Source: Pyrobaculum sp. 3827-6
GTDB taxonomy: Archaea; Thermoproteota; Thermoprotei; Thermoproteales; Thermoproteaceae
Direction: 5' to 3'
NCBI RefSeq assembly: GCF_025641885.1
Contig: NZ_JAOTQN010000004.1
Span: 62,001 to 126,000 of the forward strand
DNA length: 64,000 nucleotides
Made by a program: the position numbers and the translations under genes. Positions 1 to 64,000 of this stretch are shown one piece after another. How positions within the stretch are numbered: position 1 is the stretch's first letter; each line of letters begins with the position of its first letter. The notes under the pieces were generated by a model, which had not been told where the DNA came from, made no database searches, and was given only the letters and a program-made list of their open reading frames with translations.

Positions 1-730
1 CGGGCACAGCCAGCACGGCGTAGGCGCCGAAGTCCACCCCAAAGCCGGTCTCGTAGGCCTCCTTCGTCGCGGCGGCCGCCACCGGGTCCCTAGCCGCCGA
101 GAGCATGAGCCTCAGGTTTTGGAAGGTCCGGGGGAACCTCTCGGCGGCGTCGGCGTATGGTAGCCGCTCGGCGAGTTTAAAAGCCTCGTGGAAAGCCGGG
201 AGGTCCACCTCCAGCCTGGCGTACACCGCCTCGGCGACGAGGTCTAGAAACTTCTCGTCTTTCACAACGCCGTGGAAGTCTGAGAAGTACTTCGTAAGGC
301 CGTTGTTGAGGGAGTTGCCGTAGGGACCGGCCCACCTCTTGGCCCCGGGGCCGTATCTGTCGAAGAGGTCGAGGAAGTGTATCAAGGTGGCGACGAGCGG
401 CGTGGGGCGGGCCCCCACGGCGTACATAACCTGCACGACGCTTGACGGCTCCTCCGAGGGGTCTGACACGCCGTGGTGGTCGAGGACGGCGTAGCGCTCC
501 GGGAGCTTGTCTCTAAACGCGTCGCCGATGTCCGCCAACACCACGCCTCCGCCCACCTCGAGTACCTCCTCCACCGTGTTGAGGCGGTAGACGACCTCGG
601 CGCCGTGCCGCCTCAGCAACGCGGCGGCTACGGTGTCGTCTGCGTGCGCCGTCCCTCCGTGGGTAACGGCCACAAACCCGCCCGACTTAATGAGGCGGGA
701 GGCTTTGAGCACGTCGTCGAGCCACGACAC
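1..730 (-). CDS. MYG1-like (UPF0160-type) metal-dependent phosphoesterase, 3' end outside window
   Basis: About 243 residues are visible and the frame runs off the left edge, so the C-terminus is missing. Three motifs resemble the MYG1/UPF0160 family, distantly related to DHH phosphoesterases: THGGTAHADD at residues 23-32, ADIGD at 66-70 and LDHHG at 83-87. These would supply metal-binding His and Asp residues. MYG1 relatives are exonucleases or phosphohydrolases; the substrate here is unknown. The nearby ATG at 750 reads into a stop after three codons and is not the start. I chose the GTG at 730 because it lies about 30 bases from the AT-rich box shared with the divergent ABC gene. The family call is inferred from motifs only. 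Confidence 0.7.
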   Translation of the reverse strand, partial: MSWLDDVLKASRLIKSGGFVAVTHGGTAHADDTVAAALLRRHGAEVVYRLNTVEEVLEVGGGVVLADIGDAFRDKLPERYAVLDHHGVSDPSEEPSSVVQVMYAVGARPTPLVATLIHFLDLFDRYGPGAKRWAGPYGNSLNNGLTKYFSDFHGVVKDEKFLDLVAEAVYARLEVDLPAFHEAFKLAERLPYADAAERFPRTFQNLRLMLSAARDPVAAAATKEAYETGFGVDFGAYAVLAVP

Positions 731-754
731 GGCTTTCCCTATTTTTTCATTAAT

Positions 755-768
755 AACTTTTAAAGGTT
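755..768. promoter_or_regulatory. Shared divergent TATA box
   Basis: The near-palindromic box ACTTTTAAAGG lies between two divergent genes. Its centre, near 761, is 24 bases from the GTG of the rightward ABC ATPase and about 31 bases from the GTG of the leftward MYG1-like gene. One TATA-type element could serve both leaderless transcripts. This is inferred from spacing. Confidence 0.5.
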
Positions 769-784
769 GGTTATTGGTAGATAC

Positions 785-1852
785 GTGGTCTCACTCCAGG
801 CGGAGAAGCTCGAAAAGTTTTTTCCACCAAATGTATACGCCTTGAGAGACGTAAACGTGTCTATCCGGGATGGGGAGTTTCTGGTGGTGCTTGGCCCCTC
901 TGGCTCTGGCAAGACCACCTTTATCCGGTGCATCGCTGGTCTTGAAACCCCTACCAAGGGGCGGATTTTATTCGGCGACGTGCCGGTTGTGGACGTGGAG
1001 AGGGGGGTGAACGTCCCGCCGGCGAAGAGGAACGTGGGGATGGTGTTTCAGAACTGGGCTCTTTACCCCCACATGAAGGTGTTTGATAACATAGCCTTCC
1101 CCTTGAAGATTAAGAAGCTCCCGAGGCGGGAGGTTGAGAAGCGTGTGAGGGAGGTGGCCGAGGCGCTGGGCATCTCCGACTTGCTGAGCCGCTACCCCCG
1201 GCAGCTTTCGGGGGGCCAGCAACAGAGGGTGGCGATTGCCAGGGCGTTGGTTAAGGAGCCGCAGGTCCTCCTTATGGATGAGCCGTTTTCTAACCTAGAC
1301 GCGCGGTTGAGGATCTCGGCGAGGGAGTTTGTGAAGAGTCTCCAGAGGAGGCTGGGGATAACCACTATCTTGGTGACCCACGACCAGCACGACGCGTATG
1401 CCCTCGCCGATAGGCTCATGATTATAAACAACGGGGTGGTGCAACAAATCGGCACCACCGACGAGGTGCTTAACAACCCGGCTAACGTCTTCGTGGCGCA
1501 GTTCTTCGGCGATCCGCCTATAAACCTGGTGGAGGGCGAGGGCAGAGGGGACTTCGTCGACTTGGGCGATTTGAAGATACCTGTCCCGGCGCCACCGAGC
1601 AGGCTCCAGGTTGGAATTAGACCCACTGATATATACGTCGCTGATAGGCCCCTCAACCCCGGCGATATTGAGCTGACGCCGGGTAGGATAGTGTTGGTGG
1701 AGTACCTCGGCTTCACGCCGGTGGCCGTTGTGAGGTGGGAGAGGACTGAGATAAGGGCGGCTATGTACAACAAGTTGAGAGAGGGTGACGCCGCCAGGGT
1801 CTTTCTAAGGAAGGAGGGGGTTAAGCTGTTTAGAGACGGCGTACGAGTTTAA
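785..1852 (+). CDS. ABC transporter ATPase, sugar-uptake (MalK/GlcV/UgpC) type
   Basis: A 355-residue ATP-binding subunit expected to power uptake of a sugar or similar solute. It has Walker A GPSGSGKTT at 37-45, the signature LSGGQQQR near 140, Walker B LLMDEP near 160 with D-loop SNLDA, and the switch histidine in VTHD. The C-terminal third fits the OB-fold (TOBE) regulatory domain of CUT1 transporters; Sulfolobus GlcV is the archaeal model. No permease or binding protein is adjacent, so it may serve a transporter encoded elsewhere. A TTG at 767 would add six residues, but the GTG at 785 fits the TATA spacing and the usual family start. Substrate unknown. Confidence 0.9.
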   Translation: MVSLQAEKLEKFFPPNVYALRDVNVSIRDGEFLVVLGPSGSGKTTFIRCIAGLETPTKGRILFGDVPVVDVERGVNVPPAKRNVGMVFQNWALYPHMKVFDNIAFPLKIKKLPRREVEKRVREVAEALGISDLLSRYPRQLSGGQQQRVAIARALVKEPQVLLMDEPFSNLDARLRISAREFVKSLQRRLGITTILVTHDQHDAYALADRLMIINNGVVQQIGTTDEVLNNPANVFVAQFFGDPPINLVEGEGRGDFVDLGDLKIPVPAPPSRLQVGIRPTDIYVADRPLNPGDIELTPGRIVLVEYLGFTPVAVVRWERTEIRAAMYNKLREGDAARVFLRKEGVKLFRDGVRV

Positions 1853-1921
1853 TAAATGGCTAAATTTATAATTAATAATTGTTTAAGTGAAATTTAAAAA
1901 TTGAGGTTACTACATATTTAC

Positions 1922-3100
1922 ATGGGAGTAGTAATTGTTGGGTATGTGAGGACTCCCATTGGCAAATTCGGAGGCGCCTTGAAAGATGTAAAGACGCCCC
2001 ATTTAGCCGCCTTTACCATTAAGAAGGTGCTTGAACGCGCAGGTGTGGATGGGAAGGTCGTGGAGGAGGTGGTTTTCGGCTCCACGTTGCAGGGCGGGAT
2101 GGGGCAGAACCTAGCCCGCTACGCGGCGTTGCTGGCGGGCCTTCCTGTGGAGGTCAGCGCCTACACTGTGAATAGGGTGTGCTCCTCGGGTATGCAGGCC
2201 ATCGTCGAGGCGTATAGAGAAATCGCGATGGGAGACGCCTCTGTGGTTGTAGCCGGCGGGGCTGAGTCCATGTCAACCGCGCCTATCTGTCTGCCCGACA
2301 GCGCGCGTTGGGGAATGAGGCACTTAATTGGGAGGAGGGAGGACTTCAGAGATTTGATGGTGTACGACGGGCTGACCGATCCAGCCACTGGGATGTTGAT
2401 GGGTGAGGAGACTGAGCTGGTGGCGCGGGAGCACAAATTGACCAGGGAGGAGCTTGACTGGATTGCCTACGAAAGCCACATGAGGGCGTGGAGGGCCACT
2501 GAGAACAAGTGGTTCGACGACATGGAGCCCATACTGGGCGAGTGGGGCGGCGTCAAGCTGGATAGAGACGAGGGGATCAGGCCCGACACCACGCTGGAGA
2601 AGCTGGCTAAGCTCAAGCCCGCCTTCAAAGCCGACGGCGTCTTGACAGCGGGCAACTCCAGCCAGCTGTCAGACGGCGCGGCGGCGCTTCTGCTGATGTC
2701 GGAGGAGAAGGCGAGGGAGCTGGGGGTGAGGCCTATTGCCCGCATCCTGGGCTACAGCTGGCACATGGTGGAGCCGTGGCGCTTCACGGAGGCCCCCGTC
2801 TACGCGACACAGAAGCTCTTGAAGAAGCTGGGGGTGGGGCTGGACTACTTTGACTACTTCGAATTTAACGAGGCGTTTGCAGTTGTCAACGCCCTGGTAA
2901 ATAGGGTGCTCGGCGTTCCCTACGACAAGATGAACGTCTTTGGGGGGGCCATCGCGCTGGGGCACCCCCTGGGGGCCTCCGGCGCGAGGATCGTGACGAC
3001 GCTTATATCAGTTCTGAGGCAGAGGGGCGGCCGTAGAGGCTTGGCGGCGCTCTGCCACGGCACGGGTGGGGGGACTGCCCTAGCCATAGAGCTGGTGTAG
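1922..3100 (+). CDS. Thiolase (acetyl-CoA C-acetyltransferase family)
   Basis: A 392-residue thiolase that condenses or cleaves acyl-CoA. The acyl-accepting cysteine is Cys87 in NRVCSSGMQ, the catalytic histidine is about 348 in ALGHPLGASG, and the second cysteine is about 378 in LCHGTGGG. Length and the three motifs match a catalytic thiolase, not the SCP-x-like archaeal proteins that lack the second cysteine motif. It could act in acetoacetyl-CoA formation for the mevalonate pathway or in beta-oxidation; context does not decide. An in-frame start lies 21 bases upstream, but ATG 1922 gives the canonical beginning and follows an AT-rich promoter region. Confidence 0.92.
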   Translation: MGVVIVGYVRTPIGKFGGALKDVKTPHLAAFTIKKVLERAGVDGKVVEEVVFGSTLQGGMGQNLARYAALLAGLPVEVSAYTVNRVCSSGMQAIVEAYREIAMGDASVVVAGGAESMSTAPICLPDSARWGMRHLIGRREDFRDLMVYDGLTDPATGMLMGEETELVAREHKLTREELDWIAYESHMRAWRATENKWFDDMEPILGEWGGVKLDRDEGIRPDTTLEKLAKLKPAFKADGVLTAGNSSQLSDGAAALLLMSEEKARELGVRPIARILGYSWHMVEPWRFTEAPVYATQKLLKKLGVGLDYFDYFEFNEAFAVVNALVNRVLGVPYDKMNVFGGAIALGHPLGASGARIVTTLISVLRQRGGRRGLAALCHGTGGGTALAIELV

Positions 3101-3163
3101 AGCGCCCGGAGGCTCGGCGGCGGTTTTCGTAAGTGTTTAATAAAGCATGTTATTTCTGGCTTA

Positions 3164-3961
3164 ATGAAAAACGTCGTGGAGGCTCTTGACTACGACAAGG
3201 CGCGCCAGCTGATTACCTCTTTTATTAGGGAGTATGTGGAGAGGGCAGGGGCGCGGGGGGTCGTGGTGGGGCTCAGCGGCGGGGTGGACTCGACGGTGGC
3301 CGCGGCGCTGGCGGTCGAGGCGCTTGGGAGCAGGCGGGTGCTCGGCTTAATTATGCCCTCGGCGTTTACGCCGAAGGAGGATGTGGACGACGCGGTTAAG
3401 GTGGGCGAAAGGCTTGGAATCGCCACGCGCCTCGTCGACATCCAGCCTGTAGCCGACGCCTTTGCCAAGGCGATTCCCGACTTCGCCCCGGGGGAGAGGC
3501 TCGCCTTTGGGAACCTCCTTCCGAGGATTAGAATGGCCATGCTCTACTACTACGCAAATAAGGATAACCTGCTTGTGCTGGGCACCAGCGATAGGAGCGA
3601 GCTGTTGTTGGGGTACTTCACGAAGTACGGCGACGGCGGCTCTGACCTCATCCCCATTGGATCTATGTACAAGTTGCAGGTCCGCGAGTTGGCGCGCCGG
3701 CTCGGCTTCGGCTGGGTTGCCCAGAAGGCCAGTAGCCCCCGCCTGTGGCACGGACACACGGCGGAGGGGGAGCTGGGAGCACCTTACGAAGTTATTGACG
3801 AGGTTCTCTACGCAGTTTTCGACTTAAAGACGCCGCTGGAGGAGGTTAGGAGGCGCTTCGGCGAGGTGGCCGACATAGTGGTCACCCGGGTGCGGAGAAA
3901 TTTACATAAGCTCCAGCCGCCGCCAGCCCCCGACCTCTCCCCGGCGAGGAGAGATGTTTAA
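3164..3961 (+). CDS. nadE: NH3-dependent NAD+ synthetase
   Basis: A 265-residue enzyme of the last step of NAD synthesis: deamido-NAD plus ATP and ammonia gives NAD. The PP-loop LSGGVDST lies at 37-44 and the family region TSDRSELLLGYFTKYGDGG follows in the middle. No glutaminase domain is attached, so ammonia is the expected nitrogen donor. The last eight bases overlap the PadR gene, suggesting co-transcription. Confidence 0.95.
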   Translation: MKNVVEALDYDKARQLITSFIREYVERAGARGVVVGLSGGVDSTVAAALAVEALGSRRVLGLIMPSAFTPKEDVDDAVKVGERLGIATRLVDIQPVADAFAKAIPDFAPGERLAFGNLLPRIRMAMLYYYANKDNLLVLGTSDRSELLLGYFTKYGDGGSDLIPIGSMYKLQVRELARRLGFGWVAQKASSPRLWHGHTAEGELGAPYEVIDEVLYAVFDLKTPLEEVRRRFGEVADIVVTRVRRNLHKLQPPPAPDLSPARRDV

Positions 3962-4433
3962 GAGGCGTAGGGGGATCTTCAAAGGCGTCGTGCTGTATCT
4001 CTTAAGGTCGAGACCCCTCAGCGGCTACGAGATGCTAAAGGAGTTGAGCAGGCTGAGCTCGGGGAGGTACGCGCCTTCCCCCGGGACTCTCTACCCTCTC
4101 CTATCGTACCTGGAGGCTGAGGGGCTTATCGAGGCACGGGAGACCTACGTTGGTAGGCGGAGGAAGAAGATCTACGCCATCACAGAGCAGGGGCTGGAGT
4201 ACTTGGAGAAGCTGATGGAGGACGACGAGTTTAGGGAGCTGGTGAAGGCTCTTGAGGGCGGCGTGGAGGGGGGAAACCTGCTGGTGGCTATTAGAGATGA
4301 GCTTGTGTACATAGATGAGGTTATTGACGAGGTTGAGGGGGACGACGCCGAGGTGCTTAGAGAGGTGCTTATACTGCTGAGGCGCCTCGAGGAGAAAATA
4401 TCGGCGCGCCTCCGGCGTCTGGAGTCAAGATGA
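3954..4433 (+). CDS. PadR-family transcriptional regulator
   Basis: A 159-residue winged-helix regulator. Residues about 8-80 carry the PadR pattern: VLYLLRSRPLSGYEML, then SPGTLYPLLSYLEAEGL, then the wing RRRKKIYAITEQG. The C-terminal half is acidic and probably helical, as in PadR dimerisation arms. It overlaps the end of nadE by eight bases, so the two are translated from one message. Its target is not visible; no obvious operator sits in its own promoter. Confidence 0.88.
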   Translation: MFKRRRGIFKGVVLYLLRSRPLSGYEMLKELSRLSSGRYAPSPGTLYPLLSYLEAEGLIEARETYVGRRRKKIYAITEQGLEYLEKLMEDDEFRELVKALEGGVEGGNLLVAIRDELVYIDEVIDEVEGDDAEVLREVLILLRRLEEKISARLRRLESR

Positions 4434-4607
4434 CTGCTCGCCAGTGTACCTCTGGGCTATTTTGACGCCGTGGATGTGGTAGATGTGGAGGGCGGCGTCT
4501 CGCAGAGAGAAGAATTTTTTGCCGCAACGCCTGCAGACTATGTGGGGGACGTCCCACTGGTCTACCTCAGCCGCGAGGTGGCTGGCGAGTTCCTGGGGGA
4601 TTTCCAC
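4425..4607 (-). CDS. Small C2H2-type zinc-finger protein
   Basis: A 60-residue protein with one zinc finger: Cys25 and Cys28 in VCRRCGKKF, then His41 and His44/His46 in ALHIYHIH, a C-x2-C-x12-H-x2/4-H spacing. Such single-finger proteins are common in crenarchaea and are usually assumed to bind nucleic acid. It starts with GTG downstream of an AT-rich stretch shared with the divergent rnhB, and its 3' end overlaps padR by nine bases. No partner can be named. Confidence 0.8.
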   Translation of the reverse strand: MEIPQELASHLAAEVDQWDVPHIVCRRCGKKFFSLRDAALHIYHIHGVKIAQRYTGEQSS

Positions 4608-4639
4608 GTGGTAGATGCTAGCTGGGGTTTATTTTTGTT

Positions 4640-5227
4640 ATGATTGCCGGGGTTGACGAGGCGGGTAGGGGGCCGGTGGTGGGTCCTCTGGTCATCGCCG
4701 TGGTGGCGGGGGATGGAGAGGCGCTCCGCCGTCTGGGGGTGAGGGATTCGAAGAGGCTGACGCCGGGGGCTAGGGAGGCGCTGTACCGGGAGGTGCTGAG
4801 GGTTGCCGAGTGTGTGAACTACGTGGTGGTGGAGCCCCACGAGGTTGATAGATACGCCTCTAGGGGGTTGCTGAACGCGCTTGAGCTGGACTACACGGCG
4901 AGGTTAATAGGGCTGTGCCCCGCCGATGTGTACTACGTGGATTCGCCGGATGTGGACGCAGATAGGTACGGGAGCGGGCTCTCGCTCCTCACCGGCAGGA
5001 GGGTGGTGGCTCTACACAGGGGGGAGGAGGTGCCGCAGGTGGCGGCTGCCAGCATCGTGGCTAAGGTGGTGCGGGATAGCTTGCTGGAGGTTGTGAAAAG
5101 GGAGGTGGGGGACTTCGGCAGTGGCTACCCCTCCGACCGCAGGACTGTGGAGTGGTTGCGTGCTGGTCTCGTGCCGCGGGAGTGCGTTAGGTGGAGCTGG
5201 GGGACGGTTGGTAAATTATTTAAATAG
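4640..5227 (+). CDS. rnhB: Ribonuclease HII
   Basis: A 195-residue enzyme that cuts the RNA strand of RNA/DNA hybrids and removes single ribonucleotides from DNA. The family start GVDEAGRGPVVGPL contains catalytic Asp6 and Glu7; Asp101 lies in YYVDSPD and a further Asp in VVRDSL. The RDSKRLT and GYPSD motifs are also present. The neighbouring ribosomal-protein genes S5 and L30 follow within 20 bases, a typical archaeal arrangement. Confidence 0.95.
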   Translation: MIAGVDEAGRGPVVGPLVIAVVAGDGEALRRLGVRDSKRLTPGAREALYREVLRVAECVNYVVVEPHEVDRYASRGLLNALELDYTARLIGLCPADVYYVDSPDVDADRYGSGLSLLTGRRVVALHRGEEVPQVAAASIVAKVVRDSLLEVVKREVGDFGSGYPSDRRTVEWLRAGLVPRECVRWSWGTVGKLFK

Positions 5228-5246
5228 GTCCTGTTTGCCTTGGTTC

Positions 5247-5855
5247 GTGAGCGTCGTCGATTTGAGTATTTGGGAGCCTAGGACTGAGCTTGGGAGACTT
5301 GTGAAGGCGGGGAAGATTAGGACTATTGATGAGGTTTATGCCAATAACTACATTATCAAGGAGCCTGAGATTGTGGATATCCTCCTGCCTGGGCTGAAGC
5401 AGGAGTTGCTGAATATTAACCTTGTCCAGCGGCAGACGCACGCGGGTGAGAGGAACCAGTTCCAGGCAGTTGTGGCGGTTGGCAACGAGGACGGCTACGT
5501 GGGGGTTGGCATCGGCAAGGCGAGGCAGGTGAGGCAGGCTATTGAAAAGGCGACGAGAGAGGCTAAGCTCAACCTGGTGCCGGTTAGGCGGGGTTGCGGG
5601 TCGTGGAAGTGTTCATGTGACGAGCCGCACAGCGTGCCTTTTGTGGTGAGGGGTAAGGCGGGGAGTGTGGAGGTCACGCTTATACCCGCGCCGAAGGGCG
5701 TCGGGCTGGTGGCTGGCGACGTGGCCAAGGCAGTTCTTAGGCTAGCCGGCGTGAGGGACGTTTGGACTACGACCCGCGGCGACACGCGGACTACTCTCAA
5801 CTTTGCCCTGGCGGTGTACAACGCCCTTAGAAATACCTACTACTTTAGAACATGA
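5247..5855 (+). CDS. rpsE: 30S ribosomal protein S5
   Basis: Archaeal S5, 202 residues, with the double-stranded RNA-binding region around residues 50-115 ([17 protein letters not shown]) and the cysteine-containing insert [11 protein letters not shown] found in archaeal/eukaryotic S2-type proteins. The open frame extends upstream into rnhB, but GTG 5247 yields the expected N-terminus [15 protein letters not shown]. It overlaps the next gene by four bases (ATGA), so S5 and L30 are translationally coupled. Confidence 0.95.
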
Positions 5856-6388
5856 TGACGCAACAACAGAAGGTGGTTTATCCGCGCTACGCCGTTATTA
5901 GGCTGAGGGGCATCCCCACGACGCCGCTTGACATCGCCACTACGCTGGATCTGCTGAGGCTGAGGAGGAAGTTCACCATGGTGGTGGTGCCGGGCACCCC
6001 CGACGTGATGGGTATGATACAGAGGATAAACGACTGGGTTACCTGGGGGGAGATAGACGCGGACACTCTGGCGGAGGTGTTGAGGAGGAGGGGTAGGTTG
6101 GTGGGCGAGCGGCCTCTCACTCTTGAGTATCTGCAGAAGTGGGGCTGGCAGTCTTTTGAGGAGGTGGCGCTGGCGTACGTAGCCGGCGAGATTGACCGCC
6201 TTACGTGTGGCAGAAAGGTTAGGGTTAAGGAGGGCGCGCGGCCGCCGTGTATACCCTATCTGAAGCCGTTCTTTAGGTTGCACCCGCCCCGCGGCGGCTT
6301 GAACAGCGTGAAGCTACACTTCTCAGTGGGCGGCGACTTGGGCTATAGGGGTCCCTTGATAAATGATTTAATTCGCCGGATGTTGTAA
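5852..6388 (+). CDS. 50S ribosomal protein L30 (eukaryotic L7 type)
   Basis: A 178-residue archaeal L30/eukaryotic L7 protein. The start [10 protein letters not shown] and the core [17 protein letters not shown] are diagnostic, and the length exceeds the about 60 residues of bacterial L30, as expected for the archaeal form. The C-terminus [20 protein letters not shown] is also typical. The start overlaps the S5 stop. The end is six bases from the convergent galT stop. Confidence 0.93.
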
Positions 6389-6394
6389 ATTTAG

Positions 6395-7336
6395 CTAGGC
6401 GCATTGGCTGAGGGCGGTTTTCAGCCTCTGGGCTACCTCTTCTGGGGTTGTGTCTAGTGTGTAGAGGGAGGCGCCGAGCTCTGCGCCGGCGGCGTGTTTG
6501 AGGCGTCTGTCTGGTCTGTACATGCCGTATATCTCGAAGTGTAGGTGGTAGTGGGGTGTCTCCAGTCTCAGGGGGGCTTGGTGCAGTACTAATATGTAGG
6601 GCATTGGCTTGCCTAGGGCGGTCTTGAGCGTGCATAGGGTTTTTCTCAGGGCGTCTGCGAGGTCTCTAATTTCGTCTTGTCTGAGGTGGGTGAGGTGGGT
6701 GACGTGTCGCTTGGGGTATATATGCACCTCGTGGGGCCACCTGGCGTAGTAGGGGACGAAGCTTTTCCAGCTGGCGTTTTGGTAGACGACGCGTTTCTCT
6801 TCTCGCGTTGTGATTAGGCAGTGTAGACACGTGCCCCTCCGCCTGTACCACTCCTCTGAGGCCCTTAGCTCCGCCTCGACGCGTGGCGGCACGACTGGGA
6901 GGATGTAGATCTGGGAGTGTGGGTGGGTTAGCGAGACGCCTATTTCCCTGCCCTTGTTTCGGAAGTAGAGGAAGTACCGGGCGGCTGGGTCCTCCTCTGC
7001 CTTTTTCTGAGCTTCGATGAGTAGCTTCAGCACCTTTTCTATCTGCTCTGTGGGGAGGTCGCTGATGTCGTCGACGTCGTGCCGCGGCGTCTCCACCACA
7101 ACAAGGGATAGGCCGCGGGCCGGCAACGCCTCGTAGAGCTCCTCCCCGGCGGGGGTGGGGGGCTCCCTCGTGACCACCGGGTATTTGTTTGGTAGTAGCA
7201 ACACGTCCCAGCCGAACCCCGTCTCGGGGGCGCCGGGACAGAAGGGGCATGTACCCTCTGGCTGCCAGGGGCGGCCGAGTCTGTGTGGGGATACCAGTAT
7301 GTACTCGCCGGTGAGGGGGTGTTTTCTAATCTCCAT
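6395..7336 (-). CDS. galT: Galactose-1-phosphate uridylyltransferase
   Basis: A 313-residue Leloir-pathway enzyme that transfers UMP from UDP-glucose to galactose-1-phosphate. The zinc pair CPFC is near residues 32-35, and a second CLHC pair lies near 173. The catalytic HPHSQ motif near residue 138 carries the uridylylated histidine. It overlaps galK upstream by eleven bases, so galK and galT are one operon and supply the first two steps of galactose use. Confidence 0.93.
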   Translation of the reverse strand: MEIRKHPLTGEYILVSPHRLGRPWQPEGTCPFCPGAPETGFGWDVLLLPNKYPVVTREPPTPAGEELYEALPARGLSLVVVETPRHDVDDISDLPTEQIEKVLKLLIEAQKKAEEDPAARYFLYFRNKGREIGVSLTHPHSQIYILPVVPPRVEAELRASEEWYRRRGTCLHCLITTREEKRVVYQNASWKSFVPYYARWPHEVHIYPKRHVTHLTHLRQDEIRDLADALRKTLCTLKTALGKPMPYILVLHQAPLRLETPHYHLHFEIYGMYRPDRRLKHAAGAELGASLYTLDTTPEEVAQRLKTALSQCA

Positions 7337-8411
7337 ATCTCAGCCCTTCGTCTATTTCCACGACCCACCACCTCTCGGCGCTGGTTTTCCGGGCTATTGC
7401 CTCCGCCGTCTTTCTGTCCCTTGCGAGGGCTATGACCACCCCGCCGAGCCCGGCGCCGGAGAGCTTCGCCCCGTAGGCACCAGCCTCCACCGCCTCTTCA
7501 ACTAGGCGGTCTAGTCTGGGGTGCGACACGTCGTAGAGCTCCGATAGTAGGCGGTGTTGTAGCGACATCTCCCGCCCTACTCCCCTGAGCACCTCCTCGA
7601 CTGGCAGGTCTTTGTTTCTCAGCAGGGCGAGGGCCCTCTCTGTGGATTTCTGCATCTCAATGGTGAACAGCACCCTTTCCCTGAGGGGGCTTGGCAATCT
7701 CTCCACGGCGTCTCGCCTGTCCGCGAGGGCGGCCCATGGGAAGTCCCAGTAGCCCCCGCTCTTGATGCCTAATTCCGCTTTTAGGATGTCGACTGCGGCT
7801 TGCAACTCGGCTTGGCGTCTGGGGTGTATCTCGGCGGTGTTGTGGCGTATGCCGCTGTCGAGTACGAGGAATACGCCGTGGGGTAGGTCTAGTTGCTCCA
7901 CTCTAACTGGCGGGGTTGGGTGTATGACGGCGACTCTTCCGTAGGCCGATCCGTACTGGTCGAGCCTTCCGCATGGGACGCCGAGTATCTCCCTCTCGGC
8001 TATGTAGGCAAGCTCGGCTACCTGCGAGGGATCGGCCTCGCGGCGGGTTAGCTTCATCGCCGCGCCTATCATGGCGACTAGCATGGCGGCGCTACTAGCC
8101 ATGCCGGCGCCGATGGGGACTTGGGAGTTGAGGATGCCTCTGAACCCCTTGACGGGGACGCCGGCTCTCTCCAGCGCAACCACGGCGGCTTTTACGTAGT
8201 CGCAAAAAGCCCTACCTGTGATGTTTATCTGGCTGAATACACATCTCTCGCCGGTGTTTAACGACTCGATTTGGTAGTAGTCGCCCTCTTGGAGGGTTAC
8301 GAACGTCCGCATGTTGACGGCGACTGAAACCACTGGGAGGCCTTTGTAGTCTTGGTGGGTGTTTAGGAAGTCTAGCCTGCCCGGCGCAGATGCTTTAGCT
8401 ACCAGAGCCAC
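7326..8411 (-). CDS. galK: Galactokinase, GHMP family
   Basis: A 361-residue kinase that phosphorylates galactose. GHMP motif 1 is GRLDFLNTHQDYKG near the N-terminus, motif 2 is PIGAGMASSAAM, and motif 3 is LSGAGLGG near the C-terminus. Motif 1 lacks the GEH of bacterial GalK; the LNTH form is expected in thermoproteal homologues. The frame remains open to 8450, but GTG 8411 gives ALVAKASAPGRL and overlaps the upstream gene by only 13 bases. Confidence 0.92.
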   Translation of the reverse strand: MALVAKASAPGRLDFLNTHQDYKGLPVVSVAVNMRTFVTLQEGDYYQIESLNTGERCVFSQINITGRAFCDYVKAAVVALERAGVPVKGFRGILNSQVPIGAGMASSAAMLVAMIGAAMKLTRREADPSQVAELAYIAEREILGVPCGRLDQYGSAYGRVAVIHPTPPVRVEQLDLPHGVFLVLDSGIRHNTAEIHPRRQAELQAAVDILKAELGIKSGGYWDFPWAALADRRDAVERLPSPLRERVLFTIEMQKSTERALALLRNKDLPVEEVLRGVGREMSLQHRLLSELYDVSHPRLDRLVEEAVEAGAYGAKLSGAGLGGVVIALARDRKTAEAIARKTSAERWWVVEIDEGLRYGD

Positions 8412-9004
8412 AGCACCAGCAGGGCGGCCACCGCTATTATTGGAAGCCACATGGCTGGTTTTGTCCTCATCATTTTGCTACCGTCTAGCGGCGGGATGGG
8501 GAGGAGGTTGAATAGGGCGAGCCAGGCGTTGATGTAGGCGAAAAACCGCCAGAATTGAGATGCAGTTGCTTCGTACAAGACAGTCCCCAAGACGGCAAAG
8601 GCGATGTTCGATAGGGGGCCTGCCGCGGAGATGAAGAAAACGTCTCGCCGCTCGTCGCCGCGGCCGTAGAGCCTGAAGGAGGAGATCACCACGGCGCCCG
8701 GCGCCGCGAATATGAACCCGAAGAGGAGTGGGAAAATCACGGCAAGTGGTAGCAACGTGTAGTCCGCCTGGTACATGGCGTAGTAACCAAGCCGCCTCGC
8801 CATTTGTCTATGTGCAAGCTCGTGCCCTAGAAATGCGAAGAGCAAGACGAAGGCGATGTAGGGGAGGAGGTAGATAACTTTTGCCCAGTTTATCCCCCCG
8901 GCGATGCCCCTGCCCGACAGCGATATAGAGAAGCCGAGGGTGAGGACTGCGAGTGACACTGCCATGTCCACCAGCTCCCTCCTCCGGACCTCTCTGTCGA
9001 ACAC
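8399..9004 (-). CDS. Site-2 protease-like M50 metallopeptidase, integral membrane
   Basis: A 201-residue membrane protein with HELAH at 61-65 (zinc ligands and catalytic glutamate) inside a hydrophobic stretch and the second M50 motif NLLPIPPLDG with ligand Asp174. About five to six hydrophobic segments are visible, and no PDZ or CBS domain is attached. Family members cut within membranes, often releasing regulators. It overlaps galK by 13 bases and should share its message, an unexplained pairing. Start GTG 9004. Confidence 0.88.
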   Translation of the reverse strand: MFDREVRRRELVDMAVSLAVLTLGFSISLSGRGIAGGINWAKVIYLLPYIAFVLLFAFLGHELAHRQMARRLGYYAMYQADYTLLPLAVIFPLLFGFIFAAPGAVVISSFRLYGRGDERRDVFFISAAGPLSNIAFAVLGTVLYEATASQFWRFFAYINAWLALFNLLPIPPLDGSKMMRTKPAMWLPIIAVAALLVLWLW

Positions 9005-9031
9005 GTGGGTTTTTGATTACCCCTTAAAAAA

Positions 9032-9280
9032 CTATACCAATTCTCTCAAAAGCTCAATAGCTCTGTCCACCAGCTGCTTCTTAACAAGGTAGACGCCCTG
9101 TCTGTGGCGCACGGCCACCCCCCTCTCCACGAGGTAGAGCATTAACTTTCTAACCTCTGCGCCGCACTGCCTATCCACGCCGCATAGGTGGCTGGTCCTC
9201 ACCACCACCACGCCGCCCCTCTCCCTATGCTTGGCCTTGTGTAGGTAGTAGAGCAGAGCTGATATCTGCTTCGCCCTCAC
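9032..9280 (-). CDS. Small protein, possible winged-helix DNA-binding
   Basis: 82 residues of unknown function. The pattern is helix (residues 4-18), strand GGVVVVRTSHLC, helix EVRKLMLYLVERGV, basic wing RHRQGVYLVKK, then a helix, which fits a small winged-helix fold. Two cysteines (CGVDRQC) are close together and could bind metal. It lies just upstream of the M50 gene on the same strand and could be the first gene of that operon. No family is recognised with confidence. Confidence 0.65.
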   Translation of the reverse strand: MRAKQISALLYYLHKAKHRERGGVVVVRTSHLCGVDRQCGAEVRKLMLYLVERGVAVRHRQGVYLVKKQLVDRAIELLRELV

Positions 9281-9355
9281 GATATTTCTATAGAGTTAAA
9301 AGCACCTGTGGGCCACGTCTCCATAGTGTTATATACCCATGTTTCTCTGCCCCAC

Positions 9356-11065
9356 ATGGAGCTTCTCATAAAGAGGGCGTTGTCTGTGCGGTCGGCCACC
9401 ACGCCGAGGTGGGGCCCCGGCGGCGTGCTCTACTACCTAAGCGACTCCACCGGCGTGATGCAACTATGGCGATTCGACGGCAGTCAACACGACGTAGTAG
9501 TCCCGTGGGATGAGAGGGTAGGCGACTTCCGCGTGGCCAGCGACGGCGCCGTGGCGCTGGCCTCTGACAGAGACGGCGACGAGAAGTGGCGTATCTACCT
9601 CATAGACGGCGGAGTTTACGAAGTATCTACCGAAGGCGTTAACAACCTGGGGGCGTGGTCGCCGGATGGTAAAAAGCTCGCCTTCACATCTACCAGAGAC
9701 AGCCCCGCCGACTTCAACCTATATATCTACGACCGCGCCGCTGGGGAGGTCAAGAAAGCCGCGGAGATGCCCGGTATAAACATCGTAGAGGAGTGGTCAG
9801 AAGCCGGCATTTTTATTACGCACTACGAAACTAACCTCGACAGCTCTATATACTTATATAGAGATGGAGAGCTCAGAGAGCTGACGCGGCACGGAGGAGA
9901 GGCCTTGAACCACTCCCCGAGATACATTGGCAACGGCAAGATTCTATTCCTCACCAACGCCGACTGGGAATACGTCGGCGTCGCGCAGATGGACTTGACA
10001 ACAGGAAGCTGGAAGTACCTAGTTCAGTTAGACCGCGACGTGGAGCACTTCGACACATGGGGGGCCTACATGCTCTTCGCGGTAAACGAAGAGGGGAGAT
10101 CCGGGCTTTACCAAATGCACATGCACTCAGGCCTCACCTACAAGTTGCCGACGCCGCCTGGCGTAGTTACGCATTTGGAATACGGTAGGGGGGTTGCCGC
10201 CTTTTCGCTGTCGAGCATAAACCGGGGCCACGAGGTGTACATATTCCAGGGCTCGGTTAGGCAGGTTACAAATTCTCCAAAATTCGGCACGCCGCTGGAT
10301 AAGCTCCCAGAGCCCAGATCTGTGTGGTACCCCAGCTTCGACGGTAGGAAGATACACGCAAATATATACCTACCGCCGGGTGAGCCCCGCGGCACCGTTG
10401 TCTACCTACACGGCGGCCCAGAAAGTCAAGATCGCCCCGAGTTTAAGCCGCTCGTCGCCGCCCTGCTCTCCGCGGGCTTCACAGTCGCCGCGCCGAACTA
10501 CCGAGGAAGCACCGGCTTCGGGAAGACCTTCGTCCACCTAGACGATTTAGAAAAGCGGTGGGACGCCATAAGAGACGTAGAGGCCTTCGCCAAGTGGCTA
10601 AGGGAAGAGGGCCGCCTCCAGAAGAAGCCCTGCGTGCTGGGAGGCTCATACGGCGGCTACTTGACCCTAATGGCCCTGGCAACCGCCCCCGACGCGTGGG
10701 CATGCGGCGTGGAGATGGTCGGCATATTCAACCTAGTCACATTTTTAGAAAGGACAGCGCCGTGGAGGCGGAGGTACAGAGAGGCTGAGTACGGCTCGTT
10801 GGAGAAACATAGAGACCTTCTCCTACAGCTATCCCCCGCAACACACGTGGAGAAGATCCAGGCGCCGCTAATAATAATACACGGGGCAAACGACATACGC
10901 GTCCCGGTGCACGAGGCGGAGCAACTCGCCCAGAGACTGAGAGAGCTCGGCAGAGAGGTAGAGTTGCTGGTGTTGCCAGACGAGGGCCACGTAATTACAA
11001 AAGTGTCAAACCGGGTGAAGGCCTACAGCAGAGTCGTGGAGTTCATCGCAAAACACGCTGGGTAG
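9356..11065 (+). CDS. Prolyl oligopeptidase-family (S9) serine peptidase
   Basis: A 569-residue two-domain peptidase resembling acylaminoacyl-peptidases. The N-terminal half has beta-propeller repeats such as WSPDGKKLAFTSTRD. The C-terminal alpha/beta hydrolase holds the nucleophile Ser431 in GGSYGGY, an aspartate near 514 in NDIRVPVHE and a histidine near 544 in DEGHV. It should degrade peptides in the cytoplasm. The frame opens 48 bases earlier, but ATG 9356 lies about 23 bases after the TATA box GTTATATACC, indicating a leaderless start there. Confidence 0.9.
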   Translation: MELLIKRALSVRSATTPRWGPGGVLYYLSDSTGVMQLWRFDGSQHDVVVPWDERVGDFRVASDGAVALASDRDGDEKWRIYLIDGGVYEVSTEGVNNLGAWSPDGKKLAFTSTRDSPADFNLYIYDRAAGEVKKAAEMPGINIVEEWSEAGIFITHYETNLDSSIYLYRDGELRELTRHGGEALNHSPRYIGNGKILFLTNADWEYVGVAQMDLTTGSWKYLVQLDRDVEHFDTWGAYMLFAVNEEGRSGLYQMHMHSGLTYKLPTPPGVVTHLEYGRGVAAFSLSSINRGHEVYIFQGSVRQVTNSPKFGTPLDKLPEPRSVWYPSFDGRKIHANIYLPPGEPRGTVVYLHGGPESQDRPEFKPLVAALLSAGFTVAAPNYRGSTGFGKTFVHLDDLEKRWDAIRDVEAFAKWLREEGRLQKKPCVLGGSYGGYLTLMALATAPDAWACGVEMVGIFNLVTFLERTAPWRRRYREAEYGSLEKHRDLLLQLSPATHVEKIQAPLIIIHGANDIRVPVHEAEQLAQRLRELGREVELLVLPDEGHVITKVSNRVKAYSRVVEFIAKHAG

Positions 11066-11099
11066 CTCAAAGTTTAAAAAACGGAGGGGTGTCTGAGGC

Positions 11100-11975
11100 A
11101 TGTTTACAGTAGCCGGGCCCGTCACTCTGTTAGAGCCCCTCAGCGGTAACACCTCACTCCTAATTAAGATAAACGCGATATACGCCTCCAAGAAGTCTAA
11201 ATACCAGGAAATCCTCATAGTGGAGACCGAGGACTACGGACCTGCGCTGGTGCTCGACGGCTACATCCAGTCTACATACAAAGACGAGGCGTACTACCAC
11301 GAGGCGCTGGTACAGCCAGCCATGGCCACCCACCCGTCTCCACAAGACGTCTTGATACTAGGCGGGGGGGAGGGGGCGACGCTCCGCGAGGTGCTTAAAC
11401 ACGGCACAGTCAAGAGGGCAGTTATGGTAGACATCGACGGCGACGTGGTGGAGCTATCCAAGAAATACCTACCATTAATGCACCAAGGAGCTTTCGACGA
11501 CCCCCGGGCAGAGGTGAGGATTGAAGACGGTTTTGTATATGTAGAAAACGCCCTGCGCCGGGGCGAGAAATTCGACGTAGTGATCATGGACCTCACCGAC
11601 CCCTACAGCTCAGACATAGCAAAACAACTGTACACCCCCGACTTCTTCAACAAGATAAAGAGAATATTGAGAGAGGAGGGCGTCGTCGTCACCCAGGCAG
11701 GGAACAGCTTCTTCTTCCCAGAGGCATACGACACGGTTCTAAAGGCGGTTAGACAGAACTTCCCCATCGTGGCTGAGTACAACGTGTGGATACCGGCCTT
11801 CGGCTACGCCGTGAATTATATAATAGGCTCCCTAGTGCACGACCCCAAGTCCCTCACAGCGGACGAGGTGGACAGAAGGCTCTCCCAGAGGGGGGTCAAA
11901 ACTCTGTTCTACAACGGGAGGACTCACATCGGGCTTATGAACATGCCCGTATTTAGAAAAATAAGCCGTGTCTGA
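11100..11975 (+). CDS. speE: Polyamine aminopropyltransferase (spermidine synthase family)
   Basis: A 291-residue enzyme that transfers aminopropyl groups from decarboxylated S-adenosylmethionine to a diamine or polyamine. The nucleotide motif LILGGGEGATLREVL and the substrate motif DLTDPYSSDIAKQLY are diagnostic. The N-terminal beta domain (residues 1-65) is present. Hyperthermophile members often accept several amines, so the exact product is open. Its last eight bases overlap coaBC. Confidence 0.9.
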   Translation: MFTVAGPVTLLEPLSGNTSLLIKINAIYASKKSKYQEILIVETEDYGPALVLDGYIQSTYKDEAYYHEALVQPAMATHPSPQDVLILGGGEGATLREVLKHGTVKRAVMVDIDGDVVELSKKYLPLMHQGAFDDPRAEVRIEDGFVYVENALRRGEKFDVVIMDLTDPYSSDIAKQLYTPDFFNKIKRILREEGVVVTQAGNSFFFPEAYDTVLKAVRQNFPIVAEYNVWIPAFGYAVNYIIGSLVHDPKSLTADEVDRRLSQRGVKTLFYNGRTHIGLMNMPVFRKISRV

Positions 11976-13167
11976 GGTAGAGGCGATAAGAGGAACATAC
12001 AGCCAGCTACTGAAGGCGAAGAGGGTCGTACTCCTAGTCTCCTCCGGCGTCTCCCTCTACAAATCCATCGACGTCGCGCGGTTGCTGATCCGCCACGGAG
12101 CCGACGTCTACACCTTCATGACTCCAAAAGCCGCGCGGCTAGTCTCACCCAACCTGTTTTGGTGGGCCACGGGGAGGAGGCCTGTGGTTAGGCTCACGGG
12201 CGCCGCGGAGCACGTCGAGATCTGCGCCAAAGCCGACGTCGTCCTCGCCGCCCCGGCCACCGCCAACACCCTAGCCAAGCTGTCCCTCGGCATCGCGGAC
12301 AACGCCGCGCTGACATGCGCCCTAGCCGCGGCAGAGGCGAAGACTGTGGTGGTGCCCGCCATGAATCTGGCTATGTGGAACTCCACGCCGGTGAGAGAGG
12401 CGTTGGAGAGGCTTGGAAAGAGGGCAGTGGTTGTCCCTCCGCTCGTGGAGGAGGGCAAGGCGAAGTACCCCCCGCCGGAGGAGGTGGTTGAATACGTCAT
12501 TGACGCGACGGCACCCGGCGACTACACCGGCGTTAGGGTGCTTGTAACCGCCGGCCCCACCCACGAACATATAGACGACGTTAAGTACATAACAACGCCG
12601 AGCAGCGGCTTGACGGGGTACTACTTCGCCAGAGAGGCGGCGGCCCGCGGGGCAAAAGTCACACTGGTCCTCGGGCCCTCCCCCATCAAGCCGCCCCCCG
12701 GAGTAGACGTGGTGAGAGTCACATCGGTCCTCGAGATGTACCAAGCAGTTGTGGACCGGGCCCGGCAACACGACCTATTCATCTTCTCCGCCGCCCCCCT
12801 AGACTTCTACGTAGAGGAGAAAGCCAGGGGGAAAATCGACAGCTCCCTAGCCCACTACCACATCACCCTGAGGCAGGCCCCCAAGGCGGCCCAAGAGGTC
12901 AAGAGGCTAAACCCCAACGCGGTAGTCATAGGCTTCAAAGCTGAGCACAACGTCAGCCGGGAGGAGCTTGTGGAGAGAGCCAGGTCTAGGATGGAAAGCG
13001 GCGGCTGGGACTTCGCCCTGGCACACGACGTCTCCAAGATGGGCTTCGGCACCTTGAAAGACCACTACATACTCATCGACCGTAGGGGCGACGTGAGGGA
13101 GATAGGCCCCGGACACAAGCGGGAGCTGGCGCGGCTAGTGCTTACCCTGGCCCGCGGCGAGCTGTAG
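11968..13167 (+). CDS. coaBC: CoaBC: phosphopantothenoylcysteine decarboxylase / phosphopantothenate-cysteine ligase
   Basis: A 399-residue bifunctional coenzyme A biosynthesis protein. The N-terminal flavoprotein half (residues about 20-180) starts with VVLLVSSGVSLYKSIDVARL and contains the NTLAKLSLGIADN region. The ligase half starts near 190 with VLVTAGPTHEHIDDV and includes FSAAPLDFYV and AVVIGFKAE. It starts with GTG within the end of the aminopropyltransferase gene. Its 3' end overlaps the convergent HTH/ferritin-like gene by 33 bases. Confidence 0.93.
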   Translation: MSEVEAIRGTYSQLLKAKRVVLLVSSGVSLYKSIDVARLLIRHGADVYTFMTPKAARLVSPNLFWWATGRRPVVRLTGAAEHVEICAKADVVLAAPATANTLAKLSLGIADNAALTCALAAAEAKTVVVPAMNLAMWNSTPVREALERLGKRAVVVPPLVEEGKAKYPPPEEVVEYVIDATAPGDYTGVRVLVTAGPTHEHIDDVKYITTPSSGLTGYYFAREAAARGAKVTLVLGPSPIKPPPGVDVVRVTSVLEMYQAVVDRARQHDLFIFSAAPLDFYVEEKARGKIDSSLAHYHITLRQAPKAAQEVKRLNPNAVVIGFKAEHNVSREELVERARSRMESGGWDFALAHDVSKMGFGTLKDHYILIDRRGDVREIGPGHKRELARLVLTLARGEL

Positions 13168-13833
13168 CGACTTCACCAGCTGAAAATGCTTGTTCTCATC
13201 CAGCTCGATAGAGAGTATCAACGCCCGCAGAACCGGGTCGCCGACTCTGTAGAGCTCGGCTATGCTCTCCCTCATCGCCCCCTCCTCCGCGGCCAGTGCC
13301 TCCAGCTCCTCTTCCCCCAAATCGACCTCCTCAGCCTTAAGCCTCCCCGCCAGGTAGTCTAGAATCATAGTCAAAATCTCGGCATGTCTAAGGCTGTCCG
13401 AGGCGATCTGCATAAACAACGCCCTTATGAGGGGGTTGCGCACCTTGTATGAATAAGCCATCGCCCTGGTGGCAGTTTCCTGCTCAAGGCGGATCCTAGC
13501 CCTAATCAACTCCTCCAGCTGCTCCCTCGGGGACTTCTGCGCCATTATGTTCAACACCACCTTCGCAAGCTCCGTCAGATCCACAGGCCCCCTAATCCCC
13601 CTCCTCGCCGCGTCGAGGAAAGCGGCGGCGTGGCTCTTAACAAGCGCCATGATCCTCTCGTCCCTCGCCAACTCCTCCACAAGCTCGCCCCCCCGCTTAC
13701 CCGACAAATACATAGAAACCGCAGCAGGAGTCAAGCCCAGGAGCTTAGCCGTCTCGTTGACGCTCAGCCCCCCGCCCACCAGCTCCCTCGCGACCAAAGC
13801 CCTCACAGCCGACAAAACCCTCTCCAAAGACAC
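13135..13833 (-). CDS. HTH regulator fused to a ferritin-like four-helix domain
   Basis: A 232-residue two-part protein. Residues 14-46 form an XRE-like helix-turn-helix (LSVNETAKLLGLTPAAVSMY). Residues 105-225 hold two copies of a helix pair: RALFMQIASDSLRHAEIL (Asp146, His150) and RALILSIELDENKHFQLV (Asp212, Glu213, His216), preceded by helices with Glu117/Glu119 and Glu183/Glu184. This spacing resembles the di-iron ferritin-like fold, although Ser147 replaces the expected Glu of the first ExxH. A metal- or oxidant-sensing regulator is an inference. The frame opens at 13872, but the TATA-like TTTAAATA would then lie inside it, so I prefer GTG 13833. Confidence 0.75.
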   Translation of the reverse strand: MSLERVLSAVRALVARELVGGGLSVNETAKLLGLTPAAVSMYLSGKRGGELVEELARDERIMALVKSHAAAFLDAARRGIRGPVDLTELAKVVLNIMAQKSPREQLEELIRARIRLEQETATRAMAYSYKVRNPLIRALFMQIASDSLRHAEILTMILDYLAGRLKAEEVDLGEEELEALAAEEGAMRESIAELYRVGDPVLRALILSIELDENKHFQLVKSLQLAAGQGKH

Positions 13834-13933
13834 GTACAACTCACCACACCTATTTAAAAAACCTCCACACACTCCACATGTAGCCCCGGGGCCGCGGAGG
13901 CATCATTTATAAACCTAAGTGGGGTGACACCCT

Positions 13934-14365
13934 ATGTACAGGGTTTACGACAGGAAGATGGAGCTACCGATAAAGATCTCCAAGGGAGCCGACGAGCAGG
14001 CCAGGATAAGGAAGCTAGAGAGGTGGCCCCGGGAGGCGGGGATGACCGTGGTGCTGGACGACTCCGGGTCAAACTTCAGCAAGCTAGTCCAGATATACGC
14101 GGCGGACTACGGCCTCGAGGTAGGCGAGAAGAAGTGGGACGTCAAGACGGAGGGGGACTCCATCAGGGCGAGGCTGGAGATCCCCCTTCTCAAGGGAGGC
14201 GACACGAAGGGCCGCGCCGTCATGGAGGCGCAGATCCCCAAGACCCCCAGCGGCGAGGAGGGAAACAACGTGGTGTATACGGCGGAGGTTCAGTACTACA
14301 TTGAAATCGACGAGCAGGTACTGGCGGAGTCCACCACCAGCGGCGTCGTAGAGTTCACCCTGTAA
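13934..14365 (+). CDS. Conserved protein of unknown function, coupled to malQ
   Basis: 143 residues; charged, soluble, no signal peptide or membrane segment. The middle (residues 40-110) is rich in alternating strands and turns, suggesting a compact beta-rich fold. I do not recognise a family. A TATA box (TTTATAAAC) sits 24 bases upstream, and the stop codon shares one base with the malQ start (TAATG). Translation is therefore probably coupled to the glucanotransferase, hinting at a role near glycogen or maltodextrin metabolism, but nothing in the sequence proves it. Confidence 0.8.
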   Translation: MYRVYDRKMELPIKISKGADEQARIRKLERWPREAGMTVVLDDSGSNFSKLVQIYAADYGLEVGEKKWDVKTEGDSIRARLEIPLLKGGDTKGRAVMEAQIPKTPSGEEGNNVVYTAEVQYYIEIDEQVLAESTTSGVVEFTL

Positions 14366-15771
14366 TGCTAAGGGGGGCGGGGATCCTCCTCCACATAACC
14401 TCCCTACCCGGGGGGTGCTACGTGGGGGATCTGGGGCCCGAGGCGTATAAATTCGCCGAGGGCCTCGCCGACGCCGGGCAGACCTACTGGCAGACGCTCC
14501 CCATCAACCACACCCTCCCCGAGTACGAAAACTCTCCATACAACGCGGTGTCGAGCTTCGCCGGAGATCCCGTCCTCATAAGCCTAGACCTCATGAAGAG
14601 AGACGGCCTCGTCGACCAGGTGCCGCAGTGCCCGGCGACGGAGAAGGCGGACTACGTAAAGGCGTGGGAGGTCAAGAGGGCCGTCTTGGAGAAGGCGCTT
14701 AAAAAAGCGGGGGGCCTCGGCGACTACAGAGACTTCGTGGACAAGACCCCCTGGCTGGCGGACTACGCCTACTACATGGCGATGAGAGAGAGGCACGGCC
14801 CGTGGGGCCGCTGGCCGGGGGAGGAGCCGCCCCGCCGCCTCGTAGAGCTGTATAAATTCGCCCAGTTCGTCTTCTGGAGCCAGTGGGAGAGGCTTAAGCA
14901 GTATGTAAACGACCTGGGGATCTTCCTCATCGGCGACCTCCCCTTCTACCCCAGCGTAGACAGCGTAGACGTGTGGAGGCACAGACAGTACTTCAAGGTG
15001 GGGGAAGACGGCAGGCCTCTCTACGTTGCCGGCGTGCCGCCGGACTACTACTCAGCCACGGGGCAGTTGTGGGGCAACCCCGTCTACAACTGGGATGCCC
15101 TCGAGCGGGACGGCTACAGGTGGTGGGTGGAGCGGCTGAGACACACGCTGGAGGTATTCGACTACGTGAGGCTTGACCACTTCAGGGGGTACCTGGCCTA
15201 CTGGGAGGTCCCCGGGGGAGAGGCGACAGCCGTGAGGGGGAGGTGGGCCCCGTCACCCGGGAGGAGGCTCTTCGATGCCGCCTCGGCGGCGGTGGAGCTG
15301 GGGAGGCTCATTGCGGAGGACCTCGGCTACATTACCCCCGACGTGGAGGCGCTGAGAGACGAGCTGGGCCTCCCCGGCATGAGGGTGCTTCAATTCGCCT
15401 GGGACGGCAACCCAGCCAACCTCCACAAGCCCCACAACCATGTGAAGAACTCCGTGGTGTACACTGGGACCCACGACAACAACACCGCCGTGGGGTGGTA
15501 TCTCGAAGAGGCGGGCCCCCGGGCCCGGCGGGAGTTCCGGCAGTACAGCAACTGCAGAGAGGCGGTCAACTGGTGCTTCATAAAGCTGGCCTACATGTCC
15601 GTCGCAGACGTGGCCGTGGTGCCTATGCAAGACGTCCTGGGGCTGGGCCCCGAGGCGAGGATGAACCGCCCCGGCACAGTCGGAGGCAACTGGCGCTGGA
15701 GGATGGCCAGGCGGCCGGATCCAAGCCTGTGGAGGAGGCTGAGGAGGCTGGCCCGGCTCTACGGACGTTGA
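14365..15771 (+). CDS. malQ: 4-alpha-glucanotransferase, GH77
   Basis: A 468-residue amylomaltase that rearranges alpha-1,4-glucans. The catalytic trio is visible: nucleophile Asp271 in RLDHFRG, acid/base Glu318 in AEDLG, and Asp371 in THDNNT. The start GILLHITSLPGGCYVGDLG and the substrate loop SPYNAVSSFAGDP are family hallmarks. It starts on the stop of the upstream unknown gene. Confidence 0.95.
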   Translation: MLRGAGILLHITSLPGGCYVGDLGPEAYKFAEGLADAGQTYWQTLPINHTLPEYENSPYNAVSSFAGDPVLISLDLMKRDGLVDQVPQCPATEKADYVKAWEVKRAVLEKALKKAGGLGDYRDFVDKTPWLADYAYYMAMRERHGPWGRWPGEEPPRRLVELYKFAQFVFWSQWERLKQYVNDLGIFLIGDLPFYPSVDSVDVWRHRQYFKVGEDGRPLYVAGVPPDYYSATGQLWGNPVYNWDALERDGYRWWVERLRHTLEVFDYVRLDHFRGYLAYWEVPGGEATAVRGRWAPSPGRRLFDAASAAVELGRLIAEDLGYITPDVEALRDELGLPGMRVLQFAWDGNPANLHKPHNHVKNSVVYTGTHDNNTAVGWYLEEAGPRARREFRQYSNCREAVNWCFIKLAYMSVADVAVVPMQDVLGLGPEARMNRPGTVGGNWRWRMARRPDPSLWRRLRRLARLYGR

Positions 15772-15825
15772 GTATTTAAAGCAAAACCCCGGAAATGTGT
15801 GTGTGGAAGTGCTAAAAAAAGGGGA

Positions 15826-17088
15826 TCACATTAGCCTTGAGAGAATTCTTTGTGCATTTGGCGAATTCCTTCCCTTGAGAAACTCAATAATCGCCTCGCG
15901 CTTACCTAACGCAATCAATGTACGCAACGGCACATTAACCACATAATGTATCCTCCCACCTATACGGTGGCGATACACCGTTGCACCCGGAATCGTAGCG
16001 GCTATCCGCATCGCCTCACCCAGGTCCTTGAAGTGTTTAGTAGCATATACAGTCCTCTTATCCAACTGCAACACCATCTCTACGCCATTCACATCAACAT
16101 AAACAGGACTGATGATCCTCCTAGCTCCCGCTTTACGATCTTCCGACAGCTTCACAAGATAATGCCACTTATGCGAAAACTCAGCAAACACCAACGGCCT
16201 ACCAGCCACAAGCAACCTTTTTGCCAACTCCCTACCACGTGACACTATTATCCTATTCCGGCCAAATTTTACCCGCCCACCCAACGCTTTTGCAATCTCC
16301 GCAACAATCCCCCTGAACTTAACAATCCCAATTGCAAATTGCACAACACGCATATTCCAATCAACAATCCCATCGCCAAGCCACCACGTGAACAACGGCC
16401 TCAAATCACCCGCCATATACGCACGCAGAACCTCCAACAACGCCTCCTCCTTTGTCCACTGCTCTCTCCAGCTTGATTTAACATAAACATTCAACGACAA
16501 TCCATGAGAAGTAATATTAACTCTACGTATATAGACAGTAGCCTCGCCTGGTCTTGTGTATAGCCATGAAAAGACCTGCCACGCCTGGCTAGTCCCAATA
16601 GCGGCCTTCTTACCGAGAGTAGTCTCGTCAGAAGCACGCCATCCAATCTGATACATCTCTAGATCTTCACGCGGTAGCTTACTCGGAAAGTATATACTAG
16701 TACTTAAATCGGAAAGCTTTACATAAAATATGGGATGTACACCATCGGGCTTATGAGCCTCAATACAAAACTCTTTATGACAAATTTTAAAATTCTTACC
16801 TCTTACAATTTTAAATCTTTCAAAAACATCCCCATTACACATATCTACTAAATTATTAATAACCTCTCTAGTCCTCCCTAGCAATTCTACAAAACCGTGA
16901 ACATCAACCCCATGAACATGCGCCACGTACTGCACAAAGAGCCGCCACTTCTCAATCAAACTAAGCGGCGAGCCGTAAAAAACACCACGTCTGCGACTCT
17001 CCTCCAGCACAGCCTCTAGACTCGGCACCTGCTCATCTCGGAAAGCAATCTTACATTTCTCTCTCAGCTTCTCTAACAGATAGTCCAT
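15826..17088 (-). CDS. LAGLIDADG-like / PaREP2-like protein
   Basis: 420 residues. Near residues 233-242 the segment TWWLGDGIVD resembles a LAGLIDADG helix ending at Asp239, followed by the family-like stretch IAKALGGRVKFGRNRIIV. The PaREP2b protein at 52.4-54.2 kb has a comparable LGDG segment. The N-terminal 200 residues are unassigned. DNA here is clearly richer in A and T than the neighbours, suggesting acquisition. A TATA-like ATATATTTTAG lies about 24 bases before the ATG. It might be a standalone homing endonuclease or an inactive relative; only one clear LAGLIDADG-type helix is seen. Confidence 0.7.
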   Translation of the reverse strand: MDYLLEKLREKCKIAFRDEQVPSLEAVLEESRRRGVFYGSPLSLIEKWRLFVQYVAHVHGVDVHGFVELLGRTREVINNLVDMCNGDVFERFKIVRGKNFKICHKEFCIEAHKPDGVHPIFYVKLSDLSTSIYFPSKLPREDLEMYQIGWRASDETTLGKKAAIGTSQAWQVFSWLYTRPGEATVYIRRVNITSHGLSLNVYVKSSWREQWTKEEALLEVLRAYMAGDLRPLFTWWLGDGIVDWNMRVVQFAIGIVKFRGIVAEIAKALGGRVKFGRNRIIVSRGRELAKRLLVAGRPLVFAEFSHKWHYLVKLSEDRKAGARRIISPVYVDVNGVEMVLQLDKRTVYATKHFKDLGEAMRIAATIPGATVYRHRIGGRIHYVVNVPLRTLIALGKREAIIEFLKGRNSPNAQRILSRLM

Positions 17089-17308
17089 GCTCCACTCCCA
17101 GCTCCTCTAAAATATATAGAATTAGCAACGCTCTCCACTGTTGAGATTGTCCAGCATGAGGATGGCTTGTCCATATGCGCCACTAGAATCACGCCGTTGC
17201 GCTTTCCCATGTCCACATGCGCTACCCGTCGCGTGGCCATGGCGAGGTAGGGATGGTGGACTACAGCTACTCAAGGCTTAAGATCGGCTATAGCTTTAAT
17301 CTCTCTCT

Positions 17309-17389
17309 TCTACATTCCACCTGATCATCCGTCGAATAATTTTCCTGATTCAGGAAAAATGTCAGACGTTGAGTCAGGAAAAATGTAGA
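17309..17389. repeat. 81-bp imperfect palindrome, copy 1 of 3
   Basis: Two roughly 40-base arms face each other around CCTGATTCAGG. The right arm carries two TCAGGAAAAATGT boxes and the left arm two degenerate inverted ones. Equal-length copies lie at 19639 and 20044. The 480-base gap around it (17089-17572) otherwise holds the promoter of the leftward gene and a possible 55-residue leftward reading frame at about 17075-17242 that I cannot support. It lies 184 bases upstream of the YwgA-like gene. Confidence 0.85.
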
Positions 17390-17572
17390 TGGGGTGGCGG
17401 GTCCGCCATCTCTTTTTCTCTATACATGCAATCACTTGATACCGACGTGGCTGGGACGTATACGTTGTGCAACCTGGGTACTGGAGTGAAAAATGTACGG
17501 CGTGTACAAGGCGTGAGTTCAAAGTTTCATCTACCTGCCCAATATTTAAAACTGTTTTCGTTCTTTAGAAAT

Positions 17573-18103
17573 ATGGGCAGTGTTGAGGATTGGGTACTGC
17601 TTATTGTAAAGATGAGCGGCAGGACGTTAGTTACAAGGATACAGAAGATTATGTTTATTTTGTGGGAGGACTACCGGGTGGGCAGGCGCGAGCTTAAGTT
17701 CGAGCCGTATAGATACGGGCCGTGGAGCCGGGATCTGCAGAATATCTTAGACCGCCTCGTGTCCGAGGGGTATCTAAACGTAGAGGAGGTAGAGAGGGAG
17801 AGGGAGGACGCAAGACATACAGGCGTCATGCGGGTGTATACGCTTACAGAGAAGGGGCTGGAGAGGATAAAGAAGAGGGAGCCGCTTCTGGCCTTCATAA
17901 ACTTCGCCGCCTACATCACGGTGAGGCAGTGGGCGAAGGTGCCTCTACGCCACCTAATCAGCTATGTCTACACCATGTACCCTAAGTATACTGCGGGATC
18001 TCTAATTCTGAGCGAGGCTGTCAAAGAGCTTAACGACATTGATAAAGCGGGCGCTGACAAGAGTAAGAAAGAAAACGCAGTTTCTGCTCCAAGCGATCAA
18101 TAA
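17573..18103 (+). CDS. YwgA/Panacea-like protein, possible antitoxin or regulator
   Basis: 176 residues. Residues 20-60 show the pattern of YwgA and related Panacea (SocA/DUF4065) proteins: RIQKIMFILWEDYR, then KFEPYRYGPWSRDLQNILDRL. The middle has a winged-helix-like stretch (VMRVYTLTEKGLERIKKRE). Panacea domains often act as antitoxins next to varied toxins; the assignment is at pattern level only. ATG 17573 is 26 bases after the TATA box AATATTTAAAAC, so the longer frame from 17369 is not used. The last 74 bases overlap a convergent membrane-protein gene. Confidence 0.7.
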   Translation: MGSVEDWVLLIVKMSGRTLVTRIQKIMFILWEDYRVGRRELKFEPYRYGPWSRDLQNILDRLVSEGYLNVEEVEREREDARHTGVMRVYTLTEKGLERIKKREPLLAFINFAAYITVRQWAKVPLRHLISYVYTMYPKYTAGSLILSEAVKELNDIDKAGADKSKKENAVSAPSDQ

Positions 18104-18527
18104 GACTAATCAAGTCGTTTTCGATTTTTCTTTTGACTAGATATATGTTAATTAGCCTCCAGATTTCACTAAGATAGGGAAAGTATAGTGACAAGCCCAT
18201 GAGTAGTGCGGCTTGTATTATTATAATAAATGGCGCTGAAATTCGTGGTATATGGTTTTCGAAAAAATACGATACAGACAACACCGGCGCTAACACCAAG
18301 GGCAACAAACCACTAATTTTTATTAGATCAAGGCGTACGCCTTTAGCTCTTACTTCCAACGCTTCCAACTTTTCTAACATAGAATACGCATCGTCTAGTG
18401 ATGCCGCAACTCCTGTTCGGTATCGTAAAGGATTTGGGTTTGAAGTAGACGAGCAGTTTTCCAATATACACTCATAGATGTCTTTAAGACTGTCAATTTG
18501 TTTCTTGTAGTATTCAATATCAGCCAC
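18030..18527 (-). CDS. Membrane protein with two transmembrane segments
   Basis: 165 residues if begun at GTG 18527, which is 26 bases after the box TTTAAAA; the frame remains open to 18644 but that extension would place the promoter inside the gene. Residues 1-75 are helical and charged (possible coiled coil), then two membrane segments follow (ISGLLPLVLAPVLSVSYFF and APFIIIIQAALLMGLSLYF), then a basic helical tail. The layout resembles small SLATT-like or effector-type membrane proteins, but I cannot assign a family. It overlaps the convergent YwgA-like gene by 74 bases. Confidence 0.65.
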   Translation of the reverse strand: MADIEYYKKQIDSLKDIYECILENCSSTSNPNPLRYRTGVAASLDDAYSMLEKLEALEVRAKGVRLDLIKISGLLPLVLAPVLSVSYFFENHIPRISAPFIIIIQAALLMGLSLYFPYLSEIWRLINIYLVKRKIENDLISLIDRLEQKLRFLSYSCQRPLYQCR

Positions 18528-18699
18528 TACCGGAAGAATCCTGACAGTATTTTTAAACTTGTCGACAACATAATAGCCGCCTTGGCCATCTCCAGAAGCG
18601 CCGCGAAGCGCCCCCGCGGCGCCACTATCTGCGGCCTTCTGCACTCCTCCCTGCCCATGGGAAGGGGGATGCGGTTGCAGTTTTGGAAAAAAGGGGGGT

Positions 18700-18990
18700 T
18701 TAGATGTGGGGAATTCCCCTGGCTCTTTTCAAAGCATGTTCTAGTGGACGCTTGGACACGACAATCCAGTTGCCATACGTCTTTACGCGCCTGCCCAACT
18801 TTTCGCGTAACATGGAGTACAGCTGGCAATAATCCACAACTAGATCTGTCCTCATTGGGAGAAATCTATCTCTCACAGAGATGCCTCTGTTATCGACGAC
18901 TATAATAACCGGATCTTCTCTCAACTCCTTATGCCGCTTGACGACGCTATCCACTATATCTTCAATTGTCATAATCCCCTCTTTGACCAT
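18700..18990 (-). CDS. Small hypothetical protein
   Basis: 96 residues with protein-like composition. The first half alternates helix and strand (IEDIVDSVVKRHKEL, DPVIIVVDNRG), the second is basic (KLGRRVKTYGNWIVVSKRP, LKRARG). No family recognised. An AT-rich TAATTAAGG lies about 21 bases upstream of ATG 18990. A second in-frame ATG at 18972 would shorten it by six residues. Confidence 0.55.
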   Translation of the reverse strand: MVKEGIMTIEDIVDSVVKRHKELREDPVIIVVDNRGISVRDRFLPMRTDLVVDYCQLYSMLREKLGRRVKTYGNWIVVSKRPLEHALKRARGIPHI

Positions 18991-19070
18991 ACTAATCTTT
19001 CTGCACCGCCTTAATTAGAAGAGATCTGTAGCAGAAAAAAGGGGGATTGTTCGCGGACGGGCGCTGGCGG

Positions 19071-19277
19071 CTAGATATCGACGTGGGGGGCGCAGGCGTG
19101 CCACAGCCCGTTTGATGCGTACCTAACGCACCTCACGCCGTAGTCCCTGGCCAGCCTCACACATTCAACAGCGAGATCCATGGGGAACCACTCTGGCCAC
19201 CCGTTGCAGACCACCTCCCGCCTCTCCATGTCCGCACCGCGGGAGGGGGATATGGAGAAAAGAGAGAGACGCCGCAT
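19071..19277 (-). CDS. Small hypothetical ORF, uncertain
   Basis: 68 residues from ATG 19277, or 52 from the in-frame ATG 19229. The shorter form contains four cysteines (VVCNGW, AVECV, GVRCV, HACA) and ends HACAPHVDI. No promoter box is clear and there is no recognisable family. It lies in the accessory island between two equally small unknown genes and may be a chance frame. Confidence 0.35.
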   Translation of the reverse strand: MRRLSLFSISPSRGADMERREVVCNGWPEWFPMDLAVECVRLARDYGVRCVRYASNGLWHACAPHVDI

Positions 19278-19294
19278 GGCGCAGGCCGCGCAAT

Positions 19295-19654
19295 TTGTCC
19301 TATCTGCGCTTGCTTATCTGCAGAGGCGGCAACGGGGCTGTGGAGGCGCTTAGACGCGTCTGGCGGGCCCTGGCCTACCTCGCCTCGCCCCTCCCCCCGG
19401 TGAGGCTGGCCGCGGTTGGGGAGGACGGCGGCTTGCTGGTCGCCTACCTCCTCGCCGCCGGCGGCGTAGAGGTTCTGCGCGTCTCGGCGGGTGGAGAGCC
19501 CTGCGGTCTGCTGGACGCGGGCAATGGCAGATACGCCGCGGTCTGCCGCAGGCGGGGCGTCTTGACGCTGATCTACAAGACGCCGCTGGGCGGCTACGCG
19601 GCGGAGGCCATCCCAATCCCCGCCCACATCCCAGACGCTGTACAATCTTCCTGA
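19295..19654 (+). CDS. Hypothetical protein ending in a palindromic repeat
   Basis: 119 residues from a TTG start, or about 104 from GTG 19340. Composition is rich in Ala, Leu, Gly and Val with three cysteines, and a repeated strand pattern (VRLAAVGEDGGLLVAYLL, VEVLRVSAGGEPCGLLDA). The stop codon lies inside the left arm of palindrome copy 2, so the 3' end may have been altered by arrival of that repeat. No family recognised. Confidence 0.45.
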   Translation: MSYLRLLICRGGNGAVEALRRVWRALAYLASPLPPVRLAAVGEDGGLLVAYLLAAGGVEVLRVSAGGEPCGLLDAGNGRYAAVCRRRGVLTLIYKTPLGGYAAEAIPIPAHIPDAVQSS

Positions 19655-19719
19655 CTTAGCGTCGGACGTTCTTCCTGATTCAGGTAAAACGTATGACATG
19701 AAATCAGGAAAAATGTAGA
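19639..19719. repeat. 81-bp imperfect palindrome, copy 2 of 3
   Basis: Same length and plan as copies at 17309 and 20044: inverted TTCCTGA boxes in the left arm, TCAGGTAAAACGT and TCAGGAAAAATGT in the right arm, centre CCTGATTCAGG. It is followed by a G-rich run, as are the other two copies. Copies 2 and 3 are 324 bases apart; between them is only a possible 32-residue ORF. Confidence 0.85.
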
Positions 19720-19738
19720 GGGGAGGGAAAAACGGGGA

Positions 19739-19837
19739 TTACCGGAACTTCTCGGCGAGCACCGCCTCGACAATGGCTTTCAATTCGTCGTAGACAGGCG
19801 TCGGCTTGCCGCTGTTCTTTCTGAGATCTCCTGCCAT
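19739..19837 (-). CDS. Very short ORF between two palindromes
   Basis: 32 codons from ATG 19837. The peptide has normal archaeal composition (start MAGDLRKNSGKPTPVYDE, end AVLAEKFR) and an amphipathic C-terminal helix. An AT-rich CTTAATTTC lies about 31 bases upstream. It could be a tiny antitoxin-like or regulatory protein, or the surviving end of a larger gene. Existence is uncertain. Confidence 0.3.
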   Translation of the reverse strand: MAGDLRKNSGKPTPVYDELKAIVEAVLAEKFR

Positions 19838-20043
19838 GTGTCCTCGGTAGTATCACAAGATGTGAAATTAAGCACACCTGTTCGTTGCGTTCACCAGGTT
19901 GTGGCAATTCGATTCCGCCCCCTCTATTCCAAATTTTTAGATTTGGAACTGGCTTCGGCGCCCCCCTCTTTCAACTACCACGGCACGTGAACAGTTCTAA
20001 ATTATGCAGAGGCGGCGCCGAGCCGCGTCTTTCCACTCCCCCA

Positions 20044-20124
20044 TATACATTCTACCTGACTTAGCGTCGTACATTCTTCCTGAATCAGGTAAAATGTCCG
20101 ACGCAAGGTCAGGAAAAATGTAGA
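20044..20124. repeat. 81-bp imperfect palindrome, copy 3 of 3
   Basis: The most symmetric copy: left arm with CTACCTGAC and CTTCCTGAA, right arm with TCAGGTAAAATGT and TCAGGAAAAATGT, and matching GCGTCG/CGACGC between the boxes. Flanking CCACTCCC and GGGAGGG extend the symmetry. It sits 46 bases upstream of the GIY-YIG-like gene. Confidence 0.87.
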
Positions 20125-20169
20125 TGGGAGGGTTGAATGCAGTAGCTGGCTTTAAACCCTGGTGTATAC

Positions 20170-20610
20170 GTGGGGGCTGTCCACTACGTCTACCTGGCCG
20201 TGGCCGGGGGGCGTGTGGCGTATGTGGGCGTGGGGAAGCGCCGCGGCTACTACGACCGCGTCTACATGCACCTCCGGGGACACTCCTCTGCGGCGAGGAG
20301 GGGGCTTAGGGCCGACGTCTTCATCATCCTGGCGTACACCTACAAGAGGCGTCTCGCCGAGATGTGGGAATCATGGCTCTACGAGGTTTTCAAGCCTCCG
20401 TTCAACAAGAGAAGGCCTTCCGCGGAGCCGAGGAGACCGCCCCTCTTCCCGAGAGCGAGGCGCAGGGACAAGCCTGTGGAGGAGCCCGCGGCCGCGACGA
20501 GATGCGTAAAACTCATGGACGCCCCGCCAGTTGCCTCCACGCGTCTGGCAAAGGCATCTGTCAGCGACGCAACTCCGGAGACATATGCGGACAGACCACC
20601 GCCTGGCTGA
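20170..20610 (+). CDS. GIY-YIG-like nuclease domain protein
   Basis: 146 residues. Residues 5-80 follow the GIY-YIG plan: HYVYLAV (first motif), RVAYVGVGKR (second motif), an Arg in YDRVYMH, and a late Glu in AEMWESWLYEVFKPPFNK, matching the metal-binding glutamate and the terminal Pro-x-x-Asn of the fold. Such nucleases include homing endonucleases and repair enzymes. The C-terminal 60 residues are Pro/Ala/Arg-rich and look unstructured. It follows palindrome copy 3, and a TTTAAA box lies about 18 bases before GTG 20170. Activity is not certain because the first motif is YVYL, not GIY. Confidence 0.7.
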   Translation: MGAVHYVYLAVAGGRVAYVGVGKRRGYYDRVYMHLRGHSSAARRGLRADVFIILAYTYKRRLAEMWESWLYEVFKPPFNKRRPSAEPRRPPLFPRARRRDKPVEEPAAATRCVKLMDAPPVASTRLAKASVSDATPETYADRPPPG

Positions 20611-20730
20611 GCGGAGACAACAGCGGTGGATGGCAATCCCACGTGTGAAAATGAGCGCATCGGAAAATGAGCTACAGAACGCTGGCGAGAAAGAGGAGAG
20701 TGGAGAAGGTGCCGCCCCTGATTGGTGATG

Positions 20731-20967
20731 TCATTCCTGTCGGGGCTGAATTTTCTTGACGCTGTCAAGCACCTTCTCCGCCAGCCAAGTCAGCTCTTCG
20801 TACTCCTCCCCGCTGAAGTCCTCGTGCCACTTCTCCACAAGCCTCCTGAGCAATTGAAGCGTGAAGTGCAACGCAGGCCAGTAGGGGTGGTGCTCCGCTA
20901 TGCTGTCCGCGAGGCGCTGTAGCTCCTCCACTCGGCGCAACATGGCGGCTGTCACGTCGGGCTCCAC
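20731..20967 (-). CDS. Small helical protein of unknown function
   Basis: 78 residues from GTG 20967, about 24 bases after the box CTTTTATAG; a start at 20979 is possible. Almost entirely helical and acidic (RRVEELQRLADSIAEHH, TLQLLRRLVEKWHEDF, YEELTWLAEKVLDSV). The conserved-looking HHPYWPALH connects two helices. It is divergent from the MNT nucleotidyltransferase 62 bases away. It could be a small HEPN-like or antitoxin-like protein, but no catalytic motif is present. Confidence 0.6.
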   Translation of the reverse strand: MEPDVTAAMLRRVEELQRLADSIAEHHPYWPALHFTLQLLRRLVEKWHEDFSGEEYEELTWLAEKVLDSVKKIQPRQE

Positions 20968-21029
20968 GCCACGCACCAAAAGCCACTATAAAAGCATTTC
21001 AATATTTATTACCAGCCTTAGTTTCTCAG

Positions 21030-21440
21030 GTGGATATCGAAAAGCTACGCCTCTTCCCGTGGAGGGAGTTTTCTGTAGTTTTCTCTGTGTTGTTCGGCTC
21101 GAGGGCGTGGGGGAGGGCTGTGAAGAGTGATTGGGATATCGGGGTCTGGCTAGAGGACGTGGATAGGGACGTGGATCTTTTGTACGCCTTGGCTAGATTT
21201 CTCGGGGTCAGGGAGGGGGACGTGGATCTGGTGGTTCTAAACGGCTACGAGAGCCTCCCGTGCTCGCTTATAATAGACGTGCTGGGTCGGGGCAGAGTTC
21301 TCTATTTCAGAAATCTCGACGAGTTTCTAGAAATTAGGTCTAGGTTGCTGTATCCCTGTTTCGACTTTATGATCGACTCGGAAAAGCTTGAGCTTTTAGA
21401 GACGCAGATAAAGGCCGTGATGAAGAAATGGGCGCAGTAG
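21030..21440 (+). CDS. MNT-type minimal nucleotidyltransferase (antitoxin-like)
   Basis: 136 residues. The nucleotidyltransferase motif is intact: Gly23-Ser24 in LFGSRAWGRA, Asp34 and Asp36 in KSDWDIGV, and a third Asp near 67 in DVDLVVL. MNT proteins usually pair with HEPN toxins and silence them by AMPylation. GTG 21030 is 24 bases after TATA box ATATTTATTA. The reading frame following it, in overlap, encodes a damaged HEPN protein, so this is probably the surviving half of a toxin-antitoxin pair. Confidence 0.85.
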   Translation: MDIEKLRLFPWREFSVVFSVLFGSRAWGRAVKSDWDIGVWLEDVDRDVDLLYALARFLGVREGDVDLVVLNGYESLPCSLIIDVLGRGRVLYFRNLDEFLEIRSRLLYPCFDFMIDSEKLELLETQIKAVMKKWAQ

Positions 21441-21720
21441 AGAGGATACTTAAGCTCCTTCTGTACTACACGTCGCTACTCGACACGTGAAAGTTGAGGA
21501 TCTCGACGATGTGTATAAGTTCTTCTCAGCTGTCTACATGCTTCAGGCGCAAGCCCAGGCGCTCATAGACATAGCCGTCAAGGCGGCGGCGGCGCTTGGC
21601 ATGGAAGTGGAGGGCTATATCGACGCCGGCGTGAAGCTGAGCGCCGCTGTGGTGAAGAGAATTGTAAGGGATGGGGAATATAGAGAGGTGGCTAAGCTGG
21701 CTGTGAAAAATAGTAGAGGA
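21428..21720 (+). pseudogene. Broken HEPN toxin gene partner of the MNT protein
   Basis: An ATG at 21428 inside the MNT end opens 20 codons (GAVERILKLLLYYTSLLD) that stop at TGA 21488-21490. A second frame opens with GTG 21487 and continues KVEDLDDVYKFFSAVYMLQ, then helices typical of HEPN/DUF86 proteins. Joined, they make the normal HEPN N-terminus, so a frameshift is likely. The C-terminal Arg-x4-6-His motif expected of an active HEPN ribonuclease is absent before the frame runs into the convergent gene at 21722. Both damage signs point to an inactive remnant; translational coupling of two short proteins is the alternative. Confidence 0.6.
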
Positions 21721-21721
21721 G

Positions 21722-22060
21722 TTACGAAGACGCGGAGCGGATCCTTAACAGACGTTCGCCGGCGGCCTCTCCGCGGGCTGTTGTCCGCGGCGCCATGCCA
21801 GCGGCGTACTGCCTCAAGAGTTGCGGCAGGACAACCCTCGTCACCCTCTCCCAGTCCTGCCGTATGGCGTCTCTAAGCCACCGGCAGTTCACCCCGCCGT
21901 ACTCTGCGTAGTACATGGAGAAGGCCTTGTCGAGGAAGTCGTATATGTCGTGGCTCATGCCGGCTCTCTCCACCTCCAGGGCGAGCCTCCTCTGCCCCAT
22001 CTCCTCGAGGAGTCTCAGCACCTCTGAGTGCAACATGAAGTAGATCACCTCCTTGCTCAT
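21722..22060 (-). CDS. Hypothetical helical protein
   Basis: 112 residues, helical throughout (VIYFMLHSEVLRLLEEMG, LALEVERAGMSHDIYDFL, WERVTRVVLPQLLRQYA). Two tyrosine/tryptophan-rich patches (SMYYAEYGG and NCRWLRDAI) stand out. No family recognised. It sits between the broken HEPN gene and the dehydrogenase on the same strand as the latter (18-base gap), so it may be co-transcribed downstream of it. Start ATG 22060. Confidence 0.6.
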   Translation of the reverse strand: MSKEVIYFMLHSEVLRLLEEMGQRRLALEVERAGMSHDIYDFLDKAFSMYYAEYGGVNCRWLRDAIRQDWERVTRVVLPQLLRQYAAGMAPRTTARGEAAGERLLRIRSASS

Positions 22061-22078
22061 ATCTCCAAATGCGCCCGT

Positions 22079-22984
22079 CTATATATAGTCTTCTCTCCTG
22101 GCGATGTTTCTGGGCACGCCGCCTCTGGCGTAGGTGACGAGGTTGTTAACCGCCTGTCTCACCATCCGCATCCACACCTCCTCGTTGCCGTAGCCCCCGG
22201 CGACCCACGGCGTCGCGTACACGTTAGGTAGGGCGTAAAACTCGGCGTCTTTGGCGAAGTCGTTCCTCCCCCACCAGACGTCGCTTGCAAATATGAAGCT
22301 GGGGCGTTCCTTCAGTATGCGCAGAACCCCCTCGCGGTCCACCACCTCGGCGCGTCCGACGTTTACAAATACGGCGTCCTCCGCCATGAGGGCGAGGTGT
22401 TCGTACTTCACCATCCCCCTCGTGTATTTGTTCAGGGGGAGGGCGCACACCGCGGCTTCCGCGCCGCGGAGCGCCTCCTCTAGGCTGTTGGTAAAGCGCC
22501 ACGGCCCCTCCTTCGGCGTTCTTGAGAAGCCCCACACCTCCGCCCCCATGGCGGCGAGGATCTTAGCCACTCTTGTGCCGATCTCCCCAAGGCCCAGCAC
22601 GGCGACTTTCCTGCCGTGGATAAGGGGTACGGGCAAGTCCCGTCTGTAGTCCCCACGCCTCATCTTCTCGCTGTACTGCACTACGCGTTTGTAAGTAGCG
22701 AGGAGCAGAGCTATGGCGAATTCGGCCACGGCGTCTGCGTTAGACCCCGCGTTTCCCGCAACGACGACGTGGGGCGGGATGCTCTCCCACGGGAGGTGGT
22801 CCAGCCCGGCTGTCACCACTTGTATAAACTTCAGCCTCGGCATCTTGGCCAGCTCCTCGGCGGTTATCCTGCTGACAAGCGCCACCTCGACGTTGCTCAA
22901 ATCGCCACCCCTCACAATTTTGAAATACCTACCCAGCTCCTCCTCCGCCTCCCTGGGCAGTTCAAAATTGACGTACAGCTCCAT
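22079..22984 (-). CDS. D-isomer 2-hydroxyacid dehydrogenase-family protein, catalytic His replaced
   Basis: 301 residues. The NAD-binding motif VAVLGLGEIGTRVAKIL is near 130, the substrate arginine lies in NVGRAEVVD near 220, and the catalytic glutamate region follows. The usual catalytic His of the C-terminal TPHxAG motif is Trp here (ATPWVAGGYG near 280). Family enzymes reduce 2-keto acids to D-2-hydroxy acids. Without the histidine the reaction may be altered, or another residue may replace it. Substrate unknown; monocistronic or followed by the small gene at 21722. Confidence 0.85.
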   Translation of the reverse strand: MELYVNFELPREAEEELGRYFKIVRGGDLSNVEVALVSRITAEELAKMPRLKFIQVVTAGLDHLPWESIPPHVVVAGNAGSNADAVAEFAIALLLATYKRVVQYSEKMRRGDYRRDLPVPLIHGRKVAVLGLGEIGTRVAKILAAMGAEVWGFSRTPKEGPWRFTNSLEEALRGAEAAVCALPLNKYTRGMVKYEHLALMAEDAVFVNVGRAEVVDREGVLRILKERPSFIFASDVWWGRNDFAKDAEFYALPNVYATPWVAGGYGNEEVWMRMVRQAVNNLVTYARGGVPRNIARREDYI

Positions 22985-23011
22985 GGCTGGAGAAGGGCGG
23001 CTATTTTTAAA

Positions 23012-24139
23012 CTAGTAGCGGGTGGTGGGGATGGAGAGGAGTTTGAACACGGCCTCCGCCTCCTCAGCTACGTCCCCCGGCATGAAGACGTGGTGGTTTG
23101 CGGGGGCCTCGGCTTCTAGACGTAGATCTCTGCCGAACCTCACAGCGGCTTGGGTGCGGCACGCCTCTTGCATAAAGTTGCCGCTTTTAACCACCTCGGC
23201 CACCCCCACAGCCGCTCTGTTGAACCTAGGCGCCACAGAGACCACGGTGTACACCGCCTCTCTGAGCTCCCCGGAGAGGCCGTGGGGGTAGCCGGACTCG
23301 AAGTGGGGCATGACCCTCCAGCTTTTCACCATGTCGAGGGAGATGGTGCAGTGGGCAAAAACCGCCTCGCGGCCGGAGCCGCGGACGACGTTGGCAATCC
23401 ACCCGCTGTAGCCGGTGAGCCTCCTCGACATCAACATGGCGAAGCCGGAGGCCAGGTCGCCCTCGCACGCCGCCAGCCCGCCTCTGGAGTTGAGGAGGGC
23501 CAGGGCGAGGCAGGGGGTGAGCCTCCTCTTCATGAGGAAGGGGAAGCAGTGGATAGCCACCAAGTCGGCGCCTCTGCCTATCTCCCGGAGCGCCGCGGCG
23601 ATTTTCGCAATCTGCACGTCGCCGAACGCCTCGACAGCCTCGCCGTCTGGAGGGGAGGAGTCTACAAGCTCCTCGAACCTGTCCAGGGGGACCACCTCCA
23701 CAGACCAGCCGAACCTCTCCCGGAGGATTTTCGCCTGGGGCGTCTCGTTGCCTATCAAAACCGCCCTCGCACCGACCAGCGCCGAGGCCGCCTCGGCCAC
23801 CTTCTTAGCCCTGGCCAAGACGTCTCCGCATTCCGTATAGCTGGGGCAGTGGAAAGCCGCCACGGGCAACCCCATCGCCTCCAGCTCCGCCTTGGTGTGG
23901 AGGAGGCTTGCGAAGCTGTTGTGCTCGCCGAAGCCCACAAGCACGGCCCCCCGCGCACCTGTCCTCGACACCAGCTCCACTGCTGAGGGGGTGGTGCCCC
24001 CCGTAGCGTGTATAATTAGGGGAAACTTCTCGCCAGAGGCGGCGGCTGGATCCCTCAGCTCCCCCACGTACTGCCTTACATACTTCTCAACCCTCGCCGC
24101 AAATCCCTCATGAAGCGAAGAGGACAGCAAATAAGCCAT
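23012..24139 (-). CDS. L-fucose/L-arabinose isomerase-like protein
   Basis: 375 residues with the organisation of the fucose/arabinose isomerase family: an N-terminal Rossmann-like part (LIIHATGGTTPSAVELV), a middle HCFPFLMKRRLTPCLALALLNSRG and the acidic GLAACEGDLASGFAMLM, and a C-terminal ligand region with HCTISLDM and SGYPHG. The Glu and His residues fit metal ligands of sugar isomerases. Members interconvert aldoses and ketoses, but many archaeal relatives are uncharacterised. TATA-like TTTTTATAG lies about 23 bases upstream of ATG 24139. Confidence 0.8.
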   Translation of the reverse strand: MAYLLSSSLHEGFAARVEKYVRQYVGELRDPAAASGEKFPLIIHATGGTTPSAVELVSRTGARGAVLVGFGEHNSFASLLHTKAELEAMGLPVAAFHCPSYTECGDVLARAKKVAEAASALVGARAVLIGNETPQAKILRERFGWSVEVVPLDRFEELVDSSPPDGEAVEAFGDVQIAKIAAALREIGRGADLVAIHCFPFLMKRRLTPCLALALLNSRGGLAACEGDLASGFAMLMSRRLTGYSGWIANVVRGSGREAVFAHCTISLDMVKSWRVMPHFESGYPHGLSGELREAVYTVVSVAPRFNRAAVGVAEVVKSGNFMQEACRTQAAVRFGRDLRLEAEAPANHHVFMPGDVAEEAEAVFKLLSIPTTRY

Positions 24140-24179
24140 GACATAAGAAACGCCGTCTATAAAAACTGTTCACTACCCC

Positions 24180-24217
24180 CCTCTCCTGGCCCCCTCCCAG
24201 GACAGAGGTTTTTCTTT
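24180..24217. other. Strong hairpin with T-run, possible small RNA or terminator
   Basis: CCTCT-CCTGG at 24180-24189 pairs with CCAGGA-AGAGG at 24197-24208 and is followed on the + strand by TTTTTCTTT. No rightward gene ends here. On the minus strand a TATA-like box CTTTTATAAAG lies at about 24240-24251, so a leftward small transcript containing the hairpin is possible. The 280-base gap 24140-24420 otherwise contains only promoters. Confidence 0.4.
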
Positions 24218-24420
24218 AGATACACACCGCATAATGCGACCCGCTTTATAAAAGCCCCGCAACCCCCTCTGCACCTCCAAATAAGATCTAGGGGCAAGTC
24301 GACAACAAAATCTGGCATATCTTAGAGCTTCTGCTCCCCAGGCGGGGCCTCCAATACAAAGGCGCCGAGACTGTAACATAAGGTTTGAAAATGTATATAT
24401 GTCTGGGGGGTGTGGGGTGT

Positions 24421-25566
24421 ATGGGCGCGTTTGCGGCGCTTGTCTTGAAGGACTTGAGGGAGGTGCTGTCGTCGCGGTACTTCCTCGCCTCTCTTGTCGG
24501 CGGCTTCGCCGTGCTTATCGCCATGGGGTATGCGATGGGGGCTGTGGTTAAGACGGCGCAGGCCTCTACGCAGAAATTCGCCGTTGTGGTCAACGGCACG
24601 ACCCCCCTCGGCGAGAGGTATGCGGAGATACTACGCGCCATGGGCGGCGATATCTACCGCAGCTTCTCCCCCGCTCTCCTAGATAGGTACGGCTACGTCG
24701 TGGTGATCCCCGGCAACTTCTCACTGCCGGCCCGGCTACCCGTCTACACCCGCTACCGGGGGCTCATGGCGTTGGCCCCTCCTAACGTGCTCCAAAACGC
24801 CGCGGCTAAGCTGGCCGAGGAGCTGGGCGTCCCGCCGCGCCTCGTGGAGCCCAGGCTCTACATCTACATGGGGCGCCACGTGCTGACAGACCGCGACGTC
24901 GGGGCAGTCTTCGGCTTGTTTCTCGTGTCATGGATGTTTATGTTTATTGTGCCACTGATCATAGCCTCCACGGCGGCGGTGTCCATCGGCATGGAGAAGG
25001 AGAAGCGAACCTTCGAGCTCATACTGTCGACGCCCGTCACCCCCACGGCGCTCGTCACTGCGAAGTTCCTCAGCACCTTGCTACTGGCCCTTATACAATT
25101 CGGGGTCATGACGGCGGGGCTCTTTATCTACATGGCCAACATCGCCGCCGCTGTGGCGGCCTCGCCGCCTCCGTCTGGGGAGGCTTTTGAACTTGGCTTC
25201 GCGCCGAGTCCCCAGCTGGTAGCCGCCGTGGCTCTGTCCTCCCTGGCGCTGGCCCTAGCCCTCCTGGGCCTCGCCTTCTTCGCCGCTACCAAGGCCGAAG
25301 ACGTGAAGACAGCCCAGAGCGTCGTGCCCCTAGTGGTCTTCCCGCTGTTGATCCCCTCGTTTGCGGCGCTGTTCGGGTCTGTGGAGGGCTGGGAGGCCTA
25401 CCCCTTTGTCCACCCGCTTGTGGTGGCCTACGCCGTGATGCAGGGAGAGTGGGGGAAGGCGTATACGTACCTCGCGCTGGACTGGGCACTGGCGGCCGCG
25501 GTGGCGCTGGTGGTTGCCAGGCTCGTCACGGCGGAGTACCTCGTCTTGGGGAGGGTGAGGCGATGA
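24421..25566 (+). CDS. ABC-2 type transporter permease
   Basis: A 381-residue membrane protein with one N-terminal segment, a large extracytoplasmic loop (residues about 45-170), and five C-terminal segments around 175-370. The stretch SIGMEKEKRTFELILSTPV is the ABC-2 exporter signature between helices. It forms an exporter with the ATPase whose start overlaps its stop (ATGA). Cargo unknown. The frame opens at 24385, but ATG 24421 lies 25 bases after the TATA box TGTATATATG. Confidence 0.88.
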   Translation: MGAFAALVLKDLREVLSSRYFLASLVGGFAVLIAMGYAMGAVVKTAQASTQKFAVVVNGTTPLGERYAEILRAMGGDIYRSFSPALLDRYGYVVVIPGNFSLPARLPVYTRYRGLMALAPPNVLQNAAAKLAEELGVPPRLVEPRLYIYMGRHVLTDRDVGAVFGLFLVSWMFMFIVPLIIASTAAVSIGMEKEKRTFELILSTPVTPTALVTAKFLSTLLLALIQFGVMTAGLFIYMANIAAAVAASPPPSGEAFELGFAPSPQLVAAVALSSLALALALLGLAFFAATKAEDVKTAQSVVPLVVFPLLIPSFAALFGSVEGWEAYPFVHPLVVAYAVMQGEWGKAYTYLALDWALAAAVALVVARLVTAEYLVLGRVRR

Positions 25567-26297
25567 TACGGGCGGCCGGCTTGGAGAAGAGGTTTGGCCG
25601 CGTCGAGGCGCTGAGGGGGCTGTCGCTGGAGGTGGGGGAGGGCGCCGTGGCGGGCCTCGTGGGGCCTAACGGCGCCGGCAAGACCACGACGCTGAGGATA
25701 CTGGCGGGTCTCATCAAGCCTGACGGGGGCTTCGCCGAGGTCCTCGGCGTCCGGACGGACTCGCCCGAGTTTAGAAAGGTGAAGAGGTGGCTGGCGTATC
25801 TGCCGGAGGAGGTTCTGCCCTACGACAACCTCACCGGGAGGGCCTTTATCGAATTTATCCACGGCCTGTACGGCGTGGACAACATAGGGGAGGCTGTGGA
25901 GATCTCCGGCCTCGGCCCCCGTGTGGAGGACAAGGTGAAGACCTACTCCAGGGGGATGAAGCGGAGGCTCGTCGTGGCGGCTCTCCTCACCGTGGGGGCC
26001 AGAGTCCTTCTGCTGGACGAGCCAACCGCCGGGGTGGACGTGGTGCACGCGGTGGAGATTCGAAAGCTTGTGAGGGAGAAGGCCAAAGGCGCCGCCGTGC
26101 TGTACTCAAGCCACAACATGCTGGAGGTGGAGACGCTGTGCGACGTCGTGTACTTCGTCAACAACGGCGTGGTTATAGACAGCGGGAGGCCCGGCGATCT
26201 TGTGGCGAGGTACGGCGCGGCGAATTTAGAAGAGGCCTTCGTCAAGGCGCTTCGACAAACCTCAGCGGCGGGAGGCCGAGGAGCTCCGCCTCCCTAG
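25563..26297 (+). CDS. ABC-2 transporter ATPase
   Basis: 244 residues, starting four bases before the permease stop. Walker A GPNGAGKTT is near 35-43, Walker B VLLLDEPTAGVDV near 150, and the switch histidine is in SSHNM. The signature motif is a degenerate SRGMKRRL, common in ABC-2 exporters. The C-terminus is Ala/Gly/Pro-rich. The last 56 bases overlap the convergent MqnA-like gene. Together with the permease it should export a drug, lipid or peptide; it lies 0.8 kb from the candidate peptide locus, but a link is speculative. Confidence 0.9.
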   Translation: MIRAAGLEKRFGRVEALRGLSLEVGEGAVAGLVGPNGAGKTTTLRILAGLIKPDGGFAEVLGVRTDSPEFRKVKRWLAYLPEEVLPYDNLTGRAFIEFIHGLYGVDNIGEAVEISGLGPRVEDKVKTYSRGMKRRLVVAALLTVGARVLLLDEPTAGVDVVHAVEIRKLVREKAKGAAVLYSSHNMLEVETLCDVVYFVNNGVVIDSGRPGDLVARYGAANLEEAFVKALRQTSAAGGRGAPPP

Positions 26298-26961
26298 CCA
26301 TGGCCTCCCTGCCCCCAGGCCCCACCAGGTACCGCGACCTCATGAAGTACTCCTCCACAAGCCCCCTCCTAACCCCCAGCCTCCCCGCCACCGCCTCCAC
26401 GAGGGGGGCCGGGTTTTCGTAAAACGCCGCGACGGAGTTCTCCATCTCTGCCACCGCCGCCTCGGCCTCGGGGCCCCACCTCCTCGCCACCAACACGGCG
26501 AAGAACAGCGGCGACCCCACCCGGCTCCACCAGAGCTCCCCCACGTCGACGATGTGGGGCACGCCTCTGTCGGCCATCTTCAAAGCCTCGTCCCCCACAG
26601 CCAACACGCCGCCGCATTCCTCCAGCGCCCTCCACGGATCCTCCACCCTCGTGAAGCTGAGGCCAAACAACCTCCGCAACACCAGTGCGCTGACCGTGGT
26701 GTCCGACACCGCGCAGTAGCCGCCCGGGCCCCTACCCCGGAAGAGCCTAGCCGATATTATAGGCCCCACGCTGTATATAGCCAGCCGCGGCACGACCGGG
26801 AGCCCGAGCTCAGCCGCCAGGGTAATCGGCACGAAGCCCATCTCGGCGACGCCGTCAGCCAAGTACCTAGCGGCCTCGATGTTCCCCGCCTCGACCACCT
26901 CCACCCTAGCCCTCCAAAACAGCGGCTCGCTGTGAGCATAGCGAATCCTTACGACACTCAC
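26242..26961 (-). CDS. mqnA: MqnA/MqnD-family menaquinone biosynthesis protein
   Basis: 239 residues of the VitK2-biosynthesis periplasmic-binding-protein fold. The start VRIRYAHSEPLFWR and ADGVAEMGFVPITLA match this family, as do YSVGPIISARLF and LAVGDEALK. MqnA dehydrates chorismate and MqnD cleaves cyclic futalosine; I favour MqnA but cannot separate them safely. MqnC and MqnE are encoded at 39.8-42.0 kb, supporting a complete futalosine route to menaquinone, the electron carrier expected in respiring Pyrobaculum. Confidence 0.8.
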   Translation of the reverse strand: MSVVRIRYAHSEPLFWRARVEVVEAGNIEAARYLADGVAEMGFVPITLAAELGLPVVPRLAIYSVGPIISARLFRGRGPGGYCAVSDTTVSALVLRRLFGLSFTRVEDPWRALEECGGVLAVGDEALKMADRGVPHIVDVGELWWSRVGSPLFFAVLVARRWGPEAEAAVAEMENSVAAFYENPAPLVEAVAGRLGVRRGLVEEYFMRSRYLVGPGGREAMAREAELLGLPPLRFVEAP

Positions 26962-27092
26962 ACCTCCACAAAAACACCCCTATATTACATTGAGTTAAAA
27001 CACCTCAAAAAGCAATTCAACACAGAAACCAAGCCGCAAAAAGGAAAAAGAAAACAATAGAAGAAATAGCAAATAGTAAAAATAAATGTACT

Positions 27093-27485
27093 CTACTTTT
27101 CCTTTAGGTCCCTTTTCTTTATTTTGATATAAATTATCAACGGCACAGATAGCATCACAAACGCTAAGAAGAATATGAGCAATGTAAATGACACAAAGCG
27201 AAGTAGAGCTAAATCATTGAATAGCGCCAACCACGATAATACCATACCAGTAACCCAAACGGCACCAACGGCAAAGTCGGATTCAATAGACCCCCTACAT
27301 CTAAAAAATCCTCCTCTTCTGAAATCTAGTGTGAAATATAAAACTACCGCTGTCACTCCTACCAATAATAGGCCCAATGCTGAGTAAAACGACATATTTG
27401 AGCGATATATATTACCAGAGAGAAGTCCAAGCAAAAATATAGCTAAAAAAAGGATACCCATTACCAGAACATTATGACACCTCAT
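27093..27485 (-). CDS. Four-helix membrane protein, candidate immunity protein
   Basis: 130 residues with four predicted membrane helices (about 6-24, 34-52, 71-89, 95-120) and a basic, charged C-terminus (KIKKRDLKEK). It begins 33 bases after the stop of the large Cys-rich precursor and lies in the same AT-rich stretch, so the two are probably co-transcribed. Small membrane proteins directly behind bacteriocin precursors often confer self-immunity or help export. That role is inferred from position only; no family is recognised. Confidence 0.75.
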   Translation of the reverse strand: MRCHNVLVMGILFLAIFLLGLLSGNIYRSNMSFYSALGLLLVGVTAVVLYFTLDFRRGGFFRCRGSIESDFAVGAVWVTGMVLSWLALFNDLALLRFVSFTLLIFFLAFVMLSVPLIIYIKIKKRDLKEK

Positions 27486-27518
27486 GTCTTAGCACTAAGT
27501 TGCTTCCTTATATAGTTT

Positions 27519-28544
27519 TCATCTTAGACAACAATAATACGCTTGTTGCGCCGCATAAACACATATACCCACCCCCAGTGCACATAGTACACAACCAGCC
27601 AAAGATGTCCCCACGCACAATAAACATGTCCATGCTGTGAATATATTAATACATGCCCCGATGCAAGGTATAAGCTGGGCGCATAAAGGACAGTATCCCA
27701 GCAGTGCTGAGTCCCCGAGGGCACATGCTATTAAGTTTCCTATAGAAGCTACACAACAAATCAGGTCAAAATCAGTTACAATTGCCACTGTAGGTGCTTT
27801 TCCGTTATACTGCGGCATTTCCTTCTCAATGAATTTAGCTAGTTTGTTGAGTTCCTTGTATGCGATATCCCATGCTCTTGGACTGTCATTCTTTACTTGC
27901 TTTAATGCATTTCCTATTATGCGATAACTATCAGCAAGAGTTGTAGCGTTTCTTATTATTATAATCTCGGTAGCTGTTACATTCTTTTTGAAAGGCGTTG
28001 AATCTATTCTTGTATAGAATAGAGAATACTCACCGTTAGGCTTTGTATAGATTATTGTAATAGTTGTAAAGTTGTAGTGACCAGGCTGATCTCTACCCAC
28101 CACCTTATAAACCAGCACATAGAAGGTAAAGTTAACAGTACCATTTGTGACAATCACTTTACCGAAGGCAAGGCTATAATTACCAACACCTTCAACCCAA
28201 GTTTTGTTTACTATTACATTTACATTATAACTGATTTTAAGGTTACTGCTAGTGATATTAACATTACACTTAGCATTAGTTTTATTAATTTCATAATGTG
28301 TGAAGTTATATTTTGTTAATATTTCAGTTAACGAAGTAATATTATAGAAGGGTTTTTGTTTTTCATCTAGAGTTACTTGAATAAGGTGGCCGTTCAGTTT
28401 GAGATCTTGCACGACCCCGCCAGCGAATGTGGTATACTGACCTCCAAATATTATTAACAACAGTAGCATCGCCTTGGCTAGCTTTACAACGGATGTAGGC
28501 TTTGCGGCGGTTTCTATTCTTCTTATCTTTTTTAACGCGTTCAT
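27519..28544 (-). CDS. Secreted precursor with Cys-rich hydrophobic tail, halocin C8-like architecture
   Basis: 341 residues. Residues 1-42 form a secretion signal with a basic n-region containing twin arginines (ALKKIRRIETAAK) and a hydrophobic core, so export by Tat or Sec is possible. Residues 45-250 are a beta-rich extracellular domain with many Asn-x-Ser/Thr sequons. Residues 256-341 are hydrophobic and hold 14 cysteines, with paired CC at both ends (DLICCV, YYCCLR) and C-x2-C motifs. Halocin C8 is likewise a Cys-rich peptide cut from the C-terminus of a larger Tat-exported precursor whose N-terminal part gives immunity. I infer a similar processed peptide. The promoter and signal start lie in a 147-bp inverted repeat shared with the small-peptide gene at 31346. 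Confidence 0.8.
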   Translation of the reverse strand: MNALKKIRRIETAAKPTSVVKLAKAMLLLLIIFGGQYTTFAGGVVQDLKLNGHLIQVTLDEKQKPFYNITSLTEILTKYNFTHYEINKTNAKCNVNITSSNLKISYNVNVIVNKTWVEGVGNYSLAFGKVIVTNGTVNFTFYVLVYKVVGRDQPGHYNFTTITIIYTKPNGEYSLFYTRIDSTPFKKNVTATEIIIIRNATTLADSYRIIGNALKQVKNDSPRAWDIAYKELNKLAKFIEKEMPQYNGKAPTVAIVTDFDLICCVASIGNLIACALGDSALLGYCPLCAQLIPCIGACINIFTAWTCLLCVGTSLAGCVLCALGVGICVYAAQQAYYCCLR

Positions 28545-28645
28545 GAGACCGTGACCATCTGTTTTTTAAAGATTCACCATTTTTTTTGTAATACTTTTCC
28601 GCTAAGTTTATAAAGCCACATTTTTCCGCCTTATATGTTAAAAGG
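28499..28645. repeat. 147-bp inverted repeat, left copy
   Basis: Matches the reverse complement of 31245-31391 without gaps and with only about ten differences. It holds the first 15 codons and promoter of the Cys-rich precursor on the minus strand (TATA-like GTTTTTTAAAG), and in the other direction a second TATA box TTTATAAAG followed by ATGTTAAAAGG, a copy of the start of the 31255 gene. That rightward frame stops after ten codons, so it is a remnant here. The repeat is therefore a whole duplicated divergent promoter. Confidence 0.92.
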
Positions 28646-28658
28646 GGACACGGCGTGT

Positions 28659-28859
28659 GCTCCTTAATAATGACAATGTCTATGTAGTGCTCGGGTAGCT
28701 CTAGGCGGCGGACAGTAGCTCGCCCAGCGCTTCGAACGAGACTGCGGACACTGCCAAGTCCAGATCGCCAGCTTCTGTGCCTGACGTATCTGAGCCGAAG
28801 AGAAAGGCAAATCTAGCATAGCGCCCCCATGGCAATGTCTGCAAAGCCTTTAGAGACAT
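28659..28859 (-). pseudogene. Remnant of an MNT-like nucleotidyltransferase
   Basis: From ATG 28859 the frame reads ALQTLPWGRYARFAFLFGS, then DTSGTEAGDLDLAVS, the GS-x10-DxD motif of minimal nucleotidyltransferases, and stops at a TAG near 28712. A shifted frame then gives LPEHYIDIVIIKE, matching the expected third-aspartate strand. The gene is frameshifted and cut off at the inverted repeat. It lies in the 340-base gap between the precursor gene and the surface-protein gene. Confidence 0.65.
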
Positions 28860-28884
28860 CTCGTATGGCCTCCGACTCACTTTT

Positions 28885-30948
28885 CTAGTCGCTACTCTTC
28901 TTTACAAGCTCAGTCTTCTGGCGGCCGCGTCTCTTGGCTATTGCAGCCGCCGCCACAAGCGCCGCCGCCACCGCCGCCAGTGCCGCCAGGCCTGGGCCGG
29001 GGTTCGCCGCCTCGCCTAGGGGCTGGGCGCGGCTCTTCACGGCTAGGGTGACGGTTGCGTTTTCTGTGTAGATCTGCCCCGCCTCGTCCATGTATCTGAG
29101 CTGTATCACCGCCGTGTAGTTGCCCGGGGCTGTGGCGTTGAGGAGGAGCGAGGTGGCTGTGGACTGCTGTGGCTGTATCTGGCCGAGGTATGCGTCTCCA
29201 ATTATCGCCGCGGCGCCGGGCGCGGATAGTCTAACCTCGACGTTGTAGGCCGTGGCGAAGCCTGAGTTGTGGAGCGTGACTGCGAGGGAGACTGGGCGGC
29301 CCGCCTCTGGGTTTCTCGGGGCCACGTCGATGGAGGCGATCTTCACGCGTGGTTCTCTTACTACGGCGAGCTCTACGATCTTCCTCTCCTGTCCGCCGAA
29401 GCCCTCCGGCGTGGTGTAGTAGACGTCGCAGGTGATCTCCACGGGGCCCGCCGCCGTTAGGGGGACGTCTACGGTGTAGTTCACCACAGCGTAGCCGCCC
29501 GGGGTGAGCTCCACCTTCTGGAGGAGCGGTGGGGAGTATCTAGAGGTAACCACCACGTAGGCGTCTATCCTGCTGGCTCTGCCTATGTAGTAGATGCGTA
29601 TAGGCACCACGTCGCCCCTCCCCGCGGCCACCGCAGATTTGGAGGGGAGTATGAGGAAAGCCTCGCCGCCCACCACCGGGAGCTCCACCACGTGCTCCTC
29701 GCTCCACCTCTGCGACGACACGACTACCCTCAGCCTCACCGACTGCCCCTGTGGGATGAGCCTAGCCACCGCCCTGGCCTCGTTTACCCCGCTGACGGTG
29801 AGGGGGGTGGGGCCCGCGGAGGCGGCACCCTCGGGGTATACAGAGGCGTTGAAGGCGCCGGGGGCGGTGATGGACAGCGTTACGTTGTTAACCACGCCCC
29901 TCACCAAGACGCCGGGCGCCGCGGAGACTCTCGCCATCGCCGCCGCTGGGGTCGTGGCGAGGGTCAGCACCGCCTCCTCACGCCTCAGCACCCCGCCCAT
30001 TGTGTAGTACACCTCGGCCCTCAGCTGTACCGTCTGGGAGGTGGGCACCACGTCTACCACCCCCCGCCCGATCCCGCCCCTCACCTCTATGACGTATATG
30101 CTTCTGCTGGCGGAACCCCCCGCGACGGTTAGATAGGCCACGCCGTCCGCGCCGCTGGGCACCGCCACGGTGACGTTTACGTTGTTAAGTGTCCCCGGCG
30201 TGAGGGCCGGCCGATCGGCTTGGAGCTGGACGGCGGGCGGGGGAGCTACAGGTATTTGGAGGTGGATTTCTCTTGTGTAGAACCTCCCCGTGGCGTCGGC
30301 GGCGTTGACCGCCACCTTTACCGTGGGCGTGTAGCTCTCGGCGACGAGTCTCAGAGGAATTATGTTGACTCCCGGCCTCAGCGCCACTGCCGATCCAGGC
30401 CACAGAACCCTCGCCCCGGAGCCCTCTATCCTGGCCTCCCCTCCGAGAGCGCCCCTCAGGACAACGGTGAGGTTCACGGCGGCGGGCAGTCCGTAGACGG
30501 CGGCGCCGCTGAGCCGGGCCTCTGCCTCGGGAACAGCGGGCACGTAGATGTCGACGTGCTCTATATGCTCCCCGCCCTGGCCCAGCCCAGGCTCTGTAAA
30601 CCTCCACCGCCAGACAAGAGCGGCGGGGCATGTGGCGTTTAGCCGCTCTACTGCCACTACGAGACGCGCCGTGGCGGCGCCGGGCCCCGCCTCCAGCGCC
30701 CGGTGCGCCTCCAGAGGCTTCACCCAGCCACACCTGGGGATCAGCACAACGGAAAGATCTACAAGCTTTGTCTTTGTGTAGAACCCCACCTCAACGATCC
30801 CGGGGGCTCCGGGTTGCCGCGGGGGATCGGCCCATTTGTAGTAGAAATAGACGACTGCGGTATCCGAGGCGCCTGCTACCGCCTGACCCGCGGCGAGGTG
30901 CACGAGCAGTAGTAGTAGGCTAATGTAGATACCTACCCGCGAGTTCAT
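28885..30948 (-). CDS. Surface-anchored protein with repeated beta-sandwich domains
   Basis: 687 residues. A signal peptide (residues 1-25, ending AVAGAS) and a C-terminal membrane helix near 652-672 followed by KRRGRQKTE indicate an extracytoplasmic protein anchored at its C-terminus. Between them are several repeated domains with LTPGTLNNVNVTV, VLVRGVVNNVTLSI and ARNPEAGRPVSL-type starts, resembling CARDB/NEW3-like beta sandwiches. Such proteins are typical archaeal envelope components. The start lies within the end of the upstream four-helix gene (29-base overlap), so both are one operon driven from the right inverted repeat. Confidence 0.85.
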   Translation of the reverse strand: MNSRVGIYISLLLLLVHLAAGQAVAGASDTAVVYFYYKWADPPRQPGAPGIVEVGFYTKTKLVDLSVVLIPRCGWVKPLEAHRALEAGPGAATARLVVAVERLNATCPAALVWRWRFTEPGLGQGGEHIEHVDIYVPAVPEAEARLSGAAVYGLPAAVNLTVVLRGALGGEARIEGSGARVLWPGSAVALRPGVNIIPLRLVAESYTPTVKVAVNAADATGRFYTREIHLQIPVAPPPAVQLQADRPALTPGTLNNVNVTVAVPSGADGVAYLTVAGGSASRSIYVIEVRGGIGRGVVDVVPTSQTVQLRAEVYYTMGGVLRREEAVLTLATTPAAAMARVSAAPGVLVRGVVNNVTLSITAPGAFNASVYPEGAASAGPTPLTVSGVNEARAVARLIPQGQSVRLRVVVSSQRWSEEHVVELPVVGGEAFLILPSKSAVAAGRGDVVPIRIYYIGRASRIDAYVVVTSRYSPPLLQKVELTPGGYAVVNYTVDVPLTAAGPVEITCDVYYTTPEGFGGQERKIVELAVVREPRVKIASIDVAPRNPEAGRPVSLAVTLHNSGFATAYNVEVRLSAPGAAAIIGDAYLGQIQPQQSTATSLLLNATAPGNYTAVIQLRYMDEAGQIYTENATVTLAVKSRAQPLGEAANPGPGLAALAAVAAALVAAAAIAKRRGRQKTELVKKSSD

Positions 30949-31255
30949 ACACGCCGTAGAACACCGCCCAGTAAAGAGCGTTTACAGCCGTAAATAGAAT
31001 TAGGCCAGTGGTTAGATTCATCCCAACCACCTCGACTTTTCCAATGCCTAAGAGGAGCGGCAGTATAAACAGTGATGTGGTTACGGCGAATCCCACTGCG
31101 GCCACGTACAAGCCTCCCTTCCTCCCCAGCGCTAGGTCTAGTATAACCCCCAGCAGTATATAGAGGAACCCACCGCCTACCGACTCTAGTTTAAATCCAC
31201 TCATTACAATGTTTACTGCAAGTACCGCAAGCCCCGCAATTAAGCCTTTTAACAC
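30920..31255 (-). CDS. Four-helix membrane protein, promoter-proximal gene of the surface-protein operon
   Basis: 111 residues with four predicted membrane helices (about 3-20, 27-43, 49-70, 80-101). It starts with GTG 31255, 26 bases after the palindromic TATA box TTTATAAA in the right inverted repeat. It is divergent from the small Cys-peptide gene and overlaps the surface-protein start. Role unknown; a partner or anchor for the surface protein, or an immunity protein for the peptide, are both possible. Confidence 0.75.
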   Translation of the reverse strand: MLKGLIAGLAVLAVNIVMSGFKLESVGGGFLYILLGVILDLALGRKGGLYVAAVGFAVTTSLFILPLLLGIGKVEVVGMNLTTGLILFTAVNALYWAVFYGVYELAGRYLH

Positions 31256-31391
31256 ATGAGACGGAAAAATGCGGCTTTATAAACTTAGCGGAAAAGTATT
31301 ACAAAAAAAATGGTGAATCTTTAAAAAACAGATGGTCATGATTTCATGAACGCGTTAAAAAAGATAAGAAGACTAGAAACCGCCGCAAAGC
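31245..31391. repeat. 147-bp inverted repeat, right copy
   Basis: Inverted partner of 28499-28645. It contains the divergent promoters of the 111-residue membrane protein (leftward; TTTATAAA, GTG 31255) and of the small Cys-rich peptide (rightward; TTTAAAAAA, ATG 31346), plus the first 15 codons of the peptide leader. The 2.6 kb between the copies could be inverted by recombination, exchanging the promoters. Confidence 0.92.
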
Positions 31392-31534
31392 TTGCACCCG
31401 CACTAATGCTAGGAGCGACGCTACTGGCCGGCCAAGCGCTGGCTGGAAATGTACAGCCAAATACCATATGCATTGAGGGAGTTGGCTGTATAGGGATTTG
31501 CTTCCCAATAGGTCCAGTTCTTGTCTGCCTCTAA
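31346..31534 (+). CDS. Small secreted Cys-rich peptide precursor
   Basis: 62 residues. The first 15 (NALKKIRRLETAAK after Met) are the same as in the 341-residue precursor except for one residue. A hydrophobic core and ALAG at 31-34 suggest cleavage after residue 33 or 34, leaving a 28-residue peptide with four cysteines (42, 48, 52, 61) in a hydrophobic, Gly/Pro-rich frame (CIEGVGCIGICFPIG). That is the profile of a peptide antibiotic or signal. ATG 31346 is about 23 bases after its TATA-like box. An FtsX-type permease gene follows 93 bases later on the same strand. Confidence 0.75.
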   Translation: MNALKKIRRLETAAKLAPALMLGATLLAGQALAGNVQPNTICIEGVGCIGICFPIGPVLVCL

Positions 31535-31627
31535 GACTCTGTATCAAAGACTAAGTGAAAATTTTTTCTTTTTGAAAACTTGGCTATGCATTAGTTTTCT
31601 TTAAAAAGATTTGATTTTCATTTCTTT

Positions 31628-32632
31628 GTGTTGTCGCTCTATCAAATATATTTGAGGGAAAGAAGGGGGTCAGTTGCGGCGTTGTATGTTTTGTCTCTGC
31701 TTGGGTTTCTGGCGTCTGTGGCTGTGGTGGCGTTTTGGTCCATTGGGGGGAGGCTGGGGGAGGAGTTGAGAGCCCAGCTGGGCGCCGGTACTGTGGTGGT
31801 GGCGGGCGGCGACTTTACAGACGGCGACTTGGCCAAGGCCTTGTCACTCGGCTGTTTTTCAGAGGGGTATGGCGTCTCTTTCCTCCAGGGGGTTTTGGTG
31901 CTCCCAAACGGCACTAGGCGCGGCGTCGTGGTGGGGGCCGTGCCCGGCGGCGTGATGGGCGCCTCGGGCGCGGCGGCTACAGCCTTTAGCCTAGTGGCGG
32001 AAAGGGGGGACGTCGTTATGCTGGAGGTAGAGGGGCGCCTCGTTAGGCTTTTTGTAAACTCGACATTTACGCGTATGTTCTCCCTCATGGGTCTCTCTGC
32101 TGACGTCTATGTGGATAGGTCTGTGCTGGGCGTGGGGAGGTACGGCGCCTTGATTCTCCGTAAAGCTGGGGGAGGTGGCTGTCTAGAGGGGCTTAGGGCG
32201 CTGTTTCCCAAGGCCGCTGTGCTGGACTCGGACTCTTTTATCTCTGCGCTGTGGGGGCAGTTGCTGGTGTATCTGGCGGCTGCAGGCCTCGTGGCGGTGA
32301 GTGTGGTGACCGCCGTCGCGGCGTTGATATACACCTTATCCACCACCCTCTACTTCCTCCATTTCAAGGAGTTCGCCGTGTTGAGAGTGCTGGGTTTGAA
32401 GAAGCGGGGCCTTCTGGGGCTTGTCTCGCTTCTCTTCTTCACCCCCGTCGCCGCCGGCGTCTTGACGGGTGTCCCCATTGCCCTGGCCGCCGCGGCTAGC
32501 TCCGGCTTGGACCCCGCTCTGAGCGTTGGCCTACCGGCGGCGGTGCTCCTGGCCTCTTCTACCCTGGCGTCTCTGCCCGCGCTGAGGCGCCTCTACGCCT
32601 TGTCGCCAGCGGCGGCTCTCCGCTACGAGTAG
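31628..32632 (+). CDS. FtsX/MacB-type ABC permease without a neighbouring ATPase
   Basis: 334 residues: one N-terminal membrane helix (16-40), an extracytoplasmic domain (about 45-205), and three C-terminal helices (about 212-238, 256-285, 295-315) ending LRRLYALSPAAALRYE, a hallmark of the FtsX/MacB family. These permeases do mechanical work on envelope substrates or help expel peptides. No ATPase is adjacent, so the partner must be elsewhere. It starts with GTG 31628, 24 bases after CTTTAAAAAG. Position next to the Cys-peptide makes export or resistance a plausible but unproven role. Confidence 0.85.
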   Translation: MLSLYQIYLRERRGSVAALYVLSLLGFLASVAVVAFWSIGGRLGEELRAQLGAGTVVVAGGDFTDGDLAKALSLGCFSEGYGVSFLQGVLVLPNGTRRGVVVGAVPGGVMGASGAAATAFSLVAERGDVVMLEVEGRLVRLFVNSTFTRMFSLMGLSADVYVDRSVLGVGRYGALILRKAGGGGCLEGLRALFPKAAVLDSDSFISALWGQLLVYLAAAGLVAVSVVTAVAALIYTLSTTLYFLHFKEFAVLRVLGLKKRGLLGLVSLLFFTPVAAGVLTGVPIALAAAASSGLDPALSVGLPAAVLLASSTLASLPALRRLYALSPAAALRYE

Positions 32633-33867
32633 GGGTTCCAGCCCTCCAGCGCCCAGCGCCAGAAGGGCTTCACCTCCACCATGCCCAGCTTGGCCTCTTG
32701 GTGGAGTGTCACCACGGTGGCCTTTCTCGCGCCTAGGCGCCTCGCGGCGCGGGCCAGCGCCTCCACCTCCCTCTCCATGTTCTCCTCGTGTAGCTCCGCG
32801 GCCACCTGCACGGCCTCCGCGGGCTGTCCCCCCACTGTTACGAGGAAGTCGACCTCCCACTTCTCCCCCGCGGCGTAGTATATCTCGGCGGGGGGCGAGG
32901 AGCTTAGGGCTCTGCGGAGTAGTTCGAGAAACACAGCGTTTTCCAAGTCGCGGCTCGGGTCTTTACGGCCCAGCAGTCCGTACCCTGTGTCTACTAGGTA
33001 GATCTTGCGCGGCGCGGCCTCCGCCTCTCTAGTTGACTTTGCAAATCTCTTGACTTGGAATAGGAAGAAGGCTTCCTCCAGATACTTGACGTAGTTTATC
33101 ACAGTCCTCTTGGTGACCCCCCTCTGCTTGAGCAGGCGGTGTAGCGAACTGTAGGTCAGGTACCTCCCATAGTTATTCAAGACGTAGGCAACCACGGCGT
33201 CGAGGGCGGCTCTGTTCCTCACGCCGTGGCGGTCGGCCACGTCTCTCACGACGACTGTGAGGAGGTATTCCTTCAACAGCCTGTAGGGATCCCCGCCAAG
33301 GGCCACCTCTGGGAAGCCCCCGAACTTGAGGTACTCCTCCTGCAACTTGGCAACGGCGTGTCTCTCAGGCCTCCACACGAGGTCGGGCCTCGGGTCGATG
33401 CCCTTGAAGTGGAGGTACTCCCTGAAGCTGAGGGGTAGGAGCAGATACGTCAATCCCCTGCCCCTCATCTCCCTAGCCACGTCGCCCGCCAGGAGCGCCG
33501 AGGTGGAGCCAGTTGCGTACACCGAGTAGCCCCTGTCAAGCAGGTACCGCACAGCCTTCTCCCACCCCTCCACCGCCTGCACCTCGTCGAGGTAAGCCGC
33601 CTTCGGCCCGCCGAGTCTCGCGTGCGCCTCGACGAGCACCTCCACGTCTCTTGGCTCAAACCCCTCGAAGAGGGGGTGCTCGAAATCTACGTAGATGCCT
33701 CCGCGTTGCGTCATTAGCCAATAGAGGTAGTAGGTCTTGCCGGCCCTCCTAGGCCCCGTGATGACCACGGCCTTCCCCGGCATCTCCTCCACCTTCAGTT
33801 CCCGCGGCTTCAGAGACGTGGGTATGTTGAAGTCTGCGAAGTAGCGGAGGACGTCCACAATATCCAC
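32623..33867 (-). CDS. Archaeal AAA-type ATPase with DUF4143 domain
   Basis: 414 residues. P-loop GPRRAGKT at 38-45, Walker B AAYLDEVQAVEGW near 94-106, sensor YATGST near 136, then a winged-helix-like middle (YSSLHRLLKQRGVTKRTVIN) and a C-terminal nuclease-like DUF4143 region with EVDFLV. These ATPases are common in archaeal genomes and of unclear role. The 3' end overlaps the permease by ten bases. A palindromic TATA region precedes the GTG start. Confidence 0.85.
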   Translation of the reverse strand: MDIVDVLRYFADFNIPTSLKPRELKVEEMPGKAVVITGPRRAGKTYYLYWLMTQRGGIYVDFEHPLFEGFEPRDVEVLVEAHARLGGPKAAYLDEVQAVEGWEKAVRYLLDRGYSVYATGSTSALLAGDVAREMRGRGLTYLLLPLSFREYLHFKGIDPRPDLVWRPERHAVAKLQEEYLKFGGFPEVALGGDPYRLLKEYLLTVVVRDVADRHGVRNRAALDAVVAYVLNNYGRYLTYSSLHRLLKQRGVTKRTVINYVKYLEEAFFLFQVKRFAKSTREAEAAPRKIYLVDTGYGLLGRKDPSRDLENAVFLELLRRALSSSPPAEIYYAAGEKWEVDFLVTVGGQPAEAVQVAAELHEENMEREVEALARAARRLGARKATVVTLHQEAKLGMVEVKPFWRWALEGWNPYS

Positions 33868-33880
33868 ATCCAGTAGAGAA

Positions 33881-33901
33881 CCAGGTGTTTATAAACTCTG
33901 G
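33881..33901 (-). promoter_or_regulatory. Palindromic TATA/operator of the AAA ATPase gene
   Basis: CCAGGTGTTTATAAACTCTG plus one G is an imperfect 21-base palindrome centred on GTTTATAAAC. Its centre is 23 bases from the GTG start at 33867, so the TATA box itself lies inside the symmetry. A dimeric repressor bound here would block TBP. The adjacent AACCAG and GGTTCC repeats add to the symmetry. Inferred from sequence only. Confidence 0.4.
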
Positions 33902-33928
33902 TGTTTTTTAGGGAACCAGATAAGGGGG

Positions 33929-34489
33929 CTAACCCGCCTTTCTGCCGACGCCTATGAGTAGAGGGATTCTCCTCTCCACAGCCACTGCGAAGTGGGTGGT
34001 CAGCACATCTCTTAGACACTGCTCGGTGCAACCGTGGGACCCGGCTAGGGGCATCCTCCCGAGGTCTACCTCCACCACGAGGAAGTAGCCCCCCGGCTTG
34101 AGCACTCTCCACACCTCCGCAACAGACCGGCCGTGGTCACCCCAGTGGTGCACCGTAAAGAGGGCGACCGCGACGTCGAAGGCGGCTTCTCTCGCCGGCA
34201 TCTTGAAGCTGACCCCGGCCACCGACGCGCCGGGCGCCCTCCTCTGTGCGTATTTCAACATGGGTGGGGAGGCGTCTACCCCCACCACCCGGTACCCCCT
34301 GCGCTCCAGCGCCTTGAGCAGTTCGCCTACCCCCGGGCCTATCTCCAGCACATACGCCCCGGGGCTTGCGAGCTCCGCGACTCTCCTCGCCGCGAGGCCA
34401 TAGGCCCAGTGGAAAAGCCGCATAGCCACCAAGACGTTGTAAAACGCGGCGGTGCCGCCGTCGAAGGTCTCCATTTCCACCGCCTCCAA
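33929..34489 (-). CDS. Class I SAM-dependent methyltransferase
   Basis: 186 residues. Motif I VLEIGPGVGELLKAL is near 48-62, the acidic end of strand 2 is VVGVDAS, and the post-motif ALFTVHHWGD and VLKPGGYFLVVEVD match small-molecule or ubiquinone/menaquinone-type methyltransferases. Target not determinable. It lies 30 bases downstream of the ArsA operon on the same strand and may be its last gene. Confidence 0.85.
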   Translation of the reverse strand: MEAVEMETFDGGTAAFYNVLVAMRLFHWAYGLAARRVAELASPGAYVLEIGPGVGELLKALERRGYRVVGVDASPPMLKYAQRRAPGASVAGVSFKMPAREAAFDVAVALFTVHHWGDHGRSVAEVWRVLKPGGYFLVVEVDLGRMPLAGSHGCTEQCLRDVLTTHFAVAVERRIPLLIGVGRKAG

Positions 34490-34518
34490 GCCCTTTGTGG
34501 TTAAAAAGCTTTGTTAAA

Positions 34519-34950
34519 CTAGTGGCAACGGCTGTGTGTGATGTACTGAAGCGCCGACAGGTCTCTCAGCCCCTCTATGGTGATTTTCAGAGTCCTATCC
34601 GTGTGGTCGCAGTAGAACTGCAGGGTGAGCCTCAGCCTCCCCCCGCGCTCCTCCACCGCGTAGTGGCCGGGGTGGCCGTTTACGGTTATGGGGATGCCCC
34701 GCCCCTCCTTCCTGCCCGGCCTCGCCTTGATCTTTAGGGTGTACGCCTCTGCGCCGTCTTTTATGAAGTGCATAACCTCCCCGTCCCTCACCCACTTTAC
34801 TCCGTCTACCTCCCTGTGGCGGAAGACGTCGGAGGCCATAGGCATTATGACAAGCCGCCAGTTCGGCGGGGCCGTCAGAACGATGAAGTTGTAAAGCCCG
34901 AGAATCCGGTTCCCCACTGCGATTGCGTGCCAGCTGTAGTCAGTGTGCAT
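34519..34950 (-). CDS. Hypothetical protein of the ArsA-like operon
   Basis: 143 residues, soluble, beta-rich in the second half (YTLKIKARPG, GHYAVEERGGRLRLTLQFY). No family recognised. It overlaps the upstream 84-residue gene by eleven bases and is the fifth gene of a tightly packed operon with two ArsA-type ATPases, so a role in the same process is likely. Confidence 0.7.
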   Translation of the reverse strand: MHTDYSWHAIAVGNRILGLYNFIVLTAPPNWRLVIMPMASDVFRHREVDGVKWVRDGEVMHFIKDGAEAYTLKIKARPGRKEGRGIPITVNGHPGHYAVEERGGRLRLTLQFYCDHTDRTLKITIEGLRDLSALQYITHSRCH

Positions 34951-35194
34951 GGTACTCCCCCAGCAGGTCGAAAATGTCGTGCTCCTTCACAGCCTCCTTC
35001 CTAAGCTCGGAGAAGGTGGGGTATATGTATGGCAGGAGGCGCAGGGAGTAGTAAGTCGTCAAGAAGGGTATACCCACAAAGTCGCCGAAGACGAGGATCT
35101 CCAGCAGTAGCCTAACCTCCCGGTGGAGCTTCGCCGTCTCTCTGTAGAGGTCGAGGAAGAGGAGGCCGAAGAGGAAGTCCCGGAGAGCTCTCAT
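34940..35194 (-). CDS. Small ArsA-associated protein, paralogue of the gene at 37169
   Basis: 84 residues. The central segment GDFVGIPFLTTYYSLRLLPY, followed by IYPTF, aligns with GDMLGIPILPPYYSMRLLPY, followed by VFPNI, in the 82-residue protein at the other end of the operon. Both are mostly helical with a hydrophobic middle and may bind membranes. The stop overlaps downstream and the start overlaps ArsA-2 by four bases. It may act as an adaptor or client of the ATPase beside it; that is inference from pairing. Confidence 0.75.
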   Translation of the reverse strand: MRALRDFLFGLLFLDLYRETAKLHREVRLLLEILVFGDFVGIPFLTTYYSLRLLPYIYPTFSELRKEAVKEHDIFDLLGEYHAH

Positions 35195-36171
35195 GAAACA
35201 AGCTCCTTCATAAACTGCCTCAGCCTCTCCAGCCCCACTATGTCTTCGGGGAAGAGCCTCACGGAGGCCAGGATGTGGGGCGCGAAGGAGCGCCTAACCA
35301 GCTCGAGATTTTTCTGCTGCTCGTCGTATTTACTCTTTAGGAAGCCGGTGGCGTCTCTCTCAGCCTCCTCCCTGGGGATTACCATGTTCACCACCACGCC
35401 GCCGAACGGTATTTCGTAGGCCTTCACCATTTCTATAAACCTCTGCACCACGGAGATAGACAGCACGGTGGGTATCGTCACGAAGACAAAACGCGTGGCG
35501 GCCGGGTCGGTTAACACGGCGCGGACCTTCATATACCTCTGGTAGAGATCCTGCAACTCGTGGAGGACGGGGTCCTTCTCAATCTCCTCCTTCACCTTCT
35601 CCTTACGGAATGACAGCTGCTCCTTTAGGGACAGGGTCTCCATCCTCATCTTAATAGTCCTCTGAAGCCACGCGCCGTAGAGCTTAGACAAGCCGATGAG
35701 CCTCACCGCGTTGGCCACCGCCGCCATGTCGAAAACAACTCTGTCGAAGTTGGCGCCCTCCTTCAGGACAACGTCCATCATCTTGTCGAAGGCGGCGGCC
35801 TCGTGAAACGCCGGGTTAGTAGTGGCTATGTCCACCAGAGGCTTTATGTCTACAGAAAGCTCAGCCATCTTAAGCATTTCCCTAAGCAACGTGGTGATCC
35901 TCGTCTTGTACCTCTCCACAATGTCGTCGTACTGCACCTCCACGGCCCAGAGGTTGCGCGCCCCCGCCACCTCCTTAACCACGCCCCCGGACAAGTCCTG
36001 TCCAAACACGGAAGACAGGGAGTGCACAGGGTTGAAGCTGGCGAGCAATGTCTTTTCCCCAGCCGCCTCGGCTAGGTACAGCGCCGTGGCGGCCGCGACG
36101 ACGGTCTTACCCACGCCGCCCTTGCCGCCGAAGAAGAGGAACTTAATCCTCTGCCCCAGTAGCTGCTTCAT
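35191..36171 (-). CDS. ArsA/Get3-like ATPase, second copy, degenerate switch II
   Basis: 326 residues. The deviant Walker A is GGKGGVGKT at 15-23 and switch I is NPVHSLSSVFG near 46. Where ArsA/Get3 have DTAPTGH, this protein has FDMAAVANAVRL, losing the Pro and His, so nucleotide-driven movement may be changed. ArsA-family ATPases drive anion export or tail-anchored protein insertion; no ArsB pump is nearby, making a Get3-like or unknown role more likely. It overlaps its neighbours on both sides by four bases. Confidence 0.85.
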   Translation of the reverse strand: MKQLLGQRIKFLFFGGKGGVGKTVVAAATALYLAEAAGEKTLLASFNPVHSLSSVFGQDLSGGVVKEVAGARNLWAVEVQYDDIVERYKTRITTLLREMLKMAELSVDIKPLVDIATTNPAFHEAAAFDKMMDVVLKEGANFDRVVFDMAAVANAVRLIGLSKLYGAWLQRTIKMRMETLSLKEQLSFRKEKVKEEIEKDPVLHELQDLYQRYMKVRAVLTDPAATRFVFVTIPTVLSISVVQRFIEMVKAYEIPFGGVVVNMVIPREEAERDATGFLKSKYDEQQKNLELVRRSFAPHILASVRLFPEDIVGLERLRQFMKELVS

Positions 36172-37172
36172 AGGTACTCCTCCACCCTCCTCGAAGGCTT
36201 CCAGAGCTCCTCAGCAACGCCCCTAAGCACCTCCAGCCCCTTGGGTTCCCTGTTCAACATGGGTATCACAGCTACGAGGTATTTGCCAAACTTATCCACA
36301 ATCTCCGCTACGTACTTCCTCTGCTCCTCCACCCTCCTCTTGATGTAGGCAGGCGCATCCGGCCGCTTGGCGAGGTCGGGGGGGTACACCTGGTTGAGGA
36401 CAATCCCGGTGAGCTTAAGCCCCAGGGAGTCGAACATCTCCAGTGCCTTCTCCGTGTCGACAATAGTCATCCGCTCAGGTGTCATGACCATCATAAACGC
36501 CGTGGTCTTGGTATTCAAAATAATGTCTCTAAACTTGACAATGCGCCCCCTGATGTACTCCAGCTCGTTTAATATCTCGTCTTCGTAGGTCAGCTTCTGC
36601 CTTTTTAGAGACGCCGCCACCCTCCCGTACTCGTAGGCCTGCTTCCTCAACTCGGTAATCTTCTCAACCCACTGGCTCAACACGTCTGCAATTGCGATCA
36701 TCCTGATGCCGTGCCCAAAGGGGGGCATGTCGAAGACGTAGTAGTCGTACTTGCCCTCCGACACCACATCCACCATGGCGTCGTACACCGCGCTTTCGTA
36801 CATCGCAGGCTCAGCCGCCGCGCTGTCGATGTACTCCTCAATATCCTTAGGCAGAGCGTCGAGGCGGTACATGTCGATAATCTTCTTCTTTATCGAGGCG
36901 ACGTACTCGTTGATCTTCTTATCAGCGTCTATCTCCATCACCCAGAGGTTATCCGCCAGCTTCACCTCCCCCTTCCCAAAGACGTTCTGCTCAAACACGT
37001 CGCTAAGCGACGCCTGGGGATCGGTGCTGAAGACCAGCGTCTTTTTGCCCATAGACGAGAGTTTTAGAGACGTGGCGGCGCTCAGCGTGGTCTTCCCAAG
37101 ACCCCCCTTACCCGCGTAGATAAACACCCTCAGGCTGGGGTTCTCCTGCAACAAGCCAGAAAGCCCCTTCAT
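36168..37172 (-). CDS. ArsA/Get3-like ATPase, first copy
   Basis: 334 residues. Deviant Walker A AGKGGLGKTT at 20-29, switch I STDPQASLSDVF near 49, switch II FDMPPFGHGIRM near 150 with the conserved Pro, Gly and His. The long helical middle (residues 165-220) could form the hydrophobic client-binding region of Get3. No CxxC dimer motif is visible. Overlaps with the genes on both sides (four bases each) define an operon with a second ArsA copy and two small paralogues. Confidence 0.87.
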   Translation of the reverse strand: MKGLSGLLQENPSLRVFIYAGKGGLGKTTLSAATSLKLSSMGKKTLVFSTDPQASLSDVFEQNVFGKGEVKLADNLWVMEIDADKKINEYVASIKKKIIDMYRLDALPKDIEEYIDSAAAEPAMYESAVYDAMVDVVSEGKYDYYVFDMPPFGHGIRMIAIADVLSQWVEKITELRKQAYEYGRVAASLKRQKLTYEDEILNELEYIRGRIVKFRDIILNTKTTAFMMVMTPERMTIVDTEKALEMFDSLGLKLTGIVLNQVYPPDLAKRPDAPAYIKRRVEEQRKYVAEIVDKFGKYLVAVIPMLNREPKGLEVLRGVAEELWKPSRRVEEYL

Positions 37173-37417
37173 GTCACCAGGTCTGTGAAGTCCCTCTCCC
37201 TCAGCATGTACCTCTTCCAGTTCTGGATATTTGGAAAGACGTAGGGCAGAAGCCTCATGGAGTAGTAAGGCGGCAGGATGGGGATCCCCAACATGTCGCC
37301 CAGGGTGATGATCATGAATAGGTTGTCTATCTGCGCCTTCACCTTCAAAATCGCCGTCGACTGGCCGTGCACCGTGAGGCCCTCGACCACCTCCCTCAAC
37401 CTATCTAAGAGACCCAT
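37169..37417 (-). CDS. Small ArsA-associated protein, first gene of the operon
   Basis: 82 residues, helical, with hydrophobic centre LGDMLGIPILPPYYSMRLLP that matches its paralogue at 34940. The two small proteins bracket the two ATPases, suggesting a duplicated ATPase-plus-partner unit. It overlaps the first ArsA gene by four bases. The start is 22 bases from the CstA stop. Confidence 0.78.
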   Translation of the reverse strand: MGLLDRLREVVEGLTVHGQSTAILKVKAQIDNLFMIITLGDMLGIPILPPYYSMRLLPYVFPNIQNWKRYMLRERDFTDLVT

Positions 37418-37439
37418 GGTTTCTATGCTACTTCTGTAT

Positions 37440-39203
37440 TTATTTGTTTGCTCTGTATTTAGCCCAGCCCGTTATTAGGTAGTAGGTCATCACCACGCCC
37501 AGCACCAGCAGGAGCGCGCCGAACGCCGCCGACAGGAGGTTAGACACCTGTATCAAGCCCTGGCCGTAGAGCTTCGCCGCCGCGGCTTGTACGCCGATGG
37601 GCTTGTTGTTAATGGCGTAGAGCGCGTAGACGTAGGTCTCCCAAGCGAGGGCGGCCAGCGTCGTAATCGCCATGAATATGCCCGGGATGAATACATATGC
37701 ACTGGGCTTCTTTATACTGCCAAGAAATATGGCTACTAGCAACAGGGCTAGTCCGGCGAGTAGCTGGTTGGTCCCTCCGAAGAAGATCCACAGATTTGTC
37801 CAGCTCCCGACGAACGCAAGGAAACCTGCAAGTATCAATATAACAATGGGCGATATGTATCTATTGCCCAGCGGGCTTTCTTCAAACAACTCAGCCATGA
37901 TTAGCCGGAAAACTCTCACGAAGAGCATTGAAGTTATGAGACCCATCACAGTGACAAATATGCCGTACAGGATGTTCATATAGACGTCGGGCACCTTCAG
38001 GAGGTTGCTTGTCAATAACGTGGCTCCCTGCACATAGGCGGCGGCCCCAGCGGGAGGCTGCGACAAGACCATAATCGCGGCGATTGAGGAGAGCGCCACC
38101 GCGCCCTCTGTCATCATGGCGCCGCCTCCGACCGGCAGGGCGTCTGTCTCGTACTCCAATTGTTTAGAAGTCAAGCCGGAGGATACGAGGCTGTGCCAGC
38201 CGGAGATTGCGCCGCACGCAATAGTGACAAATAAGATGGGCCACAGGGGGCCGCCTTGTGGGTTCTTCAACGGATCTACGTAGAGAGATGTAAAGGACTG
38301 TTGCTTAATGGTGAGGCCGGTCAAGGGGCTGAATATAGCCGCCAGCAATACCAACACCAATGCAATTATAGACGGCAGGTACCCCACGTAAACCGTTGGG
38401 AGTAGGAACCTAGGCATCGGCGTAATTGCCGAGATGTAGTACAGTATGGAAAGTATCACAAGCCAGAAGAGGACGGTGGCGGTGCCAGGCCACGTGAGCT
38501 TGGGATCGAAGTTATAGGTCTTGAAGAAGTCAGGACTGTCTAGGAAGTTGGTACCTGGTTGCCTGACCGCGGGGACCAGCGCCACAGTGAAATAGCCAAC
38601 TAAAACAATGAGGAGGGCTACCGCGGTGGCTACCAACACGTCCATGCGCCTCTGGAATATCAAGTAGCCGAAGACGACGCCGCCGAAGAGGACGAAGAGG
38701 ACTGCCGTGAAGGTGCCGGGCACTCTGTTTAACACATCTATGATAACCCACTCAAACACGGCGGTGATGATTATTAGGTAGAAGATGAGATAGACGAGGA
38801 GGATTTTCCTCGCCCTGTCACCCAGCAGTTTGTAGGTAATGGGACCCATGGAGCGGCCCTCGCTTCTCACCGACATCATCATTGCCGAGTAGTCCTGGGC
38901 CCAGCCTATGAACATGTTGCCGAAGATCACCCAGAGCAGGGCGGGCACCCAGCCGAAGAACAACACGGCGGTTAGAGGCCCCACGATGGGGCCGAGCGCC
39001 GCCACTGACTTGAACTGGTAGCCAAAGAGGACGTATTTAGAGACGGGGAAGTACTCCACGCCGTCGAAGTACATCCTCGCCGGTGTCGGCCTGTTGGGGT
39101 CGGCTTCCCAGATCTTTTTATCAATCCACCTTGCGTAGAAGCGATAGGTCAAAAAATACAGTATTAAACCCAACAGGACGTAGGGTGCTGGAGTGTCGAG
39201 CAT
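37440..39203 (-). CDS. cstA: CstA-family transporter
   Basis: 587 residues with about 16 hydrophobic segments. The N-terminus YRFYARWIDKKIW and the stretch FGYQFKSVAALGPIVGPLTA are characteristic of the carbon-starvation protein family, which imports peptides or pyruvate. Middle motifs CGAISGWHSLVSSG also fit. It is shorter than E. coli CstA but normal for archaeal members. ATG 39203; the AT-rich space upstream should hold its promoter. Confidence 0.92.
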   Translation of the reverse strand: MLDTPAPYVLLGLILYFLTYRFYARWIDKKIWEADPNRPTPARMYFDGVEYFPVSKYVLFGYQFKSVAALGPIVGPLTAVLFFGWVPALLWVIFGNMFIGWAQDYSAMMMSVRSEGRSMGPITYKLLGDRARKILLVYLIFYLIIITAVFEWVIIDVLNRVPGTFTAVLFVLFGGVVFGYLIFQRRMDVLVATAVALLIVLVGYFTVALVPAVRQPGTNFLDSPDFFKTYNFDPKLTWPGTATVLFWLVILSILYYISAITPMPRFLLPTVYVGYLPSIIALVLVLLAAIFSPLTGLTIKQQSFTSLYVDPLKNPQGGPLWPILFVTIACGAISGWHSLVSSGLTSKQLEYETDALPVGGGAMMTEGAVALSSIAAIMVLSQPPAGAAAYVQGATLLTSNLLKVPDVYMNILYGIFVTVMGLITSMLFVRVFRLIMAELFEESPLGNRYISPIVILILAGFLAFVGSWTNLWIFFGGTNQLLAGLALLLVAIFLGSIKKPSAYVFIPGIFMAITTLAALAWETYVYALYAINNKPIGVQAAAAKLYGQGLIQVSNLLSAAFGALLLVLGVVMTYYLITGWAKYRANK

Positions 39204-39297
39204 GTGGTACGTCTCTTTGCCATTAATAACAATTCATTTAGCCTAATCTTGTTACTCTGCGGTTTTACAAACTTTAACTATAGCCAAAATTCAGAAT

Positions 39298-39822
39298 TTA
39301 TAATGATAGACTATTGTAAAATTTCAGCGAGGCCTCCACCACGCGGCGGCAGTCCACGTAGGGAAACAGCAACTGGACGAGGTGGTTAGACGCAGTCACG
39401 CGCCACACACCCAAGCTGTCGGCGAGCTCCAGCGCCTTGTCCACCACCTCTCGGGGGCCTGAAGTATTGACCAGATAGTAGTTGCCAACCCTCCGGCCTC
39501 CCCCCGACCTAGACGCGTCGAAGACGCCTAAGTCGCGGCTCGTCTTGAACCTAACTAGGGCGTAGGGCCTCCTGCCAGCCGCCACAGAGGCGGCGAGGTT
39601 TATGGGGTTGTCCCACGGCAACCTGTTTATTAAGAGCTCCAGCTTGACGCCGCCGCAGTTCAAGTCGAGGAAGAGCGAGGCCGGGTTTCCAATACTCCTC
39701 ACAACCTCGCACTGGCAACGACGCGCCGCCCTCGCGTTGTACCAGCGGGCCGCTAGATGAGAGGCGGAGTACCACCCACCCATCAGCAGTATGAGTGCTA
39801 TTATTAGGTCAAGGGGCGTCAC
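39298..39822 (-). CDS. Membrane-anchored protein of unknown function
   Basis: 174 residues from GTG 39822, which overlaps the mqnC stop (GTGA). One N-terminal membrane helix (residues 3-20), then a soluble domain of alternating strands and helices with CQCEVVR and CGGVKLELL. The longer frame from 40023 is only a shadow of mqnC. Coupling to mqnC suggests but does not prove a link with quinone biosynthesis. Confidence 0.7.
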   Translation of the reverse strand: MTPLDLIIALILLMGGWYSASHLAARWYNARAARRCQCEVVRSIGNPASLFLDLNCGGVKLELLINRLPWDNPINLAASVAAGRRPYALVRFKTSRDLGVFDASRSGGGRRVGNYYLVNTSGPREVVDKALELADSLGVWRVTASNHLVQLLFPYVDCRRVVEASLKFYNSLSL

Positions 39823-40853
39823 GACGCCGGCCGGTACCAGTTGTCCCTCTCCACCGGGGTGAACCCGGCCGACTTGATTATATTGACGACGTCGGCCCTC
39901 CTGTCTATGGGGGCCTCGGCTCTTTTCCACTCCAGCACCTTCTCCTCGTACAGTGTGCCGCCGAAGTCGTCCGCGCCGAAGTACAGCGCCAGCTGCGCCG
40001 TCTCGGGCCCCGTGGTGAGCCACCCCGCCTGTATGTGGGGGATCAGCCCCTCGAAGACTATCCGGGCCACGGCCACCATTCTGAGAAGCGTCGCGGATGT
40101 CTTGGGGTGGGGGATCTTCCTACCCAGCTCGCTCGTCCCAGGCTCGAAGTTCCAGGCGATAAACGCCATGAAGCCCCCGGTCCTCCGCTGAAGCTCTGCA
40201 ATTTTGTACATGTGCTCGGCTATGTCGCTCGGCGTCTCTACGTGGCCGTACATCATGGTGGCCGAGGTGTAGATGCCGAGTTTATGCGCCTCCTCCATAA
40301 TCCTCAGCCACGTGGCGCTGTCTATCTTCCTAGGCGCGATCGCCCTCCTCACCCTATCCACGAGGATCTCCCCGCCGCCCCCCGGCATGGTGTCCATGCC
40401 CGCCGCCTTGAGCCTCTCAAGCACCTCGCGGTACGTGGCCCTCTCCCTCCGGGAGAGGTACTCCACCTCAAGCGGCGAGAGGGCGTGGATGGCGATGTGA
40501 GGGGCCTTCGCCTTGAGGGTGCGGAAAAGCTCTTCGAAATACTCAATCCCGATGTCGGGGTTCACCCCGCCCTGGATGAGCACCTGTCTAAGGCCGTGGG
40601 CCGCGTCCACCGCCAGCACGCGCTTAACCGCCTCCTCCACCGTGTAGCTGTAGGCCTCCCTGTGCCCCGGCGGGCGGTAGAAGGCGCAGAAGCTACAGCC
40701 CACGACGCAGACGTTGGTGTAGTTCAGCACCATGTTGCTGATGTACGTGGCGACGTTTCCATAAAGCCTCTTCCGAATTTCGTACGCCCTCCTCCCTAGG
40801 GCCCAGAGATCCTCTTTCAAAAGCATCTCGATATCCCCTCTCCCGTACTCCAC
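39819..40853 (-). CDS. mqnC: Cyclic dehypoxanthinyl futalosine synthase, radical SAM
   Basis: 344 residues. The iron-sulfur motif CVVGCSFCAFYRPPGHREAY contains the C-x3-C-x2-C of radical SAM enzymes, and QVLIQGGVNPDIGIEYFEEL, GGGGEILVD and YGHVETPSD fit MqnC. It closes the dehypoxanthine futalosine ring in menaquinone synthesis. The frame opens at 40898, but GTG 40853 lies 25 bases after the box ACTTATAAG, so the shorter form is preferred. It is divergent from mqnE. Confidence 0.88.
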   Translation of the reverse strand: MEYGRGDIEMLLKEDLWALGRRAYEIRKRLYGNVATYISNMVLNYTNVCVVGCSFCAFYRPPGHREAYSYTVEEAVKRVLAVDAAHGLRQVLIQGGVNPDIGIEYFEELFRTLKAKAPHIAIHALSPLEVEYLSRRERATYREVLERLKAAGMDTMPGGGGEILVDRVRRAIAPRKIDSATWLRIMEEAHKLGIYTSATMMYGHVETPSDIAEHMYKIAELQRRTGGFMAFIAWNFEPGTSELGRKIPHPKTSATLLRMVAVARIVFEGLIPHIQAGWLTTGPETAQLALYFGADDFGGTLYEEKVLEWKRAEAPIDRRADVVNIIKSAGFTPVERDNWYRPAS

Positions 40854-40937
40854 AGACCGGCGTCGTGTGCGTCTTATAAGTTTTGTAGTTAGCCACACGT
40901 TGACAGAAATTTAAAAAGGGCGAAACGCGGGGCGTAC

Positions 40938-42017
40938 GTGGCGACTGCGGGGGAGGTTCTTGAGATGGCCGCGAGGGGCTTGGACAGGGGCGACGCCGTC
41001 TATCTAATGCGCGAGGTGGACTTCTTCACCCTCGCAGAGGCGGCGCACCTCTATACGCAGAAGCTCTTCGGCGACGTGGTGACCTTCGTCAACAACGTAG
41101 TGATAAACTACACAAACATATGCGTGGCCAAGTGCCCCATATGTGCATTCTACAGACTCCCCGGCCACGGAGAGGGCTATCTGAGGAGCCCCGAGGAGGT
41201 GGGGGCCCTTGTGGAGCGCTTCGCCAAGGAGCTGGGGGTGACCGAGTTGCACGTCAACGGCGGCTTCAACCCGTTCCTAAAGCCCGAGTACTTCGACGAG
41301 CTTTTCAAGGCAGTGAAGAAGAGGGCGCCGCGCGTCGTCGTCAAAGGCCCCACCATGGCGGAGGTGGCGTACTACGCAAAGCTCTGGGGGATGAGCTGGG
41401 GGGAGGTGCTGGCCCGGTGGAGAGACGCAGGTCTAGACGCCATATCGGGGGGCGGCGCGGAGATCTTCGCAGACGAGGTGAGGAGGGTGGTGTCCCCCCA
41501 CAAAATCTCCGGCGAGGAGTGGATACAGATAGCTGAGGTCGCCCACAAGCTGGGCATCCCCAGCAACGCCACCATGCTCTACGGCCACGTCGAGAGGGAG
41601 GAGCACGTGGTCGACCACATCTTCCGCGTAAAAGAGCTCCAGGAGAAGACCGGCGGCTTGATGCTGTTTATACCCGTCAAGTTCAACCCCCTCAACACGG
41701 AGCTACACGCCAGAGGCATAGTGACCCGGCCAGCCCCCTCTACATACGACGTGAAGGTAGTGGCAGTGGCGAGGCTTATACTGGGGGGCGCCCTCAAGGT
41801 GGGGGCCTACTGGCTCTCCGTCGGTAAGAAGCTAGCCTCGACGCTACTCCTCGCGGGGGCAAACGACTTGGTGGGGACTATGTACAACGAAGCCGTATTA
41901 ACCTCCGCCGGCGCGAAGCACAGTGCATCAGTAGAGGAGCTGGCCGCCATCGCCAGGGAGGCCGGGAAGAGGCCGGCGCTGAGAGACACCTTCCACAGAG
42001 TACTAACCTACCTCTAG
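40938..42017 (+). CDS. mqnE: Aminodeoxyfutalosine synthase, radical SAM
   Basis: 359 residues. C-x3-C-x2-C motif in NICVAKCPICAFYR near 60-73, then HVNGGFNP, ISGGGAEIFADEVR and YGHVEREE. The set matches MqnE, which joins S-adenosylmethionine and an enolpyruvyl benzoate to begin the futalosine pathway. It shares an 84-base divergent promoter region with mqnC (AATTTAAAAAG about 25 bases before GTG 40938), so the two are likely co-regulated. Confidence 0.88.
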   Translation: MATAGEVLEMAARGLDRGDAVYLMREVDFFTLAEAAHLYTQKLFGDVVTFVNNVVINYTNICVAKCPICAFYRLPGHGEGYLRSPEEVGALVERFAKELGVTELHVNGGFNPFLKPEYFDELFKAVKKRAPRVVVKGPTMAEVAYYAKLWGMSWGEVLARWRDAGLDAISGGGAEIFADEVRRVVSPHKISGEEWIQIAEVAHKLGIPSNATMLYGHVEREEHVVDHIFRVKELQEKTGGLMLFIPVKFNPLNTELHARGIVTRPAPSTYDVKVVAVARLILGGALKVGAYWLSVGKKLASTLLLAGANDLVGTMYNEAVLTSAGAKHSASVEELAAIAREAGKRPALRDTFHRVLTYL

Positions 42018-42023
42018 CCAACC

Positions 42024-42111
42024 CGCGGCGTGCGCCCCAGCCCGGGACAGAGGTCGGCGTATTGCGCCTCTACAGCCCCCGGTGCGGCTGGGGCAGGCCT
42101 AACGCCCCGCG
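42024..42111. other. Long GC-rich hairpin between convergent genes
   Basis: Fills the space between the mqnE and FHA stops. Nested pairings: CGCGGCGT with ACGCCCCGCG, GCCCCAGCC (42034-42042) with GGCTGGGGC (42086-42094), CGGG with CCCG, and AGAGG with CCTCT, with internal loops. It could be a bidirectional terminator or a structured RNA; the internal loops and ACA on the 3' side recall the single-hairpin H/ACA-like guides of Pyrobaculum, without proof. Confidence 0.55.
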
Positions 42112-42112
42112 T

Positions 42113-42424
42113 CTAGTCGACGAGTAGCTCCACCACATTGGCCACGTTGATGACGTCGCCGGGCTTGACGTCGACGCGCCCCATGCCTCTGATGTCTACC
42201 CCGTTTACAAAAGTCCCGTTGGTGCTCCCCAGATCCTCTATGAAGTAGCCCCCGCCCATGCGCCCCACGGCGAAGTGGCGGCGTGATATGTATATGCTGT
42301 AGGGATGCCACATGAAGTCACCCCTCCCGAACACCCTGTAGCCGTCTACTTTGTAGGCCGCCCTCCCGTCTCTCGTCTTCAGAAGGAGGTACTGGGGGTA
42401 GACCTCAACGGTGTAGATCTCCAT
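42113..42424 (-). CDS. FHA-domain protein
   Basis: 103 residues, a single forkhead-associated domain. Core motifs are present: YISRRHFAV (Arg, Ser-like and His of the phosphothreonine pocket) and GSTNGTFVNG. FHA domains bind phosphothreonine, so this protein should read out a Ser/Thr kinase signal. No kinase is adjacent. Its 3' end abuts the GC-rich hairpin. Confidence 0.9.
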   Translation of the reverse strand: MEIYTVEVYPQYLLLKTRDGRAAYKVDGYRVFGRGDFMWHPYSIYISRRHFAVGRMGGGYFIEDLGSTNGTFVNGVDIRGMGRVDVKPGDVINVANVVELLVD

Positions 42425-42502
42425 GAAGGCGGCGGCGTGCGTATTTTTTGGCCATTACTTATTTTGCAACGTCCCTGATATATACAGCGCCGCGGCGTAT
42501 AC

Positions 42503-42844
42503 GTGGTGGACCTCGCCAAGCTTGTAGAGATACAGACAGCCTTTTCGAGGGAGAAGTTCCCCAGGTTTTGGGATGTCAAGGACGAGAGGGATCTTGCGCT
42601 GAGGCTTGAGTACTTGACGAACGCCCTCGCAGGCGAGGTGGGGGAGGCGGCTAACCTCGTGAAGAAGGTGGTGAGAAGCGCCGTGTATGGACACGGCGAC
42701 GTGAAGCTTAGCGACGTGCGGGACGCCCTCGTCGAGGAGTTGACAGACGTGTTTATCTACACGCTCACCATAGCCGGGCTCCTGGGGATAGACCTCGAAA
42801 AGGCCTACTTCGAAAAGCTTGAAAAGAATAGGAGGAGGTTTTAG
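42503..42844 (+). CDS. MazG-like nucleotide pyrophosphohydrolase
   Basis: 113 residues of the all-alpha NTP pyrophosphatase fold. The metal-binding glutamates lie in LAGEVGEAANLVKK and VEELTDVFIYT. Such enzymes hydrolyse (d)NTPs or modified nucleotides to monophosphates. A possible start two codons away does not change the call. A hairpin follows the stop. Confidence 0.88.
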   Translation: MVDLAKLVEIQTAFSREKFPRFWDVKDERDLALRLEYLTNALAGEVGEAANLVKKVVRSAVYGHGDVKLSDVRDALVEELTDVFIYTLTIAGLLGIDLEKAYFEKLEKNRRRF

Positions 42845-42848
42845 CCGG

Positions 42849-42889
42849 AGCCCCTATCACCGGCGGCCCGGCGGGCCGTCTCCGGGGCT
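42849..42889. other. GC-rich hairpin between convergent genes
   Basis: AGCCCC (42849-42854) pairs with GGGGCT (42884-42889), and inside it GGCCC pairs with GGGCC around a three-base loop. It lies between the MazG-like and thiamine-binding-protein stops, like the hairpins at 42024 and 44072. Probable bidirectional terminator. Confidence 0.5.
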
Positions 42890-42918
42890 GATCCTGCCTC
42901 CTTGGAGTACGCCCAGGT

Positions 42919-43221
42919 TTATAAACCTTCGGCCTTAGCTATCTTCTCCTCAATGTGTAGCTCCTTGTCGAGCCGGCGGTCGATTTTGATCGTGATAGAT
43001 ATCCTCTGCACGCCCATGTCCGTCAGCGTCTTTTCAATCTTTTCGAGGAGGCTTGCGAGTTGCTGGTAGCTGTCGAGCTCTACGTCGGTGAAGCCGGCCC
43101 CCGTCCTGTACCTAAACCCAGACGTCTTTATGACCTCGGTTACCCTCGCCACGTATTTAGACAGGCTCGGGGTGGCGGTTCCTAGGGGGACTACCGAGAG
43201 GCTAACAACCATCTTAGCCAT
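42919..43221 (-). CDS. MTH1187/YkoF-type thiamine-binding protein (DUF77)
   Basis: 100 residues: start VVSLSVVPLGTATPSLSKYV and TGAGFTDVELDSYQQLASLLEKI match the DUF77/MTH1187 family, small ferredoxin-like proteins that bind thiamine or related compounds. No transport gene is near. TATA-like AGTATTTAAAA lies about 25 bases upstream of ATG 43221 and may be shared with the divergent KaiC-like gene. Confidence 0.85.
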   Translation of the reverse strand: MAKMVVSLSVVPLGTATPSLSKYVARVTEVIKTSGFRYRTGAGFTDVELDSYQQLASLLEKIEKTLTDMGVQRISITIKIDRRLDKELHIEEKIAKAEGL

Positions 43222-43265
43222 GGCAACTCCATAAACTCTTTTTTAAATACTAACAAGTCATACCC

Positions 43266-44072
43266 GTGAAGAGGATATCCACGGGGGTGGAGGAGCTGGA
43301 CAAGGCGCTGGAGGGGGGCATACCCCAGGGCTCTTGGGTGGTGGCCACGGGGGAGCCGGGGGTGGGCAAGTCTATTCTATGCATCCACTTCGCATATGCG
43401 GGGCTGAGGGCCGGCGACCCCGTGGTGTACGTCACCACCGAGCAGGAGTTTAGAGACGTCATGGAGCAGGCTAAGCAGCTGGGCATGGACTTTGCCCAGT
43501 ACGCCGCCTACAACATCGCGTGGAAGAAGGAGCCGGAGGAGCTGCCAGAGATTGTGGTGATCGACATATTCGGCCTTTTGAAGGTGGCTAGGCAGCTCAC
43601 CGAGAGGGCCAGGGAGGAGAGCCCGGAGAAGGTTAGGCGCTACGCCGCCCTCTCCATCGACACCTTGATTGAGGCCATCAACGAGGCCTATAAAATACTG
43701 GCCGTGGCGGGGGAGAGGGGCACGCCGGAGCGGCACGTGAGGCTCGTCATCGACTCCATGTCGGCCTTCTGGGTGGACAAGCCCGTCATGGCTAGGAAGT
43801 ACAGCTACCAGCTGAAGATAGCCACCCACCGAGACAACGTGACGGCGCTCCTAACCAGCCAGTACGCCCCGACTACGAGGCAGGCCTACGGCTTCGGCCT
43901 TGAACACATCGCTGACGGGGTGATACACATGTGGATGGACGAGGTGGAGACAGCCAAGGAGGTGCGGAGGTGGCTGATAATAAAGAAGATGAGGATGACC
44001 GCCCACGAAACCAAGGCCTTCAAAGTGAGGATAGAGTCTGGGAGGGGCCTAGTCCTTGAGAAAATCTCGTAG
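43266..44072 (+). CDS. KaiC-like RecA-superfamily ATPase
   Basis: 268 residues, single-domain. Start RISTGVEELDKALEGGIPQG, Walker A GEPGVGKS at 30-37, TTEQEFRDVMEQAKQLG, and Walker B-like VIDSMSAFWV. Archaeal KaiC-like proteins are signalling or DNA-linked ATPases with no clock role established. GTG start; divergent from the thiamine-binding gene. Confidence 0.88.
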   Translation: MKRISTGVEELDKALEGGIPQGSWVVATGEPGVGKSILCIHFAYAGLRAGDPVVYVTTEQEFRDVMEQAKQLGMDFAQYAAYNIAWKKEPEELPEIVVIDIFGLLKVARQLTERAREESPEKVRRYAALSIDTLIEAINEAYKILAVAGERGTPERHVRLVIDSMSAFWVDKPVMARKYSYQLKIATHRDNVTALLTSQYAPTTRQAYGFGLEHIADGVIHMWMDEVETAKEVRRWLIIKKMRMTAHETKAFKVRIESGRGLVLEKIS

Positions 44073-44098
44073 CCAGCGGCCCCGGGGCCGGGGCTGGC
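44072..44098. other. GC-rich hairpin between convergent genes
   Basis: GCCAGC (44072-44077) pairs with GCTGGC (44093-44098), enclosing GGCCCC/GGGGCC. The stem begins at the last base of the KaiC-like stop. Third hairpin of this type in 2.1 kb, again between converging genes. Probable terminator. Confidence 0.5.
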
Positions 44099-44122
44099 GA
44101 ATTGAGGCGGGCTTGGAGGTCC

Positions 44123-44500
44123 CTAGAGCTTAAATGCCTTTCTCCACTTTTTCAACAGCGACGCTGGGTCTGTGCCGGGGTCGCCGGTTTTTATGTACCG
44201 CCAGAAGCGCGGCAATTCTGCGTCTCCCGAGGTGACGTCCTCAAGCGCCAGCGCCACGGCGGTCGGCACGTCTCTGCCGTAGCTGGCTATCGCCGAGAGG
44301 CTGAGGTTAAGATCCCTCGCCGCTGTGAAGCACATCATCCGGTAGGGCCTGGGGCAGTACCTTACGACTTCGTCGATTAGCTCCTCCACGGGCTTGACTC
44401 TGCTGATCACGGGCTTGTTTCTAAACACTAGACTAGCCCAGAGGTACCTCAGCCTGAACCACGCATCCACGCCTATGTAGCTGGGAGGTTTTTTAAGCAT
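44123..44500 (-). CDS. Hypothetical protein
   Basis: 125 residues, soluble, basic and helical (LRYLWASLVFRNKPVI, PVEELIDEVVRYCPRPYRMMC, ASLLKKWRKAFKL). Two cysteines. No family recognised. It follows the 44528 gene on the same strand with a 27-base gap and may share its message. Confidence 0.65.
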   Translation of the reverse strand: MLKKPPSYIGVDAWFRLRYLWASLVFRNKPVISRVKPVEELIDEVVRYCPRPYRMMCFTAARDLNLSLSAIASYGRDVPTAVALALEDVTSGDAELPRFWRYIKTGDPGTDPASLLKKWRKAFKL

Positions 44501-44527
44501 GGAGTCGGAGAGGTGCGTACTCCCCCT

Positions 44528-45049
44528 CTATAACCTGAATTTTATATACTCTCTGCCCCCCACGTTGGTGCCCTTCGCCACGCGGACTCTTAGTATGTTG
44601 GGCTCGGGGGTCTCCACCTCGCCGCCGAAGTGCCACTCCAGCACCTCCACGCCCTGGGGAAACACCCACACAGCCTCGTAGTCGTAGCCGGCCACCTCCT
44701 CCTCGTAGTAGTTCTCGTAGAGGTTCTCGCCCTCCCTCAGCGGCGCGGGGAACGAGCCTAGGAAGGTGATGTAGGGCCTAGTCGGCGCCCCCCTCAAGCC
44801 GATATACACGTCGTGGATTACGGGCCTCACTCTCTCCCCGTTGATTCGAACAATCTCCTCGTCCATAAACCTCTGCATATTCTCCCACACAGTAGATATC
44901 TCTCTAGCCAAGGCGTCTCCCCCACGTCTAAGTAGGCTGTGGTAGTACTGCCCCCTATCCACATAGTCGAAGATAATCACCATGTTAACCACGCCGCGGC
45001 TCACGATGTAGAACCCCTGGGCGTATACCGGGGTTATTTCCTCACTCAC
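44528..45049 (-). CDS. Hypothetical protein
   Basis: 173 residues, acidic, no signal or membrane segment. Notable aromatic motifs ENLYENYYEEEVAGYDYEAV and VEVLEWHFGGEVETPEP suggest a beta-sandwich surface. No family recognised. It is 21 bases downstream of dphB on the same strand. Confidence 0.7.
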   Translation of the reverse strand: MSEEITPVYAQGFYIVSRGVVNMVIIFDYVDRGQYYHSLLRRGGDALAREISTVWENMQRFMDEEIVRINGERVRPVIHDVYIGLRGAPTRPYITFLGSFPAPLREGENLYENYYEEEVAGYDYEAVWVFPQGVEVLEWHFGGEVETPEPNILRVRVAKGTNVGGREYIKFRL

Positions 45050-45070
45050 GGCATATACATAGGGAGGTAT

Positions 45071-45835
45071 TTAAACGGCTTGGCGCCTGGCGAGCCCCTC
45101 GACGCATTCCCTCTCCACCGGGCTCAGCTGGGAGGGAACTATGACGACTGCCGGCCCCTCGACGCCGCTGGTCGCCAAGTCGCCGAGGGTGGTGTACAGC
45201 GCCGAGCCTCCCCAGCCGAGGCGGTGCACCACGACCACCGGGAGGGCGGGGGTGAAGACGCCGCGCCTCTCCCGCTCCTCTAGCTGCATCAACACCGCGG
45301 CGGCGTCTCTAGGCGGCATGAACGCGCCGTCTTCCCTAACGTCGAGTAGGAGGAGTGTGTGGAAGCCCCGCCTCAGGTTTTGCTCCACCAGCTCGTAGGG
45401 CCTTGTGGAGTAGACGCCGCCTCTTGGGTACGTCACGGTGGCCACACCCCCCATCTTGTATATCGACAGACAGCTGACGGAGAAGGCGGCGCATATGATG
45501 GACACCCCGGGCACCACCTCCGCCCGGTACCCCCTCGACCTGGCGAGGGCAACCAAGGCGCTGTGCGCGGTGGCGAGGGCGGGGTCGCCGGCGGTGACCA
45601 GCACAGCCCGGCGGCCTTCTCTCAGGCACTCGAAGATCCTCCTACCAGACTCCTCCTCCAAGTCGCGGCGGGTGAGCCTCACAGGCTCAGACCTGGCCAC
45701 CCTCCTCAGCCCCTCCACGTCGAGAGGGCCGGTGTAGTCTTCGTAGAAGACGCAGTCGGCCTCCCGTATGATTCTAGCCGCCACCTCCGTGATGTAGCCA
45801 GGCCCCGGCCCAACACCCACGAGGAAGAACACGGC
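45071..45835 (-). CDS. dphB: Diphthine synthase
   Basis: 254 residues of the tetrapyrrole-methylase fold. The start FFLVGVGPGPGYIT, VFYEDYTGPLD, VLVTAGDPALATAHSALV and VVPGVSIICAAF match DphB, which methylates the diphthamide precursor on elongation factor 2. The frame is open to 45970; ATG 45850 is possible, but GTG 45835 gives the normal family N-terminus and sits 22 bases from the box TTTTTAAG. Confidence 0.9.
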   Translation of the reverse strand, partial: AVFFLVGVGPGPGYITEVAARIIREADCVFYEDYTGPLDVEGLRRVARSEPVRLTRRDLEEESGRRIFECLREGRRAVLVTAGDPALATAHSALVALARSRGYRAEVVPGVSIICAAFSVSCLSIYKMGGVATVTYPRGGVYSTRPYELVEQNLRRGFHTLLLLDVREDGAFMPPRDAAAVLMQLEERERRGVFTPALPVVVVHRLGWGGSALYTTLGDLATSGVEGPAVVIVPSQLSPVERECVEGLARRQAV

Positions 45836-46004
45836 GGGAGGTAGCCACATCTTAAAAACATGTTGAGCGGCCGTGTTTCCCGCCGCTACGTAGCGTAGGT
45901 GTGGGGACATATGTGGCCCAGAGGCTTGCCTTGGGCGTCTGTGCCTCGCCTTTCTTGTTGACGTATTCATTAAGCTTATATTTGGGTTTTGAAAAGCTGT
46001 CGCG

Positions 46005-46484
46005 ATGTACGCCGTTGCGAGGCTCTACGGCTATACCGAGGAGGTGGGGTTCAAGGCCTGGCTGGGGGTGGACCTCGCCAGGGCGCTGGGGGTGAGGGTC
46101 GGCGACGGCCTGCGGATTGAGAGCAAGGCCGGGGTCTCCTCGGCCCGGGTTGTGGAGGTGGTTGAGACGGTCAAGGCAGGGCTGTTGCTGACGGTGGACG
46201 TCTACATGGCGGTGAGCGGCTTTAGGACTGTGTTGATTAAGAGGCTGAGTAGGGTATACGAGGCGGGGTCGGTGGCAATGGGAGTGGAGGCGGCCAGGGC
46301 GCTGGACGCCGACCAGCTAATGAAGCTCGTCAACCTCATGGTCGTCTACAGGGTGCCGGTATTTACAAACTTCACAGGTTTTGTACAGGCGGAGGACGGT
46401 AGCTGGGTTAAGCTCCTGGTGAGGGAGATCTCGCCGAGGGAGCCCGCCTACGTGTCGAAGGAGACGAAGATATTCATTAGATGA
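46005..46484 (+). CDS. Stand-alone protein with CDC48-N-like domain
   Basis: 159 residues. Residues 15-65 (WLGVDLARALGVRVGDGLRIES, then SARVVEVVETVK) follow the double-psi beta-barrel pattern of the N-domains of CDC48/VAT ATPases. No ATPase domain is attached. It could be a substrate adaptor or a swapped-hairpin transcription regulator of AbrB-like type. TATA-like CTTATATTTGG is about 25 bases upstream. Confidence 0.6.
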   Translation: MYAVARLYGYTEEVGFKAWLGVDLARALGVRVGDGLRIESKAGVSSARVVEVVETVKAGLLLTVDVYMAVSGFRTVLIKRLSRVYEAGSVAMGVEAARALDADQLMKLVNLMVVYRVPVFTNFTGFVQAEDGSWVKLLVREISPREPAYVSKETKIFIR

Positions 46485-47138
46485 CTAGGGGGAGTACTGG
46501 ACTCTGCCGAAGTCGAACTTCAAGAGGAGGACTGGATCCGCCATTTTCTTCAAAGCGGATATCCTCTCGAGGATTCTCGCGGCTAGCTTGCCGCTTTTAT
46601 ACATCTCCACGGCCTTCTCGGCGCCGTGTCTCTCCACAACGGCGTTTAGCTCATCTCTAATTATGTAGTCGGCTATCTGCTCCACCCCGGCCACCTCCCC
46701 GTTCCTCACGAGGTTGGCAATGACGAACAGCCGCAGTTCGGTGAGGTTTATCTTCTTCAACGCGGTGTCGAGGTCGGCGCTCCACTTCACCGACTGGGTA
46801 GCCCTCTTAAACTCCTCCTCGGAGAAGACAAGCCTCACCCTCTGGTTCCACTTAAGCTTCCACAAGTTGAACCACTCCACCGCGATTTCCCAAAGCCTCC
46901 CCCACATCCTCTCTACATACATACAGAGGCGGAGACGCGCCCTCTGTTCCGAAAACCTCCCCCAGTTGTATATACCAGCCCTCGTGGCTAGATAGTGCAT
47001 AAAGTCCCTAAATACAAATTCCCTCAGCGCCTCCAACTCCCCCCGGGGCATCTCCCCCAGCTGCTCCTTGACCAACTCGCTCAGCATGGAGTCTATCGCC
47101 GCCGCCGCCGCGTCGAAGTCGCAGTAGTAGTAACCCAT
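46485..47138 (-). CDS. Hypothetical helical protein
   Basis: 217 residues, almost wholly helical, rich in Trp and Arg in the middle (VERMWGRLWEIAVEWFNLWK). The end ADPVLLLKFDFGRVQYSP is distinctive. No family recognised. Its stop is directly next to that of the convergent 46005 gene. Confidence 0.7.
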   Translation of the reverse strand: MGYYYCDFDAAAAAIDSMLSELVKEQLGEMPRGELEALREFVFRDFMHYLATRAGIYNWGRFSEQRARLRLCMYVERMWGRLWEIAVEWFNLWKLKWNQRVRLVFSEEEFKRATQSVKWSADLDTALKKINLTELRLFVIANLVRNGEVAGVEQIADYIIRDELNAVVERHGAEKAVEMYKSGKLAARILERISALKKMADPVLLLKFDFGRVQYSP

Positions 47139-47166
47139 GACTATACACCAATTCCCTATTTAAAAT

Positions 47167-47937
47167 CTACCTCTCCCACATGGCTAACGCCTCGCCCGCT
47201 GCCTTCAGCGCCGCGGCGTGTGCAGTTGCGTATCTATACTTCTCTAGAAAGTATGTGTAGGCCTTTCTGAGGGCGGTGAGGTCGACTTGGAAATCCATGT
47301 CGTACTCGATGTCTAGCAACAAGAGCCCCTCCGCCGGGGCGCTGGGCACCGCGCCCGGCCTTGGCCTTTTCAAGAGGTCTTCTAGATCCTCTAGCCTCAA
47401 GACGCCTCGGCCCGTGGCTAGAATTGCCCACACCATTTTGCGGATCATCTTGTTTCTAAAGCCCCTCCCCGCGAAGTGTAGGTAGATGAGTGGGCCTCTC
47501 AGCTCCACGTCTATGCTGAACACCGTGGTGACGGTGGGTTGCGTCTTGTCTCCGCGGCGCTGTATAAAAGAGCTGTAGTTGTGCGTGCCAGCGAGGAGCC
47601 TGGCGGCGTCCCGCATGACGTCGACGTCCTCGCCCCAGTGCGGGGCGACGTATAGATATCGCCTCCTCTTGGCCCTCCTGGGGTTGAAGCCCGGGGGCAC
47701 CTCCGCCACGGCCCACGCCCAGACGCCTCTCGGAAGCTTCGAGTTGACGTAGCCGATGTGTAGCCTCTGGGGGGCCAGCACGGTGTTGGCCACTGCGGAT
47801 ACGCCGGGGTCCGTCCTGCTTCCCCTGCCCAGTAACTCGCCAAAGGCCGCCTTTAGCCGGGGCTCCAGGGAGTTGGGGTGCCCCGTAAATCCATAGAACA
47901 GTGTGCCGTCGTAGGCGATGCGGTATAGGTAAGGCAT
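47167..47937 (-). CDS. truA: tRNA pseudouridine synthase A, archaeal type
   Basis: 256 residues. Catalytic Asp43 in GRGSRTDPGVSA, the LYRIAYDGTLFYGF start, and the motif GRGFRNKMIRKMVWA are all present. TruA converts uridines at positions 38-40 of the tRNA anticodon arm. Gap of 28 bases to the upstream (46485) gene on the same strand. Confidence 0.93.
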   Translation of the reverse strand: MPYLYRIAYDGTLFYGFTGHPNSLEPRLKAAFGELLGRGSRTDPGVSAVANTVLAPQRLHIGYVNSKLPRGVWAWAVAEVPPGFNPRRAKRRRYLYVAPHWGEDVDVMRDAARLLAGTHNYSSFIQRRGDKTQPTVTTVFSIDVELRGPLIYLHFAGRGFRNKMIRKMVWAILATGRGVLRLEDLEDLLKRPRPGAVPSAPAEGLLLLDIEYDMDFQVDLTALRKAYTYFLEKYRYATAHAAALKAAGEALAMWER

Positions 47938-47962
47938 ATATCTGCATAAATCCAGCTCTTAA

Positions 47963-48652
47963 ATGCTCACGTTTAGAAAGGCGAGGGAGGAGGACGTCGC
48001 CGAGATCGTGGCCTTCACAATGGACACGTGGGATTGGGGCGACTACCTCCCGAGGGTGGTCGGGCGGTGGGTGGCCGACGGCAACGCCTACGTGGCGCTT
48101 CTGGACGGCCGGATCGCCGCGGTCGCCTCTATGTTGCTAGTGGGGAAGTCGGCCTACCTCCGGGGCCTCAGAGTTAGGCCCGAGCTGAGGGGCAGAGGCA
48201 TTGGGGAGGCCATGACGAGGTTTCTGGTGGACGAGGCGAGGCGGGCCGGCGCGTCTATAGCCACACTCCTAGTGGCGGAGTGGAACAGCCCCAGCCACAA
48301 CTTGGTGAGGAAGGTGGGCTTCAAGGCCCGGCTGTATGTCTACGGCGGCAGGCCGGCGGGGGGCAGGGGCGGCAGGTGTCTAGAGGGCGCCGAGGCCTAC
48401 GAGGCCCTGGCCGAGGCCCTTGGGCGTAGCCGGGGCTACGCCTGCCTCCCCGACGAGCCTTGGATCTGCACCGCCGTGACTCCGTGGGAGCTACTGGCGC
48501 GGGGCAGGCCGTGTCTCGGCGAGTCTCTGTACATAGGGAGGTTCTCCTTCGGCGCCGCCCAGGGTAGCCCCGATATAGACGTCACATCCCTCAGCCCGGA
48601 GGGCTACAGAGAGCGCTACGCCGCCCACGTCCTGTACTCAATGGAGCTTTAA
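47963..48652 (+). CDS. GNAT-family N-acetyltransferase
   Basis: 229 residues. The acetyl-CoA loop RGRGIGEAM near 77-85, preceded by the beta-4 strand LRGLRVRPEL, is diagnostic. The domain ends near 140; the remaining 90 residues (CLPDEPWICTAVTPWELL and after) form an additional region seen in some archaeal GNATs. Substrate unknown. Divergent from truA with only 25 bases between starts. Confidence 0.88.
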   Translation: MLTFRKAREEDVAEIVAFTMDTWDWGDYLPRVVGRWVADGNAYVALLDGRIAAVASMLLVGKSAYLRGLRVRPELRGRGIGEAMTRFLVDEARRAGASIATLLVAEWNSPSHNLVRKVGFKARLYVYGGRPAGGRGGRCLEGAEAYEALAEALGRSRGYACLPDEPWICTAVTPWELLARGRPCLGESLYIGRFSFGAAQGSPDIDVTSLSPEGYRERYAAHVLYSMEL

Positions 48653-48681
48653 TGTTATATACCCGGCTGTGTCGATAGGCG

Positions 48682-48954
48682 GTGGAGCCCAGGTCCTTCT
48701 ACGACATCACGGAGCCGGAGGACAGGAGGGAGCTCGCGCAGTTGGTGAAGGTGGGGGTGTTCAGCTACGCGGTGTTGATACCGGAGGACCTGCCGAGGAG
48801 AGACGTGGAGGATGTGTTTAGAGAGGCGGGATTCCTCCATGTGGAGATAGACGCGTCAGGGTGGCCGCGGCAGATAACTGTGAAGACTGAAAAGGGAGTA
48901 TTTACGTTTAGAAAAGTAGAGGAGGGGGTTTATAAAATCAACAGGGCTGATTAG
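48682..48954 (+). CDS. Small hypothetical protein
   Basis: 90 residues, acidic, alternating strand and helix (VFSYAVLIPED, VEDVFREAGFLHVEID, ITVKTEKGVFTFRKV), consistent with a small alpha/beta fold. A TATA box GTTATATACC is about 25 bases before GTG 48682. The last 17 bases overlap the convergent CoA-transferase gene. No family recognised. Confidence 0.7.
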   Translation: MEPRSFYDITEPEDRRELAQLVKVGVFSYAVLIPEDLPRRDVEDVFREAGFLHVEIDASGWPRQITVKTEKGVFTFRKVEEGVYKINRAD

Positions 48955-50095
48955 CTCTGCCCGGCGTCTCCGAGAGGACATAGGGGGTGCCCGGCATTAA
49001 TAACCGCTTGCCTCTGCAGTCAACCTGCATAATGGCACGCCTCGTGTGCCAGTGTTCCTGAGCCGCTACCTCCTCCAGGGTCTTAACCACGGCGATGGGG
49101 GGCCTTCCCTTCTCGCGGCTACGCCTAATCAACTCATTAGATGGTATCTGCGCAACGATGTTAAACACCTCTTTCTCAAGTCTGTGGAGCTCCTCTGGCC
49201 TCTCCTCCACCTTAGCCATTGCCTCTCTCCACTTCTCGGCGAGGTCAGGCCTGCCAATTATTTCGAAGAACGCCTCGATTTCTGGCCATATCACCGTGGC
49301 AATGGCCACGAAGCGATCTTTTGCCTTTGCAGTAGTGTAGGTGACGTATAGATTAGCGTCGATGGTCGGCGACCTCCTCCTGCCCCTCCCAAGGATAAAC
49401 CCAGCGCCGACTTGATATGGGTGGACTACGGACAACACGTCGTTTGTAGCCACGTCTACAAAACGTCCCTTTCCTGTCTTGAGCCTCTGCCAGTAAGCCG
49501 CCAGGGCCCCCAGCGCAGCCGCGGCGCCTGTAAAAGCCCACGAAAGCCAGATTCCTGCTCTCAATGGGTAAGAGTAAGGCTCCGGAAGGCTTGGATTCCC
49601 GAGCATAGCCATGTAGCCGTTGTATGCCTGTCCCGTGAGATCCGAGTCAGGCATGTTTGCATACTCTCTTGATTTCTGCGTCGGGAAGTGGCCAAAGGGG
49701 GAAACCGCGACGTAGATCAGAGCTGGGTACTTTTCTGCGAGCTGGGGATAGCCCACCCCCCTCTCCGCCAGCTTGCCAGGCCCTAATCCGTCTATTAGTA
49801 TGTCAACCGTCGGCAGTATGGACGACACCTCCCCCCACGTCACCCTCCTCTTGCCGCGCCCCTCAACGAAATACGGGATGCCTACCCCCTCTATATATAC
49901 GCCCTCTGCGGTGATCTTCGCCGCCTCCTCGTCGAAGAGTGTGTAGACCTCGGCGCCCAGCTCCTGGAGAAGCGAGCCCGCGATCATACAGCCGAAGTTC
50001 ACACCACATATCTCCAGTACCTTGACTCCCTCAAGCGCCGCAGGCTTGCCCTCCGGCCTAAACAACTCTTTCAAAGTGGCTTCTCTCTCCATCAT
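48938..50095 (-). CDS. Class III CoA-transferase (CaiB/BaiF), subunit 2
   Basis: 385 residues. The start LEGVKVLEICGVNFG and the acyl-aspartate motif MPDSDLTGQAYNGYM match family III CoA-transferases. It overlaps the preceding CaiB/BaiF gene by four bases, so the pair likely forms a heteromeric enzyme moving CoA between carboxylic acids. SmtAB of the 3-hydroxypropionate cycle is a two-gene example; the substrate here is unknown. Confidence 0.88.
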   Translation of the reverse strand: MMEREATLKELFRPEGKPAALEGVKVLEICGVNFGCMIAGSLLQELGAEVYTLFDEEAAKITAEGVYIEGVGIPYFVEGRGKRRVTWGEVSSILPTVDILIDGLGPGKLAERGVGYPQLAEKYPALIYVAVSPFGHFPTQKSREYANMPDSDLTGQAYNGYMAMLGNPSLPEPYSYPLRAGIWLSWAFTGAAAALGALAAYWQRLKTGKGRFVDVATNDVLSVVHPYQVGAGFILGRGRRRSPTIDANLYVTYTTAKAKDRFVAIATVIWPEIEAFFEIIGRPDLAEKWREAMAKVEERPEELHRLEKEVFNIVAQIPSNELIRRSREKGRPPIAVVKTLEEVAAQEHWHTRRAIMQVDCRGKRLLMPGTPYVLSETPGRANQPC

Positions 50096-51405
50096 ACCTC
50101 GTCCCTCTCGCCGAGGTATACAGGGTCATCCTCGGCCCGCCAGCCGGGCGGCGGCGTATTGCCTATCTGGCCGTCCCAATAGCCCAATACGCCTCTCTTC
50201 ACTAGCCCGTCTACCTCCTCTGCGCCGTACCCAAGCCACTTCTTAAGCACCAGCTTGTTGTGGTACCCCACGGGCCTTGCCACCCACTTCACGCCTAGGT
50301 CAACTCCAGCCATCTTAACAACCGGCCCGGGCACCACGATCTCTCCATACAGCCTATCTACTATCTTGACCACCGAACCCCTCTCCCATCTCCACGGATC
50401 GCTCACCACGTCGAAGTCGTTCATTACAGGTTGCGCGGGTACCCCCAGCTTTCTACATACGTCTAAGACATCCCCCAGCGTCTTCTTCGAAGCCCACTCG
50501 GCCAGGGCCTTGTAGCTCCTCCACTTATCTCCAACAGCCTCTGCAAGGCCGGGAACAACTTCTGCGAGTGCCTTTGCTTGGCGCTCGGTCATTGCCGCCA
50601 CGGCGACGAACTTGCCGTCGGCGGTTTTAAATACGCCGGACACCACGGCAAAGGGGTCGAAAAAGCCGCTTCTCCCCATCCTCCTGCCCGTGGCCGACAT
50701 ATATACAAAGTGGTACATAAACCGCTGGAGGCTAGCCGCTTGGGAGAGATCTATATATTGGCCTCTGCCGCTTTTTACTCGGTATATCAACGCGGCGATC
50801 ACAGCGCTTACAGCCATGGTTGAGGGTAGCCAATCGCCAGGGTAGTCGGGCAGTCTGTACAGCTCATTCACCTCGCCCTCCTCCCACCCGGTTGTGTCCA
50901 TAATACCCGACTCAGCCTGACCAATTATGTCGTAACTTGGCAACTTGTGGAGAGGGCCAAACTGCCCGTAGCCGCTGGCGCTTACATATATGAGCCTGGG
51001 GTTTACCTCCCTCAGCCGTAGGTAGCCCAAGCCGTAGCGATCCAGCGTGCCGGGCTCCATATTCTCCACAAAGATATCTGCCCTCTTCACGAGCTCAAGC
51101 ATCAACTCTCGGCCCTTCTCCGACCTAAAGTCAAGACCCAGGAAGTACTTGTTGGAGTTGAGGTAAAGGTAGTCAATTCTCATGCCTTTGAAAAACCCCC
51201 TACCGCCCCACATAGATGCGTATTTCCACCTGTCACCCCTAGGTGGGGGCTCTACCTTAACCACCTCTGCCCCCAATTGCGCAAGTAGGCGCGGGATGTT
51301 GGGCCCCAGTATGTAGTGGGCAAACTCTATAACCCTAACCCCCTCTAGTGGCCTGCTATCTACAGGATTTTTTAAAAATGTCCCTATAACGTCAAAGTAA
51401 TTCAT
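50092..51405 (-). CDS. Class III CoA-transferase (CaiB/BaiF), subunit 1
   Basis: 437 residues. Start LEGVRVIEFAHYILGPNIPR, VKVEPPPRGDRWK, catalytic aspartate in LPSYDIIGQAESG and the glycine-rich WGGRGFFKG are present. ATG 51405 lies about 25 bases after TCTTTAAAAATC; a start three codons upstream is less likely. Next upstream on the same strand is a 3-hydroxyisobutyrate-dehydrogenase-like gene, suggesting degradation or conversion of a branched or hydroxylated acid through its CoA ester. Confidence 0.88.
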   Translation of the reverse strand: MNYFDVIGTFLKNPVDSRPLEGVRVIEFAHYILGPNIPRLLAQLGAEVVKVEPPPRGDRWKYASMWGGRGFFKGMRIDYLYLNSNKYFLGLDFRSEKGRELMLELVKRADIFVENMEPGTLDRYGLGYLRLREVNPRLIYVSASGYGQFGPLHKLPSYDIIGQAESGIMDTTGWEEGEVNELYRLPDYPGDWLPSTMAVSAVIAALIYRVKSGRGQYIDLSQAASLQRFMYHFVYMSATGRRMGRSGFFDPFAVVSGVFKTADGKFVAVAAMTERQAKALAEVVPGLAEAVGDKWRSYKALAEWASKKTLGDVLDVCRKLGVPAQPVMNDFDVVSDPWRWERGSVVKIVDRLYGEIVVPGPVVKMAGVDLGVKWVARPVGYHNKLVLKKWLGYGAEEVDGLVKRGVLGYWDGQIGNTPPPGWRAEDDPVYLGERDEV

Positions 51406-51440
51406 AGGATACAAAAATAAAATGATTTTTAAAGATTATT

Positions 51441-52295
51441 TTAGTAAACTTCCCCAAGAGCGTGTGTACTCAATTCACCTAGTCCCTTCTCTACCATCTT
51501 TTTATAGAGCTCAAGGGCCATGGCAGTGGCTGGGAGGTATAGACTCGCCTTATTCGCCAACTCCATTACGTAGCCTAGGTCTTTCTTTAGGTGGGCGGCT
51601 TTGAAGCCAGGCGAGAGATCGCCCCTTAGCAGTTTCGGCAGGTAGAGCTCTATGGAGCCGGACCTCGCCGCTCCGCCCGTCAACACCTGTGCCACCTTCT
51701 CCATGTCTAGGCCTAGGGCCTTGGCCAGCCTGAGCCCCTCCACCATGGCCACGGTGTTCAGCGCGACCACCACTTGGTTCACCAGCTTCATCGCCTGGCC
51801 GTACCCCACCGGGCCGACGTAGACGATGTTTCTGCCGAAGGCTTGGAAAACCGGGAGAAGCCTCTTAAACAACTCCTCACTGCCCCCCACCATAACCGTC
51901 AAGGTGCCCTCAACAGCGCCCTTCTGGCCCCCGGTGACCGGGGCGTCCAGAAACTCCACCCCGTGGCGGGCTAGTCTCTCGGCAAACCGCCGCGCCCACT
52001 CAGGCGAGTTCGTCGACATGTCCACGACAACCAAGCCGGGTCGGGCGCCCTCCACCACGCCGCCGGGGCCGAAGAGGACGTGCTCCACGTCCGGGGCGTC
52101 TGACACCATTACGATAACCACGTCGACCTTCCTCGCCAGATCTGCCGGCGACTGGGCGACGTAGACGCCCAACTTCTCGAAGGGCTCCGCCTTCGACCTA
52201 GTCCTGTTGTAAACCGCGGCGAGGAGGCCCGCCTTGTGTAGATGCATAGCCATGGGCCCTCCCATAATGCCTAGCCCCACAACCCCCACTTTCAT
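51441..52295 (-). CDS. 3-hydroxyisobutyrate/tartronate-semialdehyde dehydrogenase family
   Basis: 284 residues. NAD(P) motif VGVVGLGIMGGPMAMHL, substrate motif FLDAPVTGGQKGAVEGTL and catalytic lysine in GQAMKLVNQ define the beta-hydroxyacid dehydrogenase family. It probably interconverts a 3-hydroxy acid and semialdehyde in the pathway of the two CoA-transferases. Its promoter lies in a short sequence duplicated at 54480 upstream of atpB. Confidence 0.9.
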   Translation of the reverse strand: MKVGVVGLGIMGGPMAMHLHKAGLLAAVYNRTRSKAEPFEKLGVYVAQSPADLARKVDVVIVMVSDAPDVEHVLFGPGGVVEGARPGLVVVDMSTNSPEWARRFAERLARHGVEFLDAPVTGGQKGAVEGTLTVMVGGSEELFKRLLPVFQAFGRNIVYVGPVGYGQAMKLVNQVVVALNTVAMVEGLRLAKALGLDMEKVAQVLTGGAARSGSIELYLPKLLRGDLSPGFKAAHLKKDLGYVMELANKASLYLPATAMALELYKKMVEKGLGELSTHALGEVY

Positions 52296-52341
52296 CAGGG
52301 GGTGCGCAAATGTATATAAATATAGTTTTTCCTACCTCCTA
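52293..52341. repeat. Direct repeat of a promoter region, left copy
   Basis: GCAAATGTATATAAATATAG and TTTTTCCTAC lie just upstream of the dehydrogenase start and match 54480-54526 in front of atpB, with a two-base indel and a few changes. The similarity reaches the dehydrogenase start codon. The TATA box can be read in both directions. The two copies bracket the PaREP2b gene. Confidence 0.85.
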
Positions 52342-52380
52342 CCGTTTGGCTACAGGCCCTTTACATACACAGTGCGTTTT

Positions 52381-54171
52381 TTAAGCTTTTTGGCACATGC
52401 CCAGCGCTCTGCATACGGGTTCTAGACTCATGAACGTGTCTAGTGCGCCACCGGTGAGGCGTATCTGCTTTGGCTTTCCCCTCTCTCTGTTCACCGACCA
52501 CTCCTCTATTCCCAGGGCCTTCAGCACTGCGGCGGCGCGCGTGTAGTCCGCCTGGCGGCCTCTCTCGTCGCGTATGTTGACGTAGCCGTAAATCCTGCCG
52601 CCGCTTTTGTAAAACTTCGCCTCCTTATCTACAGCCACTTCGCTGTCCTCCTCAAACACCTTTGCCCTTATTTTGACGACTAGGTGCTCCCTTGTCTCGC
52701 CGTGTTCTACGCCGGCCTCCACCTCCTCGATTAGCACCTTTAGCTTCCTGCCCTCAACCTCAACCTCCCTCTCGACGGGCGGCTTTACTCTACCCCACTC
52801 TTCCCCCTCGCTGAAGCGCCGCTCCAGCTGTTCACGTACCTTGACGCCCTTGACCTCGGCCTCTTTTAGGAGCATGTCCCTCAGCCACTGCGCCCTCTCA
52901 TCGCCGCGGCTGGCCAGCCAGCCGATGTATCTGAGGCCATCGGCGGTGATGTATACGTGGCCCTTCTCGCCTCCTCTCGGCTCTCTAGCCGTAAAGTGTA
53001 CGAAACACCACTCTCCTTCACAGCTATCCAGCATGCCCAGCTCCCGTAGGAAGTTTACCGCCTTTGTGAAGGACTGGGAATCGCTGGGTCTGTACTCCAC
53101 CACCACTGTGCCGTCTTTATCGAGCCTTACGGAGAACCTAACCCCTCCCCACTCCGGCACACCCCTCTCGAACTTCGCGGCCAGGTGGCTGTAGGTGTCC
53201 TCCCCCAAAACACCCGCCTCTCTGCACTTTTCGAGGAACTCCGCCACCGCCTTTCTAACAGCCTCGTGGACGGAGTCGGCGGCTAGGGCGTTGGTGGTTA
53301 CGGCTATGTACCACACGTCACGGCTACGGGACTTGTGGTAGATCTTCCTCACCTCTGCCTTTACGCCGACAGCCCTCAGCACCGCCGCCCTCCTCTCAAC
53401 CTCTTCGCGGTTAGTTGTACCGAAGTGGAGCTCCACGGCGCTACCTTTATGCAGGTATATCTGGTACTCCGCCGCCGCGCCCTCTGCTTCTATAACAAGC
53501 CTGGCCTTAGGCATTTTGCTCTTTGTAGTGAAGTCCTCAACCCGCGCCCTTATTTTCTCTGCCTTGGCCATCTCGATCATTTTCGCCACCTTGGAATAAA
53601 TCTGTTCATCGCTCTTCACCACCTCAAGCATACGCTCGAGAGCCGCCAGATACGGCAGAGCATCCCGGGCGAACTTCCTCGCCTCTTCGCCGTACAGCCT
53701 GTGGACGGCGCTTCCAGCTTTGTACATCTTCGGCTGATACCCCAGCTCCCTCAGCAACGCGTAGTAAAGATCCGCCTTGACCTCCGCCGGCACTTCATCC
53801 TCCTCTCCGCCGCCGACGTACAGCACAACCTCGTTTGCCCTCACAGTTCCGTCTCCCAGCACGGCGTAGAGGAGTATACCCGCGGCGCGTCTCCTCGCAA
53901 CTTCGCGCTTTCCAGCATCTTCTTCGCTCTGCGCCAGCTCTCTCAAGGAGTTCACAAGGGTGTGGAACACCCGGTGTTGCTTTAAGCCCGGCGCCTTTGC
54001 GAGCCACTCCCCCAGCCACCTCTCCAGCCTCTCTCTAGACGCCGCGCGGCGAGAGCCCTCCAAAAGCTTAGCTATGAAGTCGATGAGCCTCTCCCTCTCC
54101 TCTTTAGACATGCTACGCGCCGCCGAGAGCCTCTCCCACACCTTCTTGAAGTACTCGCCGCCCAGCTCCAC
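52381..54171 (-). CDS. PaREP2b family protein
   Basis: 596 residues of the Pyrobaculum-restricted PaREP2b repeat family. Residues 97-112 (GILLYAVLGDGTV) resemble a LAGLIDADG helix, and later repeats (HVYITADGLRYIGWLASRGDERAQWL, QADYTRAAAVLKALGIEEWSV) show the internal duplicated alpha/beta units of such proteins. PaREP2 genes are multicopy, and many copies are decayed. Function unknown; an inactive or specialised homing-endonuclease relative is possible. The frame is intact. Directly repeated promoter sequence on both sides suggests insertion. Confidence 0.88.
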   Translation of the reverse strand: MELGGEYFKKVWERLSAARSMSKEERERLIDFIAKLLEGSRRAASRERLERWLGEWLAKAPGLKQHRVFHTLVNSLRELAQSEEDAGKREVARRRAAGILLYAVLGDGTVRANEVVLYVGGGEEDEVPAEVKADLYYALLRELGYQPKMYKAGSAVHRLYGEEARKFARDALPYLAALERMLEVVKSDEQIYSKVAKMIEMAKAEKIRARVEDFTTKSKMPKARLVIEAEGAAAEYQIYLHKGSAVELHFGTTNREEVERRAAVLRAVGVKAEVRKIYHKSRSRDVWYIAVTTNALAADSVHEAVRKAVAEFLEKCREAGVLGEDTYSHLAAKFERGVPEWGGVRFSVRLDKDGTVVVEYRPSDSQSFTKAVNFLRELGMLDSCEGEWCFVHFTAREPRGGEKGHVYITADGLRYIGWLASRGDERAQWLRDMLLKEAEVKGVKVREQLERRFSEGEEWGRVKPPVEREVEVEGRKLKVLIEEVEAGVEHGETREHLVVKIRAKVFEEDSEVAVDKEAKFYKSGGRIYGYVNIRDERGRQADYTRAAAVLKALGIEEWSVNRERGKPKQIRLTGGALDTFMSLEPVCRALGMCQKA

Positions 54172-54174
54172 GCT

Positions 54175-54389
54175 TCACACAGGCCTCAGCCCCTCGCTAG
54201 TCACGTTGAAGCGCTCGACGTAGACCTTGACCTTCTCCTCCTCTTTCTCGCCGCCTCCCCAGTGTATGTAGCGGCGTGTAGAAGGCGGCAGGGGCTGGAT
54301 GGGGGGCTCGCAGGCGCCCCTCGGCGGCGCTTCGCGCCGGACACGTCGCTAAGCGCTACAGGCGTTTTCCGCTGTAGGTTTTTCGGCAT
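54175..54389 (-). pseudogene. Frameshifted small ORF upstream of PaREP2b
   Basis: ATG 54389 opens PKNLQRKTPVALSDVSGAKR and so on. At a run of six C on this strand (54301-54306 as G on the + strand) a shift would join it to the other frame, which reads PPIQPLPPSTRRYIHWGGGE, then KVKVYVERFNVTSEGLRPV and stops four bases before the PaREP2b GTG. The joined product would be about 71 residues. Either a decayed small gene of the PaREP2 element or a slippery site; the second frame has no start codon of its own. Confidence 0.5.
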
Positions 54390-54479
54390 TTGTCAACTAG
54401 CGTGTTCTAGCCGCGTCCGGATTCACAACGGCTGAGATAAGCCGAAGCGCGGGATCTACAAGGCATCGACGCCAACCCC

Positions 54480-54526
54480 CATGGAGGGGTGTGCAAATGT
54501 ATATAAAATAGTTTTTCCTACTCCCT
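54480..54526. repeat. Direct repeat of a promoter region, right copy (atpB promoter)
   Basis: GCAAATGTATATAAAATAG followed by TTTTTCCTAC is the atpB promoter; the TATA box centre lies 24 bases before the ATG at 54527. The same sequence is found at 52293-52341 upstream of the leftward dehydrogenase. It reads as a duplicated shared promoter. Confidence 0.85.
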
Positions 54527-55930
54527 ATGCTGTCGCCGGTAGTTTCCTACACCACTGTGAGGGAGGTGAAGGGCCCCCTTATAGTTATTGAAAAGACGAG
54601 GGGCGTGGCCTACGGCGAGGTGGGCGAGGTGGTGGGGCCTGACGGCGAGCCGAGGAGGGTCCAGGTAATCGAAGTGGGGACGGACTACGCAGTGGCCCAG
54701 GTGCTCGGCGGTACCTTGGGCCTCCCGGCGAAGGGCTCGACGGTGAGGTTCTACGGCAAGACGCTTAAGATGCCCGTGTCCGAGCAGTTGGTTGGGAGGA
54801 TTCTAGACGGCAAGGGCCAGCCTAGGGACCACATGCCTCTGCCGCCGCCCGAGGACTTCCGAGACGTAAACGGGGAGCCTCTCAACCCCTACTCCCGGGA
54901 GTACCCGGAGGAGCCTATCGAGACGGGCATCTCGGCGATAGACGGCCTCTACACACTGGTGAGGGGGCAGAAGCTACCGATTTTCTCCGGAACTGGCCTC
55001 CCCCACAACCTAATGGCTGCGCAGGTGGTGAGGCAGTCCACGGTTAGGGGGAGCGAGGAGGGCTTCGCCGTCGTCTTCGTCGGCGTCGGCATCAAGACGG
55101 AGGAGGCCCTCTTCTTCATGGACGAGTTTAGGAAGACGGGCGCCCTCAGGAGGGCGGTGGCCGTCCTCAACCTAGCCTCGGACCCGGTGGCGGAGCGCAT
55201 CCTCGCCCCACGCGTAGGGCTCACCATCGCGGAGTACCTCGCGTGGCAACTGGGCTACCACATCCTCGTCGTCATTACGGATATGACCAACTACTGCGAG
55301 GGGCTGAGGGAGCTTTCCTCGGGCCGCGGCGAGCTCCCCGGCAGGAGGGGCTACCCCGGCTACATGTACACGGACCTGGCGACGATATACGAGAGGGCTG
55401 GGAAGGCGCATGGGAGGAAGGGCTCGGTGACCCAGTTCCCCATCTTGACCATGCCTCACGACGACATTACCCACCCCATTCCAGACCTCACCGGCTACAT
55501 CACCGAGGGCCAGCTGGTGCTCAGCCGCGCCATGTGGGGCAAGGGGATCTACCCGCCCTTTGACGTCATCATGTCGCTGAGCCGCCTCGCCAAGGACGCA
55601 ATCGGCGAGGGGAAGACCAGGGAGGATCACAAAGACGTGGCCAACACCCTAATAGCGGCCTACTCCAAAGCCCTCGAGATTAGAAACCTCGCCACGTTGG
55701 TGGGCGAGAGGAACCTCGGCTGGAGGGAGCGCAGGTACCTCCGCTTCGCCGACGCCTTCGAGCAGAAGTTCATAAAACAGGGGTACTACGAGAGGCGTAG
55801 TTTCGAGGAGACGCTGGACATAGGCTGGGACGTAATGTCTATACTTCCGGAGGACGAGCTGACCAACGCCAGGCCGCAGATAACCCAGAAGTTCTACCGC
55901 AGACACATCTTTGAGAGCGTACAGGTTTAA
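54527..55930 (+). CDS. atpB: A-type ATP synthase subunit B
   Basis: 467 residues, the regulatory (non-catalytic) B subunit of the archaeal rotary ATPase. The beta-barrel start [20 protein letters not shown], the [13 protein letters not shown] region replacing a catalytic P-loop, and [13 protein letters not shown] are characteristic. Other ATP synthase genes are not adjacent, so the subunits are scattered, as known for Pyrobaculum relatives. Confidence 0.95.
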
Positions 55931-55979
55931 TGTACTGAGAGTACATCACGTTTTTAAGTAGAGGAGGCCCCCGACGCTT

Positions 55980-57329
55980 GTGAGGGGTAGAACCCTATTC
56001 CTCATAATTATCGCGGCGTCGGCCGCGATCTCCCTCTTTGTTGGCTACTACCTCCGCACGACGTCTGCCGTACTAACGTCGGGCGCGCCGAGGGCTCTTG
56101 ACTTGCGCGGCGCCCCGTCTGCAGACTTGTTGATGGCGTCCGGCGCCGCTCCTCAGACCTTGACTCCACCTGCGCCGTCTGAATTCAAGGATCGTCTAGA
56201 GGTCAGGGAGGGGTACATTAGACTCCTTGTCCAGGATTTGGAGGGGGCTGAGTCGGCTGTGAGGAGGGCCGCGGCGGCTGTGGGTGGATACGTGGCGGGG
56301 AGCGAGGGTGGGCTGGGCGAGGTTAGGCTCACGGTTAAGGTGCCTAGCGATAGGCTGGATCAGTTCCTCGCCATGGTTAGGGAGATAGGCCCCGTGGACC
56401 AGTTTTCAGTAAAGGCGGAGGAGGTGGGGGAGGTGTATACCGATCTGTGGGCCCGGCTGAACTCGACGAAGGCCACTGAGCGCCGGTTGCTTGAACTGTT
56501 GCAGAGGGCGCAGAGCGTAGACGAGATTTTGAAGGTGGAGCAGGAGTTGAAGAGGGTGAGGTCGGAGGTGGAGAAGCTCGAGGCTGAGCTCAGATCTCTT
56601 GCGGGGAGGATCGCCTACGCCACGGTGGTGGTGCATCTCGTGGGCGGGGGCGTGTCGTACCACGTGACGCTGACGGCGGAGGTGGAGGACGTCGAGGACG
56701 CCGTGAGGAAGTTTGTAGACGCCGTGGCCAAGGCGGGCAGGATCAGCTCTATGCAGTTCGCGGGCAGGGAGGGGCGTGTGGAGGCTGTGGTGGCCACCAC
56801 GAAGCTCGCCCAGCTGGAGGCGCAGGTCCCCGGCGCCGTGGTGGAGAGGAAAGTCGCCTCCTCCCCCTCCGCAACCGGCACGTCCACCGTCGTCGTCAAC
56901 TTTGTGCAGAAGAAGAGGGCCTACTCCATACACCTCGTTTTAGAAGTCGACAACGTGGAGGAGGCCATGAGGCGCATAGCCGGGATGGGGGTGGGCAGGG
57001 TGCGGTCCGCCTACGCCTCTCAGCAGAGCGGCGAGGTGTGGCTGTCTGTGCCTACAGAAGAGGTCGAGAGGCTGGAGAAGTCTCTGCCCGGCAGGCTGGT
57101 GGACAGGCGGGTGGAGCTTACATACGCCCCGGAGTCCCAGCTCATAATTTCGCTACGCACACCCGCGAACCCCCTGGCAGACGCGCTGGGGGCCGGACTG
57201 TCGGCGATGACGACGGTGGCTGTGTGGCTACTGGCGGCGTTGCTGGCGCTGGCGCCAGTCGGGGCGCTGGCATACGGGGCCTACTACGCCTACAACAAGC
57301 TGGCGAAGAGAGGCGCGAGGGGCCGCTAG
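55980..57329 (+). CDS. Membrane-anchored DUF4349-type protein
   Basis: 449 residues. N-terminal signal/membrane helix (5-25), a DUF4349 region with GGYVAGSEGGLGEVRLTVKV and a coiled coil LKVEQELKRVRSEVEKLEAEL near 180-205, then repeated strands and a C-terminal membrane helix (about 405-430). Topology suggests an extracytoplasmic coiled-coil protein held at both ends. Role unknown. GTG 55980. The end overlaps the convergent PaREP1 gene by four bases. Confidence 0.82.
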   Translation: MRGRTLFLIIIAASAAISLFVGYYLRTTSAVLTSGAPRALDLRGAPSADLLMASGAAPQTLTPPAPSEFKDRLEVREGYIRLLVQDLEGAESAVRRAAAAVGGYVAGSEGGLGEVRLTVKVPSDRLDQFLAMVREIGPVDQFSVKAEEVGEVYTDLWARLNSTKATERRLLELLQRAQSVDEILKVEQELKRVRSEVEKLEAELRSLAGRIAYATVVVHLVGGGVSYHVTLTAEVEDVEDAVRKFVDAVAKAGRISSMQFAGREGRVEAVVATTKLAQLEAQVPGAVVERKVASSPSATGTSTVVVNFVQKKRAYSIHLVLEVDNVEEAMRRIAGMGVGRVRSAYASQQSGEVWLSVPTEEVERLEKSLPGRLVDRRVELTYAPESQLIISLRTPANPLADALGAGLSAMTTVAVWLLAALLALAPVGALAYGAYYAYNKLAKRGARGR

Positions 57330-57832
57330 GCGCCGCAGACCCTCTTGTATAGCTCCGAGTCTCCCGCCAGCTTCGAGGCTAGGCGGCAGATGAGAAGGGC
57401 CGCTGACCTGTCGTCGGGGATGTCTGAAAAGAAGCCCTCTGGATCTGGGCCGTTGTATTGGTAGCGGTGGAGGCTGAGGGCGAGTACTGTGAACTCCACC
57501 GAGTCGCCGCCTACGACTCCGGCGAGCTTTATCATATGGGTAGTGGGCACCAGAGCGATAACCACATCGACGTCCTCCACTTCGATCTCATCCTCCCCCA
57601 CTCTGATCCTCCTCGAGCCGGGGTAGATCTTCTTTAAAGCCTCTCTCCTCTCGGCGAGTTGCGCAGCTAGGTAGGCTTTCCATGCCTGGAAGGCTTTACC
57701 CGCGGCGTTTCTAAGAAGCCCATCCTCTAGAAACTCAAGCGCCAGACCTATTTCTATCCGCGCCTCGCGCAACCTAGCGTCGCGGTACTTCTCTATGTCC
57801 CTCCACGGCTTAGCCAGCAGGGGGAACTCCAT
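57326..57832 (-). CDS. PaREP1 family protein (HEPN-like fold)
   Basis: 168 residues. The helix LALEFLEDGLLRNAAGKAFQ, the WKAYLAA continuation and the C-terminal LSLHRYQYNGPDPEGFFSD are the family signature, shared with the protein at 61314. Pfam-type classifications place PaREP1 with HEPN-like helical bundles, often toxin or RNA-linked. ATG 57832 is 27 bases after TATTAAATAC; the frame opens at 57853. Confidence 0.85.
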   Translation of the reverse strand: MEFPLLAKPWRDIEKYRDARLREARIEIGLALEFLEDGLLRNAAGKAFQAWKAYLAAQLAERREALKKIYPGSRRIRVGEDEIEVEDVDVVIALVPTTHMIKLAGVVGGDSVEFTVLALSLHRYQYNGPDPEGFFSDIPDDRSAALLICRLASKLAGDSELYKRVCGA

Positions 57833-58035
57833 AAGTATTCTAAGGCCTAGCACCTATTAAATACTTAAGCGTAGGCTGTAATAAAGATGTAGGCCGCGTC
57901 TCTCCTTAGATATGGAGTTTCCCCCATGCTTGTACGCATCCCTTGACTCCACTACTCTACAAGACGCTGTGGTTTTGAGTTAAAAAAGCCCCCTCGTAGG
58001 AGAGTGATCACAAAGTGGGGCTGGTTGTGGGTGGA

Positions 58036-59202
58036 TTAGTGGCCGAATAGGTTTTTGAGGTAGCTCTGCTCCCAGGCGTCTTTGCGCTCGGTGTATTCAC
58101 GCTTCGGCTGCGGGTCTTTGGAGGGTTTGGGTGGCTGTGTGGTGAAGTCTAGGCCGAACATGACTGACAGGGTCTGCAACCTCCCCTCTGGGTTGCCCAC
58201 GTAGGCCCAGCCTAGGAACGCGTACTGGACGCTGGCTCTGTGCTGGAGGCCTTCCATCTCTAGTATCTTGTTGGCGGCGAAGAGGGCGCTTTCGAAGGCG
58301 ATTTCCTGGTTTTTGGGAAACGGCAGGCCGGCGGCGTCCCCCGCCGCTAGTACGTCGTCGAACTTGGGGTGCCGCAGGTCCTGGGGCGATCTGACCTCTA
58401 CCCACTGCCCCCCGAGGCCGGCCTCCGCCACGAACTTGGGCGCCCTGTTGGGCTCGAGCATCGCCAAGATGTCGTATTGGTACTTCTCTCCGCTTCTAGT
58501 CACCACGTAGCTCTCCCCAATCTCGGTAATCTCCTGGCTCGTCACAAGCTCAACGCCCTGTTTTTTGTATATCTCTCCGACGACGTCGGCGATGACGGGA
58601 GGCTGGGTCTTGTCGTTGGCGTCTATGTGGATAATCCTAAACTTGTCTCTCACCCCCCTGTGCCTCAGCACGGCGTCTATCAGCAGGGCGGTTTCCGTAG
58701 GCGCCGGGGCGCATCTATACGGAGCCTTAGGTGCGTACACGACCACGGTCCCCCTCTCGGCGCTCCACACCTTGTCCCTTAGAAGCTTCACCCTCCCGGG
58801 GTCGTAGACGTTGAGCACGTTGCCTCGGTGTTTGTCGTAGCCTGTTATCTGGGAGCCGTCTAGCGCCACGCCGGGGGCCACCACTAGGTAGTCGTACTGT
58901 AGCTCCCTCACGCCGCCGTCGGAGACGTAGCCGCCCACGAGCCTAACCCTCCTGTTGGCGGGGTCAACCGAGTACACCGTGCCCACCACCACCTTCACGC
59001 CCCTGCGCGCCACCTCTTCGTAGCCCCTCACAATGCGGTCAAGCGACTGCTCGCCTGTGAGCACAAGCGGCCTGCTGGGGCCTGCGAAGTAGTGAGGCGC
59101 GCTGTTCACCACCGTGATCTCGGCCTGCATCTTGCCCTCTAGAAGCGTCTTGGCGACAGTCAACCCCGCGATGCCCCCTCCGACTATTACCACCTTCTTC
59201 AT
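58036..59202 (-). CDS. Sulfide:quinone oxidoreductase-like flavoprotein
   Basis: 388 residues. FAD motif [17 protein letters not shown] at the N-terminus, [15 protein letters not shown], and the second nucleotide motif region with [13 protein letters not shown]. The C-terminal [24 protein letters not shown] stretch ([13 protein letters not shown]) is typical of FAD-dependent pyridine-disulfide-type enzymes. One conserved-looking Cys (YRCAPAP) is visible, while classical SQR has two or three, so sulfide as substrate is not certain. It may feed electrons to menaquinone. Confidence 0.85.
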
Positions 59203-59274
59203 GGAACCCGAATCCGAATGTAATTTTTAAGCATTGAGAAAAACCGATAAAAACCCGGGGCTCCCCGGGGGGAC

Positions 59275-59676
59275 GTGATCTGCGCCGAGGACCTCTGCCT
59301 CCGGCTGGAGCTGGTGGTCTTCGACAAGCCGCCGGAGGAAATAAAGATCGAGTCCCGCGGCGCCGTGGCGATCTGCGTCAAGCCCCAGGCCGTGGCCCAC
59401 TGGCTGGAGCTGGCGCAGGCGCTGTACTACGCCTACCACTGGAAAGGCCCCGCCAAGAATCCAAACATATCAGCGCTGGTGTTCCTCGCAAAGACGAGCC
59501 AGATTAGAGACGCACTTGCCTACTCAGCCGCCGGGGCCGCGGAGGCCATATGCGCCGCGCTGGGGCCCAGAGACGCCGTGGAGGCGGTGGAGATGCCCCG
59601 GGGCAGGCCCCACATGCCCACGGGGAGCTGGGACCCCTGGGCCATTACCAAATTCGCACTGGATCTGGTAAAGTAA
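59275..59676 (+). CDS. Hypothetical protein
   Basis: 133 residues, Ala-rich helical (AVAHWLELAQALYYAYHWKG, AKTSQIRDALAYSAAGAAEA), start ICAEDLCLRLELV. The pattern WLELAQALYYAYHWKGP recalls helical-bundle proteins such as HEPN relatives, but no motif confirms it. GTG 59275 lies 24 bases after GATAAAAAC. It is divergent from the flavoprotein. Confidence 0.65.
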   Translation: MICAEDLCLRLELVVFDKPPEEIKIESRGAVAICVKPQAVAHWLELAQALYYAYHWKGPAKNPNISALVFLAKTSQIRDALAYSAAGAAEAICAALGPRDAVEAVEMPRGRPHMPTGSWDPWAITKFALDLVK

Positions 59677-59705
59677 GGCTTATATACTAGGCGTCTGCAT
59701 TAGCT

Positions 59706-60272
59706 ATGGATTTTGAAACTGCTAAGATACTCCTCGGCGTCGGGCTTATTCTGCAGATCATAGGCTCCTTTACCTGGCTGGGAGACGCCGGGGCCGTCAT
59801 GCTGGTCGGCGCAGTCCTGGCACTGGTCGGCGCCCACGGCCTCGCCGACTACTACAACCGCCGCGACATCTTCAACAACCTCCTATACGCCTACATAACA
59901 GCCATCGTGGGAGTGGTAATAGCCGCGGTGGCGCTGGTGGGCTGGTTTATACACACCGCCATCTACGCGCCGTGGGCACTACCCAAAGATCTCTACGGAA
60001 TCGTGTTTATCGCCGTCGGGATCTGGGTATTGGTGTGGCTCATAAAGGTGGCTGCCACTTACTTCGAGAGGAGGACGTATAGAGCCCTCTACGAGGCGAC
60101 CGGCTCCGACAACTTCCAAAAGGCGGCGACTTTTGTGTGGATAGGGGCCTTGACCTACGTGGTACTCGTCGGCATTTTGATATACATAATAGGGCTGATC
60201 TTCGCAATAATAGGGGCGTTTGAGCTCAAGCCGAGGCAGGCCGAGGGCTCCGCAAAGCCTCCCCATACCTAG
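59706..60272 (+). CDS. DUF996-like membrane protein
   Basis: 188 residues with five predicted membrane helices (about 8-25, 30-48, 60-90, 98-118, 140-172). The start FETAKILLGVGLILQIIGSF and the end LIFAIIGAFEL are typical of the DUF996 family. Function unknown. Its last 47 bases overlap the convergent aldo/keto reductase gene. Confidence 0.82.
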   Translation: MDFETAKILLGVGLILQIIGSFTWLGDAGAVMLVGAVLALVGAHGLADYYNRRDIFNNLLYAYITAIVGVVIAAVALVGWFIHTAIYAPWALPKDLYGIVFIAVGIWVLVWLIKVAATYFERRTYRALYEATGSDNFQKAATFVWIGALTYVVLVGILIYIIGLIFAIIGAFELKPRQAEGSAKPPHT

Positions 60273-61164
60273 CCCAAAACTCCCCAATCCTCTCCAGGTG
60301 ATCCCTGGGCAGGGGCTTGCCGTCAGACGCCGAGGCGTACTCCTCCAGCTCCTCCAGAGAGGTGGCGGTAACCACCACGCTGGTGACGGGGAAGGAGAGG
60401 ACGAACTTAACGGCGTACTGCCCCAGGGAGAGGCCCAGCTCCCTGGCGAGGGGGGCTATCTCCGCCTCCACCAGCCGCCTTGCCTTCACCAGCCACTCCC
60501 TCGGCCTCAGCGACCTGTGGTCCTCCGGCGGGAACTCTGGCTTGAAGCGGTCTGTCAAGACGTCGCTGGCGTGGGGCACCCTAGCCAGGAGAATCCTCCC
60601 GGCCCCCCGCCTCATGAGCTCAAGCCCCGGCTCCTGCTCCAAGATATTAAACACAAACATCAACGCGTCGAGCCCGGCCCCCAGCGCCGCGAGGCCCTCC
60701 TCCAGCACGTCCACCTCAGGCCCCAGCGCAGCCCCTACGTAATCCGCCCAAACCCCGCGCCTAGACAGAACATAGCCAGCCACCTCCCTAATGGCCCCCG
60801 CCGGGGGGTTGTGGAGCATTAGTATACTCGGCCTCCTCCCAAGCCTCTCCGCCGACCGCGACACAGCCACCTCGAGGTACTGGGGGTCAAACCTCCTCGC
60901 CGGCCTCCCCCCGCCGTAGAAGTCGTACCCAACCTTCGTCGAGATTACCACGTCGTGCCCCCTCAGCCACTCCCCCAGCAAAGCCTCGCTCCTCCCCCTC
61001 CCATATACATCAGCCGTGTCGAAAAAATTTATACCAAGATCAAGCGCACTCTTCACAAGAGCCCTCGCCATGTCGTCGCCTACGCCGTAGAGATCGCCTC
61101 CTACAACCCACCCGCCGAACCCCACCTCGGAAACCCTCAGCCCAAGAGCCTCCCTATACCTCAC
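60226..61164 (-). CDS. Aldo/keto reductase
   Basis: 312 residues. The catalytic tetrad is visible: Asp and Tyr in FFDTADVYGRGRSEALLG, Lys in ISTKVGYDF, and His in LMLHNPPAG. The NADPH-binding C-terminal part holds LSFPVTSVVVTATS. Substrate unknown. AT-rich promoter upstream. Confidence 0.92.
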   Translation of the reverse strand: MRYREALGLRVSEVGFGGWVVGGDLYGVGDDMARALVKSALDLGINFFDTADVYGRGRSEALLGEWLRGHDVVISTKVGYDFYGGGRPARRFDPQYLEVAVSRSAERLGRRPSILMLHNPPAGAIREVAGYVLSRRGVWADYVGAALGPEVDVLEEGLAALGAGLDALMFVFNILEQEPGLELMRRGAGRILLARVPHASDVLTDRFKPEFPPEDHRSLRPREWLVKARRLVEAEIAPLARELGLSLGQYAVKFVLSFPVTSVVVTATSLEELEEYASASDGKPLPRDHLERIGEFWARYGEALRSPRPASA

Positions 61165-61313
61165 ACCAACCTCCCGATGTCAAAATTAAAGCATTCACCC
61201 CACACGCCGCACCTCCATAGATAAACAGAGCCATCAACCCCCGCCGCGGCGAGTCGTGGGTCCGACACCTGGCAGTTGGCCGCCTACAGAAGACTTAAAA
61301 CAACTATGTAGCT

Positions 61314-61880
61314 GTGGATGTGGGAGTTTTGGAGAGGCCCCTACCCAAGCCATCAGCCGAGGATTATGTGAACGCCCGCCTTCTGGAGGCTCTTGTGGAG
61401 GGCTGGCTTGCCATTAGGTTTTTGAAAGAGGGCCTCGTGAGGAACGCCGCCGGCAAGGCCTTCCAGGCGTGGAGGGCTCTCACGGCGGCTCTCCTCAGGC
61501 TTGAGCTGGATAGGCTGAAGGCCTTGGCCAGAAGCGACGAGGAGAGGCGCTGGCTTGAGACCACCGCGGTTCCCCGCGTCCCCACTGGCAGATTGGTGAG
61601 GCTTTCCCAGCTGTTGGAAGAGGTTGGACATGTGGGCTATTCGGCGTGGATTGACAGAGCTCTAAATCTCCACGAGTACCAGTACCACGGGCCGGATCCA
61701 GACATGGCGTGGTCAAAATACCGCAGTAGGGAGGAGGCGGCTGTGGCTGTGGTGGGGCTTTTGAGAGAAGTTGTAGATAGGGTAGAGGAGCTAAAGGCCA
61801 GGGTCAAGTGGGGCAACGAACTTGAAAATAGCTACAAGACACTGAAACAAGCCCTGGTCAGCCGCACCGAGGCTCAGTAG
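61314..61880 (+). CDS. PaREP1 family protein (HEPN-like fold)
   Basis: 188 residues. FLKEGLVRNAAGKAFQAWRA and LNLHEYQYHGPDPDMAWSKY match the 57326 protein, so the two are paralogues. It has a longer acidic C-terminus. GTG 61314, about 25 bases after GACTTAAAAC. Function unknown; a toxin-like or RNA-binding role is inferred only from fold placement. Confidence 0.85.
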   Translation: MDVGVLERPLPKPSAEDYVNARLLEALVEGWLAIRFLKEGLVRNAAGKAFQAWRALTAALLRLELDRLKALARSDEERRWLETTAVPRVPTGRLVRLSQLLEEVGHVGYSAWIDRALNLHEYQYHGPDPDMAWSKYRSREEAAVAVVGLLREVVDRVEELKARVKWGNELENSYKTLKQALVSRTEAQ

Positions 61881-61930
61881 GGTCCAGACGCCGCCGGCAA
61901 CATCGCGGGCAAGACAAATGCCTAGAAAAG

Positions 61931-62056
61931 TGGCGGGCCCGCCGGGATTCGAACCCCACCCCCAAGATCCCCTAGGGCTCTTGATGAGGCCTACGGGTTT
62001 CTGCATACGGTAAACTGCCCACCGCTCTATCCAGGTTGAGGGGCCGAGCGCGGCGC
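61931..62056 (-). tRNA. tRNA-like gene, irregular (intron-containing or degenerate)
   Basis: On the minus strand the 3' end reads GGGGTTCGAATCCCGG, then CGGGCCCG-CCA, a normal T-loop with encoded CCA at 61933-61931. About 90 bases upstream is a D-arm-like CTCAACCTGGATAGAGC (62040-62024). The 3' acceptor CGGGCCC and discriminator G resemble archaeal tRNA-Lys, but I cannot find a matching 5' GGGCCCG, and the T-stem has a mismatch. Non-canonical introns, common in Pyrobaculum tRNAs, or decay could explain this. Boundaries and isotype are uncertain. Confidence 0.4.
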
Positions 62057-62060
62057 ATAC

Positions 62061-62675
62061 AGCCCCCAGCCTTATCAAGGACTCCAGCGCTCCCTCCGCT
62101 ACCCGAGGATACGTAGCGGCCGAGAGGAGTGGGTTTTAGGCAGGTCGTCGGGCGAGGACGTCGCGCCTCCAGCCACCTGCCCCACGTGTGGGGAGTTCTG
62201 GCGTGGAGAGGCACACCACCGACACATCCTGCCTATCTCCAGGCCACACGTAGAAACCTTCACCACGGCAGAGCCGAACCCTCCCTCTATATCCCACCTA
62301 CACACAACACTGAGAGCCGGGCCTCTCCCTCTGCCAAGTCGCCGTGTCACCCACATCCCGACGACATCCACAATATAAACGCTCTAAGGCACCTTAATCT
62401 CACTCCCAGAGACGGATCTGGTAGAAGCCTTGCAACTCATCCACAAATCACCAATAGCTCAGCTCTGCGCCTGCACTCGCAGAGGAGGTGAATGGACCCC
62501 CTCCTCAGCTGGTATACGACACATTCGTGGTTAGTGGGGGGGGGTGCCAAGATCGCTACCTTGAGGTAGCCTAACTCAGCCAAGGGGAAGAATATTCCTT
62601 TCATAATAATGGAAACAACTTCCGTCAAAGCGGAGACACGTCTGCTTACTAGTTCTATCTAACGGAGCAGGTTAT
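62061..62675. other. Intergenic region without a convincing gene
   Basis: About 600 bases between the tRNA-like sequence and the DprA fusion. It contains short open frames only, including a possible 54-residue leftward frame near 62437-62601 (start KGIFFPLAELGYLKVAIL) that could be a gene fragment, a palindrome CCCACGTGTGGGG near 62181, a run of nine G near 62535, and an AT-rich box CAATATAAAC near 62370. I cannot assign a function. The disorder suggests decayed accessory DNA next to a tRNA. Confidence 0.4.
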
Positions 62676-64000
62676 CTACTCGTGGGGGTTTGCGCCGAGT
62701 GCAATTTCTACCGCTTCTTCGGGATCCTTGGCCTCCACCGCCCCCTCGTCTATGAAGAACTTAAAGGCGCGCCAGACGTCTTCTGCGTCTGTGCTGGGCC
62801 TCATTACTATTACGAGTTTGCCGGCTTTAATGCCGTATTTCACCTGGTACTTGGTGCCCCAGCCCCTTTCTCTGTACCTAGACTCCGGGATGATTACAGC
62901 TCTCGACATACCCGAAATTATCCTATTTCTCGCGGCCAGCATCTGGTCGAAGCCTCGCCTAGCGTCGTCACTAAAGGCGTACTCAGCCACCGCAGTTGAG
63001 TCGTCTCTTTTGAGAAAATACGAAATCTCGCGGTACAGCACTATATGCGTTCGGCGCGGCTCGGTGGACTTCAGCACCCTCTTCCACAGCGCTGGCCACA
63101 CGCCTATGACCCAGCCGCCGGCTGAGCGCGCGCCCTTTACCGCCGCCCTGTCGACGCCCCTGGCTAAACCCGTCACCACCGGCACGCCCCTCTTAGCTAA
63201 GAGGCGGCCCACCTCCGCCGCCGCCTTGAGCCCGCTTTCAGTGGGATCTCTGGTCCCCACCACAGCCACAGGCCACTCGACGAAGTTGAGAGGCCTCCCC
63301 ATACGAAAAATTAACAATGGTGGGTCCACCACGCCGCGGCCGTATTCCATGAGGAGCTTTGGGTACTCGCTCCACCCCATGGGAAGCGGCACAGCCCCCA
63401 GCCTAATGGCCAACTCCAGCGAGCCCCTCAGCTCCGCGGCCTTTTGCTGAGCAAGGCTAAATGAAGGAAGCTGTCTAAGTAAGCCTACAAGCTCAGCTCC
63501 GTCCTTCAGTTTAGCGGCTAGACTCCTTATGGGATCCCACTCCCTCCGCCAGTGTATGGCCGCGCTGTATATCTCAGCCAGCTCGTCCAGAGTATAAGGA
63601 TAATTGTCGTCATAATAATCATGAACCTCATATATCTCTTTCACGATACACATACCTACGTCCTTTATTACAGCATCGCGTGAGATGACTGCGGCGTATA
63701 CCCTCCGGGCCCCCGCCTCTCTCAGCTTTTTAGCCAACGCCGCCACAGAGGCGCCCGTAGTCCTAACGTCGTCGATAATAATCGCCACAGGCCTATCCAG
63801 CTGTTTAAGCACCACCAAGTTCTCATCGTGGCGCCTCACAGCACAATCAAAATTTTCTCCACAAGCATTTCTAATTTCAGTAGAAGATATTGGCGACTTC
63901 TTCCCTACAACGTCTTTTTCAAGTTTTATGCGATATCCTCGTTGAGTTAAGCTATTTACGACAACTCTGGCAAGCTCAAGCGCCTGGTTATAACCCTTCT
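62676..64000 (-). CDS. ComF-like phosphoribosyltransferase fused to DprA-like (SLOG) domain, 5' end outside window
   Basis: At least 441 residues; the frame enters from the right edge. The first visible 130 residues match ComFC-type phosphoribosyltransferases: KGYNQALELARVV, KSPISSTEIRNACGENF and the PRPP loop VAIIIDDVRTTGAS. From about residue 250 of the visible part the DprA/SMF Rossmann fold follows: WPVAVVGTRDPTESGLKAA, VVTGLARGVDRAAVKGA, and RNRIISGMSRAVIIPES. DprA and ComF act in bacterial DNA uptake, but in archaea such SLOG-phosphoribosyltransferase links are predicted to handle nucleotide-derived signals in conflict systems. An internal GTG at 63839 is not the true start. Confidence 0.85.
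   Translation of the reverse strand, partial: KGYNQALELARVVVNSLTQRGYRIKLEKDVVGKKSPISSTEIRNACGENFDCAVRRHDENLVVLKQLDRPVAIIIDDVRTTGASVAALAKKLREAGARRVYAAVISRDAVIKDVGMCIVKEIYEVHDYYDDNYPYTLDELAEIYSAAIHWRREWDPIRSLAAKLKDGAELVGLLRQLPSFSLAQQKAAELRGSLELAIRLGAVPLPMGWSEYPKLLMEYGRGVVDPPLLIFRMGRPLNFVEWPVAVVGTRDPTESGLKAAAEVGRLLAKRGVPVVTGLARGVDRAAVKGARSAGGWVIGVWPALWKRVLKSTEPRRTHIVLYREISYFLKRDDSTAVAEYAFSDDARRGFDQMLAARNRIISGMSRAVIIPESRYRERGWGTKYQVKYGIKAGKLVIVMRPSTDAEDVWRAFKFFIDEGAVEAKDPEEAVEIALGANPHE

Follow-up and report, generated by a model that had tools for sequence, protein, structure and literature searches.

What is the function of a gene pair in Pyrobaculum that encodes a secreted protein with a tail crowded with cysteines and, directly behind it, a small membrane protein? 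The pair lies in the stretch of DNA that was analysed, 64,000 nucleotides of the Pyrobaculum sp. 3827-6 genome (the window). An earlier note took the secreted protein for an archaeocin precursor built like that of halocin C8, in which the N-terminal part is the immunity protein. No paper linking Pyrobaculum with halocin C8 was found in a literature search and, according to PMC10105419, halocins and sulfolobicins were the only archaeocins described before the lanthipeptides of that study. The locus is probably a bacteriocin (archaeocin) cassette of two genes, in which the toxin tail is exchangeable.

The precursor gene (27519..28544, minus strand) encodes 341 amino acids, comprising a signal region, a conserved carrier domain (the N-domain) and a tail with 14 Cys. 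The signal region and N-domain (residues 1-256; 27777..28544, minus strand) are conserved across Thermoproteota. The tail, which is the presumed toxin module, was originally placed at residues 256-341 and is better bounded at residues 257-341 (27522..27776, minus strand). Reading of the open reading frames (ORFs) confirmed the rest of the original description. The protein is a secreted precursor with 14 Cys in the terminal region, which contains CC pairs (263-264 and 338-339) and C-x2-C motifs (285-288, 307-310 and 318-321), and a gap of 33 bp separates its gene from an ORF of 130 amino acids with four hydrophobic segments. The tail has 1 Lys/Arg and 3 Asp/Glu; the Cys residues of the whole precursor occupy positions 93, 263, 264, 274, 285, 288, 294, 298, 307, 310, 318, 321, 328, 338 and 339. 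The Cys density of the tail is far above chance for this genome: Cys makes up 0.66% of the residues in the remaining gene-like ORFs of the window, which gives a binomial P of 7e-16 for 14 Cys in 85 residues, and no other 85-residue stretch of these ORFs has more than four. No significant match was found in Pfam and NCBIfam for the precursor, its 130-residue neighbour or a 62-residue peptide encoded nearby, in any known bacteriocin family for the tails, or in a sequence search of the PDB. AlphaFold2, run on three sequences, gave an uninformative model with a mean pLDDT of 34.

A search with the single sequence in 45 genomes of the same order found clear relatives in Pyrobaculum oguniense TE7 (CP003316; G032) and in another Thermoproteaceae genome (G040), whose N-domains are the nearest to that of the window. 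Scanning of genome contigs with the precursor sequence alone matched nothing, and scanning with an alignment matched P. oguniense TE7 only; no relatives were found among viral contigs, plasmids and phages. By profile search with a larger alignment, the N-domain is present in 22 of 398 sampled Thermoproteota genomes (14 with the earlier profile), and several precursor loci each occur in G218, G291, G373 and G397. The P. oguniense copy of the precursor has a single frameshift. The layout is recurrent and consists of a signal region, an N-domain that usually has a CxxC motif, a conserved helical stretch leading to a Y-N/D motif, the tail, and then a small transmembrane (TM) gene. In nearly all members the tail is about 55-110 residues long and contains 8-20 Cys and 0-4 Lys/Arg. 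Three members (G000:C1:9597-9962, G027 and G287) have Cys-poor tails, Gly-rich or aliphatic, which are attached to the same kind of carrier and likewise followed by a TM gene. The first of these, L102, is the second precursor of the window genome; its tail is Gly-rich and nearly Cys-free and is followed by a TM gene of 112 amino acids. About eight members (L052, L057, L082, L086, L097, L087, L091 and L103) have an N-terminal rhodanese-like region in the precursor, recognized by Pfam where tested (E 7.6e-16 and 4.7e-14), by NCBIfam for some and from the sequence for the others. In G373, a separate rhodanese-like ORF is located directly upstream of the precursor. The N-terminal rhodanese-like region suggests that sulfur chemistry may be tied to the Cys-rich tail.

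The N-terminal part of the window precursor is 48-59% identical to those of G032 and G040, whereas the tail is just 26-28% identical, with 20-22 identical positions, 10 of them Cys. Among the relatives compared, N-domain identity is 48-61% where that of the tails is 26-38%. The similarity of N-domains, tails and TM proteins was also scored as z against shuffled sequences. The window N-domain matches G032 (z 118) and G040 (z 91), and its tail is at background level against theirs (z about 1). The tails closest to that of the window are found in other families of the phylum, in G324 (z 18), G243 (z 14) and G330 (z 8), on N-domains remote from that of the window (z 4-14). The tails of the window, G324 and G243 have 22 invariant columns in common, including CPLC-x-Q and IFT, and a profile made from tails only recovered the same set again, together with a decayed copy in G218. 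Similarly, G292 and G291b have close tails (z 26) on remote N-domains (z 7). Tails therefore apparently move between carriers. The conserved N-terminal region is joined to exchangeable C-terminal modules, as in polymorphic toxin systems. The proposal that the protein is an archaeocin-like precursor ending in a Cys-rich module of antimicrobial type gains support from these homologues, which retain a tail of 8-20 Cys that is variable in sequence and exchanged between carriers.

The gene for the four-TM protein behind the window precursor (27093..27485, minus strand) is presumed to encode the immunity protein. A small TM ORF, a short gene called by hydropathy only, is located directly downstream on the same strand in about 22 of the 24 precursor loci with sequence available. 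In a mechanical scan of the 53 gene-like ORFs of the window, only the precursor has a small multi-TM ORF immediately behind it on its strand (0 of 52 others), and in the homologous and comparison loci such a neighbour was found behind 2 of about 102 other genes. A candidate immunity gene directly downstream of a putative toxin gene is also a feature of polymorphic toxin systems. The window TM protein resembles that of G330 (z 6.0), the tail of which is also related (z 7.9). Downstream of the P. oguniense precursor, a second and broken TM gene is related to the window TM protein as well (E 0.0012; z 8.0). The window protein has no resemblance to the first TM genes of G032 and G040 (z 0.2). The TM protein near the decayed window-type tail of G218, examined as a case of immunity tracking the tail, is unlike that of the window (z 2.3), so that G218 gives no support for such tracking. 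Across all pairs, the TM proteins covary weakly both with tails (Spearman 0.19) and with N-domains (0.24), and because of this weak overall covariation the tail-specific pairing of immunity is only partly borne out. The downstream TM proteins of G032 and G040, seemingly homologous by eye, turned out to be unrelated by BLAST, with a weak shuffle z of 3.5. A DsbB/VKOR-type redox partner was also considered as the identity of the TM protein and was rejected, given that the TM proteins mostly contain 0-2 Cys.

In several genomes the TM gene has outlasted the precursor. The G029 neighbourhood is syntenic with the window, and its neighbouring proteins are 88-99% identical. About 1 kb spanning most of the precursor is gone, and the leftover piece of the tail has several stops. 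The TM gene of G029 is intact and 91-92% identical to that of the window, with dN 0.045 and dS 0.139 (NG86; one close pair with few substitutions). The precursor remnant, aligned with gaps, retains 71% identity, and the DNA next to it 94%; since the divergence of the remnant exceeds the synonymous divergence of the neighbours (about 0.09-0.14), the G029 tail probably diverged before or during the decay. In G039, a TM gene of 121 amino acids close to that of P. oguniense (z 52) is kept beside a precursor remnant, and three further loci in G218 have kept the TM gene and lost the precursor. Such retention is what a dedicated immunity gene predicts. The TM protein, which varies by locus, is thus a better candidate for the predicted immunity function than the N-domain. 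The N-domain is the conserved part while tails are swapped and is therefore not a tail-specific immunity domain, so that the role first assigned to it is disfavoured. The variation and exchange of tails, the diversity of the TM genes paired with them and TM retention together form the signature of a polymorphic bacteriocin with putative separate membrane immunity.

In the cassette proposed here, the signal region would direct the precursor outside the cell via the general export route, and the conserved N-domain would serve as a carrier that holds the tail harmless and aids its folding and disulfide formation. Proteolysis outside the cell would free the tail as a disulfide-rich peptide of 8-9 kDa. 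The freed tail, in which Cys and small hydrophobic residues abound and Lys/Arg are almost absent, would exert its toxicity by inserting into the membranes of related archaea, and the small TM protein in the membrane of the producer would guard against the producer's own tail type. The tail also scores by hydrophobicity as several TM-like stretches, and a protease site was not identified in the precursor; both points would agree with a permanent membrane anchor, or a disulfide-hardened surface structure, of an envelope protein that has the TM protein as its membrane partner and frees no toxin. This alternative is unlikely, however, as 8-20 Cys are needless for an anchor, an anchor is expected neither to be the fastest-changing part of the protein nor to be exchanged between carriers of different families, and the TM gene outlives the precursor.

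Variable secreted proteins encoded beside variable membrane proteins are known from the hypervariable Ig modules of Thermococcales (PMC8416519). That system has a layout similar to the present one, and a non-toxic pair for self/non-self recognition or adhesion would also account for the patchy distribution of the family. Short, almost uncharged Cys- or Gly-rich tails nevertheless fit membrane-active peptides more than binding domains, and a protective role accounts better for the orphan TM genes, which makes a recognition pair distinctly improbable.

The bacteriocin cassette was compared with halocin C8 using halocin C8-like precursors fetched for the purpose and a HalC8 query sequence, which was validated by its TIGR04449 score of 61.5 bits (positive control). 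The originally proposed likeness of design held as regards the Cys-rich C-terminal module on an exported precursor. In halocin C8 of haloarchaea (ProC8, TIGR04449) the exported precursor is about 280-340 amino acids long and ends in a Cys-rich peptide low in Lys/Arg, and just downstream of it, three halocin C8-like plasmid loci have a small gene that encodes a hydrophobic segment. Membership in the halocin C8 family was not supported. The search of the tail with the halocin C8 model, which had been suggested as a check, was negative: TIGR04449 (halocin_C8_dom) gave no match to the window protein, G040, G032 and the remote members scanned, G292 having an E of 0.91, far below the cut-off. Comparison of the Thermoproteota family with three halocin C8-like precursors by hhalign gave a probability of 0.3%, and the shuffle z of HalC8 was 0.9 against the window tail and -1.1 to 3.4 against the family tails. 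Since no homology is detectable in the tail or the N-domain, the precursor cannot be shown to belong to the halocin C8 family. Halocin C8 also has 10 Cys compared with 14 in the window tail. The window precursor differs further by the lack, on inspection, of a Tat-type signal motif, by an N-domain that is unrelated by profile comparison and by a separate multi-TM candidate immunity gene, and the tails of its family differ between close relatives. By analogy, the precursor would function in the manner of a halocin C8-type archaeocin, with a modularity in the style of polymorphic toxins. A highly diverged true halocin C8 family member with an N-terminal HalI-type immunity domain would share the exported precursor of about 300 residues, the Cys-rich module and the small downstream gene, but is very unlikely in the face of the negative TIGR04449, hhalign and shuffle results. 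Elsewhere in the same order, a Cys-rich ORF of G013 (L036:1369-2344) ends in CQKSGLCC, scores 19.6 bits against the halocin C8 cut-off of 24 and is followed by an ORF with hydrophobic segments; it may be a genuine halocin C8-like gene of Thermoproteales.

Several other known systems resemble the cassette in part. Polymorphic toxin systems of bacteria and archaea (PMC3482391; Makarova et al. 2019, cited in PMC8416519) have a conserved N-terminal carrier, exchangeable C-terminal modules, adjacent immunity genes and orphan fragments. They differ in that the tails here resemble small peptides rich in Cys or Gly instead of nuclease-type toxin domains, and that the carrier is short, with no match in Pfam. 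Class II bacteriocins (PMC6957408) also combine a short peptide of membrane-active type with a small multi-TM protective protein encoded alongside, but employ a short leader peptide and a dedicated exporter, whereas here the peptide terminates a large exported carrier. HFX_0892 of Haloferax mediterranei (PMC12893001) is likewise a secreted precursor and is activated by extracellular proteolysis; its active piece, however, is the N-terminus, acting through alpha-helices, and the abstract mentions no paired immunity gene.

The same carrier with different tails across relatives in the phylum suggests an undescribed family of archaeal weapons, although its priority is uncertain. The halocin C8 family was reportedly extended to diverse archaea by Makarova and colleagues in 2019, and some proteins of the present family may therefore already be listed. 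If the family is real, antagonism by secreted peptides would be spread through Thermoproteota, hyperthermophiles included, and would be a source of disulfide-rich peptides that are heat-stable and novel in sequence type. Two ideas become testable, namely that tail swapping and membrane immunity drive competition in hot springs, and that such precursors have a carrier, not an immunity protein, as their N-terminal part.

The beginning of the window precursor gene is part of a duplicated element, which the earlier note does not mention. Its promoter, 5' leader and first codons (146 bp, including TTTATAAA; 28500..28645, minus strand) are 95% identical to those of a small-peptide gene (31245..31390, plus strand). 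These two copies, in opposite orientation, are the only ones found in the genome and could permit promoter sharing or inversion via recombination. They flank about 2.6 kb that encode a 687-residue CARDB-domain protein and a TM protein of 111 residues. The peptide gene itself (31346..31534, plus strand) lies 2.7 kb from the precursor gene and encodes a secreted peptide of 62 amino acids, with a mature part of about 28 residues and 4 Cys, that belongs to a Pyrobaculum family ending in C-L with four Cys. The extra N-terminal residues of the window precursor, MNALKKIRR...AAK, are missing from the G032 and G040 precursors, which makes the peptide gene the probable source of the copied element. Relatives of the peptide occur in G029, G027, G033 and P. 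oguniense; the copies in G033 and P. oguniense look damaged. The peptide genes of the window and G029 differ at 9 positions, all of them in the second half of the gene, with the leader unchanged (P about 0.0009), and 6 amino acids are changed; such a pattern, in small numbers, is as seen in peptides under diversifying pressure. The peptide is likely a co-regulated partner of the precursor, either a second antimicrobial or a signal peptide. An FtsX-type permease gene (31628-32632) adjoins its gene.

A fuller picture can be offered tentatively and with considerable doubt. In it, archaeal bacteriocins would form a phylum-wide and as yet undescribed family, and the dedicated carrier, sometimes fused to rhodanese and usually with its own CxxC, would escort and oxidatively fold interchangeable Cys- or Gly-rich tails, with tail-specific membrane immunity; in Pyrobaculum, the copied promoter and leader would tie expression to that of the 4-Cys secreted peptide as a partner or signal.

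Between the genes for the 687-residue protein and the precursor, an apparent remnant of a nucleotidyltransferase-like ORF (28660-28860, minus strand; containing FLFGSDTSGTEAGDLDLAV) was noticed by eye.

Follow-up and report, generated by a model that had tools for sequence, protein, structure and literature searches.

Two genes of Pyrobaculum sp. 3827-6 (genome G000) begin almost identically and then encode different products, a 62-residue protein with four cysteines and a 341-residue precursor. What does the small protein do, and does the common beginning mark a common route of export or processing, as a sequence-only reading of the locus had proposed by analogy with bacteriocin families? We know of few peptide antagonists from crenarchaea and of none from Pyrobaculum. 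We analysed a stretch of 64,000 nucleotides (the window; C4:62001-126000) of the 2.30 Mb genome, which is assembled in 13 contigs; unless stated otherwise, positions are those of the window, with the strand given as a sign.

A predicted secreted peptide with four cysteines

The gene of the small protein (P0001, 31346-31534, +) translates as MNALKKIRRLETAAKLAPALMLGATLLAGQALA|GNVQPNTICIEGVGCIGICFPIGPVLVCL, where the bar marks the Sec cut site predicted by reading the sequence. Fourteen of its first 15 residues recur in the 341-residue product (27519-28544, -), the exception being L10/I10, as do 44 of the 45 bases, which bears out the previous description of the open reading frame and its leader. 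These residues form a charged n-region (31346-31390, +), the first part of a predicted Sec signal sequence of residues 1-33 (31346-31444, +) that ends in ALA at an AxA-like site, QALA|GNV. Cleavage there would leave a mature peptide of 29 residues (31445-31531, +), one more than the 28 formerly counted; the four cysteines attributed to it are indeed present, at positions 42, 48, 52 and 61, after the hydrophobic core. In class III (PibD) signals a [KR][GA] cut site lies ahead of the hydrophobic core, and inspection of P0001 revealed no such pilin-like site. Among 1057 start-to-stop readings of 45-110 residues in the window, P0001 alone combined a Sec-like N-terminus with four or more cysteines in the 60 residues after it, a count that is descriptive only, as these criteria were chosen after P0001 was known. 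A predicted model of the protein was of low confidence (pLDDT 57.5) and uninformative.

A TATA-like box read from the upstream sequence (31320-31328, +) lies about 26 bases 5' of the ATG, and five loci have an AT-rich box at this spacing, which suggests a leaderless mRNA. On one side the peptide gene is flanked by a divergent gene for a small membrane protein of 111 residues (30920-31255, -), followed by the gene of a 687-residue protein with a CARDB domain; on the other side lies a gene for an FtsX-like permease of 334 residues. Counterparts of the 111-residue protein, of about 110-120 residues, adjoin the peptide in four other genomes, recognised by similarity in G003 and G007 and by position only in G001 and G006.

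Relatives of the peptide and their divergence

The peptide is present, intact or broken, in 5/11 genomes of the genus including G000, and was found in 0/8 genomes from the family's two other genera (5/19 family genomes in total). The G003 and G001 copies are intact, with 90% and 48% identity, respectively. In G007 (Pyrobaculum sp. WP30, CP012158) an in-frame TAA lies inside the hydrophobic core, and in G006 (P. oguniense TE7, CP003316) the conserved frame is not joined to an ATG, with the AT box at its usual distance; a TTG start further in could give a shorter product there. The three more distant of these relatives, at 40-48% identity, keep the cysteine pattern, the AxA-like site and the final CL.

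We aligned five sequences, including the two broken genes of G006 and G007 read through. All five display Sec-type anatomy, with a positive n-region, a hydrophobic core and an AxA-type site, the signal ending in ALA, ALA, ANA, AHA or VSA. Invariant positions are K6, E11, K15, A17, P18, A33, P38, C42, C48, C52, C61 and L62, and the cysteines are spaced C-x5 or x4-C-x3-C-x8-C. Because all four cysteines and the C-terminal Cys-Leu are kept in 5/5 sequences, P0001 is more than a chance reading frame and is probably a true gene. The check that the sequence-only reading had called for, conservation of leader pattern and cysteines in other genomes of the genus, thus came out in its favour in four genomes besides G000.

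Further candidates were set aside: a match in G008 (E 0.062) that contains a stop and has no cysteine frame, which would have made the genus count 6/11; a match in G005 (E 0.014) that covers residues 9-38 only, inside a 280-residue frame, which would have made the family count 6/19; and a possible relic 5' of the permease gene in G002 (reading ...ISIGPVQMCIGCIELP), too short for counting. The peptide gave no match to a family in Pfam, NCBIfam, PHROGs or PADLOC, viral contigs held no relative, and plasmids and phages gave no match at E<=0.1. The best PDB sequence match, to talin (E 0.12), is attributable to chance and none was credible. In open-access texts on Pyrobaculum or archaeal peptides, nothing was recognised as this peptide.

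Comparison of the G000 and G003 genes revealed a sharp division between the leader (residues 1-33), with 0/99 base changes, and the mature part, with 9/87 (Fisher p 0.0009). Eight of the nine changes are nonsynonymous, and they spare every cysteine, the IGP motif and the final CL: the mature loops vary freely while the cysteine frame stays fixed. Compared with eight neighbouring genes, the mature part has about 6-7 times as much nonsynonymous change (p 5e-5). The 8 changes observed match the 7.2 expected under neutrality, and relaxed constraint on a dispensable peptide therefore fits as well as diversifying selection, which is possible and which we do not advance as a firm claim.

Origin of the shared leader

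The match between the two leaders extends 5' through the whole divergent promoter. The segment at 31245-31426 (+), comprising the divergent promoter and leader, aligns with 28645-28461 (-), before and into the 341-residue gene, at 89% identity over 185 columns with 3 gap positions. Judging from this alignment, the shared leader lies at one end of a duplicated DNA stretch of 183 bases that also bears the promoter. In G006 the relative of the 341-residue protein starts MRGQQIERKKLAKALFLLVLVVAGQYVTIAG, without the shared leader, and in the window product the leader is followed by the corresponding KLAKAMLLLLIIFGGQYTTFAG; the leader therefore appears to have been added before an existing signal sequence. 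A search of the 11 Pyrobaculum genomes with the leader, as the sequence-only reading had advised, returned no third protein with this leader, the matches being the two window genes and the peptide's own orthologues.

The duplication, the G006 N-terminus and the leader search therefore point to capture of a promoter and 5' end, and for these reasons we rejected the shared leader as independent evidence for leader-guided export. The general Sec route probably serves both products, which would need no dedicated leader processing. The earlier interpretation survives in its first part, a small secreted cysteine peptide in surroundings like those of bacteriocins, and is not supported as it stood in its second, the leader as a sign of common export or processing. 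In the alignment of promoters, several bases 5' of the ATG of the G003 peptide gene agree with the copy before the 341-residue gene and not with that of the window peptide; the duplication may therefore predate the split of G000 and G003.

A type VII-like ABC permease next to the peptide gene

The gene directly 3' of the peptide encodes an FtsX/MacB-type ABC permease of 334 residues (P0005, 31628-32632, +), recognised by Pfam and predicted fold. The Pfam FtsX match (E 1.1e-4, 22.7 bits) falls under the curated cut-off of 25.5. An AlphaFold2 model built from 3 sequences has a pLDDT of 61.7, with the C-terminal 70 residues below 50, and displays a helix-domain-helix layout whose last transmembrane helices are of low confidence. 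With this model, Foldseek retrieved LolCDE, YbbAP, HrtBA and MacB (E 2.7e-8 to 9.1e-8), and VIA-align retrieved Spr0694-0695, LolCDE and MacB (Z 11-12), the best match being 5xu1 (Spr0694-0695; Z 12.0, rmsd 7.5 over 257 residues). Type VII ABC permeases were recognised by a first transmembrane helix, an extracytoplasmic core domain, three C-terminal transmembrane helices and an FtsX domain. According to the predicted model P0005 has this make-up and would belong to this class (MacB/LolCE/FtsX), its Pfam FtsX match being below the cut-off.

Relatives of P0005 (E<=1e-15) occur in 7/45 genomes of the order, all of this genus, and one of them, in G009, is a fragment with no peptide region. When genome contigs were scanned with an alignment of the permease, and not of the peptide, three loci were returned, all Pyrobaculum. 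In 5/6 genomes with a full-length permease, an intact or broken peptide gene immediately precedes the permease gene; the sixth is G002, with its doubtful relic. Two settings were observed. In G000, G003 and G007 the pair lies beside the gene of one CARDB protein (CARDB-A); in G001 and G006 it lies between the gene of another (CARDB-B) and a radical SAM gene, together with a second FtsX gene. G000 keeps CARDB-B, the second FtsX gene and the radical SAM gene at C1:413-419 kb, without the peptide. In both G006 and G007 the permease frame is open beside a broken peptide gene. A permease that outlasts the peptide would suit a pump that serves as immunity, and would also suit one with another job.

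This association can be explained without a released peptide, if the 62-residue protein stays uncleaved and acts on the FtsX permease as an accessory subunit or regulator, with a single helix and a short extracellular cysteine-rich tail. We regard this as unlikely, although the strict adjacency of the two genes would be expected of it, the leader is unchanged between G000 and G003, and the conserved charged n-region (K6, E11, K15, A17, P18) exceeds the needs of a throw-away signal; VraH, a small membrane protein of VraDE, is a precedent (PMC5985334). The AxA-like site in 5/5 aligned peptides, a tail that differs much more than the leader when G000 and G003 are compared, and the breakage of the peptide gene in two genomes that retain the permease all argue against it.

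Less likely still is a signal or pheromone that does not kill and that uses the FtsX/CARDB system for its sensing or export. Its anatomy would be alike, a small secreted peptide with a variable mature part and a dedicated ABC transporter, but no receptor or regulator gene was recognised within the conserved cluster. The four invariant cysteines could also be ligands of an extracytoplasmic metal or redox binder that works for an ABC exporter of metal or haem, such as HrtBA, which the fold searches with the permease retrieved; the loops are, however, hydrophobic and variable, with no conserved CxxC pair, His or Asp, and we consider this improbable. Finally, P0001 could be a chance frame whose similarity is a by-product of the duplicated promoter, to which part of the match with the 341-residue gene is indeed due, but we rejected this as highly improbable, given that cysteines, frame and C-terminus are kept in diverged genomes outside the duplication.

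Partners of the permease

The 687-residue protein (28885-30948, -; Pfam CARDB E 1.8e-6) is predicted to be secreted or anchored, has relatives beside the peptide in G003, G007, G001 and G006, and is a probable extracellular partner of the permease. No gene for a LolD/MacB-class ATPase lies beside P0005 in the window. In the G006 cluster a LolD-like ATPase gene overlaps the CARDB-B gene (best NCBIfam match LolD, below cut-off), and single close orthologues, 82-88% identical (85% for the G000 copy), lie elsewhere in the five other genomes searched; the ATPase therefore probably acts in trans. The LolD-like gene, at L013 9864-10583, L060 4763-5428 and L061 4371-5036, belongs to the CARDB/FtsX cluster in one genome and lies apart from that cluster in the others, an arrangement that would suit a transporter ATPase moved away from its permease.

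The window cluster contains no modification enzyme dedicated to the peptide, and no dedicated immunity gene was identified. The radical SAM gene directly 3' of the permease in G001 and G006 was dropped as a candidate maturase, its family being present in 17/19 family-level genomes at E<=1e-60; its best NCBIfam match is AmmeMemoRadiSam (218.2 bits, against a cut-off of 220). A second pair, CARDB-B with FtsX, is conserved in the four genomes examined (L062 2175-5577, L012 2523-5930, L013 10580-13974, L063 1119-4529), with a MacB_PCD domain in the two loci scanned, and may be a general archaeal MacB-like system.

A proposed model for the peptide and the adjacent transporter

We put at about even chances that the peptide is a Sec-exported, probably disulfide-bonded, archaeocin-like molecule, which a MacB-type ABC transporter together with a CARDB surface protein either extrudes or wards off. 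The predicted secretion of the peptide and its linkage to the transporter gene are both well supported; killing, disulfides and the direction of transport are what we infer from them. The divergent promoter, common to the small membrane protein, would give a leaderless mRNA, as the TATA-like boxes suggest. The precursor would cross the membrane by Sec and be cut after ALA, releasing a hydrophobic peptide of about 29 residues whose four cysteines would form two disulfides. The FtsX/MacB-type permease, energised by the LolD-like ATPase encoded elsewhere in the genome and probably together with the CARDB surface protein, would act on the peptide at the outer face of the membrane, so that it is either released outside or, as a means of immunity, cleared from the membrane of the producer itself. 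Such a peptide would most likely serve to antagonise related archaea. Copying of the 183-base promoter-plus-leader segment before the 341-residue gene would account for the common leader, and the two genes are therefore probably co-regulated.

The nearest working model is the enterotoxin STII, which is Sec-exported, has two disulfides and is handled by MacAB-TolC, MacB meeting it from outside the membrane (PMC5985334); the same source describes MacB relatives that act on lantibiotics. The analogy lies in a small four-cysteine peptide with a Sec-type signal, linked to a permease of predicted MacB fold, and claims no sequence similarity. Unlike that system, the present one would operate in an archaeon, which lacks an outer membrane and TolC; here the permease and the ATPase are encoded separately, and the pump gene adjoins the peptide. 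The predicted fold of P0005 is also that of the peptide-resistance transporters BceAB, YknXYZ and Spr0693-0695, but here the candidate adaptor is a CARDB and not a MacA-like protein, and no two-component system was seen in the cluster.

As a small, hydrophobic archaeal peptide predicted to be secreted, the product resembles microhalocins and sulfolobicins. Halocin C8 is exported by Tat, and its larger precursor yields both a mature halocin of 76 residues and the immunity peptide HalI (PMC11509114); in contrast, the present peptide has a Sec-type signal, and neither it nor the 341-residue product matched an NCBIfam family. With RiPP bacteriocins the locus shares one leader before two different cargos, but here the likeness stems from the 183-base duplication, promoter included, and there is no locus-specific modification enzyme.

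More tentatively, these peptides could represent a new archaeocin family of hyperthermophiles: Sec-exported, two-disulfide 29-mers or thereabouts, in which the cysteine frame is fixed and the loops change fast, served by an archaeal MacB-type transporter in which CARDB replaces MacA, and with a promoter-plus-leader cassette that can be copied before other toxin genes. If so, one regulatory and export cassette would arm different cargos. A 29-residue four-cysteine peptide stable in a hyperthermophile would, if real, be a useful scaffold, and the conserved peptide-permease pair offers an archaeal test case for MacB-type pumps acting on peptides outside the cell.

The 341-residue neighbour and other features of the window

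The 341-residue precursor, with its captured promoter and leader, has a cysteine-rich tail; it matched 0 NCBIfam families at E<=1, and the presence of a halocin C8 model in NCBIfam was not confirmed. We suspect a precursor layout like that of halocin C8 (PMC11509114). Beside it lies the gene of a 130-residue membrane protein (27093-27485, -), a weak relative of which (E 0.0012, one stop) adjoins the homologue of the 341-residue gene in G006. The two genes are paired at different places, at 27093-28544 in the window and at G006:C1:1425273-1427037, and both look broken in G006. The pair looks like a toxin precursor and the protein that confers immunity to it, and the 130-residue protein is a possible immunity protein for the 341-residue precursor. 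G003 lacks about 1 kb matching 27767-28763 of the window (junction L010 10685/10686), corresponding to the 5' part of the 341-residue gene and its promoter, and retains only a tail relic of this gene. Further along the window, at 35191-37172, are two adjoining genes for ArsA/MinD-like ATPases, named from their P-loop sequences, the second of which is split in two frames in G003 (L010 2284-3289).
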